Assembly (NCBI GenBank): GCA_022787085.1
Contig: JALFVE010000056.1
Span: forward strand, 52,702 to 116,701
DNA length: 64,000 nt
Direction: 5' to 3'
DNA from: Oscillospiraceae bacterium
GTDB lineage: Bacteria; Bacillota; Clostridia; Oscillospirales; Ruminococcaceae
Shown: in pieces, positions 1-64,000 of the stretch
Numbering within the stretch: position 1 is the first letter of the stretch
Layout: every line of letters starts with the position of its first letter
Made by a program: the position numbers and the translations under genes
The notes under the pieces: generated by a model
Database searches by the model: none
Told to the model about the DNA's origin: nothing
What the model saw: only the letters and a program-made list of their open reading frames with translations

Positions 1-13
1 TTTCAAAAAGCAC

Positions 14-42
14 TTGACAAACTGAAATTAATATGTTAAAAT
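14..42 (+). promoter_or_regulatory. sigma-A type promoter for tRNA-Ser cluster
   Basis: TTGACA (14-19), 17-nt spacer, TAAAAT (37-42), upstream of the tRNA at 71. Confidence 0.75.
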
Positions 43-70
43 AAATAAGTCGTTGAACACAGCGACTATT

Positions 71-159
<89 letters not shown>

Positions 160-187
160 ACAGAATATTTTATTTTGTTACCATTAT

Positions 188-277
188 GCAGAAGTACTCA
201 AGTGGTGACGAGGCGCCCCTGCTAAGGGCGTAGGTCGGGAAACCGGCGCGAGGGTTCAAATCCCTCCTTCTGCGCCA
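188..277 (+). tRNA. tRNA-Ser (anticodon GCT)
   Basis: GCAGAAG...CTTCTGC acceptor, GGTTCAAATCC T-arm, long variable arm, CCA, anticodon loop CTGCTAA. Confidence 0.93.
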
Positions 278-398
278 GATAAAGCCGTGTGAATGTTTAA
301 TTTGCACGGCTTATTTGTTTAAAATCCCCCAAGAAAATCGCCTGTTTTCATAAAAAAATATTTTTCTCCAAATTTCTCAAAAAAATTTGAAAAAACAC

Positions 399-427
399 TT
401 GACAAATGAAAATAAAGGTGATATAAT
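399..427 (+). promoter_or_regulatory. promoter for third tRNA-Ser
   Basis: TTGACA (399-404), 17-nt spacer, TATAAT (422-427). Confidence 0.8.
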
Positions 428-463
428 ATAATAGTCGTCAGGAACGACAGATAAAAGCCGTTT

Positions 464-556
464 GGAGAAGTCGCCTAGCCCGGTTTATGGCGCACGACTG
501 GAACTCGTGTATGCGTTAATAGCGCATCGAGGGTTCGAATCCCTCCTTCTCCGCCA
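464..556 (+). tRNA. tRNA-Ser (anticodon GGA)
   Basis: GGAGAAG...CTTCTCC acceptor, GGTTCGAATCC T-arm, long variable arm, CCA, anticodon loop CTGGAAC. Confidence 0.94.
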
Positions 557-559
557 AAA

Positions 560-594
560 TCCTCTTAGATTCATTATCTAAGAGGATTTTTTTG
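560..594 (+). terminator. Rho-independent terminator
   Basis: AATCCTCTTAGAT...ATCTAAGAGGATTTTTTT hairpin plus T-run. Confidence 0.9.
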
Positions 595-635
595 TACCGC
601 ACATTATAGAGCACTTTTAGATAATAATACAGCAA

Positions 636-673
636 AAGCTTCGGAGTATCACTAATATACTCCGAAGCTTTTT
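636..673. terminator. bidirectional terminator
   Basis: AAGCTTCGGAGTAT-CACTAAT-ATACTCCGAAGCTTTTT perfect inverted repeat. Confidence 0.75.
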
Positions 674-675
674 CA

Positions 676-1113
676 TTATATCACATAATCATGGCTGCTG
701 ATATTTTTTGAATGATTAACGATATCCTCAATGGTAATATTATCCACCACATCGGTAATTGCGCTGTAAAGCTTCTGCCAGACAAAAAGAGTAGCGCACT
801 CCTCCGCCCTCTCGCACTGATTAACATTATCCTCAAGACAGGCAACAGGTGCAAGATTGCCCTCGGTGAGCCTGAGTATCATACCGATAGTGTAGTATTT
901 GGGAGGATTTGTGAGCTTGTAGCCGCCCTGAGCGCCCCTGACGCTTTTCACAAATCCTGCACGGCTGAGAAGTATCACGATCTGCTCGAGATACTTGACG
1001 CTGATATTCTGATTTTTGGCAATATCCTTGAGGGGAATGGCACTGCCGTTGTCATTCATAGCAAGGTCGCACATCATTCTCAGAGCATAACGTCCCTTTG
1101 TAGAGATCTTCAT
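676..1113 (-). CDS. Rrf2/IscR-family transcriptional regulator
   Basis: MKISTKGRYALRMMCDLA... N-terminus typical of Rrf2; Cys cluster C..NVNQC....EC; start trimmed from the ORF-track TTG at 1131 to the ATG at 1113. Confidence 0.88.
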   Translation of the reverse strand: MKISTKGRYALRMMCDLAMNDNGSAIPLKDIAKNQNISVKYLEQIVILLSRAGFVKSVRGAQGGYKLTNPPKYYTIGMILRLTEGNLAPVACLEDNVNQCERAEECATLFVWQKLYSAITDVVDNITIEDIVNHSKNISSHDYVI

Positions 1114-1137
1114 TGCATCAAGTCCTTTCAAGTTCTA

Positions 1138-1155
1138 CTAAGTCTATTAGATTAG
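1138..1155 (-). promoter_or_regulatory. candidate Rrf2-type operator
   Basis: CTAATCTAATAGACTTAG imperfect inverted repeat just downstream of the minus-strand promoter TTGACA(1188-1183)-17-TATAAT(1165-1160). Confidence 0.5.
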
Positions 1156-1195
1156 TATTATTATACATCAAACAAAACGCAATGTCAATAGCCAA

Positions 1196-1699
1196 TTATC
1201 GGTTATCCACCTTTTCGGGATACATATCATGCTCGCTGAGTCTCCGAAAAGCCATCTCCTCAAATTTAGTTCCTTTTCTGCCGTAATTGCAGTAAGGATC
1301 AATGGAAATTCCGCCTCGGGGCGTAAATTTTCCCCACACCTCGATATATTTTGGGTCCATAAGCCTGATAAGGTCCTTCATGATAATATTAACGCAGTCC
1401 TCATGGAAATCCCCGTGATTGCGGAAGCTGAAAAGATAAAGCTTCAGCGATTTTGATTCTACCATTTTTATATCGGGAATATATGAAATATAAATTGTGG
1501 CAAAATCGGGCTGTCCCGTAATAGGACAAAGGCTTGTAAATTCGGGACAGTTGAATTTGACAAAATAATCATTTTCCTGATGCTTGTTCACAAATGTTTC
1601 AAGCACCTGGGGTGCATAATCATCGGGATATTTTGTTTTCTGATTTCCGAGCAGTGTTATGCCCTGTTTTTCCTCTGCGGATCTTCCTTCCATGTTCAT
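1196..1699 (-). CDS. queF: NADPH-dependent preQ0 reductase (QueF)
   Basis: [28 protein letters not shown] and [14 protein letters not shown] are QueF signatures; start set at ATG 1699 after AGGAGTG. Confidence 0.93.
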
Positions 1700-1717
1700 C
1701 ACTCCTGTAATAATATA

Positions 1718-1741
1718 ATAACCGCCCCCTGAGGCGGTTAT
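1718..1741 (-). terminator. hairpin between trxA and queF
   Basis: ATAACCGCC-CCCTGA-GGCGGTTAT inverted repeat followed (minus) by a weak T-rich tract. Confidence 0.5.
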
Positions 1742-1773
1742 CAATAATATTATAACTGAAATAGCCTTAGCTG

Positions 1774-2094
1774 TCAAGTTGCTTTTTCAATAAGACTCAG
1801 AATGACCTGCTTTGACGCAGCCCCCACATGACGAGCGATCTCGCTGCCGTTTTTCACCGCAACAAATGTGGGTATGCTCGAGATTCCGAATTTCTGCGCA
1901 GCCTCGGGAACCTCGTCCACATTCACCTTGTAAACCTCAAATCCCGAAGCCTCCTTTGCTATCTCCCCGATAAGAGGAGCCATCATCCGACAGGGACCGC
2001 ACCACTCTGCAAAAAAGTCCACAAGCACAGGTGACGCTGCATCCATAACCCTTTCATTAAATTCAGACATACTTTTAATTTCCATATTAACCAA
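1774..2094 (-). CDS. trxA: thioredoxin
   Basis: ABC motif [20 protein letters not shown] and SSIPTF cis-Pro. Confidence 0.93.
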
Positions 2095-2104
2095 CCTTTC
2101 ATAA

Positions 2105-3424
2105 TCAAACTGCCTGTTTTGCAGTATTATTATTATCAGTCTGAGCAGGAGTATTCGGGAGACAAACGGTAATTCTGGTACCGATATCCTTGTAAGAAAT
2201 TACCTCGAAATGACCTCCGTGACGATCAACTATCCATTTTGCAATGGAAAGTCCCAGACCCGTTCCGCCTGTTTCCCTCGTTCTTGCAGGGTCGGAGCGG
2301 AAAAATCTGTCAAAAATAAGAGGAATATCCTTTTCGTCTATACCAATACCCGTATCCTGAATCTCAAAGCATTTCTCGCCCTTCTCCCCCGACATGACCC
2401 TGAGCGTGATAGTGTTGCCCTTGGGAGTATATTTTTTAGCATTGTCGCAGAGAATACGGGCAGTCTGCTTCATCATTGAAACATCTGCATATACCGAAAG
2501 TTCGTCCTTGATATCAAGATTGTAAACATGGTCGGGGTCGATCATCTCCGCCTCGGAATGTACCTCTCTTATCATATCAGAAAGAGAAAATTCGGTCATA
2601 TTCACAGGCTGCCTGCCGTTATCGCCTCTTGCAAGGAATAAAAGCTGCTCCACAAGCTTGTTCATATTTTCCGATTCATTTTTAATAGCGGTAATACCCT
2701 CGTCAAGAATTTTTTCGTCGGTTTTGCCCCATCGGTCAAGCATATCGGCATAGCCCTTAATAACGGCAATAGGCGTTCTCAGCTCATGGGAGGCATCCGA
2801 AACAAATCTTGACTGGCTCTTGTAAGCGTTTCTCATTCTGTCAAGAAGATCGTTTATCGCCTGCTCTATACGCTTCAGATCGCGGTTTCCCGTGGATATG
2901 TGAATATCGCTGTCCATGGGGTCAATGCTTCCGATGGCGGATTCGATATCATCGAAGTTGTACTGACTGTTATGCGCCGCAGCGGTAAGCTCGGTGGCAG
3001 TCACAGCTATCTTATTAAGCGGACTGAGCATTTTTTTTGCTCTGAAATACTCGGGAAGAAATGTAACGACCCATATTACAGCCTGAACCATGCCCATAAG
3101 ACATATCCCGCAGGTAAGAGCCTGAGCAAAGGCACCGCATTTAACGGAATAATCGCCGAATGTGTAAATGCCCGAACCAATGGCAGCCCAGAAGGTGTCA
3201 GCTGTTGCATTAGCCTTAAACGGCTCAAAATCGAAAAAAAATCCTCTCGGAATATCAATGTCAAAAAACGAAAAATAATTTGCTTCAGCCGCCATGCACC
3301 AGCTTATCACCGAAAACAGAACAATGAAAAGATTGCAGATCAGATAATTTCCCAGACGTTCAAGCTGCTTGCTGGCAGCTATCTGCCCCGCAATAGAGCT
3401 GCTGTCAGCCTGTTTTTTTTCCAC
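2105..3424 (-). CDS. sensor histidine kinase (two TM segments, HisKA/HATPase_c)
   Basis: SHELRTPIAVIKGYADML H-box, DNAKKYTP N-box, DTGIGI and GGTGLGLSI G-boxes. Confidence 0.93.
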   Translation of the reverse strand: MEKKQADSSSIAGQIAASKQLERLGNYLICNLFIVLFSVISWCMAAEANYFSFFDIDIPRGFFFDFEPFKANATADTFWAAIGSGIYTFGDYSVKCGAFAQALTCGICLMGMVQAVIWVVTFLPEYFRAKKMLSPLNKIAVTATELTAAAHNSQYNFDDIESAIGSIDPMDSDIHISTGNRDLKRIEQAINDLLDRMRNAYKSQSRFVSDASHELRTPIAVIKGYADMLDRWGKTDEKILDEGITAIKNESENMNKLVEQLLFLARGDNGRQPVNMTEFSLSDMIREVHSEAEMIDPDHVYNLDIKDELSVYADVSMMKQTARILCDNAKKYTPKGNTITLRVMSGEKGEKCFEIQDTGIGIDEKDIPLIFDRFFRSDPARTRETGGTGLGLSIAKWIVDRHGGHFEVISYKDIGTRITVCLPNTPAQTDNNNTAKQAV

Positions 3425-3442
3425 CGTTCCACCTCCGTTTTT

Positions 3443-4261
3443 TTAAAAATCAAGCTCCCTGAGCCCCTTGATGATATCAACATAAAAATCGGTAATATCC
3501 GAAATATCACCTTCCTTTTCCGAAGAAAGCCTGTGCCTGCGCATATCGACCTCGTCACAGTGAGAAATTCCCCGTCCGTTGCTGCCGTAAAAAACGCCCT
3601 TGAAATTCGTCCATTTAACAGCTCTCGGAGCAAGCAAACCGTCATTCTCGCCCTCGAAATGATTGACAATAGCCCATGGAACCGCCATAAAAATATCGGA
3701 GGACATTTTCCTCATTGCAAAAGCATAGCTCTGATAATAAACGCCCTCAGCGTCGGGATTTTCTCTGTTAAACCGTTCAGCATCGGCAGTTCGGAAGCTT
3801 TTTACAGCCTCATAGGTGTGAGGAGCTTTATCCCCTAAAAGTCTGAACCACAGATCGCAGGCACCGCAGCCAAGCTTTACAGCCGCCTGCGGAAATCTCA
3901 TCAGCTTATCCACAGTCACAGAGCCGTTGTGAGGCGTGGAAACGGTTGTAAGAGAAGCCACCTTTCCGCTATATCCCATCGAAGAAATGAGATATCTCGC
4001 CTCAAGCCCTCCCTTTGAATGAGCGATAATATTAGCCTTTTCTGCACCCGAAACGGCAAGAGCATTTTCAAGGGAAACACGCAGCTGACGGGCATTGCTT
4101 TCAATGCTGCCATTGCTGTCCTGTCCGCCGAAAAAAACCTCTGCGCCGTTTTCTTCAAGAGCCTTTGGGATACGTCCCCAGTAACCGATAGCTTTAAAAT
4201 CCCGAAAGCCCATTCCGTGAACAAGAAGAACGGGATATTTCAGCCTGTCACTTGATGACAT
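3443..4261 (-). CDS. lipase-like alpha/beta hydrolase
   Basis: PVLLVHGMGF oxyanion region and IAHSKGGLEARY nucleophile elbow (HSKGG, GxSxG-like with Ala). Confidence 0.8.
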   Translation of the reverse strand: MSSSDRLKYPVLLVHGMGFRDFKAIGYWGRIPKALEENGAEVFFGGQDSNGSIESNARQLRVSLENALAVSGAEKANIIAHSKGGLEARYLISSMGYSGKVASLTTVSTPHNGSVTVDKLMRFPQAAVKLGCGACDLWFRLLGDKAPHTYEAVKSFRTADAERFNRENPDAEGVYYQSYAFAMRKMSSDIFMAVPWAIVNHFEGENDGLLAPRAVKWTNFKGVFYGSNGRGISHCDEVDMRRHRLSSEKEGDISDITDFYVDIIKGLRELDF

Positions 4262-4931
4262 AACCCACTCCCCTGACCGTCTGGATATATTTGGTATCGG
4301 AAACCTCCTCCAGCTTGCTTCTGAGGTATCTTATGTAAACATCGACCACGTTAGTCTCACCGAAATAATCATATCCCCATACCCGCTCAAGAAGCTGCTC
4401 ACGGGTGAGAACAATGGAAACATTCTCTAAAAGAGCCTGCAAAAGTCCAAATTCCTTGACTGTAAGCTCCAAAGGCTTTCCTCCGCAGGTCACGGTGTGA
4501 CGTGCGGTGTCCATTGAAAGCTCCTTGAAGGTAATGACCTCATCCTTGTCCTTTTCCTCTCCCGAGGGGCGGTGCTGACGAAGAGTGACACGTATCCTTG
4601 CCAGCAGCTCTTCAATGGCAAAGGGCTTTGTGATATAATCGTCCGCACCCATATCAAGCCCCGAAACCTTGTCCATGACCGAATCTCTTGCAGTAAGCAT
4701 GATAACAGGCACGTTGTTTTCAGCCTTTCTGAGCCTTCTCAGGACCTCGAGACCGTTAAGCCCGGGGAGCATTATATCCAGAAGCACAAGGTCGAATTTA
4801 CCGCTTTCCGCAAGCTCAAGACCCTCTCTGCCATCGCCTGCCACCGCAGTTTCATAATCCTCGTGCTCAAGCTCCAGCTGAATAAACCTTGCCAGCTGAT
4901 GTTCGTCCTCAACAATAAGAATTTTTGACAT
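4248..4931 (-). CDS. OmpR/PhoB-family response regulator
   Basis: MSKILIVEDEHQ..DLVLLDIMLPG..VIMLTARD..DDYITKPFA receiver plus winged helix (YIRYLRSKLE...VRGVGYVI). Confidence 0.93.
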   Translation of the reverse strand: MSKILIVEDEHQLARFIQLELEHEDYETAVAGDGREGLELAESGKFDLVLLDIMLPGLNGLEVLRRLRKAENNVPVIMLTARDSVMDKVSGLDMGADDYITKPFAIEELLARIRVTLRQHRPSGEEKDKDEVITFKELSMDTARHTVTCGGKPLELTVKEFGLLQALLENVSIVLTREQLLERVWGYDYFGETNVVDVYIRYLRSKLEEVSDTKYIQTVRGVGYVIK

Positions 4932-4942
4932 AAAAATGACTC

Positions 4943-5419
4943 CTATTCGGATTTTCTGATAGAATAGCTGCATCCGTTAAATAACGTGATAATGACAATA
5001 AGGAAGCAAAGACCCACGGTGCAGCAAAGGAGAATGACCGCCAGCAGCAGCGGAAAAACAAGCCTTTCCTCACCGTTTTTGGATATCACCACCTGATACT
5101 TGAGGATATCCCGCATAAATTCGCAGAGATTCTCCCATGCAAGACCAATAAATTCCTTGAAATTATCAGCGTCAGCGGCAGTTTTCTTGCTGTAAGAGTA
5201 ATAATCAGGCCTCAGACCTGTAGAATACTTGTTAGTTTTTGAGGAGCCGAGCTTACCGCGCCTTTCAAGGATAATCATTGCCTCTAACAGGTCAAAGTCT
5301 GCTTCCTTGAGCACTTCTCCGGCTTCTTCATATGATATGCCGCATTTTTCAACAAGCTTTTCAGCCATTTCGTGATGTTCCACCGGAAAACTCCTTTCAA
5401 TTTTCTTTAAACTCAGCAT
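4943..5419 (-). CDS. DUF4342-like protein (UBA-like N-terminus plus TM C-terminus)
   Basis: AEKLVEKCGISYEEAGEVLKEADFDLLEAMIILERRGK UBA-like helix bundle; hydrophobic C-terminal segment. Confidence 0.65.
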   Translation of the reverse strand: MLSLKKIERSFPVEHHEMAEKLVEKCGISYEEAGEVLKEADFDLLEAMIILERRGKLGSSKTNKYSTGLRPDYYSYSKKTAADADNFKEFIGLAWENLCEFMRDILKYQVVISKNGEERLVFPLLLAVILLCCTVGLCFLIVIITLFNGCSYSIRKSE

Positions 5420-5540
5420 AAGCTCAGCCTTTCATCAAATATTATATCAGATAAAAAAGACGAATACAACAAAAATCTATTAACAATAATGCCGCATTTC
5501 CTTATTTTGTATATTCGGGAAATGCGGCAGATAAGAAAAA

Positions 5541-6050
5541 TCACTTGTTAAAAAAGCCGTTGTCATAGGATTCATTATCCTGAGAATAGGTGTATTCGGG
5601 AGCCGAATTAACCGTATCTGCGGGCTTTGAAAAGCCGAAAACGAAATCCTTGGAGAAATCGGGACCCGTAAATGTGTATCTGATACCGAAGAAAAGGGAA
5701 ATTATCACCACAGGAATAATGATCTCCCCGAGAAGAAGCGCAGAGATCAAAGCAGCGATCACAGGAATACAGAAATATTCTCTGCTGCCCGATATCCTTA
5801 CATTGTTTCTGCAAAGCTTTCTGAAAAAGCCTCCTGCGCAATTTGCAGCGGCACGAGTATTTCTTTTCAAGCTCTGCTTTGCATTATCCCAAGGATCTTC
5901 AGTGCAGCCCTTTTTGCTGTTCTGAGCCTTCTCAAGCATCACAGCAGCGGAAACCATATCCTTTCCGCAGGCTTCATAAGCATATCTTGCTTCTTCAAAG
6001 CTTGCTCCTGTTTTGTTAACAAGCTCGCTTACATTTTCAAAATCGTTCAT
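5541..6050 (-). CDS. DUF4342-like paralog
   Basis: VSELVNKTGASFEEARYAYEACGKDMVSAAVMLEKAQ aligns with the neighbour; TM segment PVIAALISALLLGEIIIPVVIISLFFGIRYTF. Confidence 0.65.
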   Translation of the reverse strand: MNDFENVSELVNKTGASFEEARYAYEACGKDMVSAAVMLEKAQNSKKGCTEDPWDNAKQSLKRNTRAAANCAGGFFRKLCRNNVRISGSREYFCIPVIAALISALLLGEIIIPVVIISLFFGIRYTFTGPDFSKDFVFGFSKPADTVNSAPEYTYSQDNESYDNGFFNK

Positions 6051-6152
6051 AATAAATCCTTTCTAAGCCTTTCATGCTCATTGCAAATATTATATCCCGT
6101 ACGGATTAAACCGAGTTGTGATTAAGATTAAAAACTGATTAAAAAATTTTTG

Positions 6153-6425
6153 TTACGGTCTGAAGGATATCTTTTTCTGAGGGATATCCTCACCACCGAT
6201 TGTGTACTCAACACCGCAGAAAAGTGAAATTAGGATCACAGGAACTGAGATCTCAAGGGTGAGCAGTGCAATAATCAGAAACGCAAGCACAGGCATACGT
6301 AAAATATCCCTTGTTCTTGAAATTGTGATGTCATTCCTGCAAAGGATCGAGAAAAACCTCTTTACCTTATTTAAGTAGCCCTCACCTGCAGATTTGATCT
6401 CGGGAAGATTTTTGTTTTCATTCAT
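6153..6425 (-). CDS. truncated DUF4342-type paralog (TM part only)
   Basis: ISRTRDILRMPVLAFLIIALLTLEISVPVILISLFCGVEYTI aligns with the C-terminus of 5541..6050; no UBA-like part. Confidence 0.6.
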   Translation of the reverse strand: MNENKNLPEIKSAGEGYLNKVKRFFSILCRNDITISRTRDILRMPVLAFLIIALLTLEISVPVILISLFCGVEYTIGGEDIPQKKISFRP

Positions 6426-6540
6426 TTAAATGACCATCCTTTCAAATATGTGTTGTTTTGTTATGAGTATATAATACACCATATAAATTAAACCGTATTT
6501 TAAGGACGATTAAAATCCCATTAGAGAATAATTTGCTTTT

Positions 6541-6582
6541 GAAAAAAAAAAGCGGCGGAGCATTTTACTATGCCCCGCCGCA
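6541..6582 (-). terminator. terminator of the GH25 gene
   Basis: GCGGCGG...CCGCCGC hairpin with long minus-strand T-run. Confidence 0.85.
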
Positions 6583-6586
6583 TCAA

Positions 6587-8404
6587 TCACCATATTTTCG
6601 GCTTGTTAAGACCGTATTTTTTAATTGTGCTTTTGTAATCCTTGTAGCAGTAGTTCAGATCAACATATTCTTCAATGCCGTCAAGTTTACCCGTTTCGCT
6701 GTACTGCCACATTCCGTAATGATAGCTGTAATTCTCAAAGAGCTTATCCTCATCGCCCCAGCAAGCGACCCAGATATCATAATCAGCAATGCGTTCATAG
6801 ATCAGATTATCATCAAAGAATTTCGCATAGCTGTATATCATAGCGTAATAGCCTGCATTTTCAAGATCCTCCATAAATGCGGTAACAATATCAGTTACCT
6901 GCTCCTTTGACATATTATCATAGAAGGATTCCTCAATATCCAGTACAACAGGATATTCGGGTGAATAGCGGCTGATGACATTTAGGAAGAAAGCCGCCTC
7001 CTTGTGAGCCTCAGCAGTGTTTCTCGCATACATATAATGATAGAAGCCGTATGGGATACCCTGTTCCTCACAGCCTCGGACATTATCCGCAAGTCTAATG
7101 TCCTCGTCCTCATATCCGTAGGAGGCTCTTATCATAGCAAAGCCCGCCTTGCCTGTTGCCTTGACCGCAGCCCAGTCGATATCGCCGTTCCATTTAGAAA
7201 CGTCTATACCATGGATGGAATTGCCGTAAACTGTAACAAAAACCGTATCGGACTTACCGTTATCGGTGGTAAGAGTAATAACGGCATTGCCCTCTTTAAG
7301 ACCGGTGACTTCTCCCTTTCTGCTGACCTTAGCAACAGTAGGGTCGTCCGATTCAATAGTATATTTATATTTTGCCCCCGCAGGATATACCCTTGCGTCA
7401 AGAGAAACGGTGTCGCCGACACGAACAGAAACCGATTCCTCACCGAATCTGACCATTGAAGGGATAAGCTCGCCGTTTTCATTGTATTCCCTGACGATCT
7501 TCTGCTCATATTCTTTGTCCTTTTCCTCGTCTGTGAGAACGGGAACCACAGTGACATTCAGCTTAGCTTTCTTTCCGCTTTCAGTGGTGCAGACAATGCG
7601 GGTGTTTCCTGTGCCCTTTGCAGTAACGATACCGTTTTTGTCAACGGAAGCAATCGAATTATTTAATGAGCGGAATGTTACCTTATCATAGCTGTCAGAC
7701 GGAGTAAGCTCATAAATGATCGCATATTTTTCCTTTTCAAGAATAGTAACGGAATTATGCTTAAGAGTGATCTTGGTAGATTTTACATCGCCCTTAACGG
7801 AAGTCTCATCGGTTTCCTCGGGCTCCTCAGAACTGCTCTCAGACTCTGTCTTTTCAGCCTCCTTGACCGTCAGATAGATCTTATCCTTAACTCCCGAAGA
7901 AGTCTTAGCGGTAATAACAGCGCTTCCCTTGGCAACAGCAGTTACATTTCCCTCGGAATCCACCGCTGCAATTTTCTTGCTTGTGGTGGTAAAGGTAACA
8001 GTATCATCGGACCTTGAAGGCTTGAGACGGTAGCCGATCTTAAATGTCTCCCCAACGGTTACAGAAGACTTGTAGCTGTAAATAGTGATCTCAGTAGCAG
8101 GTTTTTTGACCTTTTTATCGGATTTATCAGCAGTTTTTTCGGAATCGGACTTTTCCTCGGCAGCAGGCTCAGGCTCTGTTTCGGCAGGCTCTTCATATGT
8201 ATCGTCATCAACAATATCCGATCCGTCCTCATTTTCCGTAAGCTCATCCTCAGCCGTCTCCGTCTGAGCTGCGGAGGATGAGCCGCCCTTGTTAAATTCC
8301 TCATAGGCGAATACAGGGTCATCAAAAGCGCTTACCGCTGCGCCCTGAATACACATTGAAAAAGCTATGCCGAATGAGGCAAGCCTCCTTAAAAATCCTT
8401 TCAT
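6587..8404 (-). CDS. secreted GH25 lysozyme-like protein with three Ig-like (Big_2) domains
   Basis: Signal peptide, Asp/Glu-rich linker, three repeats (ITIYSYKSSVTVGETFKIGYRLKPS..., ITLKHNSVTILEKEKYAIIYELTPS..., VRVGDTVSLDARVYPAG...), then HGIDVSKWNGDIDWAAVKATGKAGFAMIRASYG...VVLDIEE. Confidence 0.92.
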   Translation of the reverse strand: MKGFLRRLASFGIAFSMCIQGAAVSAFDDPVFAYEEFNKGGSSSAAQTETAEDELTENEDGSDIVDDDTYEEPAETEPEPAAEEKSDSEKTADKSDKKVKKPATEITIYSYKSSVTVGETFKIGYRLKPSRSDDTVTFTTTSKKIAAVDSEGNVTAVAKGSAVITAKTSSGVKDKIYLTVKEAEKTESESSSEEPEETDETSVKGDVKSTKITLKHNSVTILEKEKYAIIYELTPSDSYDKVTFRSLNNSIASVDKNGIVTAKGTGNTRIVCTTESGKKAKLNVTVVPVLTDEEKDKEYEQKIVREYNENGELIPSMVRFGEESVSVRVGDTVSLDARVYPAGAKYKYTIESDDPTVAKVSRKGEVTGLKEGNAVITLTTDNGKSDTVFVTVYGNSIHGIDVSKWNGDIDWAAVKATGKAGFAMIRASYGYEDEDIRLADNVRGCEEQGIPYGFYHYMYARNTAEAHKEAAFFLNVISRYSPEYPVVLDIEESFYDNMSKEQVTDIVTAFMEDLENAGYYAMIYSYAKFFDDNLIYERIADYDIWVACWGDEDKLFENYSYHYGMWQYSETGKLDGIEEYVDLNYCYKDYKSTIKKYGLNKPKIW

Positions 8405-8566
8405 TATTGCTGTTCCTTTCTGAAAATATTTATCTTTATTTTTTAATTTTACATTATTTTACCTTATCTGTCAACAAAAATCAGAAATGTTTCCAAATTG
8501 TCATAATTCAGAGCAGGATACAGCGGTAAAAAACAAAGCAGCGTTACCGAATCGTGATAAAAAAAG

Positions 8567-8593
8567 TCCTCCGAAAAAGCATCCTTCGGAGGA
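8567..8593 (-). terminator. terminator at the end of the cobalamin operon
   Basis: TCCTCCGAA...TTCGGAGGA hairpin with flanking A/T runs. Confidence 0.85.
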
Positions 8594-8612
8594 TAAAAAA
8601 ACATGCCGGATC

Positions 8613-9251
8613 CTATCTTGTCAGCATATACATCAGAGCATTGACCACAGCCGCAGCCGCATTGCTGCCGCCCTTTCTGCCGCACGCCGCAATATATTCC
8701 CTACCAGAATCAATAATCAGCTCCTTTGACTGGACCACATTAACAAATCCCACAGGCATAGCGATCACCAGAGCGGGAGACAGCTCCCCCGCATCAATAA
8801 GCTCTCTTGCCCTGATAAGGAAAGTCGGAGCATTTCCCGAAACAAGAATGAGAGGCTTACCTTTAAGCCCTGCTGCCTTTTCCGCAGAAGCACAGGCTCT
8901 TGTTGTGCCGTTATCCTTTGCAGACTTGGCAACGTCGGGATCGGCCATAAAGCAGAAAGCCTCACAGCCAAGCCTTGCGAGGGCAGCCTTGTTAATGCCC
9001 GAAAGAGCCATATTGGTGTCAGTAACGATATAGGCGCCCGCCTTCAGAGCATTCAGAGCGCTTTCCACCGCATTTTGGGAAAATTTCAGATTATCAAGAT
9101 AATCAAAATCCGCCGTAGTGTGAATTACCCTCATAATCACAGGAGCCTGTTCAGGCTCCAGAGAAACTCCCCTTTCACGGATTTCCCCGGAAATGATTTC
9201 AAAGCTTCTCTTTTCAATATCCTCGGGACGAACATATTCAAGCTTCGTCAT
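8613..9251 (-). CDS. cbiC: precorrin-8X methylmutase
   Basis: RVIHTTADFDYLDNLKFS...GAYIVTDTNMALSGIN...VGFVNVVQSKELI. Confidence 0.93.
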   Translation of the reverse strand: MTKLEYVRPEDIEKRSFEIISGEIRERGVSLEPEQAPVIMRVIHTTADFDYLDNLKFSQNAVESALNALKAGAYIVTDTNMALSGINKAALARLGCEAFCFMADPDVAKSAKDNGTTRACASAEKAAGLKGKPLILVSGNAPTFLIRARELIDAGELSPALVIAMPVGFVNVVQSKELIIDSGREYIAACGRKGGSNAAAAVVNALMYMLTR

Positions 9252-9784
9252 CAGAATTCTATCCCCTTTCTTGCCATAACACCATTTTCAAAAGGATGCT
9301 TACGGGATATTATCTCGCTGACATAATCCGCCGCCTTAATAAATTGCTCCTCAGGCTCTCTTCCCGTAATAATCAGCTCGCAGAAAAACGGACGCTCAAA
9401 AAACACCCTGTCCGCAATATTTTTGTCAAGAAGCCCCTTATTGTATGCGCCGCAGAATTCATCAATAATAAGCATATCAATATTGCCCGAAGCCATTTTT
9501 TCATATGCGGATAAAAGGAGACTGTTGTGAATTTCCGTAAGCTCCCTTTTCTGTTCATCATTCATTTCCCATGTAAATCCAAAGCCTTTATGAGGACGTT
9601 CGACAGTGATGTTCGGAATAAGCTTCAGTGCTTCCAGCTCCGAGGTAGGATTTCCCTTTAAAAACTGAACGAAATGTACTCTTTTGCCCGCACCTGCCGC
9701 CCTGACAGCAAGCCCAAGAGCAGCAGTGGTCTTGCCCTTGCCGTCACCGCAGTAGATATGGATAAATCCCTTTTCGCTGTTCAT
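9251..9784 (-). CDS. cobO: cob(I)yrinic acid a,c-diamide adenosyltransferase
   Basis: IHIYCGDGKGKTTAALGLAVRAAGAGKRVHFVQFLKG P-loop typical of CobA/CobO. Confidence 0.93.
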   Translation of the reverse strand: MNSEKGFIHIYCGDGKGKTTAALGLAVRAAGAGKRVHFVQFLKGNPTSELEALKLIPNITVERPHKGFGFTWEMNDEQKRELTEIHNSLLLSAYEKMASGNIDMLIIDEFCGAYNKGLLDKNIADRVFFERPFFCELIITGREPEEQFIKAADYVSEIISRKHPFENGVMARKGIEF

Positions 9785-11262
9785 ATTCCCTCCCTGAGAA
9801 TTTTATAAATAAGCTTCATGTCAAGATTTGCCCTAACGCTGTCTGCAAGAAGCCTGTACTGACTTTCCTTGTATTCGCTTCGGCTCATAGCCACTCCGCC
9901 GAAGGTCAGCCCCTTTTCTTCAAACAGACGCATTACTATTTCATGAGAGATCTCCTCGCTGTCAAAAAAGCCGTGAACATAGCAGCCGTAAACATTACCG
10001 TTATAGCAGCCGTCTGATTTACCGTTATCAAATCTCAGCAAAGGCTTACCATTGACCTTAGTCTCACCCATATGGATCTCATATCCCGAAAAAGCCCTTC
10101 CCGAAAGGCAGGAAAAAAATCCTCCAACGCTTTCGGTAATTCCTTTTATCTGTGTCCTCACCTTATCCGTTCTGAAAACTGTGGAACAAGGCAGCAGCCC
10201 CATTCCTCTTATCTCACCGCCGCCCTCAGTATTATCGGGATCACAAATGCTTTCTCCGAGCATCTGATAACCTCCGCAAATGCCGAAAACGGGAATACCT
10301 CTTCCCGCCAATCTGATGATCGCCGATTCCATACCGCTTTCCCTGAGCCATTTCATATCTGAAACAGTGCTTTTGGTGCCCGGAATAATAATCATATCCC
10401 CCCGCAAAAGCTCCTCAGGCTTTGAAGCATAGGAAACAGAGACTCCGTCATACTGAGAAAAAACATCAAAATCGGTAAAATTAGATATCCTCGGCAAACG
10501 GATAACAACAATATTTATAAGCTCCCTCCTGTGGTTTTCCAGCTTTGCGGAGAGACTGTCCTCCTCGTCAATATCGCAGCTGATAAACGGGATAACACCC
10601 GCCACAGGAAGACCGCCCTTTTCCTCAAGGATACGGCAGCCATCATCAAATAATGACTTATCCCCTCTGAATCTGTTCACCACAAGCCCCTTGACCATCT
10701 GCCGCTCGTCATCCTCAAGAAGCATAAGGGTGCCTAAAAGCTGAGCAAAAACGCCGCCTCGGTCAATATCACCCACAAGCAGCACGGGAGCCTTTGCAAG
10801 CCTCGCCATACCCATATTAACGATATCATCCGACTTGAGATTCAGCTCCACAGGGCTTCCCGCCCCCTCGATAACAATAACATCGTATTTCTTTTCAAGC
10901 TCGCAGAACGAGTTCATTATCTCGGGAATAAGCTGCCGCTTGTTCCGGAAATATTCGGAAGCGCTCATATTTCCCCTGACACGCCCGTTTACAATAACCT
11001 GAGAGCCGATATCGGAGGTAGGCTTTAAAAGGATAGGATTCATAAGAACAGAGGGCTCGGTGCAGGCAGCCTCCGCCTGCATGGCCTGAGCTCTGCCCAT
11101 CTCAAGACCTTCGGAGGTGATAAAGGAATTGAGAGCCATATTCTGGGATTTAAATGGAGCGCAGGAATATCCGTCCTCAAAGAAGATTCTGCAAAGTGCC
11201 GCGGAGAAAAAGCTTTTCCCAGCGTTCGACATGGTACCCTGGATCATAAGCTTCAGAGCCAT
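9781..11262 (-). CDS. cbiP: cobyric acid synthase
   Basis: LMIQGTMSNAGKSFFSAALCRIF...SQNMALNSFITSEGLEMGRAQAMQAEAA...GICGGYQMLG. Confidence 0.95.
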   Translation of the reverse strand: MALKLMIQGTMSNAGKSFFSAALCRIFFEDGYSCAPFKSQNMALNSFITSEGLEMGRAQAMQAEAACTEPSVLMNPILLKPTSDIGSQVIVNGRVRGNMSASEYFRNKRQLIPEIMNSFCELEKKYDVIVIEGAGSPVELNLKSDDIVNMGMARLAKAPVLLVGDIDRGGVFAQLLGTLMLLEDDERQMVKGLVVNRFRGDKSLFDDGCRILEEKGGLPVAGVIPFISCDIDEEDSLSAKLENHRRELINIVVIRLPRISNFTDFDVFSQYDGVSVSYASKPEELLRGDMIIIPGTKSTVSDMKWLRESGMESAIIRLAGRGIPVFGICGGYQMLGESICDPDNTEGGGEIRGMGLLPCSTVFRTDKVRTQIKGITESVGGFFSCLSGRAFSGYEIHMGETKVNGKPLLRFDNGKSDGCYNGNVYGCYVHGFFDSEEISHEIVMRLFEEKGLTFGGVAMSRSEYKESQYRLLADSVRANLDMKLIYKILREGI

Positions 11263-12295
11263 CGGATAACTCCTTTCTGAGAATAAAGATCAGCTTAACA
11301 TTATCCGCATGGCTTTTCACCGCCATGCGGTAGAAATTCTCTCCAAGCCCTCGGAAATTCCTGCATGATCTGACAGCGATCTCATGCTTCAAAAGAATAT
11401 CCTCAATGGGCTTTTCTGATTTGATAAGCAGAAAATTTGCCTCTGAGGGAAAAATTTTCAGAACGGGAAATTTCCCCATATATTCATAAATATAACGCTT
11501 TTCCCTTGAAATATAAATAACCGACCGTTCAATAAAATCCTCTTCTTCAAGAGCAGCAATACCCGCAGCCTGAGCGGGAATACTGACGCTCCAGCTCTGT
11601 CCCGAAAGGCTGACCTTTTTTCTGAAAGCCTCATCGGAGCATATCATATAACCCAGTCTGAGTCCGGGGAATGAGTACATTTTAGTAAAAGCCTTAATAA
11701 TGACCGCACCCTTTTCGGAAAGCTCCGCAGAGGGATAATTGGCAGCATTTTCGCTGAAATCAATAAAGCTGTGGTCGAGAATAAGTCTTGTTCCGCATTC
11801 ATTGCATTTCCGAGTGATATCCGAAAGAAGCGCAGGCGAAATAAGCTTTCCCGTCGGATTATTGGGATTGCACAGAAAAACCATATCCACGCCATCTATC
11901 ATAGGAATAAAATCCTCTGTAAGATTAAATTCATTTTCCTCCGAAAGATAAAAAAACTTAATTTCGCAGCCCGCAGCCTCCAAAGCTCTTTCGTATTCTG
12001 AAAATGTGGGAGCAGCGATCAGCGCACGTTTGGGGCGAGCCGCAAAAACAGCCCGATAAATCAGATCGGAGGCGCCGTTTCCGCATATGATATTATCCGC
12101 AGGGACCTTTTCCAATTCGGCAATCTTCCCGCAAAGCTCTCTGCATAAAGGGTCGGGATAAGCACTGCATCTCTCAACAGCCATGTGAACAGCCTCAGTC
12201 ACACTCTCGCTCATTCCCAGAGGATTGATATTAGCCGAAAAATCCCATTTCACGCTTCGGGAATAAATATCCCCGCCGTGTTCGTATTTATCCAT
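11177..12295 (-). CDS. cobD: L-threonine-O-3-phosphate decarboxylase-like PLP enzyme
   Basis: HGGDIYSRSVKWDFSANINPLG...NPNNPTGKLI...KAFTKMYSFPGLRLGY; context in cobalamin operon. Confidence 0.88.
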   Translation of the reverse strand: MDKYEHGGDIYSRSVKWDFSANINPLGMSESVTEAVHMAVERCSAYPDPLCRELCGKIAELEKVPADNIICGNGASDLIYRAVFAARPKRALIAAPTFSEYERALEAAGCEIKFFYLSEENEFNLTEDFIPMIDGVDMVFLCNPNNPTGKLISPALLSDITRKCNECGTRLILDHSFIDFSENAANYPSAELSEKGAVIIKAFTKMYSFPGLRLGYMICSDEAFRKKVSLSGQSWSVSIPAQAAGIAALEEEDFIERSVIYISREKRYIYEYMGKFPVLKIFPSEANFLLIKSEKPIEDILLKHEIAVRSCRNFRGLGENFYRMAVKSHADNVKLIFILRKELSDGSEAYDPGYHVERWEKLFLRGTLQNLL

Positions 12296-13255
12296 TTAAA
12301 ATCCTCCCAAAACCGAAGAAACGATCATTCTGATAACGCACGCCGCAATAAGCATGATGCCGCTTGAAAGGTACATAAGTCTGTTGGCTCTGACAATGTC
12401 CTCATTTTCGATATATCTTGAAGCGTCACCGATATAAGGCTTTTCGCAGAGCTTTCCGCCGTAATAAGCGTCTCCGCCGAGAACGATTCCTAAAGCGCCG
12501 GCAGCAGCAGCCTCGGTCTGAGCGGAATTGGGACTTGAATGATTGAGCCTGTCCCGTTTCCAGATCCTGAAAGCGCCATCGCCGTCCAGTCCGAGGAAAA
12601 ATGAGGATACTATCATCAGCAAAGCCGTAAAACGAGACGGGATAAAATTCAGAATATCGTCAAGCTTAGCCGCCGTCCTGCCGAAATTCAGATATTTCTC
12701 ATTTTTGTAGCCGATCATTGAATCCATGGTATTGGCAGCCTTGTAAAAGAAGCCGAGGGAAGCCCCTCCGAGTGCCATGTAGAAAAGAGGAGCGGTAACG
12801 CCGTCGGATGTATTTTCCGCAACAGTTTCCACTGCCGCACGGATCATTCCATCCCTGTCAAGAACATTGGTATCCCTTCCGACTATCATAGAAAGAGAAA
12901 GCCTTGCCGATTCCATATCCTCCTTTTCAATAGCCTTGTAAACCTTCATGCTCTCGTCCCGAAGGCTTCTTGCAGCGATAAGATAATAGCAAAGGATACT
13001 TTCGGCAATAATTCCGATAACAAGATTAAGCTTGTAAAGAAAAAACAGCAGCAGCGCAGGAACAGCAGTTGAAATGATAAGCACCGAAATGCAAAGCAGC
13101 GTCCCCGCCTTTTTTTCATCTGAGATCCTGCTTCTGAAAAAGTCCTCAAGCCTTGAAATAAGCGAACCGATAAGTCTTACAGGGTGAGGCAGAGAATGAG
13201 GGTCCCCTAAAAAAATATCAAGAATAAATCCAAAAAGAATAGGCAGCACAGGCAT
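12296..13255 (-). CDS. cbiB: adenosylcobinamide-phosphate synthase
   Basis: GFILDIFLGDPHSLPHPVRLIG...AETVAENTSDGVTAPLFY...NSAQTEAAAAGALGI. Confidence 0.94.
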   Translation of the reverse strand: MPVLPILFGFILDIFLGDPHSLPHPVRLIGSLISRLEDFFRSRISDEKKAGTLLCISVLIISTAVPALLLFFLYKLNLVIGIIAESILCYYLIAARSLRDESMKVYKAIEKEDMESARLSLSMIVGRDTNVLDRDGMIRAAVETVAENTSDGVTAPLFYMALGGASLGFFYKAANTMDSMIGYKNEKYLNFGRTAAKLDDILNFIPSRFTALLMIVSSFFLGLDGDGAFRIWKRDRLNHSSPNSAQTEAAAAGALGIVLGGDAYYGGKLCEKPYIGDASRYIENEDIVRANRLMYLSSGIMLIAACVIRMIVSSVLGGF

Positions 13256-13257
13256 AA

Positions 13258-13815
13258 TTACACTTCCTTTATTATTCTTATCTCACCGCATTGATATTCA
13301 GTAAGATAACCGCAGCAGTTATTTTTCATATAATCGTAAAATTTCCTTTCGGGTCTTGCAAACCGTTCCAGAATAGCCATAATAGTCCCCCCGTGAACGA
13401 CCATAGCAGCCTTTTGAGCATTAATATCCGAAACCGCCCTCAAAAAAGCTTCACAGCATCTGTCAGAAAAAGCCTTGCGGGATTCGCCTGCGGGAAAAGG
13501 CAGCTCGCCGCCGCTGTCGATCCATTCCTGATAATCGGGATCGCCGTTCAGCTCTGAATAGCATTTACCTTCAAATTTCCCGAAATCGCACTCTCTCAGA
13601 TCGTCATAGATCCTGACAGGCACATCGGGATAAATCATCTCTGCGGTCTGAATACACCTTTTCATGGGACTTGCAATAACAATATCGGCACTTGGAAACT
13701 TTCTTGATCTTAATTCCTCAATGCCCACCCCGCACAATGGCTCATCAGTCCTTCCGATATAAGCCCTGCGAAGATTTCCCTCAGTTTTACCATGCCTGAT
13801 AAAAGCAATAATCAC
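13258..13815 (-). CDS. cobC: histidine phosphatase, probable alpha-ribazole phosphatase
   Basis: FIRHGKTEGNLRRAYIGRTDEPL phosphoglycerate-mutase fold, VVHGGTIMAIL; operon context. Confidence 0.82.
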   Translation of the reverse strand: MIIAFIRHGKTEGNLRRAYIGRTDEPLCGVGIEELRSRKFPSADIVIASPMKRCIQTAEMIYPDVPVRIYDDLRECDFGKFEGKCYSELNGDPDYQEWIDSGGELPFPAGESRKAFSDRCCEAFLRAVSDINAQKAAMVVHGGTIMAILERFARPERKFYDYMKNNCCGYLTEYQCGEIRIIKEV

Positions 13816-13818
13816 CTG

Positions 13819-14202
13819 TCAATCACCGCTTTCCTTAATAATAGTCGGAATACCGCACACAAGTCTTATGACCCTGCTGCTTTTTTCCGCCAGTAAGCAG
13901 CAGACCCGTCCAACAGCCTCTCTCCAAAGCCTTTCTGACTTTTCCATCGGAACGATACCGCACCCTATTTCCGTGGAAATAATAACAATTTCGGGACATT
14001 CATCAATGAGCCTCTCAGCTTCCCGAACGGGGTCAAGACCTGCTTCCAGCTGCCTTTTAACAAGCAGCTGATAATTATTTATGCAGGAACAATTCCAATT
14101 TCTGTCAAGACCTGCAGAAGCTCCATCGCAGAAATCCGTAATTCCGATCGAGCGTGCATAATCCATCTTTCCCTGATAAGTTCCTCCGATAATTAGAATC
14201 AA
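13819..14202 (-). CDS. short CobU-like protein
   Basis: MILIIGGTYQGKMDYAR resembles the CobU N-terminus; VIISTEIGCGIVPMEKSERLWREAVGRVCCLLAEKSSRVIRLVCGIP resembles its C-terminus; middle is missing. Confidence 0.7.
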   Translation of the reverse strand: MILIIGGTYQGKMDYARSIGITDFCDGASAGLDRNWNCSCINNYQLLVKRQLEAGLDPVREAERLIDECPEIVIISTEIGCGIVPMEKSERLWREAVGRVCCLLAEKSSRVIRLVCGIPTIIKESGD

Positions 14203-14214
14203 AAAATCACTCCC

Positions 14215-14988
14215 TTACATAAGCGCCGAAACGATCTTGTCAGAAATAACAATGCAGATGAGCATTGTAAGCTCGCATATCTGCAAAAAATATCCCGCAA
14301 GATCTCCCGTAATTCCGCCAAATCGCTTGTAGGCAAAGCTTCTGTAATAATAAAACGACAGAAGCCCTCCCACAGATCCCGCAAGCCCGCTGACAGGCTC
14401 AATACAAACCATAGCGCAAAGGCAGCCGAGCAGAACCGCTGCAAGAACGATAACAGTAATATTTTTATGAGCAGGCAATGAAAAGCTCTGCAGGGTGCCG
14501 TCTTTTTTTGCGCATTTGAGTGTGACTGCCCCAAGCCCGCTCAAAGCCCTTGACTGAATAAAAGTACAGTCAATTAGAAGCATGAGATGATTATCATTTG
14601 CCTCCGAGAAAAAAGCAGCATCAAGCAGAAGATAAGCTCCCAGAGAAATAGCGGCAAAAGCACCGATATGAGAATCGCTCATTATTTCAAGAGCCTTTTC
14701 CTTCGGAGCATAGGAAGCCTTAGCGTCGCAGACATCGCAGAAGCCGTCAAGATGGATACCCCCCGTAACCAGAATGGGGATCACAGTGCAGACCGCTCCG
14801 AAAAGCAAATCACCGATCCCAAGAATATCGGAAACAAAGTCCCACAGTAGCAGCAGAGCACCAATGACCGCCCCCACAAGAGGGAAAAAGCAAAGAGCAA
14901 ATCTTCTGTTTTCCTCTTTCCATTCTATCCTCGGCATGGGTATCCTCGAATACATAGAAAAAGCCGAAATAAGTGAATTTATAAACAT
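14215..14988 (-). CDS. cobS: adenosylcobinamide-GDP ribazoletransferase (cobalamin synthase)
   Basis: AFSMYSRIPMPRIEW...PILVTGGIHLDGFCDVCDA...SDSHIGAFAAISL. Confidence 0.94.
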   Translation of the reverse strand: MFINSLISAFSMYSRIPMPRIEWKEENRRFALCFFPLVGAVIGALLLLWDFVSDILGIGDLLFGAVCTVIPILVTGGIHLDGFCDVCDAKASYAPKEKALEIMSDSHIGAFAAISLGAYLLLDAAFFSEANDNHLMLLIDCTFIQSRALSGLGAVTLKCAKKDGTLQSFSLPAHKNITVIVLAAVLLGCLCAMVCIEPVSGLAGSVGGLLSFYYYRSFAYKRFGGITGDLAGYFLQICELTMLICIVISDKIVSALM

Positions 14989-14991
14989 TAT

Positions 14992-15504
14992 CTATAAGCT
15001 TCCTTTCAGCATAACGGGAATCCCGTAAACAGCCTCGATAACTCTGTCCGCACGCAATGAAAGAGCGCAGCCCAGCCTTCCCATATTCCTGATGTATTCC
15101 ATAGTCTGGGGCGGATAAGAAATGCCGTCCTCTCCAACGGAATTTGTCACAATAATAAGCTCAGAAGCAATTCCCGAGAGCTTCTCGACACCCATCAGGA
15201 TTTTCTGAACAGGCTCCTTCTCCCCCGCCGAAAACATCTCATTAGCCATCAGATTGCAGGCACACTCAAGCAAAACACCGCACCCCTCGGGAATATTAAG
15301 CTCATGGATATCAGTGTATTTCTCAATTGTCTCGAAGCCTTTACCGAACCGCATTTTTCTGTGCCTTTCAATAGCAGCATGAGCCTCCTCGCCAAAAGGC
15401 TCCATTGCAGCGATATAAATTTTCCTTCCGGGAACACCTGACAGAATATCCTCCGCAATTGAGGATTTTCCACACTTGCTCCCTCCTGTAATAACCGTCA
15501 GCAT
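14992..15504 (-). CDS. cobU: adenosylcobinamide kinase / guanylyltransferase
   Basis: VITGGSKCGKSSIAEDIL P-loop, RHRKMR guanylylation region, VTNSVGEDGISYPP. Confidence 0.9.
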   Translation of the reverse strand: MLTVITGGSKCGKSSIAEDILSGVPGRKIYIAAMEPFGEEAHAAIERHRKMRFGKGFETIEKYTDIHELNIPEGCGVLLECACNLMANEMFSAGEKEPVQKILMGVEKLSGIASELIIVTNSVGEDGISYPPQTMEYIRNMGRLGCALSLRADRVIEAVYGIPVMLKGSL

Positions 15505-16551
15505 TTACAGCTCCTTATATTTTTCCATGGGAAGCTTGTCGAAAATATGCTCAGAATCATAAACAGCCAGAGCAGCGTCAAGCATTGGCAGCAGAATGAT
15601 ACCGCCCGTTCCCTCTCCCAGACAAAGCCCCGCAGTAACAGGCGGCTCAAAGCCCAGAAGCTCAAGCATTTTCCGACCCGCAGGCTCCCTTGAAACATGG
15701 GAACAAAGCATATAATCCTTTGAAACAGGGCATATCATAGCCGCCAGCGCAGCAGACACAGCCGAAATAAATCCGTCTATCACAATAGGAATGTGATAAA
15801 CAGCCCCGCCGAGAAACAGCCCCGCCATACCCGCAATATCAAAGCCCCCGAGCTTGGACAGAATATCCATAGGGTCGTTCGGGTCGGGGCGATTGATCTT
15901 AATGCTTTTATCAACAACACTGATCTTTCTTCTCAGCCCCTCGCTGTCCAGCCCAGCACCTCTGCCAGTGACCTCCTCGGGAGGAAGCCTAAGCAGAACG
16001 GAAGCAATGGCAGCGGAGGTGGTAGTGTTGCCAATGCCCATCTCACCCGTAACTATAATCTTATAGCCCTTATTTTTCAGTTCTCCGACCATGTCGATTC
16101 CCACGCTGACAGCCTGCTCAGCCTGACTTAGGCTCATAGCAGGTCCCGCAGCAATATTGCCCGTTCCGTCAGCTATCCTGCGGCGGATAAGCCCATCTGC
16201 ACGCAGTTCATTCTTTATGCCTATATCAACGGGAAAAACCTCCGCCCCCGCAGTATTCGCCATAAGATTGATATTTGAGCTGCCCTCAGCCATTGCCCTC
16301 GCAACAATAGCAGTAACGCTGCTGTCAGTCTGAGAAATCCCCTCGCAGACAACGCCGTTATCCGCACACATGGGAACAGCGCACCGCTTCTCGATCGAAA
16401 AGCTCTCGCTTCCGAAAATGCCTGCAAGCTTGATGACCATATCCTCAAGCAAGCCCAGGCTGTGCAAAGGCTTGGCAACGCCGTTCCATTTTTCATAAGC
16501 CCTTCGCCCCGCCTCATTGTCGGCAGGAACGATTAATTTTATCCTATCCAT
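15505..16551 (-). CDS. cobT: nicotinate-nucleotide--dimethylbenzimidazole phosphoribosyltransferase
   Basis: ADNGVVCEGISQTDSSVTAIVARAMAEGSSNINLMANTAGAEVFPVDIGI...GEMGIGNTTTSAAI. Confidence 0.95.
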   Translation of the reverse strand: MDRIKLIVPADNEAGRRAYEKWNGVAKPLHSLGLLEDMVIKLAGIFGSESFSIEKRCAVPMCADNGVVCEGISQTDSSVTAIVARAMAEGSSNINLMANTAGAEVFPVDIGIKNELRADGLIRRRIADGTGNIAAGPAMSLSQAEQAVSVGIDMVGELKNKGYKIIVTGEMGIGNTTTSAAIASVLLRLPPEEVTGRGAGLDSEGLRRKISVVDKSIKINRPDPNDPMDILSKLGGFDIAGMAGLFLGGAVYHIPIVIDGFISAVSAALAAMICPVSKDYMLCSHVSREPAGRKMLELLGFEPPVTAGLCLGEGTGGIILLPMLDAALAVYDSEHIFDKLPMEKYKEL

Positions 16552-17878
16552 TTTTCAGAAACCTTTCACACGCAGCAAGAAAATTTTCGGCAAGCTGCGG
16601 CTTGGAATAAAAATACAAATGAGGAAATCCTGCCCAAAGCCGTGAATTTCCGTGAACACATTCCCGCAGAGCAGCTTTTCCATTTTTTCGTGAAATAAAA
16701 TCACACCCGCAGTCAGTGCTGTCAAAATAGTGAAACTCGTGAACAGGAAAGCTCTCGCCTTTTTTGCAAAGAAGGTTGTCATTTTTCGCCTTAAGCTCGC
16801 TGTAGCCGAAATTAACAAGCTTAGAAGTCCTGTTAACCCTGCCGCCGATAACTCCCGCACCTTTGAAAAATGTCCCGTCCATGCCCTGAAATTCTTCGTG
16901 AAGATACATAAATCCTCCGCATTCGGCAATGCAGGGAAGTCCGCTGTCAATTGCATTTTTTATTGAATTACGCATAGAAGCATTTCCCGAAAGCGTCTCG
17001 CCGTAAAGCTCGGGATAACCGCCGCAAAGGATTAGCCCGCTTATATTTTCGGGCAGAGATTCATCCCTCAGCGGAGAGAAGGGAATTATCTCAGCCCCCA
17101 TTCTCCGAATGATATCCTCGTTTTCGGGATAAAAAAAGCAAAAAGCCTCGTCCGCAGAAAGCCCTATCCTCACATTGTGCTTCATATCGAATTGAAGCTC
17201 TGAATAAATCGGCGCAGGAGAATCGGCAAGCTCAATGATCCTGTCGATGCGAATGTTTTTCTCGGCAGCATCCGCAAGATGTGAAAGCTTTTTCTTCAAA
17301 TCCCGTATCTCTCCGGCAGTAACAAGCCCCAGATGACGGCTTTCGATAAAAAAATCCTTGTCATCAGGAAAGCGTCCCAGATATTCTGTCCCAAGCTCCT
17401 CACACAGCTTTTCGGCAAAGCCCACCCTGCTTTCGGCAAGACGGTTAAAAATGAAGCCCTTAATATTATTTGGAGTGATAAAGCTGAGAAAGCCCTTCAT
17501 CACAGCCCCAAGCGACTCGCTCATCCCTCTTGCGTTTATCACAACAATAACAGGCGTGTCGGTTATCTGAGAAACCTCATAAGATGAGCCTTTCCCGTTA
17601 AGTCCGTCGTAAAAGCCCATGACGCCCTCAATTACAGAAATATCCCCCGAGCCTTTGTCAAGCAGAAGCTTCAGAGTATTTTCATCGCAGAAATAGCTGT
17701 CAAGGTTGAAGGAATCCGCCCCTATGATCCTCCTGTGAAACATGGGATCAATGTAATCGGGACCGCATTTAAAAGAAGCCGCCCTTAACCCCCGATCAAT
17801 AAGAACCTGCAAAACAGCGCAGGAAATGGTAGTCTTGCCGCAGCCGCTGCCCGTCCCCGCAATCATGATACGTTTCAT
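16544..17878 (-). CDS. cbiA: cobyrinate a,c-diamide synthase
   Basis: IMIAGTGSGCGKTTISCAVLQVL...FKCGPDYIDPMFH...GGYPELYGETL. Confidence 0.95.
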   Translation of the reverse strand: MKRIMIAGTGSGCGKTTISCAVLQVLIDRGLRAASFKCGPDYIDPMFHRRIIGADSFNLDSYFCDENTLKLLLDKGSGDISVIEGVMGFYDGLNGKGSSYEVSQITDTPVIVVINARGMSESLGAVMKGFLSFITPNNIKGFIFNRLAESRVGFAEKLCEELGTEYLGRFPDDKDFFIESRHLGLVTAGEIRDLKKKLSHLADAAEKNIRIDRIIELADSPAPIYSELQFDMKHNVRIGLSADEAFCFFYPENEDIIRRMGAEIIPFSPLRDESLPENISGLILCGGYPELYGETLSGNASMRNSIKNAIDSGLPCIAECGGFMYLHEEFQGMDGTFFKGAGVIGGRVNRTSKLVNFGYSELKAKNDNLLCKKGESFPVHEFHYFDSTDCGCDFISRKNGKAALRECVHGNSRLWAGFPHLYFYSKPQLAENFLAACERFLKNG

Positions 17879-19104
17879 TTTCCGAGCCTCCTGATAATGA
17901 AAACGGGATTTTCACCTTTGAGCATGGTGTATTCCCCCGCTCTGACAGTGTGAGCAGCGGAAAGCTGAATGATCTCCCTGTCACCGAGACATTCGCTTTC
18001 CCGAAGCGTCTCAAGAGTCACCGCAGTCATAACGATCCGTGCATCTGGATTTTTCTCAAGAATAATCCTGATCGTCTCTTTCAGCCGCCCCCCCGAGCCG
18101 CCTATAAAAACGCAGTCGGGAGCGGGAAGCTCCTCAAGACAGGCTTCTGCCCTGCCCAAAACAGAAACGATATTATCACAGCCGAATTTTCTGAAATTTT
18201 TTTCTGAAAGAGCAGCCGCCTCAGAGTCCTTCTCTACAGCATAAACCATTCCCTCCGGACATCTCAGAGCCATTTCCACCGAAACGGAGCCGGTTCCGCT
18301 GCCGATATCCCAGCAGATATCGGATTTAGAGATACAGAGCTTTGAAACCGCCGAGCAGCGTATCTCAGCCTTAGTCATGGGTGCCTTTCCCCGAATAAAT
18401 TCATCATCGGGAATGCCCGACCTGAGATATTTTTCAAAATCCCGATTTATAATAAGCATGGAAGAAAGCCTTGAGGTAATAACGCCCGAAAGCGTCTCTG
18501 CCGTTCCCTCCGTAATTTTTTCATCGGGATACCCGAGTCTTTCCCCGATAATTACCAAAGCGTCACCCCTGCCGAAATCCGTAAGCTTTTTGCACACAGT
18601 CCCGCAGTCATTCTCATTGCCAATAAGAACAAAAACAAATTCATTTGAGCAAACCTCTCTCACAATGCTCGCTCTTGTTCCATGAAGTGAAACAAACCTG
18701 ACCCTTTCCCAGCCGATGCCGAGCTTCGAGCAAAGATAAACTGGAGATGCGATTCCGGGAATTATTTTATATTGTATCTGAAGCCTGTCAAGCTCACGGG
18801 ATAAGCCCTCAGCCCCGCTGAAAAAGCCGCAGTCGCCGGACATCAGCACAGTAATTCGCTTGTCCCCGTTTGCCGCAATAAATCCCGCAATTTCTTTTGT
18901 ATCATATGAGCAGAAAATTTCTTTTTTTAGATGACCGAAGCCCTCAAGGATACGTCCTGCACCGATAAGAATATCCGCATTTTCCGCCGCAGCCATTGCA
19001 GCAGCGGTCATGCTGGGTCCCTGCTCCATGCCCGTCCCCGCAATAATAACCCGTGGTTCCAAATCATCCTCACTCCTTTCCCGAAAGCTCCGATAAAAGC
19101 TCAT
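17875..19104 (-). CDS. cbiET: bifunctional precorrin-6Y methyltransferase/decarboxylase (CbiE-CbiT fusion)
   Basis: N-terminal tetrapyrrole methylase (VLMSGDCGFFSGAEGL) and C-terminal SAM methyltransferase (WDIGSGTGSVSVEMAL). Confidence 0.92.
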   Translation of the reverse strand: MSFYRSFRERSEDDLEPRVIIAGTGMEQGPSMTAAAMAAAENADILIGAGRILEGFGHLKKEIFCSYDTKEIAGFIAANGDKRITVLMSGDCGFFSGAEGLSRELDRLQIQYKIIPGIASPVYLCSKLGIGWERVRFVSLHGTRASIVREVCSNEFVFVLIGNENDCGTVCKKLTDFGRGDALVIIGERLGYPDEKITEGTAETLSGVITSRLSSMLIINRDFEKYLRSGIPDDEFIRGKAPMTKAEIRCSAVSKLCISKSDICWDIGSGTGSVSVEMALRCPEGMVYAVEKDSEAAALSEKNFRKFGCDNIVSVLGRAEACLEELPAPDCVFIGGSGGRLKETIRIILEKNPDARIVMTAVTLETLRESECLGDREIIQLSAAHTVRAGEYTMLKGENPVFIIRRLGK

Positions 19105-19813
19105 AAGCCTGCGAAAGCGTCATGCCCGTTTCAACAGGTCTTCTGATAATAAAAAGCCTTGCACCCACAGCCGCCGCCGCACGCCGCTTTTCCTCAAAGC
19201 CGCCCGTCACACCGCTTTCCTTAGTGATAATAATATTGCAGCCACGAAAATGAGCGCAGTTTTCCTCAAATCCGAAGGGACCCTTTCCTCCTATCACCCT
19301 TTTAAAGCCCGCCTCAATACATTCATTCATAATTTTTTCATCGGGGAGGACCCTCACAGTACATCTTGACGGCAAATCGCCATGACAAAATAAAGAAAGC
19401 TCCTTGCTCCCCGTTGCTATAAAAATATTCCCCGGCTGTATCTCGGCAAACTGAGCCGCCTCTGCCGCCGAATCAAAGTATAAAGCCTCCTCACAAACAG
19501 GCGAGGACGCTCTGACAACACGAAAACAGGGCGTATTCGTATCTTCACAGGCACCGGAAATATTCCTCCCTGCCTCCTCCGCATAAGGGTGAGTAGCGTC
19601 AAAAACAGCAGAAAAACCTTCGGACAAAATAAGCTCAGCAATCTCATTTCTGTCCATTCTGCCTGTCACCGACCTGACAAATTCCGATTTTGGCAGAAGC
19701 GAGGAACCATATTCGGTAGCAGAGCTGACAACGCAGCAAATGCGTTTTTCATGGCAGTATTCGGCAAGCAGCCGCCCCTCGGTGGTGCCTCCGAAAATAA
19801 GAAAATTATTCAA
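19070..19813 (-). CDS. cbiJ: precorrin-6A/cobalt-precorrin-6A reductase
   Basis: FLIFGGTTEGRLLAEYC...AVFDATHPYAEEAGRNI...KESGVTGGFEEKRRAA. Confidence 0.93.
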   Translation of the reverse strand: MNNFLIFGGTTEGRLLAEYCHEKRICCVVSSATEYGSSLLPKSEFVRSVTGRMDRNEIAELILSEGFSAVFDATHPYAEEAGRNISGACEDTNTPCFRVVRASSPVCEEALYFDSAAEAAQFAEIQPGNIFIATGSKELSLFCHGDLPSRCTVRVLPDEKIMNECIEAGFKRVIGGKGPFGFEENCAHFRGCNIIITKESGVTGGFEEKRRAAAAVGARLFIIRRPVETGMTLSQAYELLSELSGKE

Positions 19814-20531
19814 TCCTGTATCCCCTCGGCGTAACCATTTTTCCGTTAATGATCTTAGTTTCGGCGCAGCCTATAAAAACAGTGGTGAACATATCTGTAT
19901 CAGCCTCAGCAAGCTCTGAAAGCGGAAGTACCATGCTTTCCTCACCGTCTCTGCCGATGTTTTTCACATATCCGCAGACAGTATCGGGGCTTTTGTATTT
20001 TAGCATTATCCCGCAGGCCCATTTAAGATGATCCGCTCTTTTTTTCGAAGACGGATTGTAAAGCGCAACGCACATATCAGCCATAGCCGCACATTCAAGC
20101 CGTTTTTCAATTTTTTCCTTTGGGGTAAGAATATCCGACAGGCTTATCACCGCAAAATCATTAGTAAGCGGCGCTCCCAGGACAGCGCCTCCGCTGAGAG
20201 CCGCAGTGACCCCCGCAACAGGAATGATCTCAGCCCTTGGAAATTTATCCCACAGCTCAAAAGCAAGCCCCGCCATAGCGTAAACCGAGCAGTCACCGCT
20301 GCAAACAAGAGCAGTATTTCTTGTTTCAGCCTGAGAGAGCGCATATTCCACCCTTTCACGTTCCTGCCTCATGGGAGTGGAAAAATATTCCTTATGAGGA
20401 AAATGCTCTCTGATAAGCTCGGTGTAAACCGAATAACCGGTGATCAGTCCGCAGTCCTCAATGGCATTTTTAGCGGAAATGGTCATTCCCTCAAAGCTGC
20501 CCGCACCGAACCCCACAACATAAAGCTTCAT
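19806..20531 (-). CDS. cbiH: cobalt-precorrin-3B C17-methyltransferase
   Basis: VVGFGAGSFEGMTISAKNAIEDCGLITGYSVYTELI...NPSSKKRADHLKWA. Confidence 0.93.
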   Translation of the reverse strand: MKLYVVGFGAGSFEGMTISAKNAIEDCGLITGYSVYTELIREHFPHKEYFSTPMRQERERVEYALSQAETRNTALVCSGDCSVYAMAGLAFELWDKFPRAEIIPVAGVTAALSGGAVLGAPLTNDFAVISLSDILTPKEKIEKRLECAAMADMCVALYNPSSKKRADHLKWACGIMLKYKSPDTVCGYVKNIGRDGEESMVLPLSELAEADTDMFTTVFIGCAETKIINGKMVTPRGYRIE

Positions 20532-21550
20532 TAAATCACCCTTTCAAAATCGGCCTCAAAAGGAAGCAAGCCCACCGCACAGGTAACTCCTTTTCCCATT
20601 GTTTTAGGGACAATGATAGTTCCCCCGCAGGCAGCAGCGCTTCTCTCGCAGACATTGTCCGTCCCCACCGTACTTTTCACAAATTCGGAGGATGAAAAAT
20701 CTCCCTTCAAAAGATTCAGCTCCTCCGCCGAAAAGCATCTCGTCTCAATGCCGAATTTCTCAGAAAATGCGAGCATTGCAGGCTCATTTTTCTTAATATC
20801 GACAGTTGCCAGAAAACGCACTCCCGAAACAGATAAACCGTTATCCTCAAGGCATTTCAGAATATGAGCGCAAAGCACCTCAGGAGAAATGTCTTTCCTG
20901 CATCCCGCCCCCACAACAAGATTTTTCGGAATAAGGTTCAGCGTAACATCAAAAGGCTTTTTCGTAATATCCGAGCTTATACAGATCCCGAATCTGTCAT
21001 TGTCTCCGATAAGCTCAGCAGGAATATTCCTGCATAGATAATCCGAATATAACCCTATTTTCTGCCCCCCAAGAGAAGCCGCAGCAATAAGCTTGGCAGC
21101 CTCCATATCACCGATAGCAAGTCCGTTTGCCTTTGCAAACATATCGGGAGAAAAGCGCCCCCTGCCGTCCGTTGCCGTCGTGATAACAGGAACAGCACCG
21201 ATAATATTTCCGATAACCTTCGCAAGCTCATTTCCCCCGCCGATATGCCCCGATAAAAGCGAAACAGCAAATCTTCCGCAGTCATCCACAACAATAACAG
21301 CAGGATCGGTTAGCTTTGAGCTAATCAGAGGTGCCAAAGCCCTCACCGCAATTCCGCAGGCGCAGATAAAAACAAGCCCGTCATAAGCTTCCCAAAGCTT
21401 TTTTGCAAGCTCTCCCACGCTGTCAAAGTCTTCTCCTCCCGAAACGGGATATTTATAAAAGCAGAATATATGAGAATCGGAGAATCTGCTTTTGATTTTT
21501 ACGGCAATTTCACCGCCCTTTTCGGTAAGGCAGATCAGTGCAATATTCAT
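20531..21550 (-). CDS. cbiG: cobalt-precorrin-5A hydrolase (CbiG)
   Basis: FICACGIAVRALAPLISSKLTDPAVIVVDDCGRFAVSLLSGHIGGGNELAK; C-terminal GCRKD...FLATVDIKKNEPAM. Confidence 0.94.
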   Translation of the reverse strand: MNIALICLTEKGGEIAVKIKSRFSDSHIFCFYKYPVSGGEDFDSVGELAKKLWEAYDGLVFICACGIAVRALAPLISSKLTDPAVIVVDDCGRFAVSLLSGHIGGGNELAKVIGNIIGAVPVITTATDGRGRFSPDMFAKANGLAIGDMEAAKLIAAASLGGQKIGLYSDYLCRNIPAELIGDNDRFGICISSDITKKPFDVTLNLIPKNLVVGAGCRKDISPEVLCAHILKCLEDNGLSVSGVRFLATVDIKKNEPAMLAFSEKFGIETRCFSAEELNLLKGDFSSSEFVKSTVGTDNVCERSAAACGGTIIVPKTMGKGVTCAVGLLPFEADFERVI

Positions 21551-22302
21551 AGCTCAGCCCTTCTGAACTCTGTGGAAAAGCTTTTGTCATAAAGCTTTGA
21601 AAGAGAATAATCATCGCCCAGAAAGTCCCCCACAGCAATAAGCGCAGTCTTTCTGATATTATTTTTTTCCGCCGTTTCCGCAAGAGTGCCTACAGTGCAC
21701 CTGCAAATCTTTTCATCGGGATGAGTAGCCTTGTAAACCACCGCAGCGGGAGTATTTTCCGAATATCCTCCCTTGATAAGCTCAGCGGAAAGCTCCTTCA
21801 GCATACCCGTGCTCAGGAAAATCACCATAGTCGAGCCATGAGCCGCAAGAGCGGAAATTCTCTCCTTTTCGGGAACAGGAGTCCTCCCCGCCATACGGGT
21901 GATAATAACCGTCTGTGACACATCGGGAAGGGTGTATTCAGCCTTCAAAGCAGCAGCCGCACCGCAGAAGGAGCTTACCCCGGGGCATATCTCATATGAC
22001 ACGCCCATTTTGTCAAGAATATCCATCTGTTCCCTTACAGCACCGTAAAGGCAGGGATCGCCCGTATGCAGCCTTACAGTCATTTTATCCTGCTTTTCCG
22101 CCTGAGCTATCACATCAGCCACCTGCTCAAGGGTCATAAAAGCACTGTTATGAAGCTCGCAGTCCTTTCGTGCAAATTGCAGAAGCTCGGGGTTAATAAG
22201 AGAGCCTGCATAAATAATAACGTCCGCTTCCTCAAGAAGCCTCTTTCCCCGTAAAGTGATAAGATCGGCAGCGCCGCTGCCTGCGCCAACAAAATTAACC
22301 AT
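21547..22302 (-). CDS. cbiF: cobalt-precorrin-4 C11-methyltransferase
   Basis: VNFVGAGSGAADLITLRGKRLLEEADVIIYAGSLINPELL...RLHTGDPCLYGAVREQMD. Confidence 0.94.
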   Translation of the reverse strand: MVNFVGAGSGAADLITLRGKRLLEEADVIIYAGSLINPELLQFARKDCELHNSAFMTLEQVADVIAQAEKQDKMTVRLHTGDPCLYGAVREQMDILDKMGVSYEICPGVSSFCGAAAALKAEYTLPDVSQTVIITRMAGRTPVPEKERISALAAHGSTMVIFLSTGMLKELSAELIKGGYSENTPAAVVYKATHPDEKICRCTVGTLAETAEKNNIRKTALIAVGDFLGDDYSLSKLYDKSFSTEFRRAEL

Positions 22303-23437
22303 TCAAATATTCCTCCGAAACGGCTCTGATAAGCCCTTCCCCTTCATGGGTAACGCCAAGCAATCCGTATGAATTTGAAAATAAAACCGCACCGAGCCTC
22401 AGCCGCCCCTTTCCATAAGAGTCAAGATGCGCCTGGATACGCCTGCACAGTATCTCCATAACAGCTTCAAGCCTTCCCTCGCCGTTAATGATATCCAAAG
22501 CCCCGTCGGCAGTGGCGCAGTTCGTAATTTTCAAAAGAGCCTCTTTTGAGCAGCCCCCCAGAAGCCCGCAGGTGACAAGAACCTCCATCCGTCCGTCAGC
22601 AAAAGAGGAATGAGTATTCATTATCCCCGCCCCAAGCTTCACGAGCTTGCCGATATGCCCCACAATAAGAGCGCTTTCAAACCCAAGCTCTGCCGCAATA
22701 TCAACAGCCTCCCCGATATAATTGCTGCATTTTACATTCTTTTCGGAAATACCCGGAAGGAATCCCGCAAGGAAATCATCCCCGTAATTGCCGAGAGTAA
22801 GAACAAGATTTCTGATTCCCTCAGCCTTGCGCATATTTGCCTCCGCCCGAATAGTATCAATGATCGCACGGGTGCTCATAGGCTCGACAATCCCGCCCGT
22901 CCCGATAATAGAAATGCCGCCAACAATACCCATTCTGGGATTGTAGGTTTTTTTTGCAAGCTCCTCTCCCCCGGGAACAAAAACGGTAATGCGAAAGCCT
23001 CCCCTGTACTCATACAGCTCTGCGATCTCCATCACAGCCTCTGCTATCATTTTCCGAGGAACAGAATTAATGGCAGGCTCTCCCACAGGACGGTCAAGCC
23101 CCGCCTTTGTAACTGTCCCCACGCCCTCGCCGCCGACAATATCCACCCCCGAGTCTATTCTCTCCACACGGGCAAAGATGAGGATTCCGTCAGTGATATC
23201 GGGGTCGTCTCCGCTGTCCTTCCGAACGGCGCAGCAGGCTGAAGCGTCCGAGATCGACTTTTCAAGAATATCCAGCCGCAGCTCGATACCTTTCGGAGTC
23301 ATCAGCCTGACAGCATCGGGGAAACGACCGCATAAAAGAGCCTCAGCCGCAGCCTTAGCCGCCCCCGCAGCACAGGAGCCTGTGGTATATCCGAGCCTCA
23401 GTCTCCGTCCGTCCTTTGAAATATATTCCTCAAGCAT
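22295..23437 (-). CDS. cbiD: cobalt-precorrin-5B C1-methyltransferase
   Basis: LRLGYTTGSCAAGAAKAAAEALL...VGEPAINSVPRKMI...GNYGDDFL...IVGHIGKLVKLGAGIMNTHS. Confidence 0.95.
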   Translation of the reverse strand: MLEEYISKDGRRLRLGYTTGSCAAGAAKAAAEALLCGRFPDAVRLMTPKGIELRLDILEKSISDASACCAVRKDSGDDPDITDGILIFARVERIDSGVDIVGGEGVGTVTKAGLDRPVGEPAINSVPRKMIAEAVMEIAELYEYRGGFRITVFVPGGEELAKKTYNPRMGIVGGISIIGTGGIVEPMSTRAIIDTIRAEANMRKAEGIRNLVLTLGNYGDDFLAGFLPGISEKNVKCSNYIGEAVDIAAELGFESALIVGHIGKLVKLGAGIMNTHSSFADGRMEVLVTCGLLGGCSKEALLKITNCATADGALDIINGEGRLEAVMEILCRRIQAHLDSYGKGRLRLGAVLFSNSYGLLGVTHEGEGLIRAVSEEYLNG

Positions 23438-23447
23438 TGCTCCTCCA

Positions 23448-24119
23448 TTATTTCACGATCGTAAGAGTAAAATAGCTTCCCTTTTCGGGAATGTCGTCAA
23501 GGCTCGTGTAAATTTTTTCTTCGGGAAGCCCGCAGTCCGAAACAGCGTGAATGTCCTTGTTATTAAGGGATTCACGCAGCCTGTCCGAAAGCCTTCCCGA
23601 TTTCATAATGACCTTAGTCCCTCTGCGCTCAATAAGCTCCTCCGCATCCTCAGCAGAAGCGGGGATAACGATAAGCGGCTCACTGCCGCCTGCAAGAGGG
23701 ATCCCGCAGGCAGCCGCAGCAGCACAAAAGCTTGTAACTCCGGGTATCCTGCGGCAAACAGCACCTCTGCCCTCCACAAGCTCTGCGGTATATGAAAAGG
23801 TGGAATAAACGGAAATATCCCCAAGACAAAGCATGGCAACGTCCTCTCCCGAAAAGAGCCTCTCACAAATAATATCCGCAGCATTTTCATGGCTTTTGAC
23901 CCAAATATCTCTGTCACCTGTCATGGGAAAATCGAGAAAAATAAATTCCTTGCCGGACATATCCGCCGCCTGCTTTGCAATAGACAGAGCAAGAGAATTT
24001 TCCCCCTTTGTGCGGGGAACTGCAATGACCCTGCAATGTTCAATTATTTTCAGAGCGCCCAAAGTAATCAGCTGGGGATCCCCCGGTCCTACGCTGACGC
24101 CATATAAAATTCCGCTCAT
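23448..24119 (-). CDS. cbiL: cobalt-precorrin-2 C20-methyltransferase
   Basis: GILYGVSVGPGDPQLITLGALKIIEHCRVIAVP...ML CLGDISVYSTFSY; start ATG 24119 with GGGAG RBS. Confidence 0.93.
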   Translation of the reverse strand: MSGILYGVSVGPGDPQLITLGALKIIEHCRVIAVPRTKGENSLALSIAKQAADMSGKEFIFLDFPMTGDRDIWVKSHENAADIICERLFSGEDVAMLCLGDISVYSTFSYTAELVEGRGAVCRRIPGVTSFCAAAAACGIPLAGGSEPLIVIPASAEDAEELIERRGTKVIMKSGRLSDRLRESLNNKDIHAVSDCGLPEEKIYTSLDDIPEKGSYFTLTIVK

Positions 24120-24155
24120 AAAACACACTCCCGATGGGCATAATTTCCTAACATA

Positions 24156-24184
24156 ATTATAGCACAAATTTGCTGATATGTCAA
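24156..24184 (-). promoter_or_regulatory. promoter of the cobalamin operon
   Basis: Minus strand TTGACA (24184-24179), 17-nt spacer, TATAAT (24161-24156); about 30-nt leader to cbiL. Confidence 0.8.
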
Positions 24185-24225
24185 GTACAAACGAACAAAA
24201 AATTTACTTATACAGGCAAATCCCC

Positions 24226-24254
24226 TTGACAAAACTAATCACATTAGTTATAAT
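24226..24254 (+). promoter_or_regulatory. tetR promoter with embedded palindromic operator
   Basis: TTGACA(24226-24231)-17-TATAAT(24249-24254); AACTAAT-CAC-ATTAGTT perfect repeat at 24233-24249 fills the spacer. Confidence 0.75.
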
Positions 24255-24293
24255 AAATGTAATCAATTAAACAATGAAAGGACTATTGAAAAA

Positions 24294-24875
24294 ATGGCAA
24301 AAATGGGACTTGATAAAGCGGCTGTAATTGAACGGGCAGCCCTGCTTGCAAATGAAAACGGGCTTGAAAGCGTGACGATCAAGGAGCTTGCAGACAGCCT
24401 TAAAGTCCGCTCGCCCTCGCTCTACAATCACATAGCGAGCCTTGACGAGCTGAAAAAGGAGCTGATGCTATTCGGCTGGAGGCAGGCAGAGGAGCGGCTT
24501 GTAAGCTCAGCACGGGGGATGGAGGGCTATGATGCGATCCGCCGGATGTGCAGGGAATTTTATGCCTATGCAACCGAAAACAAAGGAGTGTTCAGCGCAA
24601 TGCTGTGGTACAACAAATACACCGATGAAAGCTCCATGTCCGCAACCTCGGGGCTGTTTTCCGCAATATACGAAAGCATGGAAAGCATTGGAATATCCCG
24701 TGAAAGAGCCGAGCATCTTATACGCACCCTGAGAGGATTTCTTGAGGGCTATTCCCTGCTTGTAAATAACGGCGCATTCGGACATCCCGCAAATATTGAT
24801 GAAAGCTTTGAAATATCTCTTGATATACTTATCGAAGGTATCAAGGAAACGGAGGCTAAAAAATATGAACAATGA
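24294..24875 (+). CDS. TetR/AcrR-family transcriptional regulator
   Basis: AAVIERAALLANENGLESVTIKELADSLKVRSPSLYNHIASLDELKKEL HTH. Confidence 0.9.
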   Translation: MAKMGLDKAAVIERAALLANENGLESVTIKELADSLKVRSPSLYNHIASLDELKKELMLFGWRQAEERLVSSARGMEGYDAIRRMCREFYAYATENKGVFSAMLWYNKYTDESSMSATSGLFSAIYESMESIGISRERAEHLIRTLRGFLEGYSLLVNNGAFGHPANIDESFEISLDILIEGIKETEAKKYEQ

Positions 24876-25230
24876 AATTTATCAGCTTGAAGAACTGATG
24901 TGGAAAGCGGCAAGCTCGGGAAATAAAGCAGCCTTTTCGGAGCTTGTGTCCGAGAACGCAGTAATGGTCTGCGGAGGATACCGCTGCACGGGAGCGGAAT
25001 ATTCCGAGCTGATATCGGACTTTGGTATCTCGGGATATGAAATATCCGGTTTTGAGATAACAGCCGAAGATGAGGATATCATAGCTGTTCACTATGTTGT
25101 AAAAACAAGTGCAGCGCTCCCCGAAAATGCCGATCTGGCCGGAACATTCCATGTAGCTTCAATATGGAAGAGGCTTGATGATAAATGGCAGCTGGTCTTT
25201 AATATGGATTCAAGGATATTAGAGGAATAA
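24865..25230 (+). CDS. NTF2-like / DUF4440-type protein
   Basis: MNNEIYQLEELMWKAASSGNKAAFSELVSENAVMVCGG...FHVASIWKRLDDKWQLVFNMDS; start trimmed to ATG 24865 overlapping tetR. Confidence 0.7.
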   Translation: MNNEIYQLEELMWKAASSGNKAAFSELVSENAVMVCGGYRCTGAEYSELISDFGISGYEISGFEITAEDEDIIAVHYVVKTSAALPENADLAGTFHVASIWKRLDDKWQLVFNMDSRILEE

Positions 25231-25274
25231 GTATTGAGAGGTGGCTTTGAAAACCGCAAAGCTCCGATGAAAGG

Positions 25275-26276
25275 ATGATAATAATGAATGAAAAGGCAGA
25301 AAAATTCTGGCAGGATTTTCTGAGAGATACAGGCAGGGATCAAAACCTCAGATATTCCGAATGTTTTCATTTCGAGCTGACGGAATACTGGGCAAATGAG
25401 CTTCTGCGGCTTGTTCTCGAGGGCAGAAAAAAAGCGACCTCAAGCAGTCTATGGGGCTATGAGCTGGAAGGAGATAAGCTTCCTCAGAAGGGCGAGCTGA
25501 GCATTGTCACCGACTGGAGCGGCGAGCCGAAATGCGTAATAGAAACAACAGCGGTAACAATAATCCCTTTTAAGGATATCACCTATGAAATTTGCAGCCG
25601 AGAGGGCGAGGATGATGATTTAAAGTCGTGGCAGGACGGTCACAGAGCTTTTTTTACCGAAGAAGGCAGGGAGCTTGGCTACGAATTTTCCGAGGATATG
25701 CCTGTGATCTTTCAGGATTTTCAGGTGGTTTACAAAGGCGGAGAAATAAAATATACCGAGCTGAAAGCAGAAGATATCAACACAGAATTATTCTCAGCCT
25801 TCCGCAGGCATCAGGTAGTCGAAAAATGTATGCGAAAAATAGACGGAGAGTGGAAAGCAATAGACAATCCCTTTGTGGAGGACTGGGGCGAAAAGGAATA
25901 CGAATATCTTGTGAAATGCCTTATCAGCACTGTTGAGACGGGCGGTGTTGTTTTTGGTGCCTTTCAGGCATCAAGGCTTGTGGGCTTTGCCTCGGCGGAA
26001 AGCAGCTTTTTCGGCAGCAGAGAACAGTATCTTGAGCTTTCCAGCATACACGTCACCGAGGACCTTCGGGGGCATGGGATCGGTAAAAAGCTATTTCGGC
26101 TCATAGCCGGGTGGGCAAAGGAGAAGGGCGGAGAAAAGCTGTATATCTCTTCACATTCCTCAGTGGAAAGTCAGAGCTTTTATAAGGCTGTGGGCTGTAC
26201 AGAAGCCGAGGAATACAGCTCATATCATGCCGAAAAAGAGCCCTGCGACTGTCAGCTTGAATTTAAACTCAGATAG
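25275..26276 (+). CDS. ASCH domain - GNAT acetyltransferase fusion
   Basis: N-term KKATSSSLWGYELEGDKLPQKGELSIVTDWSGEPKCVIETTAVTIIPF (ASCH); C-term LELSSIHVTEDLRGHGIGKKLFRLIAGWA (GNAT). Confidence 0.8.
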   Translation: MIIMNEKAEKFWQDFLRDTGRDQNLRYSECFHFELTEYWANELLRLVLEGRKKATSSSLWGYELEGDKLPQKGELSIVTDWSGEPKCVIETTAVTIIPFKDITYEICSREGEDDDLKSWQDGHRAFFTEEGRELGYEFSEDMPVIFQDFQVVYKGGEIKYTELKAEDINTELFSAFRRHQVVEKCMRKIDGEWKAIDNPFVEDWGEKEYEYLVKCLISTVETGGVVFGAFQASRLVGFASAESSFFGSREQYLELSSIHVTEDLRGHGIGKKLFRLIAGWAKEKGGEKLYISSHSSVESQSFYKAVGCTEAEEYSSYHAEKEPCDCQLEFKLR

Positions 26277-26286
26277 GAGAATTACT

Positions 26287-27042
26287 ATGGAATTTATAGC
26301 ACTTAATCACAAAAATATAGCTTCGGAGCATATCTGCTGCGCCATTTCAAATAATGACGATCCTCAGGTAAATTCAAAAAAGAAATGGCTGGAGGAACGT
26401 CTTGACGAGGGACTTGTTTTTCTCAAGGCGGATGCCAGAGGCAAATGCTTTATTGAATATATTCCCGCCGAAAAAGCGTGGGCACCTGTTGATGCAGACG
26501 GATATATGTTCATAGACTGCTTCTGGGTGTCGGGACAGCTCAAGGGGCACGGATACGGCAGAGAGCTGCTTGAGCGCTGCATTTCCGACAGCAGAGAAAA
26601 GGGCAGAAAAGGACTTTGCGTGATATCATCAAAAAAGAAGCTGTCCTTTCTCTCCGACCCGAAATTTCTCAGTTTTATGGGCTTTAAGGAGTGCGACGCC
26701 GCAGAGCCGTATTTCACGCTGATGTATCTCCCCTTTGATGAAGGGGCTGCGCCTCCGAAATTCAAAAGCTGCGCCGTCTCTCCGAAAATCGACGGGGAGG
26801 GCTTCATACTTTATTATTCAAACGGATGTCCATTTAACGCCAAGTATGTGCCGATAATCGAAAACGCCGCAAGAGAAAATGATATCCCATTCAGATCGGT
26901 ACATATCGACAGCTGTGAGAAGGCTCGGAACGCTCCCTCGGCATGGACGGTATCCGCCTTGTTTTATAATGGAAAATTCGTTACCCATGAAATACTTTCC
27001 GAGAAGAAATTTCTATCTCTCGCAGAAAAAATGAAAGGCTGA
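26287..27042 (+). CDS. GNAT acetyltransferase with YoaP-like C-terminal domain
   Basis: MFIDCFWVSGQLKGHGYGRELLERCI GNAT acetyl-CoA motif; C-term ILYYSNGCPFNAKYVPIIENAARENDIPFRSVHID thioredoxin-like. Confidence 0.78.
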   Translation: MEFIALNHKNIASEHICCAISNNDDPQVNSKKKWLEERLDEGLVFLKADARGKCFIEYIPAEKAWAPVDADGYMFIDCFWVSGQLKGHGYGRELLERCISDSREKGRKGLCVISSKKKLSFLSDPKFLSFMGFKECDAAEPYFTLMYLPFDEGAAPPKFKSCAVSPKIDGEGFILYYSNGCPFNAKYVPIIENAARENDIPFRSVHIDSCEKARNAPSAWTVSALFYNGKFVTHEILSEKKFLSLAEKMKG

Positions 27043-27051
27043 TAATATAAT

Positions 27052-27513
27052 ATGGAAACTGCAAAAGTGACCTTACTCAGAGACAATCCCGAAAAAACAG
27101 AGAAAGCCGCCGAATGGTTCCATAAAAAATGGGGAATACCAAAGGAAGCCTATCTTGAAAGCATGGAGGAATGTGTGAACGGAAAAACGGGCGTTCCTCA
27201 ATGGTATTTTATCGAGAAGAATGACAAGATAATCGCTGGCATGGGAGTTATCGAGAATGATTTTCATCAGCGGAAGGATCTTTCTCCGAATGTCTGCGCA
27301 GTTTATGTAGAAAAGGAACATCGTGGAAATAACACGGCAAAGAAGCTTCTGGAATTTGTCTGCAATGATCTTCACAGACTCGGATATGATGTGCTTTACC
27401 TCATAACATCCTTAAACGGCTTTTACGAAAAATGCGGCTGGGAATACTATTGCGATGTACTTGAGAACAACGGCGACAGCTCAAAAATGTACCGTCATAT
27501 TTACAATGAATAA
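27052..27513 (+). CDS. GNAT-family N-acetyltransferase
   Basis: VCAVYVEKEHRGNNTAKKLLEFVCNDLHRLGYDVLYLITSLNGFYEKCGWEYY. Confidence 0.82.
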   Translation: METAKVTLLRDNPEKTEKAAEWFHKKWGIPKEAYLESMEECVNGKTGVPQWYFIEKNDKIIAGMGVIENDFHQRKDLSPNVCAVYVEKEHRGNNTAKKLLEFVCNDLHRLGYDVLYLITSLNGFYEKCGWEYYCDVLENNGDSSKMYRHIYNE

Positions 27514-27562
27514 CAAAAATATTGCTTCCTTAAAATTCCGTCCGAAAAAAGCAGCTCTGCGA

Positions 27563-27591
27563 TTGACAAAATACGGAGAATGTGGTAAAAT
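27563..27591 (+). promoter_or_regulatory. manA promoter
   Basis: TTGACA-17-TAAAAT. Confidence 0.6.
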
Positions 27592-27659
27592 ATAAGATGT
27601 GTTATTGTTAGTTGCTTCGGTTCGCCGATATATTAAATAATAAAGGAGCATATTGATCT

Positions 27660-28622
27660 ATGGAACCAATTAAACTGAATCCTGCGTTCAAGGACTATCT
27701 CTGGGGAGGAACACGTCTCAGGGACGATTTCGGAAAGGACTGCGATTTTGATAAAATTGCCGAAAGCTGGGAGCTTTCCTGTCATAAGGACGGAAACTCG
27801 GTTGTAGCCGATGGCGAATTTGCGGGACTCACCCTTGCGGAATATATCGAGAAAAACGGCAGACAGGTTCTCGGAACAAACTGTGAAAGGTTTGAGAACT
27901 TCCCTATTCTCATAAAGCTCATCGACGCAAAGGATAATCTTTCCGTTCAGGTACACCCCGACAATGAATATGCAATGAGGGTCGAAGGCGAATATGGAAA
28001 GACCGAAATGTGGTACATAGTTGACTGCGATGAGGGCGCATCCCTGCTTTACGGCTTCAAGCATGATATTTCCAAGGAGGAATTCAGAGAGCGTATCGAA
28101 AATAACACTCTCCTTGAGGTCACAAACGCCGTTCCCGTTAAAAAGGGTGATGTATTCTTCATTCAGGCAGGAACTCTCCATGCCATCGGCAAGGGAATCC
28201 TCATTGCGGAGATCCAGCAGAATTCCAATACTACTTACAGGATTTACGATTACGGAAGAGTTGGCGCAGACGGCAAGCCCCGACAGCTCCACATTGATAA
28301 GGCAGTTGAAGTGACAGATCTCTGCCCCGCAAAGCCCTATCCTGTCAGCGAATCCGTTAAAAAGGACGGCTGGAGCGAGAAGCGCCTTGCGTCCTGCGAA
28401 TATTTCACCGTGGATTCTCTGAATATCGACACTCACGCAAGCCTTGAGGCTGACAGCAGCAGCTTTGTTCATATTCTTGTTACAGAGGGCGGCTGTGTAT
28501 TTTCGGCAGCAAGCAGCGCTTCTTTGGAGCTTGGAAAGGGCGACAGTCTTTTCGTTCCCGCAGGTCTCGGAAAATTTGAGCTTACAGGAAGCTGCTGTGC
28601 AATAATGACGCATATCGACTGA
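27660..28622 (+). CDS. manA: class I mannose-6-phosphate isomerase
   Basis: KLIDAKDNLSVQVHPDNEYA...GKTEMWYIVDCDEGASLLYGF...AGTLHAIGKGILIAEIQQNSNTTYRIYDYGR. Confidence 0.93.
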   Translation: MEPIKLNPAFKDYLWGGTRLRDDFGKDCDFDKIAESWELSCHKDGNSVVADGEFAGLTLAEYIEKNGRQVLGTNCERFENFPILIKLIDAKDNLSVQVHPDNEYAMRVEGEYGKTEMWYIVDCDEGASLLYGFKHDISKEEFRERIENNTLLEVTNAVPVKKGDVFFIQAGTLHAIGKGILIAEIQQNSNTTYRIYDYGRVGADGKPRQLHIDKAVEVTDLCPAKPYPVSESVKKDGWSEKRLASCEYFTVDSLNIDTHASLEADSSSFVHILVTEGGCVFSAASSASLELGKGDSLFVPAGLGKFELTGSCCAIMTHID

Positions 28623-28644
28623 TAATTTACTCAGGTGATTTCAT

Positions 28645-30048
28645 ATGGCAAACAGACGTTTATTGGGTGACGCAGGCTTTTACAAAAAAGTTCTTCTTAT
28701 CGCCGTTCCCATAATGATTCAAAACGGCATCACAAATTTCGTGGCTCTCCTTGACAACATTATGGTGGGACAGCTGGGAACGGAACAGATGTCGGGAACG
28801 GCGATTGTAAATCAGCTTCTATTTGTGTTCAGCCTTACTCTCTTCGGCTCTATCTCCGGAGCGGGTATTTTCGGAGCGCAGTATTTCGGACAGGGAAACA
28901 GCAGCGGCGTCAGAGATACATTCCGTTTCAAGCTTGCAACAGGCATCGTGGTGCTTGCGGCAGGCGGTGTTATTCTGTCGCTGTTCGGAACGGAGCTTAT
29001 TTCCTCATATCTTACGGGAAACGGCGAAAGCGGAAACAAAGCCCTTATCCTTTCCTCGGGTCAGGATTATCTGAGGATAATGCTTGTGGGGCTTATTCCC
29101 TTTGTGATAACGCAGGTTTACGCCTCGACTCTTCGAGAGACCGATCAGACCTTTCCTCCCATGTTTGCGGGGCTGGCGGCGGTGCTGATAAATCTTGCGC
29201 TGGACTGGGTCCTTATCTTCGGACATTTCGGACTTCCTGCAATGGGAGTTAAGGGCGCTGCTCTTGCAACGGTCATTGCCCGCTTTGCGGAGTGTGGGGG
29301 CGTCGTGATATGGACTCACCGAAATTCCGCTAAGAATGAATTTATCAGAGGAGCCTACCGCACTATCGCAGTGCCCGGGGTGCTTGTAAAAAAGATAGTA
29401 ATAAGCGGGCTTCCCTTAATGATAAACGAATGTCTCTGGTCTGCGGGAATGGCAGTTCTGAACCGCTGCTATTCAATGCGAGGCGTGGACGTTGTGGCAG
29501 CCACAAATATTTCCTCGACCATATTCAATCTGTTTGCGGTAATATTTATCGCACTCGGAAATTCGGTGGGAATAATCGTGGGGCAGATACTCGGCTCGGG
29601 AGATATGGAAAAGGCTAAGGAAACGGACACAAGGCTTATTATATTCACCGTTGCAGCCGGAACGTTAACAGGCGGTCTTATGGCTGTGCTGTCAGGAGTT
29701 TTCCCCATGTTCTACAACACCACCGACGAAATAAGAGAGCTGGCGGGCAGTCTTATTACAATTTCGGGAATGTTCATGCCCTTTGCAGCATTTATGCACG
29801 CAGCTTATTTTACACTGCGCTCGGGCGGCAGGACCTTCATCACATTTCTGTTCGACAGTGCATATGTCTGGGCGGTAACGATCCCCACCGCTCTGCTGCT
29901 GATCCATTTTACAAATCTTGACATCATTGCTGTGTATTTTTTATGCCAGCTTGTTGACATAATAAAAATGACGATAGGATTTATCCTTATCAAAAAAGGC
30001 GTTTGGCTGCGGAATATCGTAGCCTCGGAAAATATTCAGAAAGGTTGA
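28645..30048 (+). CDS. MATE-family efflux transporter
   Basis: Twelve-TM-like protein; AVPIMIQNGITNFVALLDNIMVGQLGTEQMSGTAIVNQL. Confidence 0.9.
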   Translation: MANRRLLGDAGFYKKVLLIAVPIMIQNGITNFVALLDNIMVGQLGTEQMSGTAIVNQLLFVFSLTLFGSISGAGIFGAQYFGQGNSSGVRDTFRFKLATGIVVLAAGGVILSLFGTELISSYLTGNGESGNKALILSSGQDYLRIMLVGLIPFVITQVYASTLRETDQTFPPMFAGLAAVLINLALDWVLIFGHFGLPAMGVKGAALATVIARFAECGGVVIWTHRNSAKNEFIRGAYRTIAVPGVLVKKIVISGLPLMINECLWSAGMAVLNRCYSMRGVDVVAATNISSTIFNLFAVIFIALGNSVGIIVGQILGSGDMEKAKETDTRLIIFTVAAGTLTGGLMAVLSGVFPMFYNTTDEIRELAGSLITISGMFMPFAAFMHAAYFTLRSGGRTFITFLFDSAYVWAVTIPTALLLIHFTNLDIIAVYFLCQLVDIIKMTIGFILIKKGVWLRNIVASENIQKG

Positions 30049-30053
30049 TTGAA

Positions 30054-31007
30054 ATGAAGTATTACATCGGTATTGATCTCGGCGGAACAAATATCAAGGC
30101 AGGAGTTGTGAATGAAAATTTTGAGATAATCGCAAAGGCTTCAACCAAAACCCTCTGTCCCCGTCCGGCAAAGGAGATCTGCGATGATATGGCAAAGGTG
30201 TCTGTCGAGGCGTGTAAGCAGGCAGGAATTTCGGTTGATGATATCGAATGGATAGGCGTGGGAACCCCCGGTATTGCCGACAATGTCAACGGCACCATCC
30301 CCTATTCAAATAACCTTGATTTCCACGATGTACCCGTGAGAAAGTACATTCAGGAGCATATCAATAAGCCTGTTTATGTTGCAAACGACGCTAATGCCGC
30401 AGCATACGGAGAATTTGTTGCAGGAGCAGCAAAGGGCGCAAAGAATGCTGTCTGCATTACTCTCGGAACAGGCGTGGGCGCAGGAATAATCGTGGACGGC
30501 AAGATACTCACAGGCTCCAATTTAGCGGGAGCAGAGCTGGGTCACATGGTAATTGAAGTGGACGGACCTCAGTGCACCTGCGGTAGAAAGGGCTGCTTCG
30601 AGGTATTCTCCTCCGCAACAGGTCTTATCCGTATGACAAAGGAGGCAGCCGAGGCGGACAAATCCTCCGTTCTGAACAAGTATTTCGAGACTGACGGCAA
30701 ATTCTCAGCCCGTCATGCATTCATGGCAATGAGAGAGGGCGACAAGGCAGGCACCGAGGTCGTTAACAAATACTGCAATTATCTTGCGGCAGGTATTACA
30801 AACGCAATCAACATCTTCCAGCCCGATATCCTCTGCATAGGCGGCGGAGTTTGCAACGAGGGAGATCCCCTGCTTCTTCCCGTCAAGGATATCGTTAAGA
30901 AAGAAGTCTATACCCGTATGCTCTCTCAGAATACCGAGATCGTTATCGCTAAGCTTGGCAACGACGCAGGCATTATCGGCGCAGCGTTCTTAGGTCTTGA
31001 GAGCTGA
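30054..31007 (+). CDS. ROK-family glucokinase
   Basis: YYIGIDLGGTNIKAGVV...GTGVGAGIIVDGKI...GHMVIEVDGPQCTCGRKGCFEVFSSATG. Confidence 0.92.
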   Translation: MKYYIGIDLGGTNIKAGVVNENFEIIAKASTKTLCPRPAKEICDDMAKVSVEACKQAGISVDDIEWIGVGTPGIADNVNGTIPYSNNLDFHDVPVRKYIQEHINKPVYVANDANAAAYGEFVAGAAKGAKNAVCITLGTGVGAGIIVDGKILTGSNLAGAELGHMVIEVDGPQCTCGRKGCFEVFSSATGLIRMTKEAAEADKSSVLNKYFETDGKFSARHAFMAMREGDKAGTEVVNKYCNYLAAGITNAINIFQPDILCIGGGVCNEGDPLLLPVKDIVKKEVYTRMLSQNTEIVIAKLGNDAGIIGAAFLGLES

Positions 31008-31008
31008 G

Positions 31009-31661
31009 ATGGGATTATTTGACAAGTTAAAATGCTTTGTTAACAGCGGAGAGCTTGATAAGCTGACCGAGTCTGCGGAAAAAACGGTAAACACGTTTAT
31101 AAATGAACAGACAGCTGCCGCTCAGAACCATTCTGCGCCCTCTGCAAATCAGAATGGAAATACTGCTTCCGACTCTCTTCTGTCGACTGCCAATATTCCC
31201 CCGAAGCCCGATTTTACCGTTAATGATGATTACGGCGACAAGAAATATTCCTTTGAGCTGTCGGGAGATTATTTCGAATTTAAAGTCACTGCGAATTTAT
31301 GCCCTCCTATCAGTAAGAACCCTTGAGCAGCGATGATTACACCGAGTATGACGGCTCCCTTCCCATTATTGCAATAGGTCCCAGCGATATTATATATGAC
31401 GCTGCGGAAAGCTTTGAAAACGGAGAAGCAGTTAAGGATATCAGCGTGACAGAATGTGACAGTCCATACTTTCTTTTCAGCGCAAGCTTTAAGGAATATG
31501 ATAAAATGATCTATGCCTATGCATTTGCAAAGGACACCGCAAGAGAACACGAAATGCTCTGCGTTCAGTACGACCCGAAGCTTTCGGGAACCGCACTTGA
31601 AAAAAAGCTTATTGCTGCCGTCCAAAAAGCTGCGGCTACATATAAGGAAACAAAATTTTAA
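31009..31661 (+). pseudogene. possibly disrupted gene (two ORFs, 31009..31326 and 31323..31661)
   Basis: First ORF ends at TGA 31326; the second has no RBS or ATG (TTG at 31323) and continues in another frame (LSSDDYTEYDGSLPIIAIGPSD...). Confidence 0.5.
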
Positions 31662-31682
31662 TTGTAAAAGAGGTAATATAAA

Positions 31683-33368
31683 ATGTCTTGTAACGAAAAC
31701 TGCAAAGACTGCGGAAACTTTTTCTGCGAAGGTGCCGAAATGGCTCCACAGCGTTCCCTGTTCAACGCTCTCGGCATGACCGAGGAGGAAATGAAGAAGC
31801 CTTTGGTCGGCATCGTATCCTCCTACAACGAGATCGTTCCCGGTCATATGAACATTGACAAACTTGTTGAGGCTGTTAAGCTCGGCGTTGCCATGGCAGG
31901 CGGAACTCCTGTGGTATTCCCCGCCATTGCCGTTTGCGACGGTATTGCAATGGGTCATCAGGGTATGAAATATTCCCTCGTTACCCGTGACCTGATCGCC
32001 GATTCCACCGAGTGCATGGCTCTTGCCCATCATTTCGACGCACTTGTTATGATCCCCAACTGCGATAAGAATGTTCCCGGTCTCCTTATGGCTGCAGCAA
32101 GAGTAAATGTTCCGACCGTATTTGTTTCAGGCGGTCCTATGCTCGCAGGTCACGTTCAGGGCAGCAAGACATCTCTTTCAAGTATGTTTGAGGCTGTTGG
32201 CGCATACACCGCAGGCAAGATCTCCGAGGAGGAATTTGAGGAGTATGAAAACAAGGCTTGTCCCACCTGCGGAAGCTGCTCGGGAATGTACACCGCAAAT
32301 TCCATGAACTGCCTTACCGAGGCTATCGGAATGGGACTCAAGGGCAACGGCACCATCCCCGCCGTTTATTCCGAGAGAATACGTCTCGCCAAGCACGCAG
32401 GTATGCAGGTAATGGAGATGTACAGAAGAAATATCCGTCCCAGAGACATTATGACAGAAAAGGCGTTCATGAATGCTCTCACTGTTGATATGGCTCTCGG
32501 CTGCTCCACAAATACTATGCTCCACATCCCTGCCATCGCTCACGAGTGCGGCATTGATATCAATCTTGACATTGCAAATGAGATAAGCGCAAAGACTCCC
32601 AATCTCTGCCACCTTGCTCCCGCAGGTCATGCATACATGGAGCAGCTCAATGAGGCAGGCGGAATCTATGCTGTTATGAACGAACTTGACAAGAAGGGAC
32701 TCCTTTACACTGATCTTATCACCGTTACAGGAAAGACTGTGGGTGAAAATATCAAGGGCTGCATTAACAAGGATCACGACATTATCCGTCCCATCGAGAA
32801 TCCATACAGCGAAACAGGCGGAATTGCCGTTCTCAGAGGCAATCTTGCCGAAGACGGCTGTGTTGTAAAGCGCTCCGCAGTTGTTCCCGAAATGCTCACA
32901 CATACAGGTCCCGCAAAGGTATTTGACTGCGAGGAGGACGCTCAGGCAGCTATTCTTGGCGGCAAAATCGAAGCAGGCGACGTTGTTGTTATCCGCTATG
33001 AGGGACCTAAGGGCGGTCCCGGAATGAGAGAAATGCTCAATCCTACCTCTGCAATTCAGGGAATGGGTCTCGGAACCTCTGTTGCACTTATTACCGACGG
33101 ACGTTTCAGCGGCGCATCAAGAGGAGCATCTATCGGTCACGTTTCCCCCGAAGCAGCTGTTGGCGGAGTTATTGGTATTGTCAAGGACGGAGACAGCATT
33201 ACCATTGATATCCCCAATTATAAAATTCAGCTCAATATAGATGATGCAGAGCTTGAGCGCAGAATGGCAGAATTCAAGCCCAAGAAGAAGGAGCTTTCAG
33301 GTTATCTCAAGAGATATGCTTCTCTCGTAACCTCGGGCGCACAGGGCGCAGTCCTCAAAAACGAATAA
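31683..33368 (+). CDS. ilvD: dihydroxy-acid dehydratase
   Basis: [19 protein letters not shown]...[30 protein letters not shown]...[22 protein letters not shown]. Confidence 0.96.
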
Positions 33369-33386
33369 TTATCGGAGAAATGATAC

Positions 33387-33854
33387 ATGAGCAAAACTGA
33401 TAGCGGTGCAAAAAAGGCGGGAAAGGCGCTGACCGCCGTTGTAATACTGATCCTTCTTAACGTTTTTGCCGCCTCATGGTTTATTGGCGGGCAGACAACG
33501 GTTCTGGAAAAATACTGCGCCGCTGTAACATCAGGCAGCTTCAGCCAGTATGTTAAAACTGTTCCACCCGATGACCGTTATGCCGGCGGCAGCGAAAGCG
33601 ATTTCATAGCCGCCTGCGAAAGCGGGATAAAAGGTCTCCCTGAATTTTCTGAGCTTGACAGCACCGATACTATCAGTTCAAAGGTGAAAATAACCTCGCA
33701 TAAAATGAACGGCAGCTTTTCACAATGGGTCTGCACCGCCGATATTGACTTTTTCGGCGGCGGAAGCAGCATATCCTATGACAATGTATCAGTGACAATG
33801 AGCTTTACAGGCGGAAAATGGATCATTATTTCAACTGAGCCAAACGTTTTCTGA
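33387..33854 (+). CDS. small single-TM protein of unknown function
   Basis: ORF with N-terminal TM AVVILILLNVFAASWFIGG; same-strand downstream of ilvD. Confidence 0.6.
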   Translation: MSKTDSGAKKAGKALTAVVILILLNVFAASWFIGGQTTVLEKYCAAVTSGSFSQYVKTVPPDDRYAGGSESDFIAACESGIKGLPEFSELDSTDTISSKVKITSHKMNGSFSQWVCTADIDFFGGGSSISYDNVSVTMSFTGGKWIIISTEPNVF

Positions 33855-33867
33855 CGTTTGGCTCTTG
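33837..33867 (+). terminator. terminator overlapping the 3' end of the preceding CDS
   Basis: GAGCCAAACG-TTTTCTGA-CGTTTGGCTC; stop codon lies in the loop. Confidence 0.7.
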
Positions 33868-33910
33868 TATTCGAAAAATAACAAAGATTCATGAAAGGAC
33901 GGACATAAAA

Positions 33911-34819
33911 ATGAAAATAGACAGACTTGTGGGAATACTCTCGATCCTTCTCCAGAAGGACAAAGTGACCGCCGAAGAGCTGGCAGATAAATTCGAAGTA
34001 TCCACACGCACAATTTTCAGAGATATCGAGACTATAAACTTAGCAGGGATACCCATATTCGCATCAAGAGGCTCAAAGGGCGGCATCAGCATTATGGAGG
34101 GCTTCAGGATCGACAAAACACTTCTCTCTGTCAATGACATGAGAGCGATCTTTTCGGGATTGCAAAGTCTTGACAGCGTCTGCGGGACAAACAGATACAT
34201 TCAGCTGATGAATAAACTGAATGTAAACGGAATTTACGGCGATCAGATGATAATTGATCTGTCAATGTGGGACAAATCCTCCATATCCCCGAAAATTGAG
34301 CTTATCAGAGCGGCAATTGATCTTCGGGAGATGATATCCTTCACCTATTACTCCCCCGAACGGACAGAGGAACGTAAAATCGAGCCTTATCGACTGATAT
34401 TTCAGTGGTCAAGCTGGTATGTGTGGGGCTTTTGCGAAAAGCGGCAGAATTACAGAATGTTCAAGCTCTCCCGAATGACAGACCTGAAAAACACACATAC
34501 AAGCTTTGAAAAGCGAAATATCCCAGAATATACCTGCGACAAGCTCCGCCACACCAAGGGAGATTTTCTTGCAAAGGTCCGATTTAACAAATCGGTTAAA
34601 TGGCGAATAATTGATGAATTTGGAACAGTGCTGCCCAGATATGACGACGAGGGAAACATATATCTGGATTTTTCATGGATGGACAAGCCCTCCCTTTTCC
34701 GCTATATTCTTACCTTCGGAGATGACGCAGAAATTATTTCTCCCGAATCAGCCCGAAAGGAATTTTCCGAGCTTGTGAAAAAAATTTCGGATAAATATGA
34801 CATACAGCAGTCATATTGA
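33911..34819 (+). CDS. HTH + WYL-domain transcriptional regulator (YafY-like)
   Basis: LLQKDKVTAEELADKFEVSTRTIFRDIETINLAGIPIFASRGSKGGI; WYL-like SFTYYSPERTEERKIEPYRLIFQWSSWYVWGFCE. Confidence 0.88.
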   Translation: MKIDRLVGILSILLQKDKVTAEELADKFEVSTRTIFRDIETINLAGIPIFASRGSKGGISIMEGFRIDKTLLSVNDMRAIFSGLQSLDSVCGTNRYIQLMNKLNVNGIYGDQMIIDLSMWDKSSISPKIELIRAAIDLREMISFTYYSPERTEERKIEPYRLIFQWSSWYVWGFCEKRQNYRMFKLSRMTDLKNTHTSFEKRNIPEYTCDKLRHTKGDFLAKVRFNKSVKWRIIDEFGTVLPRYDDEGNIYLDFSWMDKPSLFRYILTFGDDAEIISPESARKEFSELVKKISDKYDIQQSY

Positions 34820-34866
34820 TTGTGTTATACTCGAATTAATGAAAATTAATGCGAGGTGATTTATCA

Positions 34867-35595
34867 ATGAATACTGATTTTTCGCAGATCACTGCCTGCG
34901 GAGGCAGCTGCTCGGGATGTAAGCATTTTCTGTCGGATGAATGTGAAGGCTGCATATGTAACGGCGGCAAATGCGTTAAAATGTGGCAGAACGGCTGTGA
35001 TATCTGCAAATGCTGCACTGAGCACGGTGCAAGCTTCTGCGGGATATGCAGTGAATTCCCCTGCGCCATGCTGAAGGAAAAGCTCAGCCAATGGGACGAA
35101 AATGGAGTTGACCGACTTGAAGCGCTTGCCAATGAATACCGTGAGCAGAACAGAGAATTTACAGAAAAACTCCTCTCACTCATGCAGAAGCTTGGAACTC
35201 ACGGAATAATGACCCTGTCAACCTCTTCAAAAGCTCGGGTATCCTCCCGCCCAATGAGCGTTGTGGTCATTGACGGAAAATTCTACTGCCAGACGGACAT
35301 AAATTATCTGAAGTGCAGGCAGATATCCGATAATCCCAACGTTTCACTGTGTACCCGGAATTTTTCAATTGAAGGAAGATGCATTATCTCAGACTCTCCC
35401 ATCAAAAATGATGCATTTCTATCGGCAATGAAAAAATATTACAAATCTGCTGTGATGAAATATTCGACTCTTCCCACAGAAAGAGTTCTGGAGATCACTC
35501 CCACTCTGATATATTCGTGGAGCTATCAGCTCACAAAGCCCTATATGGAATATTTTGATCTCAGAAATAAGACATATCGAAAGGAATGGAAATAA
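34867..35595 (+). CDS. Cys-rich (DUF3795-like) - PNPOx split-barrel fusion
   Basis: N-term CGGSCSGCKHFLSDECEGCICNGGKCVKMWQNGCDICKCC; C-term TLSTSSKARVSSRPMSVVVIDGKFYCQTDINYLKCRQISDNPNVSLC. Confidence 0.75.
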   Translation: MNTDFSQITACGGSCSGCKHFLSDECEGCICNGGKCVKMWQNGCDICKCCTEHGASFCGICSEFPCAMLKEKLSQWDENGVDRLEALANEYREQNREFTEKLLSLMQKLGTHGIMTLSTSSKARVSSRPMSVVVIDGKFYCQTDINYLKCRQISDNPNVSLCTRNFSIEGRCIISDSPIKNDAFLSAMKKYYKSAVMKYSTLPTERVLEITPTLIYSWSYQLTKPYMEYFDLRNKTYRKEWK

Positions 35596-36227
35596 TGGAA
35601 AAGCTTGATTACAAAAAGAAATTCAAGGAGCTTTATCTTCCTTCGTCAAAGCCCTCTGTTGTAACTGTTCCCGAAATGATATTCTTTGCAGTAGACGGTT
35701 CGGGAGATCCGAACACCTGCGCCGAATACAAAAATGCAATTGAAATTCTCTATGCTCTGTCCTTTACAGTTAAAATGTCAAAGATGAACAACACTCAGCC
35801 TGAGGGATATTTTGAATATGTGGTACCTCCTCTTGAGGGGCTGTGGTATCAGGAAAATGTTGCCGGTATTGACTATTCAAGAAAAGATGATTTCATGTGG
35901 ATATCAATGATCCGACAGCCCGAATTTGTTACCGAAGAGGTTTTTGAGAATGCGAAAGAAGCCGTAAAAAATAAAAAGCCTCACTTTGACCTTTCAAAAG
36001 CAAGGTATATGAAATATAATGAGGGACTTTGTATTCAGCTGATGCACAAGGGCTCATATGATGACGAACCTGCAAGCATTGAAAAGCTCAAGAATTTTGC
36101 TGCAGAAAACGGGTACAAAGAGGATTTTTCCAACGGACGTTTTCACCATGAAATCTATCTTTCCGATCCGAGAAAATGTGCCCCCGAAAATCTAAAAACT
36201 GTGATCCGACACCCTATAAAATATTGA
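35595..36227 (+). CDS. GyrI-like small-molecule-binding domain protein
   Basis: PSVVTVPEMIFFAVDGSGDPNTCAEYKNAIEILYALSFTVKM...YFEYVVPPLEGLWYQ. Confidence 0.78.
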   Translation: MEKLDYKKKFKELYLPSSKPSVVTVPEMIFFAVDGSGDPNTCAEYKNAIEILYALSFTVKMSKMNNTQPEGYFEYVVPPLEGLWYQENVAGIDYSRKDDFMWISMIRQPEFVTEEVFENAKEAVKNKKPHFDLSKARYMKYNEGLCIQLMHKGSYDDEPASIEKLKNFAAENGYKEDFSNGRFHHEIYLSDPRKCAPENLKTVIRHPIKY

Positions 36228-36229
36228 AA

Positions 36230-36267
36230 AAATATCTCCCCAATTTTTTCAGGGAGATATTTTTATA
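36230..36267. terminator. bidirectional terminator
   Basis: AAATATCTCCC...GGGAGATATTTTT hairpin between convergent genes. Confidence 0.75.
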
Positions 36268-36276
36268 GCAATATTT

Positions 36277-36825
36277 CTACTCCTCGATCTGCTTTCCAAG
36301 AAACTGGGCCGCCGCCTGGATAAGGTTTTTCTGAACCTCAGTGGCAGTTGCGCCTTCATCGGTGCTGGGAGCAAGAAAGGCAACGGCGCCTGTAACGTCT
36401 CCTGAGGACAAAATAGGAGTGCAGGCAATGGCAGGTCGGTCTATTCCCTCCACAGGAAAAACCTTAGCGTCCTGATCTGAGGAATAAATGTAGTTCCTGC
36501 GGTGCTCCAGAAACTCCTCCAAGCCTTGGGAAACACGTCGTTCATTAAACTCCTTTTTTCCAACGCCCGCTACTGCAACAACATGATCTCTGTCGAAAAC
36601 AATGGTGGGACAGTTTGCAAGCTTTGTCATTACCTCGGCTACCTGCGAGGCTGATTGGGCCATTTCATTTATTGCTGAGTATTTCTTGAAGATCACCTCG
36701 CCGTCAGAACTGGTGTAGATCTCCAAGGGGTCGCCTTCGCGGATTCGCATGGTCCTTCTTATTTCTTTTGGAATTACCACTCTGCCAAGATCATCTATTC
36801 GCCTGACAATTCCTGTTGCTTTCAT
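36277..36825 (-). CDS. spoVT: stage V sporulation protein T-like AbrB regulator
   Basis: MKATGIVRRIDDLGRVVIPKEIRRTMRIREGDPLEIYTSSDGEVIFKKYS plus GAF-like C-terminus. Confidence 0.92.
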   Translation of the reverse strand: MKATGIVRRIDDLGRVVIPKEIRRTMRIREGDPLEIYTSSDGEVIFKKYSAINEMAQSASQVAEVMTKLANCPTIVFDRDHVVAVAGVGKKEFNERRVSQGLEEFLEHRRNYIYSSDQDAKVFPVEGIDRPAIACTPILSSGDVTGAVAFLAPSTDEGATATEVQKNLIQAAAQFLGKQIEE

Positions 36826-37125
36826 TCTTTTTCGTTCCTTTCACATATAATTTGATAACAGCCCGTCTGTTCCGGGCTATATTAAGCATTTTTTGTTTGC
36901 ATTACTATTTTTTCATCTTTGCGGTGGATTATTCATCTATATTATTTTAATTCATTTTCCAACAGATAAAAAATTTATGGGGATTATACGGTTACCGCTG
37001 TTTCTGAGATTCTCAAACTCGATGCTTTTCCGGTTCTCGATGGAGACATTCTCCTGACCTATCTCCTTGTCAACGGAAATTAAGCAGTAGGTTGCTATAG
37101 GTCATATATTTTATTTGCAAAACGC

Positions 37126-37154
37126 TTTACAAAATCGTTGAAATAATGTATAAT
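37126..37154 (+). promoter_or_regulatory. promoter of the HD-GYP response regulator
   Basis: TTTACA-17-TATAAT. Confidence 0.6.
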
Positions 37155-37246
37155 AAATATAAACCACTCAATATATGAAAAACTATGTCAGCAAAGTCTG
37201 CTGTCTGCAATTCCAAAAACACAGGAAAAATTTATAAGAGGATATT

Positions 37247-38293
37247 ATGTATCATTTACTGATTGTTGACGACAATAAGATTAATCTGTCTGCCGCCAAA
37301 AAAGCTCTTTCAAAAAATTATAAGATCACTGCCGTAACTTCGGGCGCACAGGCATTGCAGTTTCTGCAAAACAACACCTGTGACCTTATCCTTCTGGACA
37401 TAAATATGCCTGAGATGGACGGCTTTGAGGTTATGGAAAGGATACAGAGCAGCCCCGACCGCTCCGATATACCCATAATCTTCCTTACTTCTGACAATGA
37501 CCCGCAAACCGAAAGCCGTTGTCTTGAAGCAGGTGCTATGGATTTCATCTCAAAGCCATTTGTTCAGAATGTCATGCTTTCGAGAATAAGCCGTGTACTT
37601 GAGCTGGAAGCGCTCCGACGGGACCTTGCGGGGCAGCTTGAAGCCCGCACCATGCATATAAAGTATATCCAGGAAATGATGGTCATAGGAATGGCGACAA
37701 TGGTTGAAAGCCGTGACCTTTCCACAGGCGGACATATCAAGCGTACAAGTATGGTCATGAAAATATTTGCGGAAAAGCTGTCAAAGGAGAAGGATTTCCT
37801 GTCAAAAAGCTTTCTTGATATGGTCATTCGTGCCGCTCCAATGCACGATCTGGGAAAAATAGCCGTTGATGACAGAGTTCTTCGCAAGCAGGGCAAGTTC
37901 ACTCCAGAGGAATACGCTGAGATGAAAAATCACTCTGCTGAGGGTTCACGGATAGTCAGACAGATTCTTGAAGGCGTTGAAGAGAATTACTTTGTGGATA
38001 TAGCCTCAAATGTTGCCCACTATCACCACGAAAAATGGGACGGTTCAGGCTATCCCGACGGATTATCGGGCGAAGAAATTCCCATCGAAGCACGAATAAT
38101 GGCGCTTGCAGACGTGTTCGATGCTCTGGTCAGCAAGCGGTGCTACAAGGAAGCATATTCCTATGATAATGCCTTCTCCATAATAGAAAGCTCCATCGGC
38201 ACACATTTTGACCCGCAGCTTGGCAGGATATTTCTGAAATGCCGTCCCGAGCTGGAGGCTTTGTATGATATGGTCAGCATTGAGCAGGAATAG
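37247..38293 (+). CDS. response regulator with HD-GYP domain (predicted c-di-GMP phosphodiesterase)
   Basis: Receiver DLILLDINMPEMDG; APMHDLGKIAVDD, HHEKWDGSGYPDGLSGEEIP HD-GYP signature. Confidence 0.93.
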   Translation: MYHLLIVDDNKINLSAAKKALSKNYKITAVTSGAQALQFLQNNTCDLILLDINMPEMDGFEVMERIQSSPDRSDIPIIFLTSDNDPQTESRCLEAGAMDFISKPFVQNVMLSRISRVLELEALRRDLAGQLEARTMHIKYIQEMMVIGMATMVESRDLSTGGHIKRTSMVMKIFAEKLSKEKDFLSKSFLDMVIRAAPMHDLGKIAVDDRVLRKQGKFTPEEYAEMKNHSAEGSRIVRQILEGVEENYFVDIASNVAHYHHEKWDGSGYPDGLSGEEIPIEARIMALADVFDALVSKRCYKEAYSYDNAFSIIESSIGTHFDPQLGRIFLKCRPELEALYDMVSIEQE

Positions 38294-38331
38294 TTTGGAT
38301 ATTGCATTTTACAGAATCGGAGACATAGATT

Positions 38332-38400
38332 ATGATACTGACAGGAAAGATAATAAGTCCTATGGTTTCGTTCGTTATTTATGATGAAGAAACAAAAACA
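38332..38400 (+). pseudogene. 5' fragment of a gene paralogous to 53981..54403
   Basis: MILTGKIISPMVSFVIYDEET versus MILIGKKLSPTVSFILYDEET; homology stops about 85 nt in, next to a terminator. Confidence 0.65.
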
Positions 38401-38434
38401 TCTGAAGCATATCCCCTGCCAATAATTTCTTTTC

Positions 38435-38475
38435 GGCTGCATCTTGCTTTAAAAACTGCAAGATGCAGCCTTTTT
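38435..38475 (+). terminator. Rho-independent terminator
   Basis: GGCTGCATCTTGC-TTTAAAAACT-GCAAGATGCAGCC-TTTTT. Confidence 0.88.
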
Positions 38476-38551
38476 GCATTGATAATATGCTGTTTATCGA
38501 GAATAAAATTAGGTTGAAATGCACAATAAAACTTTATATTTCCAAAGAATA

Positions 38552-38580
38552 TTGACACGATATACAAAATGTGGTATAAT
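38552..38580 (+). promoter_or_regulatory. promoter of the EAL-domain gene
   Basis: TTGACA-17-TATAAT. Confidence 0.75.
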
Positions 38581-38634
38581 AAAATATATATTTATGATTT
38601 ATAATATCATTTGCAGTATATTAAGGTGATAATA

Positions 38635-41304
38635 ATGAAAGAAAAAATGACTATTGGCATCTGCATGACTAAGATCCACGATATTTCACGAAGTGCTTTT
38701 CTTGATATGCTTTTTAATTATGCCGAAAAAAAGTCTATAAAGCTTATCATCTACAGCAGCTTTATTGATTTTTACGATAGCAGCACCTATGCAGAAGGCG
38801 CAAGATATGTTTATGATTTTATGCGTTGTGATAAGCTTGACGCTGTCATTATTATGAAAGAAACATTCTTCAATGACAGCATCGTAAACAGTATTATTGA
38901 AAATGCAAAATCAGCAGGTGTTCCTGTTCTTACCGTAAAAGGCAAGGCTGAGGGATGTTTTTCAATAACCGATGATTATTCCGAGGCATATAAAGAAGTT
39001 ATCAGACACGTTATAACTCATCACGGTGCAAGAAATACATTTTATATTGCAGGCAGAAAAGATAACGATCCGACATCGGACCTGCGCCTTGGCTGCTATA
39101 AGGACGTTCTTGCTGAAAACGGAATTGAATTTTCCGAGGAAAATGTTGCTTACGGCGAATACTGGGAAGAACCGGCAAAAGCTATCGTTGATCGTCTTGT
39201 TGAAAGCAGAGGCATTCCTGAGGCTATATTATGCGCAAATGATACTATGGCAATGGCTGTTTGCGAACAGCTCTCATGCTACGGATATAAGGTGCCCGAA
39301 GACGTTATTGTAACAGGTTTTGACGGACTTCCCATGTCAGATGCTCATTCCCCTGCAATTACCACCTGCAAGGAGAATGTATCTGCTCTTGCAAAGCGTA
39401 CTATAGATATGGCTGAAGAAATGATAAACGGTGCAAAGCCATACTGTGACACTGTTAATTTTATGGTGCATATTACAGAATCCTGCGGATGCAGCGGAAA
39501 TTCAAACATATCTGACATAGATGTTTCTACAAAATTGTATAAGAAACTGTATGATATGATATCTCATGAGGATCATTCTTTTTCATGGATCGACCATATT
39601 ATGGAGCATATCTCCATTACAGATCTGCTTGGAATAATATCTCATCATATTCTGCCCGATTCTGTTGTGTGTATCCGCAACGACTTCCTTGCATCTATAA
39701 GCGGACTTCCGGATGAGGCTCCTAACGGCGCTGATTATATGACTCAGGTTACTTTCAGCGAAAAAAACAGTGACCATTATGTGTTCAGGTATTATGATGA
39801 TGAAACAATCAGATCGGTGATAAGAGAAAATAATAGACAAACAGGAATGTATATCGTCACACCAATTTATGTTGAAGATATCTCCTGCGGATTTTATGTT
39901 GCTTTTACAAATGAAATAATTAATTATGCCCATAAGATGCGGCGTATTTCAAGCAGCATAAACATTGCTTTCCATGAGGCTGTAAACCGTTACAAGCAGC
40001 AGACAATGAAGCAGAGAATTGAAAATGCTGCGTATATAAATCCCATTACTGCTCTTCCTAATCTCAGAGGCTGCTGCCGATGGTTCAATGATTTTGCTTC
40101 CCGGCAGAGCAATCATAATAAAACTCTGGCTATTTCCGTTTACGGTCTGCCGCAGTATAAGTATATCTATGAAAATTACGGCATTGCTGATATTGAAAAT
40201 GCTATAAAGCATGTCAGCGAAGCGCTCAGACAGGCGAATACGACCGATTGCTTTGTAGGTCAGATCACAGAAGATGAATTTGTTATTGTGGATTATTTTG
40301 ACGACGCTGACATGGTTACTGAAAGGATAAATCATGCTACGTCCACTTTCTTCCCGTTGATCGACGCATTTAATGTCAGCAGCGGAAAGGAATATTTCGT
40401 CGAGGTCAACTGCGGCTGTACGGTGGTAAATCCGGGATGGCAGGGTTCGCTTGCAAGTTTTATCAAGCTTGCAAGCGGCGAAATGTACATAAACCGTCTG
40501 AAGAATGGAGTAAGTCCTGTTGTCAAGGAGAATAAGAGTAAGCACAGCTTTGAAATATTCAGTCTGCTGATAAAGAAAAATCTTTTCAGATATTGCTTCC
40601 AGCCTATTGTTGATGTGCATACGGGAGATATATTTGCCTATGAGGCGCTTATGCGCACCGATTCAAATATCAATATGTCGCCATTTGATGTTATCAGCAC
40701 AGCTGCCGAGTATAATATGCTTTATGATATTGAGCATGCAACAATGTTTAATGTTATCAGTCATTATGCACAAAACCGTGAGCATTTTGAGGGTAAAAAG
40801 CTTTTTATCAACTCGATCCCAGGTTATACACTCAATGATGGGGATAATCTTATCATCACAGAAAAATACGGTGATCTGATGGATAATTTCGTCTTTGAGA
40901 TAACAGAGCAGAACTCCGTTTCCGATGATGAGCTGAGAAAAATAAAATCCCTGGGAGGAACGGACGGAAATAATCAGATAGCAATTGATGATTATGGCAC
41001 AGGTCATTCCAACATTGTGAATCTGATGCGGTATTCCCCGCAGATAATAAAAATTGACAGATTTCTTATTTCAGGCGTTGACAAAGATGTTAACAAGCAG
41101 ATGTTTATTAAAAGCACCATTGAATTTGCCCGCATAAACAACATTAAAGTGCTGGCGGAGGGCGTTGAAACATCTGAAGAGCTTAAAACGGTAGTCTCTT
41201 TCGGTGTGGATTATGTTCAGGGATATTATATGGGAAAGCCTGTGTTTGAGCCTGTAAAGGCTATACCCGATGATATACGCCGCGAAATTCTGAGTGTTTC
41301 TTGA
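38635..41304 (+). CDS. LacI-type ligand-binding domain + degenerate GGDEF + EAL protein (predicted c-di-GMP phosphodiesterase)
   Basis: Periplasmic-binding-like N-terminus without HTH (AILCANDTMAMAVCEQL...VIVTGFDGLPMSDAHSPAITT); ITEDEF at the GGDEF position; EALMR, FEITEQ, IDDYGTGHSN, KIDR, AEGVET, QGYYMGKP intact. Confidence 0.88.
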   Translation: MKEKMTIGICMTKIHDISRSAFLDMLFNYAEKKSIKLIIYSSFIDFYDSSTYAEGARYVYDFMRCDKLDAVIIMKETFFNDSIVNSIIENAKSAGVPVLTVKGKAEGCFSITDDYSEAYKEVIRHVITHHGARNTFYIAGRKDNDPTSDLRLGCYKDVLAENGIEFSEENVAYGEYWEEPAKAIVDRLVESRGIPEAILCANDTMAMAVCEQLSCYGYKVPEDVIVTGFDGLPMSDAHSPAITTCKENVSALAKRTIDMAEEMINGAKPYCDTVNFMVHITESCGCSGNSNISDIDVSTKLYKKLYDMISHEDHSFSWIDHIMEHISITDLLGIISHHILPDSVVCIRNDFLASISGLPDEAPNGADYMTQVTFSEKNSDHYVFRYYDDETIRSVIRENNRQTGMYIVTPIYVEDISCGFYVAFTNEIINYAHKMRRISSSINIAFHEAVNRYKQQTMKQRIENAAYINPITALPNLRGCCRWFNDFASRQSNHNKTLAISVYGLPQYKYIYENYGIADIENAIKHVSEALRQANTTDCFVGQITEDEFVIVDYFDDADMVTERINHATSTFFPLIDAFNVSSGKEYFVEVNCGCTVVNPGWQGSLASFIKLASGEMYINRLKNGVSPVVKENKSKHSFEIFSLLIKKNLFRYCFQPIVDVHTGDIFAYEALMRTDSNINMSPFDVISTAAEYNMLYDIEHATMFNVISHYAQNREHFEGKKLFINSIPGYTLNDGDNLIITEKYGDLMDNFVFEITEQNSVSDDELRKIKSLGGTDGNNQIAIDDYGTGHSNIVNLMRYSPQIIKIDRFLISGVDKDVNKQMFIKSTIEFARINNIKVLAEGVETSEELKTVVSFGVDYVQGYYMGKPVFEPVKAIPDDIRREILSVS

Positions 41305-41327
41305 AATATCGTTAGGAGGCAGCTATT

Positions 41328-43649
41328 GTGATTAATAACAGATTAACGATCGGACTTATGACAAGTCACCTTGATGACAATTTTGCCAAGGCGGTCTGCA
41401 AAGGAGTTATCTCCTGTGCCGAGGATAAGAATGTAAATGTAATTGTTCTTCCCGGAAGATATATTGACGCAAAATATGAAGATGTTGAGCGCACCGACTT
41501 TGAATATCAGTACAATACTCTTTTTCATTATGTCAAGATGAACGGAATTGATGTGGTCATCTCTCTCATAGGAGTTATCGGAGGCTTTTTGTCAGAGGAA
41601 AGAAAAAAGAAATTTCTTGATAGCTTTAAGGGTATTCCCATAATAACAGTTGCCTGCAATGTTGAAGGATACCATTCCATTGTATTTGATAATACAAGCG
41701 GTCTGCGTGAAGAGATCGAGCATATCATTGATGTTCACAAGAGAAAAAGAATTGGTTTTGTAAGCGGTCCTGAAACTAACAACGATGCTAACGAGCGACT
41801 TGGAGTATATCTGGATGTACTCAGATCCCGAGGCTTTGAAATAGATGATAAGCTTATTGCCCACGGAGATTTTTCACCATATTGCAAAGAACCTGTCGAA
41901 AAGCTCATTGACGATAATCCCGATATTGACGCTATCGTTTTTGCCAATGACTGCATGGCTCAGGCAGGATATACCGTTATAAAGGAAAAAGGTCTGGAAA
42001 TCGGCACTGATATATCCGTTGCAGCTTTTGACGATTCGCCTGTGGCAACGCAGCTAAGCCCAATGCTGACTTCCGTTCATGCCGATGCCGAAACTCTCGG
42101 TTATGAATCTGCGATCGCAGCTATAGATTATATAAACAAGGGTTCCGTCAGAGATGATAAGGTTCCCTCTTATATGACCCGAAGAGCTTCCTGTGGCTGT
42201 AATTCGGTTTCCGAGATCAAGGGATCTTCAATTTATATGTTCAAAAACAGCTTCTGCCGTACAGTAAATGAAACGGCTTCTGTTCTTTCTTCATATCTTA
42301 TGGAGGGCAGAGAAAACAGCAATGAGGCTCTTGATATAAAATCGTCATTTTTTAACTTTGTTGAGTTCATGCTCAAAAATATCTCGGAAGATCCCGATGA
42401 AAAAACATATTCGGAGATCATCAGATTATTTAACGATTTCCTCTGTGATGAGAATATGGAGTTTATTGATACTGACCGCCTTTGCAGCGTGATAATGTAT
42501 CTCAGGGAGCGTATTCAGACAGAGGTATCCAATATAAGTGCGATCAGCGGATTGTTCCTTAATATTCTGCGTTCTATTACACAGGCGGTCGCTAATTACG
42601 GTGCAAGAAAAATGAGCCAGCTGGAATTCCTATCATGGCAGTCAAATGCAATAGTTAGAGATATGCTCTACTACAACACCTATAATGATTATGCTTACGG
42701 TTCGGTAATAGACAAGCTGCTGAGAATGGACGGTATTTACAGCAGCTACCTGTATGTATTCCCCGACAAGGTAAGCTACGACGGAAAATCTGAGTGGCAG
42801 CCTCCTGAAAAGGTTCTGCTCAAATCCTACCATAACGGAGATAAAATGATTGTTCTCAAGCCTGAAGAGCAGGAGTTAAACATTGAGGATATATTCACAA
42901 ACAGATTTATCCCTACGGGAAGACGGTTTACTATGGTTATGTCAACAGTGTCGCTTTATTTAGATCATTTCGGTTTGTTCCTGTGTGAACTTGATGACGA
43001 ACATTTTTACTACATAAATCCTCTTGTGGCGCAGCTCGGCGGTTCTATGAAATTTATCAAAATACTTCAGGACAAGGATAATATGCAGGAAGAGCTGAAA
43101 AAGAATCTGGAGCAGATACGTTATCAGAACGAACAGCTTGACAATATTGCGAAAATGGATGAGCTGACATTTGTTTATAACCGCAGAGGCTTCTTTGCAA
43201 AAGCTAATACAATGATAAGTGCGTCCCAGAATGAAGGAAAAAGAGCTGTAATTATTTTTGCTGATCTGAATTTCCTGAAGCTGATAAACGATCGCTTCAG
43301 TCATGAAGACGGTGACTTTGCTATAAAAAATGCCGCTGTTATTCTGACGGATTCATTCGGCAGCAGTGATATCATCGGACGTATCGGCGGAGATGAATTT
43401 TCAGTTCTCGCTCTTGTGGATGAAGGCTGCACAGACGATGTCTGCGCAGAGATCAGACAGCGTATTAAGGATACTACCGACCGTTTCAACCGTTCCCACA
43501 CGAAGCCCTATAATGTCCAGATGAGCATTGGTCTTTATGAATTTATATGCGGCAAGAATGTCGATCTCAGCGAGATAATGTCTAAAGCAGATACTCTGCT
43601 CTATGACGACAAGAAAAATAAAAAGAATATTCTTCGTGATAATATCTGA
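41328..43649 (+). CDS. LacI-type ligand-binding domain + GGDEF protein (predicted diguanylate cyclase)
   Basis: AIVFANDCMAQAGYTV...VAAFDDSPVATQLSPMLTSV; C-terminal FADLNFLKLINDRFSHEDGDFAI...IIGRIGGDEFSVL intact GGDEF. Confidence 0.88.
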   Translation: MINNRLTIGLMTSHLDDNFAKAVCKGVISCAEDKNVNVIVLPGRYIDAKYEDVERTDFEYQYNTLFHYVKMNGIDVVISLIGVIGGFLSEERKKKFLDSFKGIPIITVACNVEGYHSIVFDNTSGLREEIEHIIDVHKRKRIGFVSGPETNNDANERLGVYLDVLRSRGFEIDDKLIAHGDFSPYCKEPVEKLIDDNPDIDAIVFANDCMAQAGYTVIKEKGLEIGTDISVAAFDDSPVATQLSPMLTSVHADAETLGYESAIAAIDYINKGSVRDDKVPSYMTRRASCGCNSVSEIKGSSIYMFKNSFCRTVNETASVLSSYLMEGRENSNEALDIKSSFFNFVEFMLKNISEDPDEKTYSEIIRLFNDFLCDENMEFIDTDRLCSVIMYLRERIQTEVSNISAISGLFLNILRSITQAVANYGARKMSQLEFLSWQSNAIVRDMLYYNTYNDYAYGSVIDKLLRMDGIYSSYLYVFPDKVSYDGKSEWQPPEKVLLKSYHNGDKMIVLKPEEQELNIEDIFTNRFIPTGRRFTMVMSTVSLYLDHFGLFLCELDDEHFYYINPLVAQLGGSMKFIKILQDKDNMQEELKKNLEQIRYQNEQLDNIAKMDELTFVYNRRGFFAKANTMISASQNEGKRAVIIFADLNFLKLINDRFSHEDGDFAIKNAAVILTDSFGSSDIIGRIGGDEFSVLALVDEGCTDDVCAEIRQRIKDTTDRFNRSHTKPYNVQMSIGLYEFICGKNVDLSEIMSKADTLLYDDKKNKKNILRDNI

Positions 43650-43658
43650 TATTATCCT

Positions 43659-43702
43659 AAAAAAACGGACTGCTGCTCGGTGTTGCAGCAGTCCGTTTTT
43701 TA
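43659..43702. terminator. bidirectional terminator
   Basis: AAAAACGGACTGCTGC-TCGGTGTT-GCAGCAGTCCGTTTTTT. Confidence 0.88.
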
Positions 43703-43821
43703 ACAATGTTCCTTTATCCATTCCTACAGACGGATTAGCCTTTCAACCTGTGTAATTGCTGTCAGTAAGGCATCGCCTTATTTTCATCTTTAATGTTATT
43801 CTTGACACAAAATCTTGAACA

Positions 43822-46053
43822 TTAGTATTTTTTTGTTATTTTAGACAGTTTATCCCATACTACAGCAATTCCGCATAGAATACATATAATCTTGAGACCG
43901 AAGGTTAATATTTTTAGAATTATTCCGATAAGCGGTATCTTACTTAATAAACCGCCTAAGCCGGCAATTAAGAGATATAAAATAACAAAGACAATAATGT
44001 AGCCGATGACAGAACAGATTATATCCGATGTAGTTTCAGCATTTTTTATATACTCGTCACATCGGTTAATAAGATCCTCACTTACCACCTCCGCATAATC
44101 GGTTTTTATTATCTCCAGCTTTTCGCTGACAAATTTTTTCTGATACTCTGTACGCTCAATAAAGGCACCATCATTCAGATTTTTCCTGACAAATTCCTCA
44201 TATTCTATTTTCAAATTTACTAAACGATTTTGTTCATACCTTTGATAGTATTCTTCAAATAGCTTTAATGCCTCGGCTTTTTTGTCCGACTGAACATTTC
44301 TATATTTATTCAGAATGACCTCATTTTCATCTTTGATCTTATGATAATTTCCTGCTGAATAATCGTTAAAATTGATTTTTTCGATCACTTCGGTATAATA
44401 TTTATTATCAAATTGATAGATATCGTATTCGCAAAAATATTTTTCGATCTTGCTGAGAAGTTCGTTTTTTATATTGGAATCCGAATCAGGAAAATCGCTC
44501 TTCAATATCTCATAAGCGTTGAATATCTTCTCATAATTTTCTTCGGTATATACTCCGAAATCCACTCCTGCCAGATTTTGGTCTATAAACTCCGACATAC
44601 GATGCTGCTTATATTCGGAATAAAATTTTTTGACTTTTCTGAACAGCTCCTGCTTTTCCTTAGATTCAACATCGCTGAATTTTTCAAGCTTCCGCTTTGC
44701 CTGTTGAATTTTTTCATAATTCTTCTTGGAAAAATCATTGAAATCAATATCCGAAAAATTTTCAGATATAAACAAGGATAATTTGTCTTGGGCTCTCCTC
44801 TCACTCATTTTATTCTTGGCTTTTTCCAGATATTTTTCTATATCATTAAGCTCAGAAGAGTAAGCTGCAGTCTCTTCCAAAGTATTCACGCCGCAAAACT
44901 GGCAATATTCTTTTGCTGTCTGATTTTCATTGATAAGCTTATTCATTACTTGTCTATAGCTTGATAAATCAGTTAGCCTAATTGCCTCTCTTAACAGGTT
45001 GATATTTACATCAAATGTAGCAGCAGTATCTTTACACGACGGCTCAAGCATTAAAAGAAACATACTGTTGCAACACGCCAAAGCATTCATTCCATAGCGT
45101 TCTGCTGTTGACAGGATACTGTCTGCATTTTCCGGACAAAGCTGCATAAGTCTTGTGTAATATCTGGGGTTGGCGTATGGATTATCAATAATAATTTTTC
45201 CGATCTGCTCAGCAGCCTTTTCTGCTGAAAGCTTCCCCTGAGCATACATATTGTTTACATTTCTAAATATTGTAGTGTTAACCGAGTCTTCAATATAATA
45301 TAATCCGCTATCAAATTTAATATCATTGTATCTTTTCATAATTGATGAGCATTGCTCATCACAATCAAACTTTTTTGAAATATAGGCATAAGCATAAAAC
45401 AAAATTAATTTGCTCATATTCGCTATTGCATGCAAGGTCGCTTCTTTTATTGTATCAAAATATTTGTCATAAGCTCTTTCTTTGGTTTCATTGATTCTTT
45501 TTCTCAGCTTTTTATTTTCATTTGACTCCACAGCAGCATTTATGGCTGACAAACCAAAGGATTTTATCATATTTGAAGTGATGTTAGATTTGGCGCCATT
45601 CATTCCGCCGTTTTCATATCCCTCTTCAAACCAGCCTGCAAAATTCCACTGAACATTTGCACGATAAGAATTTGAAGGCTGATTTATATTTTCAGCGTTT
45701 TGAACAATATTTACAGCTTTACTGATAGAATCTGATAAATCATTCAAAACACTGCGACTGGATTTTTCAGTTAACAGATATGTTACAATTGCATTAACAT
45801 CCACACTGTAAATTTCGTAATCAAAAAGGACCTGCAAAAGCGAGTCAGAAATTACTGTCATTGAATTTAAAAGAAAATCAACCGGATTATTTATTAACGA
45901 ATCAAAATCGGGACATTTACTCTCAAATGAATCATCCATTTCCGCAAATAATTCAAAATACACCTTATTATAAGCACACCTTATATTATGATATATTTGT
46001 TCTGCTTCTGATACCTTTTCCTCGTTTAATACTGAAATTACCGGCAATTCCAT
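43822..46053 (-). CDS. 743-aa helical protein with tandem ~62-aa repeats and C-terminal TM hairpin, unknown function
   Basis: Repeats SLFISENFSDIDFNDFSKKNYEKI... / SEFIDQNLAGVDFGVYTEENYEKI... / EVIEKINFNDYSAGNYHKI...; terminal ICSVIGYIIVFVILYLLIAGLGGLL. Confidence 0.75.
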   Translation of the reverse strand: MELPVISVLNEEKVSEAEQIYHNIRCAYNKVYFELFAEMDDSFESKCPDFDSLINNPVDFLLNSMTVISDSLLQVLFDYEIYSVDVNAIVTYLLTEKSSRSVLNDLSDSISKAVNIVQNAENINQPSNSYRANVQWNFAGWFEEGYENGGMNGAKSNITSNMIKSFGLSAINAAVESNENKKLRKRINETKERAYDKYFDTIKEATLHAIANMSKLILFYAYAYISKKFDCDEQCSSIMKRYNDIKFDSGLYYIEDSVNTTIFRNVNNMYAQGKLSAEKAAEQIGKIIIDNPYANPRYYTRLMQLCPENADSILSTAERYGMNALACCNSMFLLMLEPSCKDTAATFDVNINLLREAIRLTDLSSYRQVMNKLINENQTAKEYCQFCGVNTLEETAAYSSELNDIEKYLEKAKNKMSERRAQDKLSLFISENFSDIDFNDFSKKNYEKIQQAKRKLEKFSDVESKEKQELFRKVKKFYSEYKQHRMSEFIDQNLAGVDFGVYTEENYEKIFNAYEILKSDFPDSDSNIKNELLSKIEKYFCEYDIYQFDNKYYTEVIEKINFNDYSAGNYHKIKDENEVILNKYRNVQSDKKAEALKLFEEYYQRYEQNRLVNLKIEYEEFVRKNLNDGAFIERTEYQKKFVSEKLEIIKTDYAEVVSEDLINRCDEYIKNAETTSDIICSVIGYIIVFVILYLLIAGLGGLLSKIPLIGIILKILTFGLKIICILCGIAVVWDKLSKITKKY

Positions 46054-46100
46054 TTATATGACCACCCTTTATTTTGTTATCAGCCTTATGAAAACGCTGC

Positions 46101-46313
46101 TCATACCTTCCTCTCAAACTTAGGACATTTATTTACGGAATCCATCATAACACCGTTTCGTGCCATACAGGGACATTTAACATTCCATTCAATATCCCAG
46201 ACATTCAGCCTAACATTAACGGGAGTGATATGAGAATTTGCAGGGTCATACCAATGCTTGCATATGCCGCACATTTTTACCGAGTTTGCAGATACTCGTC
46301 TTGCTTTGCTCAT
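46101..46313 (-). CDS. small Cys-rich (zinc-ribbon-like) protein
   Basis: MSKARRVSANSVKMCGICKHWYDP...VKCPCMARNGVMMDSVNKCPKF; CxxC and CxC clusters. Confidence 0.65.
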   Translation of the reverse strand: MSKARRVSANSVKMCGICKHWYDPANSHITPVNVRLNVWDIEWNVKCPCMARNGVMMDSVNKCPKFERKV

Positions 46314-46408
46314 AAAAAACACCTCTTCAATCATATTCATATATGAATAATTATTTTCCTGACAATATTCGACGCCAAGAAATTATTCTGATTTTTTCCA
46401 TTTTTATA

Positions 46409-46447
46409 ATTGTATCATATTATTCTATAATTGTCAAGTCTATAGAC
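46409..46447 (-). promoter_or_regulatory. promoter and adjacent palindrome upstream of the Cys-rich/743-aa genes
   Basis: Minus strand TTGACA (46437-46432)-17-TACAAT (46414-46409); GTCTATAGAC palindrome at 46438-46447 abuts -35. Confidence 0.65.
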
Positions 46448-46544
46448 TGTATTATATATATTCTATAAGCATTTGATTTTACTTTCGGGACATAATAAAA
46501 TTATAGTATATATACCTTCAATCAAAAAAAACAGGATGATGTTA

Positions 46545-46898
46545 ATGAATATAGATCGTGATAAAATATCTTCTGTTGTGGGGCAGCGTATCCATGATTA
46601 CAGAGTAAGAAAAAAAATGAGTCAGGAATCGCTGGCATTTGCTGCAGGACTTCACCCCGCATATCTCGGAAGCGTTGAAAGAGGAGAAAAATGCCCCTCG
46701 GTGGAAACCATCTACAAAATATCAACAGGACTTAAAATACCCATTTCAGAACTCCTTGACCTTGACGGCGATACAGCTCCCACTCAGACGGAAGCCCTTC
46801 AAAGAATATCTGCGGCAATGACAGGTCTTACCGATGAAGAAGCTGTTCGTGTCGCAGAGGTAGTCGAAAAAATGCTCTCTATTAAGGAAGAGCTTTGA
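46545..46898 (+). CDS. XRE-family HTH regulator
   Basis: VGQRIHDYRVRKKMSQESLAFAAGLHPAYLGSVERGEKCPSVETIYKISTGLKIPISELL. Confidence 0.88.
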   Translation: MNIDRDKISSVVGQRIHDYRVRKKMSQESLAFAAGLHPAYLGSVERGEKCPSVETIYKISTGLKIPISELLDLDGDTAPTQTEALQRISAAMTGLTDEEAVRVAEVVEKMLSIKEEL

Positions 46899-46974
46899 CC
46901 GTTCTTTGCAGCGAAACTTATTTTTATTATATTATAGAGCATTGTGCAGAATATTTGGTGTGCTGACAGCTAAC

Positions 46975-47022
46975 AAAAAAAGACTGCTTTACCGAACTCA
47001 TTCGGCGAAGCAGTCTTTTTTA
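46975..47022. terminator. bidirectional terminator
   Basis: AAAAAAAGACTGCTT...AAGCAGTCTTTTTT between convergent genes. Confidence 0.85.
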
Positions 47023-48720
47023 TGGTATTGACGCAAAGTTCTTATGGAACTGATAAAGCGGATCGTCTTCCTTTTCATACATATACAGGTTCAGGTCTGT
47101 TGCTTTGTAAAACGAAAGAGTATTCTCAAAATCCATGTATCGAAGGTTATTTTCTTTATCGTAGATCATTTTTCCGTCATAATATGCCTTCTCAATGCAG
47201 CTTGCATAAGTATTGAGCTTCATGCTTGAACTGTATTCAAGCCCTGTATTTTCAGGAGCAAATATCTGCATATTTATATATACACCGGGTTTTCCGATAG
47301 ACAGAATGATCTCATTCCGTTCATCGTGATTGATGTCGACCACCGTCAGCTGAACATATCGATTATCATAAAGCATAGCCGTTTCCTGATTCATGGAAAG
47401 TGTGGATATAAGCACAGGAAAATATGTATTATCTGATATTACATGAAAATCGGGATAGTCATTTGCCATTGATACCACCGAAACACAAAGACTCCTGAAA
47501 TACTCGTCCTGCCCCTCGGGATTGTATGCAGAAAGCTGGAAAAGATCGTCATAGCCGTCCTTATTGTAATCATAGAGCATTGATGCATACTTATTTTCCT
47601 TCAGCGAAGCCGTATCAATGATAATATACTCCATAGGGATATCATTGATCGTTTCAAAAAGCAATGGCTTTTCCATTTCTTCCGTGGGGATTCGTACAGC
47701 TTTGTCAAAATCAAGATTTTTATAATATGATCTGTATTTACTGAACGGGTCTGCCTCTTCCGCTGTTATGGCTGTTTGGGAAACTGCTGAGTAAGCAGCT
47801 TCAGTTAAGCCTGTTTCGGCTGCCGAGGTTTCGGATCTCGGAGCTTCACTTGTTTTTTCTGTCGGTGTTTCAATGGGTTCTGCTTCAGAAATATGAGTGA
47901 CTGTGATTTCCTTTGTTTGTAATGTTTCCGAAGCACTCTCGGATATAAGCATTGTTTCGTCCGCTGAAGGCAAGTCATCAGCTGAAAGAGAATCGGGATC
48001 ATTATTCAGAGAAATTATTGCTCCCGAAATAAGTCCCAGAACCAATACTGCCAACATTATCATTGCAGTTACAGGCTGTCTTCTGCTGTTTAAATCTCTC
48101 AGGACCTCGCTTGCGTCCGAATAACGATTATCGGGATCAAGCCTTGTGCATTTATAGATTATATCTGCGTATTTCTTGTCAAAAGCAAGGCTGCCGAGAA
48201 TACATTCCAGAGTTTTGCCAAGAGCATATATATCCGAACGCTTGTCGGTCTGTGAAAATCCATATTGCTCGGGAGGCGCAAAGCCCTCTGTGCCGAGATA
48301 TCTTGTATCGCTGTCTGCGGCAGGCTTGACTGTCCTTGCAGCGTCGAAATCAATAAGCCTGATATGTCCGTCATCTGCCAGAAGAATATTTGAGGGCTTG
48401 ATATCACGATGAACAATTCCCAGCCTGTGAATATGCACAAGAATCCTGCAAAGCTCTTTTGCGGCATTTACCATAGAATTTTCCGTAAAGCATGCCTCGG
48501 AAATCATCTTGCCCTCAATAAATTCCTCCGAAACGATTACACTTTTTTCATCGCAATTGACAGAAAATATTATCGGCATATATGGGTGAGGATTATTCAT
48601 GAGCAGCTCATATACATCGGCACTCCCCTTTTCGATAACACGTTTAATTACCTTTCTGCCTTTTTTGTCAATCTCGGCATAGATGCAGCCACGCTCGTTT
48701 TCTTTAAGAAGCCTCCCCAT
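47020..48720 (-). CDS. membrane Ser/Thr protein kinase with extracytoplasmic C-terminal domain
   Basis: GIVHRDIKPSNILLADDGHIRLIDFDAAR...GTEGFAPPEQYGFSQTDKRSDIYALGKTL; TM PVTAMIMLAVLVLGLISGAII; Ser/Thr-rich linker. Confidence 0.92.
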   Translation of the reverse strand: MGRLLKENERGCIYAEIDKKGRKVIKRVIEKGSADVYELLMNNPHPYMPIIFSVNCDEKSVIVSEEFIEGKMISEACFTENSMVNAAKELCRILVHIHRLGIVHRDIKPSNILLADDGHIRLIDFDAARTVKPAADSDTRYLGTEGFAPPEQYGFSQTDKRSDIYALGKTLECILGSLAFDKKYADIIYKCTRLDPDNRYSDASEVLRDLNSRRQPVTAMIMLAVLVLGLISGAIISLNNDPDSLSADDLPSADETMLISESASETLQTKEITVTHISEAEPIETPTEKTSEAPRSETSAAETGLTEAAYSAVSQTAITAEEADPFSKYRSYYKNLDFDKAVRIPTEEMEKPLLFETINDIPMEYIIIDTASLKENKYASMLYDYNKDGYDDLFQLSAYNPEGQDEYFRSLCVSVVSMANDYPDFHVISDNTYFPVLISTLSMNQETAMLYDNRYVQLTVVDINHDERNEIILSIGKPGVYINMQIFAPENTGLEYSSSMKLNTYASCIEKAYYDGKMIYDKENNLRYMDFENTLSFYKATDLNLYMYEKEDDPLYQFHKNFASIP

Positions 48721-48738
48721 TTTTTCATCTCCTATATC

Positions 48739-48786
48739 TTGACATTTGTCTGAATTTATGATAACATATTTTCAAATCATTGTCAA
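48739..48786. promoter_or_regulatory. overlapping divergent promoters
   Basis: Plus: TTGACA(48739-48744)-17-TAACAT(48762-48767). Minus: TTGACA(48786-48781)-17-TATCAT(48763-48758). The -10 boxes overlap. Confidence 0.7.
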
Positions 48787-48800
48787 CAAAGGGGATATTT

Positions 48801-49223
48801 ATGATTAAAAACACCAATGAAATGCAGCAGGAAATACAAAACGCTGATAATATTTATGATGTACTTGATAAAAATCGTGAAAGCTTTCGCTTTGAGGAGC
48901 TGACTGACTATCTGAAAGCTCTGCTTGACAGGAAAAGCATAAAGCCCGCCGATGCAATTCGCAAAAGCGGAATTGACCGCTGCTACGGTCATCAGATTAT
49001 TTCGGGCAGAAAAGCTCCCTCCCGAGACAAGCTTATTGCCCTGTCCTTCGGAATGGAGCTCTCTCTTGATGAGGTCAACGATCTCTTAAAAGTCTCACGC
49101 AACCGAACATTATATGCCCGAGACGAACGAGACGCTATAATAATTTTTGCTCTCGCAAACAATCTGGGGCTTATCGAAACCAATCAGCTGTTGTTTGATA
49201 AAGGAATTGAAATAATATCATAA
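48801..49223 (+). CDS. HTH (XRE-like) protein
   Basis: DYLKALLDRKSIKPADAIRKSGIDRCYGHQIISGRKAPSRDKLIALSFGMELSLDEVNDLLKVSR. Confidence 0.75.
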   Translation: MIKNTNEMQQEIQNADNIYDVLDKNRESFRFEELTDYLKALLDRKSIKPADAIRKSGIDRCYGHQIISGRKAPSRDKLIALSFGMELSLDEVNDLLKVSRNRTLYARDERDAIIIFALANNLGLIETNQLLFDKGIEIIS

Positions 49224-49258
49224 GGGCTGCTGCAGCTTTTCGCTGCAGCAGCCCTTTT
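49223..49258. terminator. bidirectional terminator
   Basis: AGGGCTGCTGCAGC-TTTT-CGCTGCAGCAGCCCTTTT. Confidence 0.88.
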
Positions 49259-49271
49259 CAACTTCAATTAT

Positions 49272-52200
49272 TTACTTTTGATTGGATTTCCTTGAATACA
49301 ATGCCAGTCCGATAAAGGCTGCTGAAAGGAACAGTCCTGTGGGGATAAGCACTCTTGCAGCTGTGCTCCTTGAGACTTCATCCTCATCTGCATTCATACC
49401 TGCTCCTGCGGCAACATCCTCGCCCGAAGCGGAAGAATGTTTCTTGGTTGTATAGTAAACAGGGTAATCAAAAGGTTCTGTTGTGGTAACAGTCGTCCAT
49501 ACAGATGTCACATGAGATGTAACAGTATTTTCGGAAGCAGAGGTTACAGTATCAGAAGAAATAATTGTGGAATTTTCGGAATTGCCTGTTGTTGTTTCCT
49601 CGGGAACGGTTGTAACACTGCCTTCGGATACTGTTCCGGTTGTTTCTTCGGGGACGGTTGTTTCAGACGCTGAGGTCGTCGTTTCGTCCGAAACAGTAGT
49701 TGTATCCTCGGATATGCTCTCGGAAGAAACGGTCGTCTCCTCAGGAATAACATCATCTCTCATGATTATAACGCCGTTATCGGTCTCTGCACCGGTTGAT
49801 ACGATTCCGTTATTGTTAACGGTAAACTGTATCTCCTCTGCAATCTTATATCCGACAGGGGCTGTTTTCTCAACAAGCACATAACTTCCCGCAGGAAGGA
49901 TAATTGTTTTTTCGAAAGTACCCGATGTCCAGCTTGTTATGAGTGTACGGTTGGAATCAGCAATGCTGTACATCTCAAGCATTGCTCCGGGAAGCTCGTT
50001 TGTACCGTTTATGGTCCTCTTGGATATCTTTACTTCAAACGAATCGGGTGAATAAGTGTTTGTAACAGCTATGTTCTTATTAACGGGTAAATTTGCAGGC
50101 GGAGCAGTTATTTCGCTTCTGCTGTCAAGTACAAAAGTATTATCGCTGCTGCCGTTAACACTCATTATGTAGCTGCCGCTGATATTCTCCTCCACAAGAT
50201 ATTTCACAGGAGTTCTGACAAGAGTATCATCGCTGCCTCGTGAATAGGTATAAATCGGAAGCTCATCAAAGGTGTAGGTCTGATCGGCTGCAGAATAGCT
50301 TGCGGCATTGATTACCTCGTTGGTGCTCAGGTTTTTGATAGAAATAGATCCGATGTCAAGAGTCGGACGTGATGCTGAATCTCCGCCCACCCAGTTCTTG
50401 GTGATAACGACAGTTCCTATTTCTTTCTCGGGAGCTGTAAATGTATTTGTGAGATTCAGCTCGGTATCGGAACCGAGTGCAGCAGATGGAGTATAAACTG
50501 CGCCGTCGGCAGAATATTCAGCTGTATAGCCGTCAATATATTTCTCCGCAAGCTTCCACTTGAAGTATTTATGCTCACTTTCAGAGCCTGTTCTGTCCTC
50601 AACGATAAGGTCTTCAACGGTATAGGTCCATTCGCCGCTGCTGTTTACGTCAGGCTCAATGACCACTGTTTTTGTATCGACTTTTCCGTTTTCACCCTGA
50701 GTGGTATCAATAGCTCCATTTCTTCCAAGAAGCTGATACTTTTCAAGAACTAATGTAATGCTTGAGGGAGCCGGAATAGAATAACCGTTGTTATCCCAGG
50801 TCTTTGTTCCGCTGATTTTGATCTTGGTGTAACCTGTGTTGGACGTGGAGCTCTGTTCAGATCTGTACACGCTTTCATCAAGAACAGCTCGGGTATCATA
50901 GCTGCCTCTTCCGCTGATCTCCACAGAGTTTCCGAACATATTTCCGATCTGATCATCGGAATACTGTCCATTAAGAGGTATCTGCTTTACTTTAACCTTG
51001 TAGGTAATTACGCAGGCTGTCTTATCGGGGATAGTGAATGTCAGCTTTCTGCTTACGGGATCATAGCCATCAAAGCTGCACTGTCCCACGGGAGTAATTG
51101 CAACGGAACCGTCGACATAGGTAAGCCTTGAGCCCAGTGTATCCGTAACAGTCATGGTGTTTCCGCCGTTGAGCATTGCCTTTTCGGAGTTTAATTCGAT
51201 TTTGTACTCGGCATACTGACCTGTGCTATCGGATGGACTGCCTATTACTGTTTTGGTAATAACATTTCCGGATGTGATATTATACTGTTTTGTTGCGTCG
51301 CCCTGTGACATTTTGCCTGAAATTTTGGTTACTGCCGTGTTTTTGATCTCATGGGTCTGTCCGTCGTCAAAATATTCATTATATTTATCGGCAGTAATAT
51401 CGGTAATGATGCCGATATTCAGAAGGTTATACTCATAACCGTTAGTTTTGGCGTTAAGAGCGGCTGCAAGTTCAGCATCAAGTGTGATGGTCACTGTAAG
51501 CGTATTTCCTACAATAACTGCGGGAACTTCAGTATTATAAATGGTATTGCTGCTATTGAAAGGCGAATCTCCGCCCCAGCTGTCGGTAACACAGAGCTTT
51601 ACTGTATCTCCGACAAACTCAAAATCCGTATTGCTAAGGGTATCCGTAACGGTTATTTCCTGTCCTGCAGAAAGATCAACATCGCTTGCCTTCTGGAAAG
51701 CTACAGACCAGCAAATCGGATAGTTCATAACATCTGTTATTCCCAGATTCCTTTTCTGATCTTCATTAAGCGTTAAGGCTCTTTTTGTAGTTTTCAGGCT
51801 TAAAAAGTCCCTTTTGGCGGTATCGCTGCCTTTTTTAGCATTTCCTTCCTCAGTGACGACTTTAACTTCTGCGCTGTTGATTAATTTCTGAGCATCGGCG
51901 ATATCAGGTTCGGCAACATATACCTTGTATGTGAGCTTGACTGTTTTTCTTCTGTAACTGCCGGGGTTACTGCAAGTGATATTATATTCGTTATAATTGC
52001 TCCAATCATTGGCTCTGACTGCGGTCCAGTCACTTGAAGAAGCGGGCACACCGTCAACTGTAACGCTGATAATGTCAAGTCCGACGCCTGAAATACTATC
52101 GGGCTTGCCGGACATTGTCCAGTCATTATCAATTGTCATTTTGTCGTAAATTGTGATACTTCCGATGGGCGTATCGGGAACGCTGAACTCCACTGACCAG

Positions 52201-53614
52201 ACAAGCTCCCGATCTGCGTCTGTGACATTTTCGGAAACTAGCCGCTTGTCCACTGTAACATCACTGACAGCGGCAGGTATTACTGCGTCAGCCTCCTTGG
52301 AATCCTTCAATTCAGAATGATCCTTGGGGTATGTCTCGACTTTGTTTTTAGCTGTAATAGAAGTCTCGCTGTTTCTGTCAGCTTCACTTACTGTAGTGTA
52401 GTAAGTAAAAATATATTTTCCATCGGTAAAGGCGGAAACGGGGATATCCATGGTAAAACCGTCTCCCGATGCAGAAGCATATACGGGCAGAGAATCAATC
52501 GTGCCGCAGTGACTTACGGGAATATCGTTTACTGTAATTTTTCCGTTGCTGAGAGTACCTGCAGAAACAGTAACGGTCCACAGTATCTTGCCTGTATCAT
52601 TGTCATATGTTCCAGTTTTCACGGATGAAGGAGCAACAAACACAGCATTTGCTTCTGAATATGCAGGCTCAGTCTCATCCGAATCGGCAGTTACCTTGTT
52701 TTTGTCCGAGATCGTAAATTCGCCGGAAGGAAGCTTCATTCTGCATTTTATCTGATATACGGGATAATACTCACCTTCTACGGGGAGGGAATCTACAGAG
52801 GCGGTATATTCGTTTCCGCTTTGGGTAAAGCTTAATCCCGTGATAGTGCTTTCAAGCAGCACAAGCTCGCAGTCCTCGGGGACTGTATCGGTTATAGTTA
52901 CATTTGTAAGGGTGTTGCCGTCATAAACAGCGGAACCGGATACTTTTATTATGTAATCCTGATAATAGATGCCATCCTCGTAACCGATGCTGCCAACCGT
53001 GTCCTTGGATACAAATATCCTTGAGTCCTCACGGTAAATATTGACAGGGATATTATCGTCAAAGATTTTCAGGATCTTATTATCTCCATCGTTTCCAAGC
53101 CCTGTGATATCAAGGATACCGTCAATGCTTGCGCTTCCCTGCTTGCCTGTCTCACCGATATCCTCCTTGAATGCGATATAGAGCTTATTATCTTTTATGT
53201 AGTGGCAGGCGATCTGTCCGTCATCGTCGACCTTCGGAAAGGTTTTGTCTGCAAAATCAATTGCGGGACACTGCTCTGCCAGATCTATCACAATACATCT
53301 TCTGGTTTTATTGCCATCTGTATCTTCGGAATAGGATTTGTCACTGTAACTCCAGCTGATGCTGAATTTGATCCTGTCCCCGTCCTTCAGTTCGGCTTCG
53401 GCAATAGGAGTAACGTCATTTACCTTGACATCTAACGCATTTATCGTAAATCCCTTGTGATCCTCTGAGCTGTAACGCACCTCTTCATAATTATAATCAT
53501 CATCCGGCAGCTCTATCGCCTCAATATCCCGAACCGATTGGGGCATTATCATAAAAGCCGTCAGAACAGCAAGCAGGAACGCCCCTAATCGTGCGTACCA
53601 TTTTTTTGTTTCAT
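49272..53614 (-). CDS. large surface protein with Cna-B/SpaA-like domains, Thr-rich stalk and C-terminal TM; signal peptide out of frame
   Basis: ORF 49272..53552; GTKTWDNNGYSIPAPSSITLVLEKY and VVITKNWVGGD Cna-B-like, SKRTINGTNELPGAMLEMYSI SpaA-like; upstream in-frame KKWYARLGAFLLAVLTAFMIMPQS lacks an ATG unless one nt is added to the A7 run at 53601-53607. Confidence 0.8.
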
Positions 53615-53980
53615 ACTATATCCATTCCTTTCATAATAGCTTTGTACATTTTTGACAGGCGTTTAGATAATTTTATTATACATGCATTGTATATTATTGT
53701 CAACAGGAAAAAATTACTTTCATTTATTATGACAAAAAAATATATAATTTTTATGCATTTCTCCGCATATTATAAATGGCTGACTTTTCCATATCCATAT
53801 AAATTGCCGTGATAATTTCAAAGCCTTTTTATTGACAAAACAAATCCGAAAGTATATAATAAAATAAAGTAAATGTTTAATCTTTATGAAGGCATCATCT
53901 GATCGGCAGAATGAAGGAAAATCGGAATGTTATATTCCAATAAGGGTATTTGAAAAATTTTTTCAGCAGGAGGAATTTAA

Positions 53981-54403
53981 ATGATACTTATAGGAAAGAA
54001 ATTGAGCCCAACGGTTTCATTCATTCTTTATGATGAAGAAACAGAAAAAATTACTGAAGCTGGCAATACCGAAATGACAAATCTGATACTAAATAAAACG
54101 GTTTCAAACGCTCAGCTGGAAAATACCGTTATTAAAATGACGGACGGCAATCTCAAGGTCATCGACCCAAAAAACGCACATAATGTGTTCTATGTGCTTG
54201 GCTGTACAGACGGGATTTACTCTTTGATCGACGGTACAGGCGAGATTTGGAAAATGAGCCTGAATGCGGCAAAAGTATTTCTGGAACAAGGTAAGAGAAA
54301 GCTGACAAATGCAAAGCTTTGTTCCGATAAGATCGTCATAAACAAGCATCGGAATTATTCAACTGCTCTGAGGCGTTCCACAGAGCATTATCATCAATCA
54401 TGA
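53981..54403 (+). CDS. 140-aa protein of unknown function
   Basis: RBS AGGAGGAATTTAAATG; promoter TTGACA-17-TATAAT upstream; paralogous 5' fragment at 38332. Confidence 0.65.
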   Translation: MILIGKKLSPTVSFILYDEETEKITEAGNTEMTNLILNKTVSNAQLENTVIKMTDGNLKVIDPKNAHNVFYVLGCTDGIYSLIDGTGEIWKMSLNAAKVFLEQGKRKLTNAKLCSDKIVINKHRNYSTALRRSTEHYHQS

Positions 54404-54661
54404 TATAATATTAATAACCAATTAGCAAGAGTATTTTTTTGAAATTTTGTTTATATTTCCAAAAACATCTTGCAATTTTCAAAAAAACATGTTATAATGA
54501 TTGTAGTTCAGGGAAAATGTTATGTCCATTCCTATAATATTGTTGTCCGATCGGCAGTATAATGACAATTTTGGGATGACGGCAGCAGAACATTTTCACC
54601 TCAAATATCTTACTATGCGTTTTTTGTTATCACTCAAATTTATTAAGGAGGTCATTTAAAG

Positions 54662-55462
54662 ATGGACAGATTAAAAGGTAAGGTCGCTATCGTAACAGGC
54701 TCCACCAGCGGTATTGGCGTTGGAATTGCAAAGCTTTTTGCAGCTGAGGGCGCTAAAGTAGTTATCTGCGGCCGCCGTGAAGCAAAGGGACAGGCTGTGG
54801 TTGACAGCATTACTGCCGATGGCGGAGAAGCATTTTACCATTTTATGGATATCACTGCAACCGAGAGCATCGAGGCTCTTCTTGCCGATACTGTCAAGAA
54901 ATACGGAAAGATCGATATTCTCGTTAATAACGCCGCAAATGTGGGCTTGAAGGACGGTCGTGTGGACGAGCTTACTCTTGAAATGTGGGATAACATTTTC
55001 CAGAGCGATATCCGGGGCACCTTCTATGCTATCAAGTGTGCTCTTCCTTACATGAAGGAAAACAAGGGCGGCTCCATCATAAACATCGGCTCCATGGCTT
55101 CCTGCGGCGGCGACTTAGGCTCTACCGCTTATGCCTGCGCAAAGGCGGGAGTTGATATGCTCACCAAGTCCACTGCGCTTCAGTACGGCAAGGATAATAT
55201 CCGCTGCAACTGCGTTCGTCCCGGACTTATCGTTACTCCCGAAAACGAGGCTTATGTTCCTCAGGCGCTCAAGGATGTTTTCCTGAATAACATTATGGTA
55301 AACCGTTACGGCGCTCCTGCTGATATTGCAAATATGTGCGTTTATCTGGCTTCCGATGAAAGCGAATACTTCACAGGTCAGGTCGTTACGGTTGACGGCG
55401 GTCTGAATGCTCATGTTTCTACTGTCGGAGAGTTCAAAAAGCTCAATTCCCGCACATGGTGA
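54662..55462 (+). CDS. SDR-family NAD(P)-dependent oxidoreductase
   Basis: GKVAIVTGSTSGIGVGIAKLFAAEGAKVVICGRRE, NNAANVG, INIGSMAS...AYACAKAG (S-Y-K), C-term GQVVTVDGGL. Confidence 0.93.
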   Translation: MDRLKGKVAIVTGSTSGIGVGIAKLFAAEGAKVVICGRREAKGQAVVDSITADGGEAFYHFMDITATESIEALLADTVKKYGKIDILVNNAANVGLKDGRVDELTLEMWDNIFQSDIRGTFYAIKCALPYMKENKGGSIINIGSMASCGGDLGSTAYACAKAGVDMLTKSTALQYGKDNIRCNCVRPGLIVTPENEAYVPQALKDVFLNNIMVNRYGAPADIANMCVYLASDESEYFTGQVVTVDGGLNAHVSTVGEFKKLNSRTW

Positions 55463-55515
55463 TTTGTCTGCGCTGAATCGTTAATGCGCCAATAATACAT
55501 AATTATTTCATTAAA

Positions 55516-55558
55516 AAACACATTTTCCGTGATTGCTTACGGAAAATGTGTTTTTTAA
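55516..55558. terminator. bidirectional terminator
   Basis: AAAAAACACATTTTCCGT-GATTGCTT-ACGGAAAATGTGTTTTTT. Confidence 0.9.
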
Positions 55559-55566
55559 TATTTTTC

Positions 55567-58500
55567 TCAGGAGCCCTCATAGCCTGATATTTCGCAATCG
55601 GTCATTGTCAGATGCTCATTGTCTGCAAAAACGATATGCGGATCGGCTGCTGCAACATATACAATTCCGCTGCATTTGTTAATTGCGACCTCTGCCCTTT
55701 TATCGCTGCTTCCAACAGCAAAGCATTTCTTGCCCTCTATTCTGATATCGCAGGAGGAGTCTGAAATATTAACCTCTCCCCCGCCCTTTTCATATCCTAT
55801 GCCGTGAATGTTTTTTCCGTTATATTTCATAACGATATTGCAGTCCGAAATGTTAATAATGCCATTTGCCGCATCAACCGAATAAATTCCCGAGATATTG
55901 TCACCTTCAGCCTTTACTTTGAACCCGGAATCGATGACAGAGGCTTCTATGCCTGTTCCGAAGCTGCCCATTGCTATTCCATCGGCACACAGAAGCCTGA
56001 ATGACGCCGATGAACCGGTGATGTTCATTATCGGCTTGGAATAAAAGCAGCCTATTCCCAGAACCTTCTTTCCGCTGATATCGACAATTAATTCCTCTGT
56101 TCTGATGTCGATCTTTGATTGGCTGCGGTTATATCCTCCGCCTATGGCAACGCTCTTCTCGGCGGCTGTTCTGATCTCCAGACGATTTTTAAGATAAATG
56201 CCGATATTTCCGTAGGAATGACTGAGATCGCAGCCGATGGCAAATTTCTGATCCGACTGAGGAACCACCGAGAGCCTGCCGCTGCCTACTATTTTCAGCT
56301 CGGCGTTTTCGGGAACAAGGATCGAGCCCGAAATAAATACCTCTCCCGATATATTCAGAGTAAGCTTGCTGTTCCTGCCTATGATAATGCTTGAATCGCC
56401 ATGCTCATTTTTCAGCTCAACGTCGCAAAGATTCAGCGTACATTCAATATTATCCTTGATAATGACCATCAGATCAGATGTATAGCCCACGCTTCCTGTT
56501 AATGTATAATAGCTGCCGCTGATGAATATTTCTGTGAAATTATCAAGATCCAGAGATTTTATATCATTCTTGGTTTCATCGCAGGTGAAATAGGTCTTCG
56601 GAGCATATGTATTCTTGCTCTGAGAATAAAATCTGACGATTTCCTCCGCTATTTCGGGTTCAATGGAATTTACCAGATTATAGGAGGGCCTTGCGGTATA
56701 ATATCCCTGTATCAGATCAACTCCCATTGATATTACCGTAGAAAGCTCCTCCACTGTTTCTACGCCCTCGGCAAGAACATTGAAATTATTATCATGTGCA
56801 TATTCGATAATATTTCTTGTAAAGTGCTGCTTGCGCTTGTCCGACTGAATATTCATTATTAAGCTGCGGTCAATTTTTACGCAATGAGGCATAAAATTCA
56901 GAAGATTGCTGATATTTGAATAGCCGGTTCCGTAATCGTCAATGGCGATCTTGAATTTCATCTTTCGGCTTCTGTCAATTATCGCCTTGAGCTGTTCGGA
57001 ATTTGCCTCGGTCTGCTCGGTAAATTCTATTACCACATTTTCCATGACGCTTTTGAATTTAGAATACAGCTCGTCAAAATCCTCATCGGAAAGAAAGCAC
57101 GAGGGAATACTGTTAACAAACAGAAGCCTGCAGCCAAATTCTTCACGATGCTCATACAGAAAGCCGAAGGTATTGAGCATAGTCAGACGCTCCACATCTC
57201 CCAGCCTTCCAAGAGCGGAAGCGTGTTTCAGGATCGCTACGGGCGATATCCTTGCTTCCCCGCTGGACCTCATCAGAGCTTCATATGCAAATATTTCCCC
57301 TGTATGAGCATCAATGATCGGCTGGAACTGATATTGCAGCAAATTATCATTGAGCATTTTTGCAACATACCTGCGCTCGTTGGGATCGTATTCCTCTGCG
57401 CCCGAAGGCAAATTCATCAGACGATTTTTTTGGTGATTATCCTTTGTCATATTACGCTGATATGCCGCGTCATAGGGCAGTTTGTCCAGCAGCTCTTTTG
57501 AATCGAAAACCGCAGTCACCCTGGAATAGAAGATATGAATTCCATATCCGTTTGCGCTTGTGCTGTTATAGGAATCAAGATTTCTTTCAAGCTTTACAGG
57601 CACCTCGTCTGCGGGATTGTCATTATCAAGGATACCCGCAATAATAAACTCGTCGCCGCTGACTCTTACGCAGATATCTCCGTCGCCTGCACAGTTATTC
57701 AGGATAACAGCCATTTTCTGAAGGACCTTGTCGCCCTCCTTATAGCCGTATGCTTTATTTATGCCGTTCAGATTATCCACGTCCACGGAGATTATTCTGA
57801 GAAGCTTTCCCTTGCTCCTGTTAAATTCCTCTGTCATTATCCGCTTGAAGCCGCGCATATTCAGAAGACCTGTCAGCTGATCTCGTATCTGCGCATTTGT
57901 GGTATCGTCACAATATATCGTATGTCTGCGCTGCTTCTCCAGCGCTCTGGTCACATATCTGAGCCATTTTACAAATACGCTGTCGTACATAGCTCCGCTG
58001 TCCCCGAAGGAAAGGACGATATATCCGAAGTTGATCTTATCAAAATGAAGAGGTGTGAATATAAATGAAGAAGGCTTGTCCCTTTTTTCAAAAATAAAAG
58101 GAAGCATTTCGCTGCGGCTGAATTTCCGCTCGGTATCTACAGAGCCCTGACCCTCTATCCTCATATACGGAAGCTCCATTACATCGGAATAATCGGTAAT
58201 ATCGGCGCTTATATGCATAATATTCTCGTTCAGACACATCCAGAAGCTCTTTAAGCCGCTGATATAGAAGGTGTACCAGTCCAGCTTCCAGAGAAATTCG
58301 GAAAAATCGGGTGCGCTGAACAGCTCATCCTGCATATAGTTATAGCATGAATCAAAGCCGTTGTCTCCATAGGGAAGGAGATCCCGCCTTGCCGCCTCCG
58401 ACAGCATATGAAGGTCAATATGTCCGCAGCCGCAGCTGATTCCCCGAACCAACTCGGAAGAGCTGCTCTCGGAAGGAACATATTCCGAGTGATTTATCAT

Positions 58501-59292
58501 GGAAATTAGCTTGCGGGCAGCGTTTATTGCTATCCCCGAGGGATCTCTTTTTACAGAGGTGATATTTATCTTGTCGGTGGTATAAGGCTCACCGAAACAG
58601 CTGCCTGTAACGATTATATCCTCGGGAACAGAAATATTTCTGCGGTAAAGCTCGCCGATCACAGACACCGCCGCATAATCGCTGCAGCAGATCACAGCCT
58701 GTGGAAGCCCCTTTTCGATAAGGCTGTCGGCAATAGCGCCGTAATCCCCGAAAAGCTCTCTGCCGTAATAAACCATTCCCTCGGGTATAGATATTCCATG
58801 CCTTTCTATTGCGGATAAAAAGCTTTTTCTCAGGCAGTCGAAATACTCAGAATTTTCATATCCGCCCACGAACGCAGCTGTTTTAACTCCATGGACCTCC
58901 GCCAGATGGCTCACTGCAATTTCTGCACATTCATCGTAATCGAAAACGGTATTGTTATTATGAGGCTCGTATTCGTCTATGTACACCACAGGCTTTCCGA
59001 TCCTTTTGAGCTTATCCTCCACCGACTTACGAATATCCTCGCTGTTAAGCCCCTTCAGAAATGCAATTACTCCGTCAACGCTGTCGTAATTCACGATCTC
59101 AAAAAGCTTGTTTTCCATGGATATGTCCTCATGCCTTGTGAGGAGGGTGGAAAAAACCGCAACATCCATATCTGCAGCAAAAAGCTCCTTCTGGATATAA
59201 TTCAGAGCTCCGCAAATAAAGCTTCTGTCCGCCTCGTCTACGAGAACAGCAATCAAAGGTCTGCGCTTGTCCAAATAAATCTCTCCGCTCAT
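55567..59292 (-). CDS. LacI-type ligand-binding domain + GGDEF + EAL + C-terminal beta-solenoid-like repeats
   Basis: AVICCSDYAAVSVIGEL...IIVTGSCFGEPYTTDKINITSV; VRVSGDEFIIAG; YEALMR, IEFTEQ, IDDYGTGYSN, KIDR, AEGVET, QGYYTARP; then about seven ~28-aa repeats; ATG 59292 chosen, TTG at 59340 is an alternative. Confidence 0.88.
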   Translation of the reverse strand: MSGEIYLDKRRPLIAVLVDEADRSFICGALNYIQKELFAADMDVAVFSTLLTRHEDISMENKLFEIVNYDSVDGVIAFLKGLNSEDIRKSVEDKLKRIGKPVVYIDEYEPHNNNTVFDYDECAEIAVSHLAEVHGVKTAAFVGGYENSEYFDCLRKSFLSAIERHGISIPEGMVYYGRELFGDYGAIADSLIEKGLPQAVICCSDYAAVSVIGELYRRNISVPEDIIVTGSCFGEPYTTDKINITSVKRDPSGIAINAARKLISMINHSEYVPSESSSSELVRGISCGCGHIDLHMLSEAARRDLLPYGDNGFDSCYNYMQDELFSAPDFSEFLWKLDWYTFYISGLKSFWMCLNENIMHISADITDYSDVMELPYMRIEGQGSVDTERKFSRSEMLPFIFEKRDKPSSFIFTPLHFDKINFGYIVLSFGDSGAMYDSVFVKWLRYVTRALEKQRRHTIYCDDTTNAQIRDQLTGLLNMRGFKRIMTEEFNRSKGKLLRIISVDVDNLNGINKAYGYKEGDKVLQKMAVILNNCAGDGDICVRVSGDEFIIAGILDNDNPADEVPVKLERNLDSYNSTSANGYGIHIFYSRVTAVFDSKELLDKLPYDAAYQRNMTKDNHQKNRLMNLPSGAEEYDPNERRYVAKMLNDNLLQYQFQPIIDAHTGEIFAYEALMRSSGEARISPVAILKHASALGRLGDVERLTMLNTFGFLYEHREEFGCRLLFVNSIPSCFLSDEDFDELYSKFKSVMENVVIEFTEQTEANSEQLKAIIDRSRKMKFKIAIDDYGTGYSNISNLLNFMPHCVKIDRSLIMNIQSDKRKQHFTRNIIEYAHDNNFNVLAEGVETVEELSTVISMGVDLIQGYYTARPSYNLVNSIEPEIAEEIVRFYSQSKNTYAPKTYFTCDETKNDIKSLDLDNFTEIFISGSYYTLTGSVGYTSDLMVIIKDNIECTLNLCDVELKNEHGDSSIIIGRNSKLTLNISGEVFISGSILVPENAELKIVGSGRLSVVPQSDQKFAIGCDLSHSYGNIGIYLKNRLEIRTAAEKSVAIGGGYNRSQSKIDIRTEELIVDISGKKVLGIGCFYSKPIMNITGSSASFRLLCADGIAMGSFGTGIEASVIDSGFKVKAEGDNISGIYSVDAANGIINISDCNIVMKYNGKNIHGIGYEKGGGEVNISDSSCDIRIEGKKCFAVGSSDKRAEVAINKCSGIVYVAAADPHIVFADNEHLTMTDCEISGYEGS

Positions 59293-59562
59293 TTTTATTT
59301 TCAGGCACACCTTTTGATACAATAAAGGCAAGACCCCCAACGATAAAGATGGAATTGAAAATTATTCCATGCATTATTATATCACATTTTAACAAATTCG
59401 TCAATAGTATTTTAAAAAAATTCGTCATAAAAAATAAAATACTTTGAATTTAAGCGATACAAATTTATTTTGTATAAAATTTAAAATGGATTGAAAATTG
59501 CTGAAAAAAATGATAAAATAAAAATATCAACAGATAATCTCCGAAATAATTCAGGTGAAAAA

Positions 59563-60861
59563 ATGAATGTTACAAAGCAATTTTCTAAATATATGTTAAG
59601 AAGCGTCCTCGGAATGGTCGGTATCTCTCTGTATCTCCTTGCGGACACTTATTTTATTTCCATTGCAGTGGGTGCAGACGGAATTACTGCTCTGAATCTT
59701 GTGCTCCCTATCTACAGTCTCATTTTCGCTGTTGGCGCTATGATCGGGGTCGGCTCTGCCATACGTTTTTCGGTCGATAATGTCCGCAGAAGTGATGACA
59801 AGGACAAATATTTCTTTAACGCACTTTTCTGGGGTACATCTATCGGGCTGATCTTCTCATTTACGGGATATTTCTTTCCACAGAAGGTTATGACCTTCAT
59901 GGGCGCTGACAGCGTTATCTGCGCTGTCGGTTCAGGCTACACACGCATTTTTATGTCCTGCGCTCCGTTTTTCATCTATAACCATATCTTCAATGCCTTT
60001 GTGAGAAATGATAATGCACCGTCAATCGCAATGGCAGCGACGCTTCTGAGCAGTTTTTTTAACATTGCGGCTGATTATATCTTCATGTTTCCCATGAAAA
60101 TGGGGATGGAGGGAGCGGCGCTTGCAACAGGTATTTCTCCGCTGATCGGTGTTCTGATTTGCGGCATCAGGCTCACATCAAAGAAAAGCTCTGTAAGGCT
60201 CGTATTTTCTGTTCCCTCTATTAAAAAGCTGCTGTACTCCTGTCAGGTCGGGATATCATCCTTTGTGGGAGAGATCTCCTCGGGAGTCACAACTGCGGTT
60301 TTCAACGGGCTTATCCTTGCTGCGGCGGGCAATACGGGTGTTGCGGCTTATGGAATCGTTGCAAACTGCTCCCTTGTGGCGGCTTCAATATTTAACGGGA
60401 TCGCTCAGGGCTCCCAGCCCATCGTCAGCAGCCTTTGCGGCGACGGTGATATAAAGGGGATAAAAAAGACTGTCAGACTTGCAGCTTTGACATCTCTTGC
60501 GTTTTTTGCAGTCATTTTTTCTGCGGTGTTTATCCTTGCCGAGGAGATCACAGGAGTGTTCAACAGTGAGAGAGACTTGCTGCTTTCGGCATATGCGGAA
60601 AACGGCATCAGGCTTTATTTTATTGGATTTTTATTTGCAGGTCTGAACATTTCCGCTGCGGGAATACTGAGCGCAGCCGAAGCCGCAAGAGCTGCTTTCT
60701 CGGTATCGGTCAGCAGAGGCTTTATTGCAATAATTCTCTGTGCTGTCATTATGTCCGCTGTATGGGGATTAAACGGGATCTGGCTTTCCTTTGCGGCTGC
60801 CGAGCTAATAACATTTATCATTGTTATTTTTGAAATGAAAAGGACAATATATAAAAGGTAA
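59563..60861 (+). CDS. MATE-family efflux transporter
   Basis: SVLGMVGISLYLLADTYFISIAVGADGITALNLVLPIYSLIFAVGAMIGVGSAIRFS. Confidence 0.88.
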   Translation: MNVTKQFSKYMLRSVLGMVGISLYLLADTYFISIAVGADGITALNLVLPIYSLIFAVGAMIGVGSAIRFSVDNVRRSDDKDKYFFNALFWGTSIGLIFSFTGYFFPQKVMTFMGADSVICAVGSGYTRIFMSCAPFFIYNHIFNAFVRNDNAPSIAMAATLLSSFFNIAADYIFMFPMKMGMEGAALATGISPLIGVLICGIRLTSKKSSVRLVFSVPSIKKLLYSCQVGISSFVGEISSGVTTAVFNGLILAAAGNTGVAAYGIVANCSLVAASIFNGIAQGSQPIVSSLCGDGDIKGIKKTVRLAALTSLAFFAVIFSAVFILAEEITGVFNSERDLLLSAYAENGIRLYFIGFLFAGLNISAAGILSAAEAARAAFSVSVSRGFIAIILCAVIMSAVWGLNGIWLSFAAAELITFIIVIFEMKRTIYKR

Positions 60862-60865
60862 ATAT

Positions 60866-60889
60866 CAATTGTTCCACGTGGAACGATTG
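60866..60889. repeat. parS-like palindrome
   Basis: CAATtGTTCCACGTGGAACgATTG; perfect 14-bp core GTTCCACGTGGAAC at 60871-60884. Confidence 0.5.
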
Positions 60890-60950
60890 TGCGAAAAATG
60901 TCAGATCTTGGATTTATTTAAATATTTCCGTCCTAATAAATATTCTTAGA

Positions 60951-60979
60951 TTGACATTACGGGAAATATGTAATAAAAT
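60951..60979 (+). promoter_or_regulatory. promoter of the GH3 gene
   Basis: TTGACA-17-TAAAAT. Confidence 0.7.
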
Positions 60980-61007
60980 AAAAAAAAATACGCTGCGGAG
61001 GTTCATT

Positions 61008-63812
61008 ATGGATGATATCAGACAAAAGCTCCCCTATCTTGACGAATCCCTCTCATACAAGGAAAGAGTGGACGACCTTCTTTCAAGGCTTACTCTTGAC
61101 GAGAAGATAAATATGCTTTCCACCCATCATCACAGTATTGAACGGCTTGGAATCAAGGAATGGTTTATCGGCACAGAATGTGCCCGAGGCTATGTCACAC
61201 ATGACAACGACCGTCCATCCACTGTTTTTCCTCAGCCAATCGGAATGGCATCAATGTTTGATGATGAGCTTATGGAAAAGATCGGTGAAATCGCAGGAAA
61301 TGAATTTCGTGCATATTACAATCGTGATGGAAAGGGCGGACTAATGATCTGGGGTCCCACGGTGGACATGGAGCGTGACCCCCGCTGGGGCAGGACCGAA
61401 GAGGCATACGGCGAGGATCCCTTCCTCACAGGAAAAATGACTGCGGCATATACAAGAGGCCTCAGAGGCGATGATCCAAAGGTAGTGAAAACCATTCCCA
61501 CTCTCAAGCATTTCTGCGCAAACAACAATGAAAAAAACAGGGGCAGCTGCTCCGCAAATATTGATCCCCGAACCAAGCACGAATATTATTATGCCGCCTT
61601 CAAGCCCGCCGTAACAAAGGGCGGGGCATATTCGATGATGGCTGCATATAACGAGCTTTCGGGCGTTCCCGCCATCTGCAATCCCGAGCTTCAGACTATT
61701 GTTAAGGACAAGTGGGGACTGGGATTCGTGGTTTCCGACGGAGGAGATTTTTCCCAGAATGTTACATATCACAGGTTCTGCTCTTCTCATGCGGAATCGC
61801 TTGCGTTATGCCTTAAAGCGGGCTGCGATGTAATGACAGATTGTGACGAGCTTGTTTCCGAGGCGGCATACAAGGCTTTAAAGGAAGGGCTTATCACCGA
61901 AGCTGACATCGAGAGGGCTGTGGGAAATTCTCTGGAGGGACGCTTCCGTCTGGGTGAATTTGACAGCTCCACTCCCTTTGATAATATCCCGCCCGAGATA
62001 ATAAATTGCGAAAGCTCGAAAAAGGTAAATCTCAGAGCAGCAATGGAAGGCATTACACTGCTTAAAAACAGCGGTATTCTCCCTCTGTCAAAGGAAAAAA
62101 TCAATAAGCTGCTTATCTGCGGTCCTCTCGCAGATGAAAATCTCCGTGACTGGTACACAGGCTATTCGGATTATGAATACTCCGTTCTAGACGGGTTCAG
62201 GCGCTCCCTTGGAGAGGACAAAATTCTTTATGACAACGGCTTTGACAGAATTGCGATTAAATCCGTATCAAACGGAAAATATCTCACCATTGACGAAAAC
62301 GGCTTTGCGGTCTGCTCGGCAGATAGTGTGGGCAAAAGAGAGATTTTTGAATACCGAGATCTGGATTTTGATGTTCTGAACATCTATTCATGCGCCGAAA
62401 GAAAATATCTGACATTTACAAACGAGGTTAAGGCGGAGACCGAAGCTGTTTTTCAATGGTTCACAACTGAAACCATTCACAGGCGTGATTATGAAGGCTT
62501 TGTGACCTTTGAATCCCGCACCCATGATGAAGTGATAACAGACGAAAACGGAAGGCTTATCTGCCGCCCAAGATCGGGAATAACTAAAAACAAGCTTTTT
62601 GAAATTGAGATAATTTCCAAAGGTTCCGACAGGATAGCAAAGCTTGCTGCTCAGGCAGACGCTTCAATTGTATGTGTTGGAAATCATCCCATGCAGGTCG
62701 CAAGGGAATGTTATGACAGACCCGATATCACTCTACCAAAGCCACAGCAGGAGCTGACAGAGGCATCATATTCCGCAAATCCGAACACTGTTATGCTGAT
62801 TGTTTCAAGCTATCCCTTTTCTGTAAACCGTGAAAATGAGCTTCTGCCTGCCATTGTTTACACATCTCATGCAGGTCCCGAGCTTGGAAATGCCGTTTCC
62901 GCCTGCCTGTTGGGCGAATATAATCCCGCTGGAAGAACGCCCATGACATGGTACAGTTCTGTTCGTGAGCTGCCCGATATCATGGATTATGACATTATCA
63001 AAAACGATATGACATATCGTTATTACCGAGGAAAGCCGCTTTATCCCTTCGGTTACGGACTCTCCTACTCAAGCTTTGCATATTCGGACTTCACGGTCTA
63101 TGAAGCTCCCGACAAAAATTATCTGACTGCCGAGCTTGATGTAAAAAACATATCCGATATTGACGGAGACGAGGTTGTCCAGATCTATTTCCGTTTTGAA
63201 AACAAACGGATAAAGCGCCCGATAAAGCAGCTTTGCGGATTCAGAAGACAAAGCATCAAAGCGGGCTCCACTGCTAACATAATAATTGAAATTGACCGTT
63301 CTGAGCTTGAATTCTGGGACGTATCCCGAGAAAAATTCTGCCTTGAAACGGGAGACTACACCTTTATGGCAGGCGCATCAAGCGAGGATATCAGAGATAC
63401 CGCAGCGCTGTTCATTGAGGGTGAGACTGTTCCTCCGAGAGATGTCAGAAAAGCTGTCAAGGCAATAAATTTCGATGATAAGGGAACGGTAAAAATGCTT
63501 TGGTCAAAAGGACTTTCCGAGCATTTTATTCAAAGCTCGGGCTATACACCCTATCTGATTTATCAAAGCTGCAATACCGATGGGGCGAAAATGCTTGAGA
63601 TAAAGGCATCTGCATGGGAAAAGCCCGAAAACGTCAAGGTGTATGCCGACACGACAGACAGCGCTCCGATTGCTGAAATTGCTGTCCCTCCAACCGATGG
63701 AATTGACGATTTCAGGACTATTACCGTTTCTGTGGAAAAGCTTTCCTCGGTGCATGACCTGATTTTTGAGCTTGGCGGCAGCTCTGCTTTGCTGTCATTC
63801 AGATTGTTCTGA
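61008..63812 (+). CDS. GH3-family beta-glycosidase with probable beta-trefoil (fascin-like) insertion
   Basis: GPTVDMERDPRWGRTEEAYGEDPFLTGKMTAAYTRGLRG; GFVVSDGGDF nucleophile region; FGYGLSYSSF; start ATG 61008 after GGAGG. Confidence 0.92.
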   Translation: MDDIRQKLPYLDESLSYKERVDDLLSRLTLDEKINMLSTHHHSIERLGIKEWFIGTECARGYVTHDNDRPSTVFPQPIGMASMFDDELMEKIGEIAGNEFRAYYNRDGKGGLMIWGPTVDMERDPRWGRTEEAYGEDPFLTGKMTAAYTRGLRGDDPKVVKTIPTLKHFCANNNEKNRGSCSANIDPRTKHEYYYAAFKPAVTKGGAYSMMAAYNELSGVPAICNPELQTIVKDKWGLGFVVSDGGDFSQNVTYHRFCSSHAESLALCLKAGCDVMTDCDELVSEAAYKALKEGLITEADIERAVGNSLEGRFRLGEFDSSTPFDNIPPEIINCESSKKVNLRAAMEGITLLKNSGILPLSKEKINKLLICGPLADENLRDWYTGYSDYEYSVLDGFRRSLGEDKILYDNGFDRIAIKSVSNGKYLTIDENGFAVCSADSVGKREIFEYRDLDFDVLNIYSCAERKYLTFTNEVKAETEAVFQWFTTETIHRRDYEGFVTFESRTHDEVITDENGRLICRPRSGITKNKLFEIEIISKGSDRIAKLAAQADASIVCVGNHPMQVARECYDRPDITLPKPQQELTEASYSANPNTVMLIVSSYPFSVNRENELLPAIVYTSHAGPELGNAVSACLLGEYNPAGRTPMTWYSSVRELPDIMDYDIIKNDMTYRYYRGKPLYPFGYGLSYSSFAYSDFTVYEAPDKNYLTAELDVKNISDIDGDEVVQIYFRFENKRIKRPIKQLCGFRRQSIKAGSTANIIIEIDRSELEFWDVSREKFCLETGDYTFMAGASSEDIRDTAALFIEGETVPPRDVRKAVKAINFDDKGTVKMLWSKGLSEHFIQSSGYTPYLIYQSCNTDGAKMLEIKASAWEKPENVKVYADTTDSAPIAEIAVPPTDGIDDFRTITVSVEKLSSVHDLIFELGGSSALLSFRLF

Positions 63813-63920
63813 TGATTTTTTCTCATAATATTTATAAGAAAAAACCGCTTTTGACAAATCTGAAGTGCCCCCTGTCAAGTAGACATCTGAAAAAACAAAA
63901 GAATGTTTAGAATTAGTTCA

Positions 63921-63955
63921 AATCCACCCTGCTGCGCAGCAGGGTGGATTTTTTA
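63921..63955 (-). terminator. hairpin downstream of the transposase fragment
   Basis: AATCCACCCTGCTGCGCAGCAGGGTGGATT perfect inverted repeat. Confidence 0.75.
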
Positions 63956-64000
63956 CGCCGCCGCTGCCGAGTGGAATTCCATAGGTGTCATACATTTCAA
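63953..64000 (-). CDS. 3' end of IS3-like transposase
   Basis: LKCMTPMEFHSAAAA* resembles the LKGMTPVEYR.. C-terminus of IS3/IS150 OrfB. Confidence 0.5.
   Translation of the reverse strand: MKCMTPMEFHSAAAA

Follow-up and report, generated by a model that had tools for sequence, protein, structure and literature searches.

A beta-solenoid fused behind the EAL domain of a putative c-di-GMP phosphodiesterase in Oscillospiraceae

Within a 64,000-nucleotide stretch of an Oscillospiraceae contig (the window), a minus-strand reading frame with its ATG at 59292 and its stop at 55567 encodes a protein in which a LacI-like sensor, a GGDEF domain and an EAL domain precede a beta-solenoid (Table 1); the orthologue L021 starts at the same MSGE. 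An earlier note, made from the sequence alone, had read a LacI-type sensor, an SGDEF-type GGDEF domain and an intact EAL domain here, and Pfam recovers all three: the sensor matches Peripla_BP_3 over residues 129-286 (E 3e-19) and Peripla_BP_1 over residues 14-226, and the EAL domain scores 171 bits against a cut-off of 31.3 (E 2.9e-50), with every motif intact (EAL, FVN, IEFTE, DDYGTGYSN, KID, AEGVE and QGYY). The protein does not classify as a LacI-type transcription factor: Pfam finds no helix-turn-helix, and the chain begins with the ligand-binding fold. The GGDEF alignment covers positions 3-113 of the 161-position model, its first two-thirds, and in the sequence LN takes the place of the FK that usually precedes the conserved N in the first nucleotide-binding motif. 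The protein lacks a signal peptide and transmembrane helices, as had been claimed, its highest 19-residue hydropathy window reaching 1.24, and behind the EAL domain no Pfam or NCBIfam model matches, the last 347 residues being wholly unassigned.

Table 1. Genes and domains in the window, with the basis for each assignment
Feature	Position	Strand	Basis or remark
EAL-solenoid gene, 1241 aa: LacI-like sensor, GGDEF, EAL, beta-solenoid	55567..59292	-	full-length orthologues L021-L025
LacI/periplasmic-binding-protein-like sensor, about residues 8-290, without helix-turn-helix or signal peptide	58422..59271	-	Pfam
GGDEF domain, residues 470-578, motif SGDEF	57559..57885	-	Pfam
EAL phosphodiesterase domain, residues 645-869	56686..57360	-	Pfam; active-site counts across 69 EALs that carry a solenoid
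Conserved linker, residues 881-921, helix EEIVR and Tyr-containing stretch	56530..56652	-	AlphaFold2, conservation, fixed EAL spacing
Beta-solenoid, residues 922-1241, about 11 rungs of 28-31 residues	55570..56529	-	AlphaFold2 and conservation
Response regulator with HD domain (HD-GYP-like)	37247-38293	+	
Sister protein, same EAL clade: LacI-like, GGDEF, EAL, solenoid absent	38611..41304	+	EAL tree
LacI-like-GGDEF	41328-43649	+	about 24 bases past the sister gene
1426-aa surface protein	49272-53552	-	
GH3 glycosidase	60951-63812	+	

Elsewhere in the window, three consecutive plus-strand genes of c-di-GMP type occupy positions 37247-43649. In the surface protein, SpaA and Cna_B domains occur alongside a region rich in Thr and Ser, and a membrane segment lies at the C-terminus. 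The GH3 glycosidase has a Fn3-like and a CBM6-like end, as well as an insertion in its C-terminal GH3 domain that weakly resembles fascin/FRG1 (beta-trefoil type), and it adjoins a MATE gene that is divergent from the EAL-solenoid gene. The EAL-solenoid gene of L024 is likewise flanked by MATE and GH3 homologues; beyond these two, found at three loci each including the window, we detected no conserved neighbouring gene or operon partner. The window genome encodes about 24 GGDEF and 13 EAL domains with a single PilZ match, many c-di-GMP enzymes and few recognised receptors, and one of the 13 EAL proteins bears the solenoid.

The solenoid comprises about 320 residues behind a conserved 40-residue linker; the glycine-rich repeats of about 28 residues listed in the earlier note are all present, although the domain is slightly shorter than the roughly 330 residues given there. 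In the single sequence the periodicity stands only slightly above chance: of lags 10-59, lag 28 gives the strongest signal (z = 3.3), and the best lag in shuffled sequences has a 95% limit of 3.1. Among 68 homologues, the glycine of the [A/G]IG motif is invariant at residues 1020, 1051, 1081 and 1109 and is kept in 60-67 of the 68 at 1137, 1166 and 1194, with spacings of 31, 30, 28, 28, 29 and 28. Because these invariant or near-invariant glycines recur at intervals of 28-31 residues, the repeat is not due to chance. AlphaFold2 models of the last 361 residues, run with five orthologues, contain strands throughout (mean pLDDT 87.6, pTM 0.88), most rungs of the all-beta model lying at pLDDT 93-98, so that the disorder once considered for this region is not what is predicted. 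Confidence is low over the first 30-40 modelled residues, which comprise the helix and linker, although Y901 within them is conserved in 67 of 68 homologues. A joint model of EAL domain and solenoid, run with six sequences, had a poor EAL domain and a pTM of 0.61, too low to place the two domains relative to each other.

Foldseek returned no significant PDB match to the solenoid (best E 0.009, TM-scores below 0.4), the leading hits being mainly right-handed beta-helix proteins of the pectin-lyase-like class. Nothing significant emerged among viral models in the fold search either (E 0.015 or worse), and a sequence-profile search of the PDB gave no solenoid match. Strictly conserved positions in the 68 homologues are mostly structural glycines and core aliphatics, mainly Gly, Ile and Val, and surface residues differ among relatives. 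We rejected an enzymatic, pectate-lyase-like solenoid on finding no conserved acidic or basic set in these homologues. Conserved polar positions include D1022 (47/68) and N1055 (37/68), which lie in adjacent loops. The window solenoid contains 10 cysteines and no tryptophan in 316 residues, a composition that suits a cytosolic location.

We collected near-complete solenoids from related genomes together with their upstream frames and, after removing duplicates, obtained 71 distinct examples. An EAL domain directly precedes all 71, with a 10-residue gap in 68 of them, and the solenoid itself has a nearly fixed length in most members, forming a 360-column unit. The same uninterrupted fusion recurs in dozens of independent assemblies, which rejects mis-assembly or a fusion artefact, and none of the near-complete solenoids proved to be the separate secreted protein that the earlier note had named as a possible counterexample. 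The metal-binding and catalytic residues of the EAL domain (E of EAL, N, E, DD, K, E and Q) are kept in 68-69 of 69 solenoid-bearing members at each site, the exceptions being one K and one D that replace the two glutamates of IEFTE. N-termini, by comparison, vary freely. The window protein and those of L026, L093, L098 and L102 combine LacI-like and GGDEF domains; L097 has a LacI-like domain without detectable GGDEF; L095, L096 and L105 have two apparent transmembrane helices and a weak GGDEF match. Forms of about 860 residues have no recognised N-terminal domain, GGDEF included, and those of about 710 residues have only a short N-terminus. The constant unit is therefore EAL plus solenoid. 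In the membrane-anchored forms the solenoid, standing behind the EAL domain, would also be cytosolic.

Several candidate solenoids outside this arrangement were set aside. Three that seemed to stand alone (L158, L159 and L161) lack an EAL domain owing to contig ends, and a 192-residue EAL-less fragment inside a long contig (L160:1777-2352, minus strand) is probably the remnant of a decayed gene; the remaining EAL-less candidates are partial matches, two of which carry signal peptides. One EAL-solenoid protein (L163:1619-3808, minus strand) matches the profile in two stretches, columns 1-248 and 195-358, an overlap that suggests duplication of a rung pair.

Solenoids occur in 19 of 20 sampled genomes of the genus (18 by the first search, with G011 added by the profile) and at up to five copies per genome (G172). 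Across the family, 67 of 299 genomes in 22 of 122 genera match the profile, G099 solely through a 149-column segment. At the level of the class, matches fall to 20 of 389 genomes, four of them solely via short segments of about 155-175 columns, and at the level of the phylum to 3 of 398, all from the same class.

Part of the solenoid also has relatives outside cells. Large proteins match its columns 45-219, among them the 2477-aa protein of L112 (columns 45-206); this protein and the 1870-aa protein of L111 begin with a signal peptide, as judged by eye, and Pfam assigns the repeats of L112 and L115 to Beta_helix_3. No cysteine occurs in the aligned stretches of the L086 and L087 segments. Among 19 EAL-linked members tested against Pfam, none matched Beta_helix_3 (PF18889) and one matched Cthe_2159 (PF14262) below the cut-off (E 0.08). 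From this distant kinship, the solenoid was probably derived from extracellular beta-helix repeats; we infer that the secreted repeats came first and the cytosolic domain later. The link to extracellular beta-helices drawn in the earlier note thus stands as ancestry, whereas the carbohydrate binding associated with them found no support in our tests: the domain lacks tryptophan and its strictly conserved positions are mostly structural.

A tree built from 107 EAL domains clusters the 69 solenoid-bearing rows, with two label changes in total against a mean of 31 after shuffling, although most of these rows had been collected by their solenoid, deep clade branches are weakly supported (82-86) and long branches meet at the base. 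The simplest reading, short of proof, is that the solenoid joined the EAL lineage by one gain, with one loss. The solenoid-free sister protein pairs with the solenoid-bearing L098 of another genus (support 100/99), a placement that fits loss of its solenoid, and its existence indicates that the enzyme part can exist alone. One genome thus holds a natural pair with and without the solenoid. Sequence identities of the EAL domain correlate with those of the solenoid (Spearman 0.63; none of 500 permutations exceeded 0.16), the mark of two domains that diverged together. Between the window protein and L021, the one pair used for rates because other orthologues are near synonymous saturation, dN/dS values are 0.13/1.04 for the solenoid, 0.089/0.84 for the LacI-like domain and 0.058/0.81 for the EAL domain. 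The solenoid, at a ratio of about 0.12, is under purifying selection; its rate resembles that of the sensor and is twice that of the EAL domain. A part whose target differs between species would be expected to change at such a sensor-like rate; alternatively, the faster change could reflect weak constraint.

Our leading explanation, offered tentatively and drawn from sampling within one bacterial class, is that the solenoid serves as a recognition or docking arm by which a cytosolic c-di-GMP phosphodiesterase is positioned or gated; the partner would most likely be an envelope protein or assembly. Judged by its motifs, the EAL domain should hydrolyse c-di-GMP, while the LacI-like domain would presumably bind a small ligand, which may be a sugar, and influence the EAL domain through the GGDEF domain. 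The beta-solenoid, gained perhaps once from secreted beta-helix repeats and set at a constant spacing behind the EAL domain, would recognise its intracellular partner, so that c-di-GMP might be removed locally, or solely when the partner is bound. A docking arm is favoured by the exclusive, evenly spaced EAL link, the intact catalytic motifs, the free variation of the N-termini, the joint divergence of EAL domain and solenoid, the sensor-like rate and the lack of a catalytic-looking invariant polar set in the solenoid; the scarcity of conserved neighbouring genes counts against it. A broader proposal, which we advance with more reserve, is that a once-secreted beta-helix has been domesticated as a fixed-geometry regulatory arm dedicated to c-di-GMP phosphodiesterases, in a lineage-specific class (up to five paralogues in one genome) whose members read or dock onto an intracellular polymer or envelope assembly; this might constitute a previously undescribed mode of c-di-GMP control.

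Alternatively, the solenoid might give the protein a second sensor, binding carbohydrates inside the cell and reporting sugars or polysaccharide fragments to the phosphodiesterase, which we regard as doubtful. The signal peptides of the large proteins with related segments, the sugar-binding type of the N-terminal domain, the nearby GH3 gene, the similar rates of solenoid and sensor, the polar pair D1022 and N1055 and the very weak Cthe_2159 match would all suit such a sensor, but that match is insignificant, the top fold matches are to generic beta-helices and miss significance, tryptophan is absent and members without a LacI-like domain also carry the solenoid. Self-assembly, in which end-to-end or lateral stacking of solenoids would cluster the phosphodiesterase or control EAL dimerisation, is in our view unlikely, even though two papers on bactofilins provide a precedent for cytosolic beta-helix domains that polymerise (PMC4372379, PMC12364344). 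The nearly fixed solenoid length and the fixed EAL link would agree with it. EAL activity is commonly dependent on dimerisation, a further point in its favour. However, neither Pfam nor the top 50 PDB folds include a bactofilin match, the bactofilin core is about one-third as long as the window solenoid, and the solenoid surface varies between relatives where assembly faces would be expected to be conserved.

We consider it improbable, and less likely than either glycan binding or self-assembly, that the solenoid acts as a passive tail, stabilising the protein but having no specific partner. Its strict conservation is mainly structural, the sister gene has lost it and a single EAL protein of the 13 in the genome has it, all as a passive tail would allow; but it is a complete domain at fixed spacing, kept over about 20 of the 122 sampled family genera and in other families of the class, with a dN/dS of about 0.12, and 320 residues of dead weight should often have been truncated or lost.

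The EAL-solenoid protein probably presents an extracellular repeat moved into a cytosolic signalling enzyme, with a fold known mainly from outside cells. Enzymes of c-di-GMP metabolism are usually diversified by N-terminal sensors, whereas here a large C-terminal module is what stays constant. If the solenoid places or gates the enzyme, it would be a concrete example of c-di-GMP being controlled locally in Bacillota of the gut, on which our literature searches turned up little although the window genome is rich in GGDEF and EAL domains. Among open-licence papers on EAL or GGDEF proteins with a beta-helix, beta-solenoid or pectin lyase domain and on c-di-GMP enzymes in Ruminococcus, none appears from its title and abstract to describe this architecture, and, as far as Pfam, NCBIfam, the PDB and open-licence papers reach, the architecture is probably undescribed.

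Among known systems, the composite GGDEF-EAL phosphodiesterases PRK10060 and DosP share the domain order, the catalytic EAL motifs and a GGDEF domain that is likely regulatory, but their models stop at or just past the EAL domain, where the window protein adds its 320-residue solenoid; identity with the named GGDEF-EAL enzymes of NCBIfam was rejected, as scores fell far under the equivalog cut-offs. LacI-like (Peripla_BP_3)-GGDEF proteins, such as the one encoded in the window, have the same N-terminal sugar-type sensor free of a helix-turn-helix and are cytosolic, but lack both the EAL domain and the solenoid. Pectin-lyase-like right-handed beta-helices (GH28 and the PfbA adhesin) make up the class of the leading, insignificant PDB matches, and we identified no catalytic residues in the solenoid. 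The Cthe_2159 family, a beta-helix family with extracellular carbohydrate-binding members, resembles the solenoid in being a beta-helix, and bactofilins (PF04519) in being a beta-helix that operates in the cytosol, although their length and domain context differ. Secreted Bacillota beta-helix proteins (PF18889, L112) share a homologous stretch of about 160 residues and repeated [A/G]IGGG turns, but they are 1000-2500 residues long and have no EAL domain, whereas the EAL-linked solenoid is cytosolic and of nearly fixed length. The enzyme itself is a member of the known EAL family; the novelty lies in its architecture.
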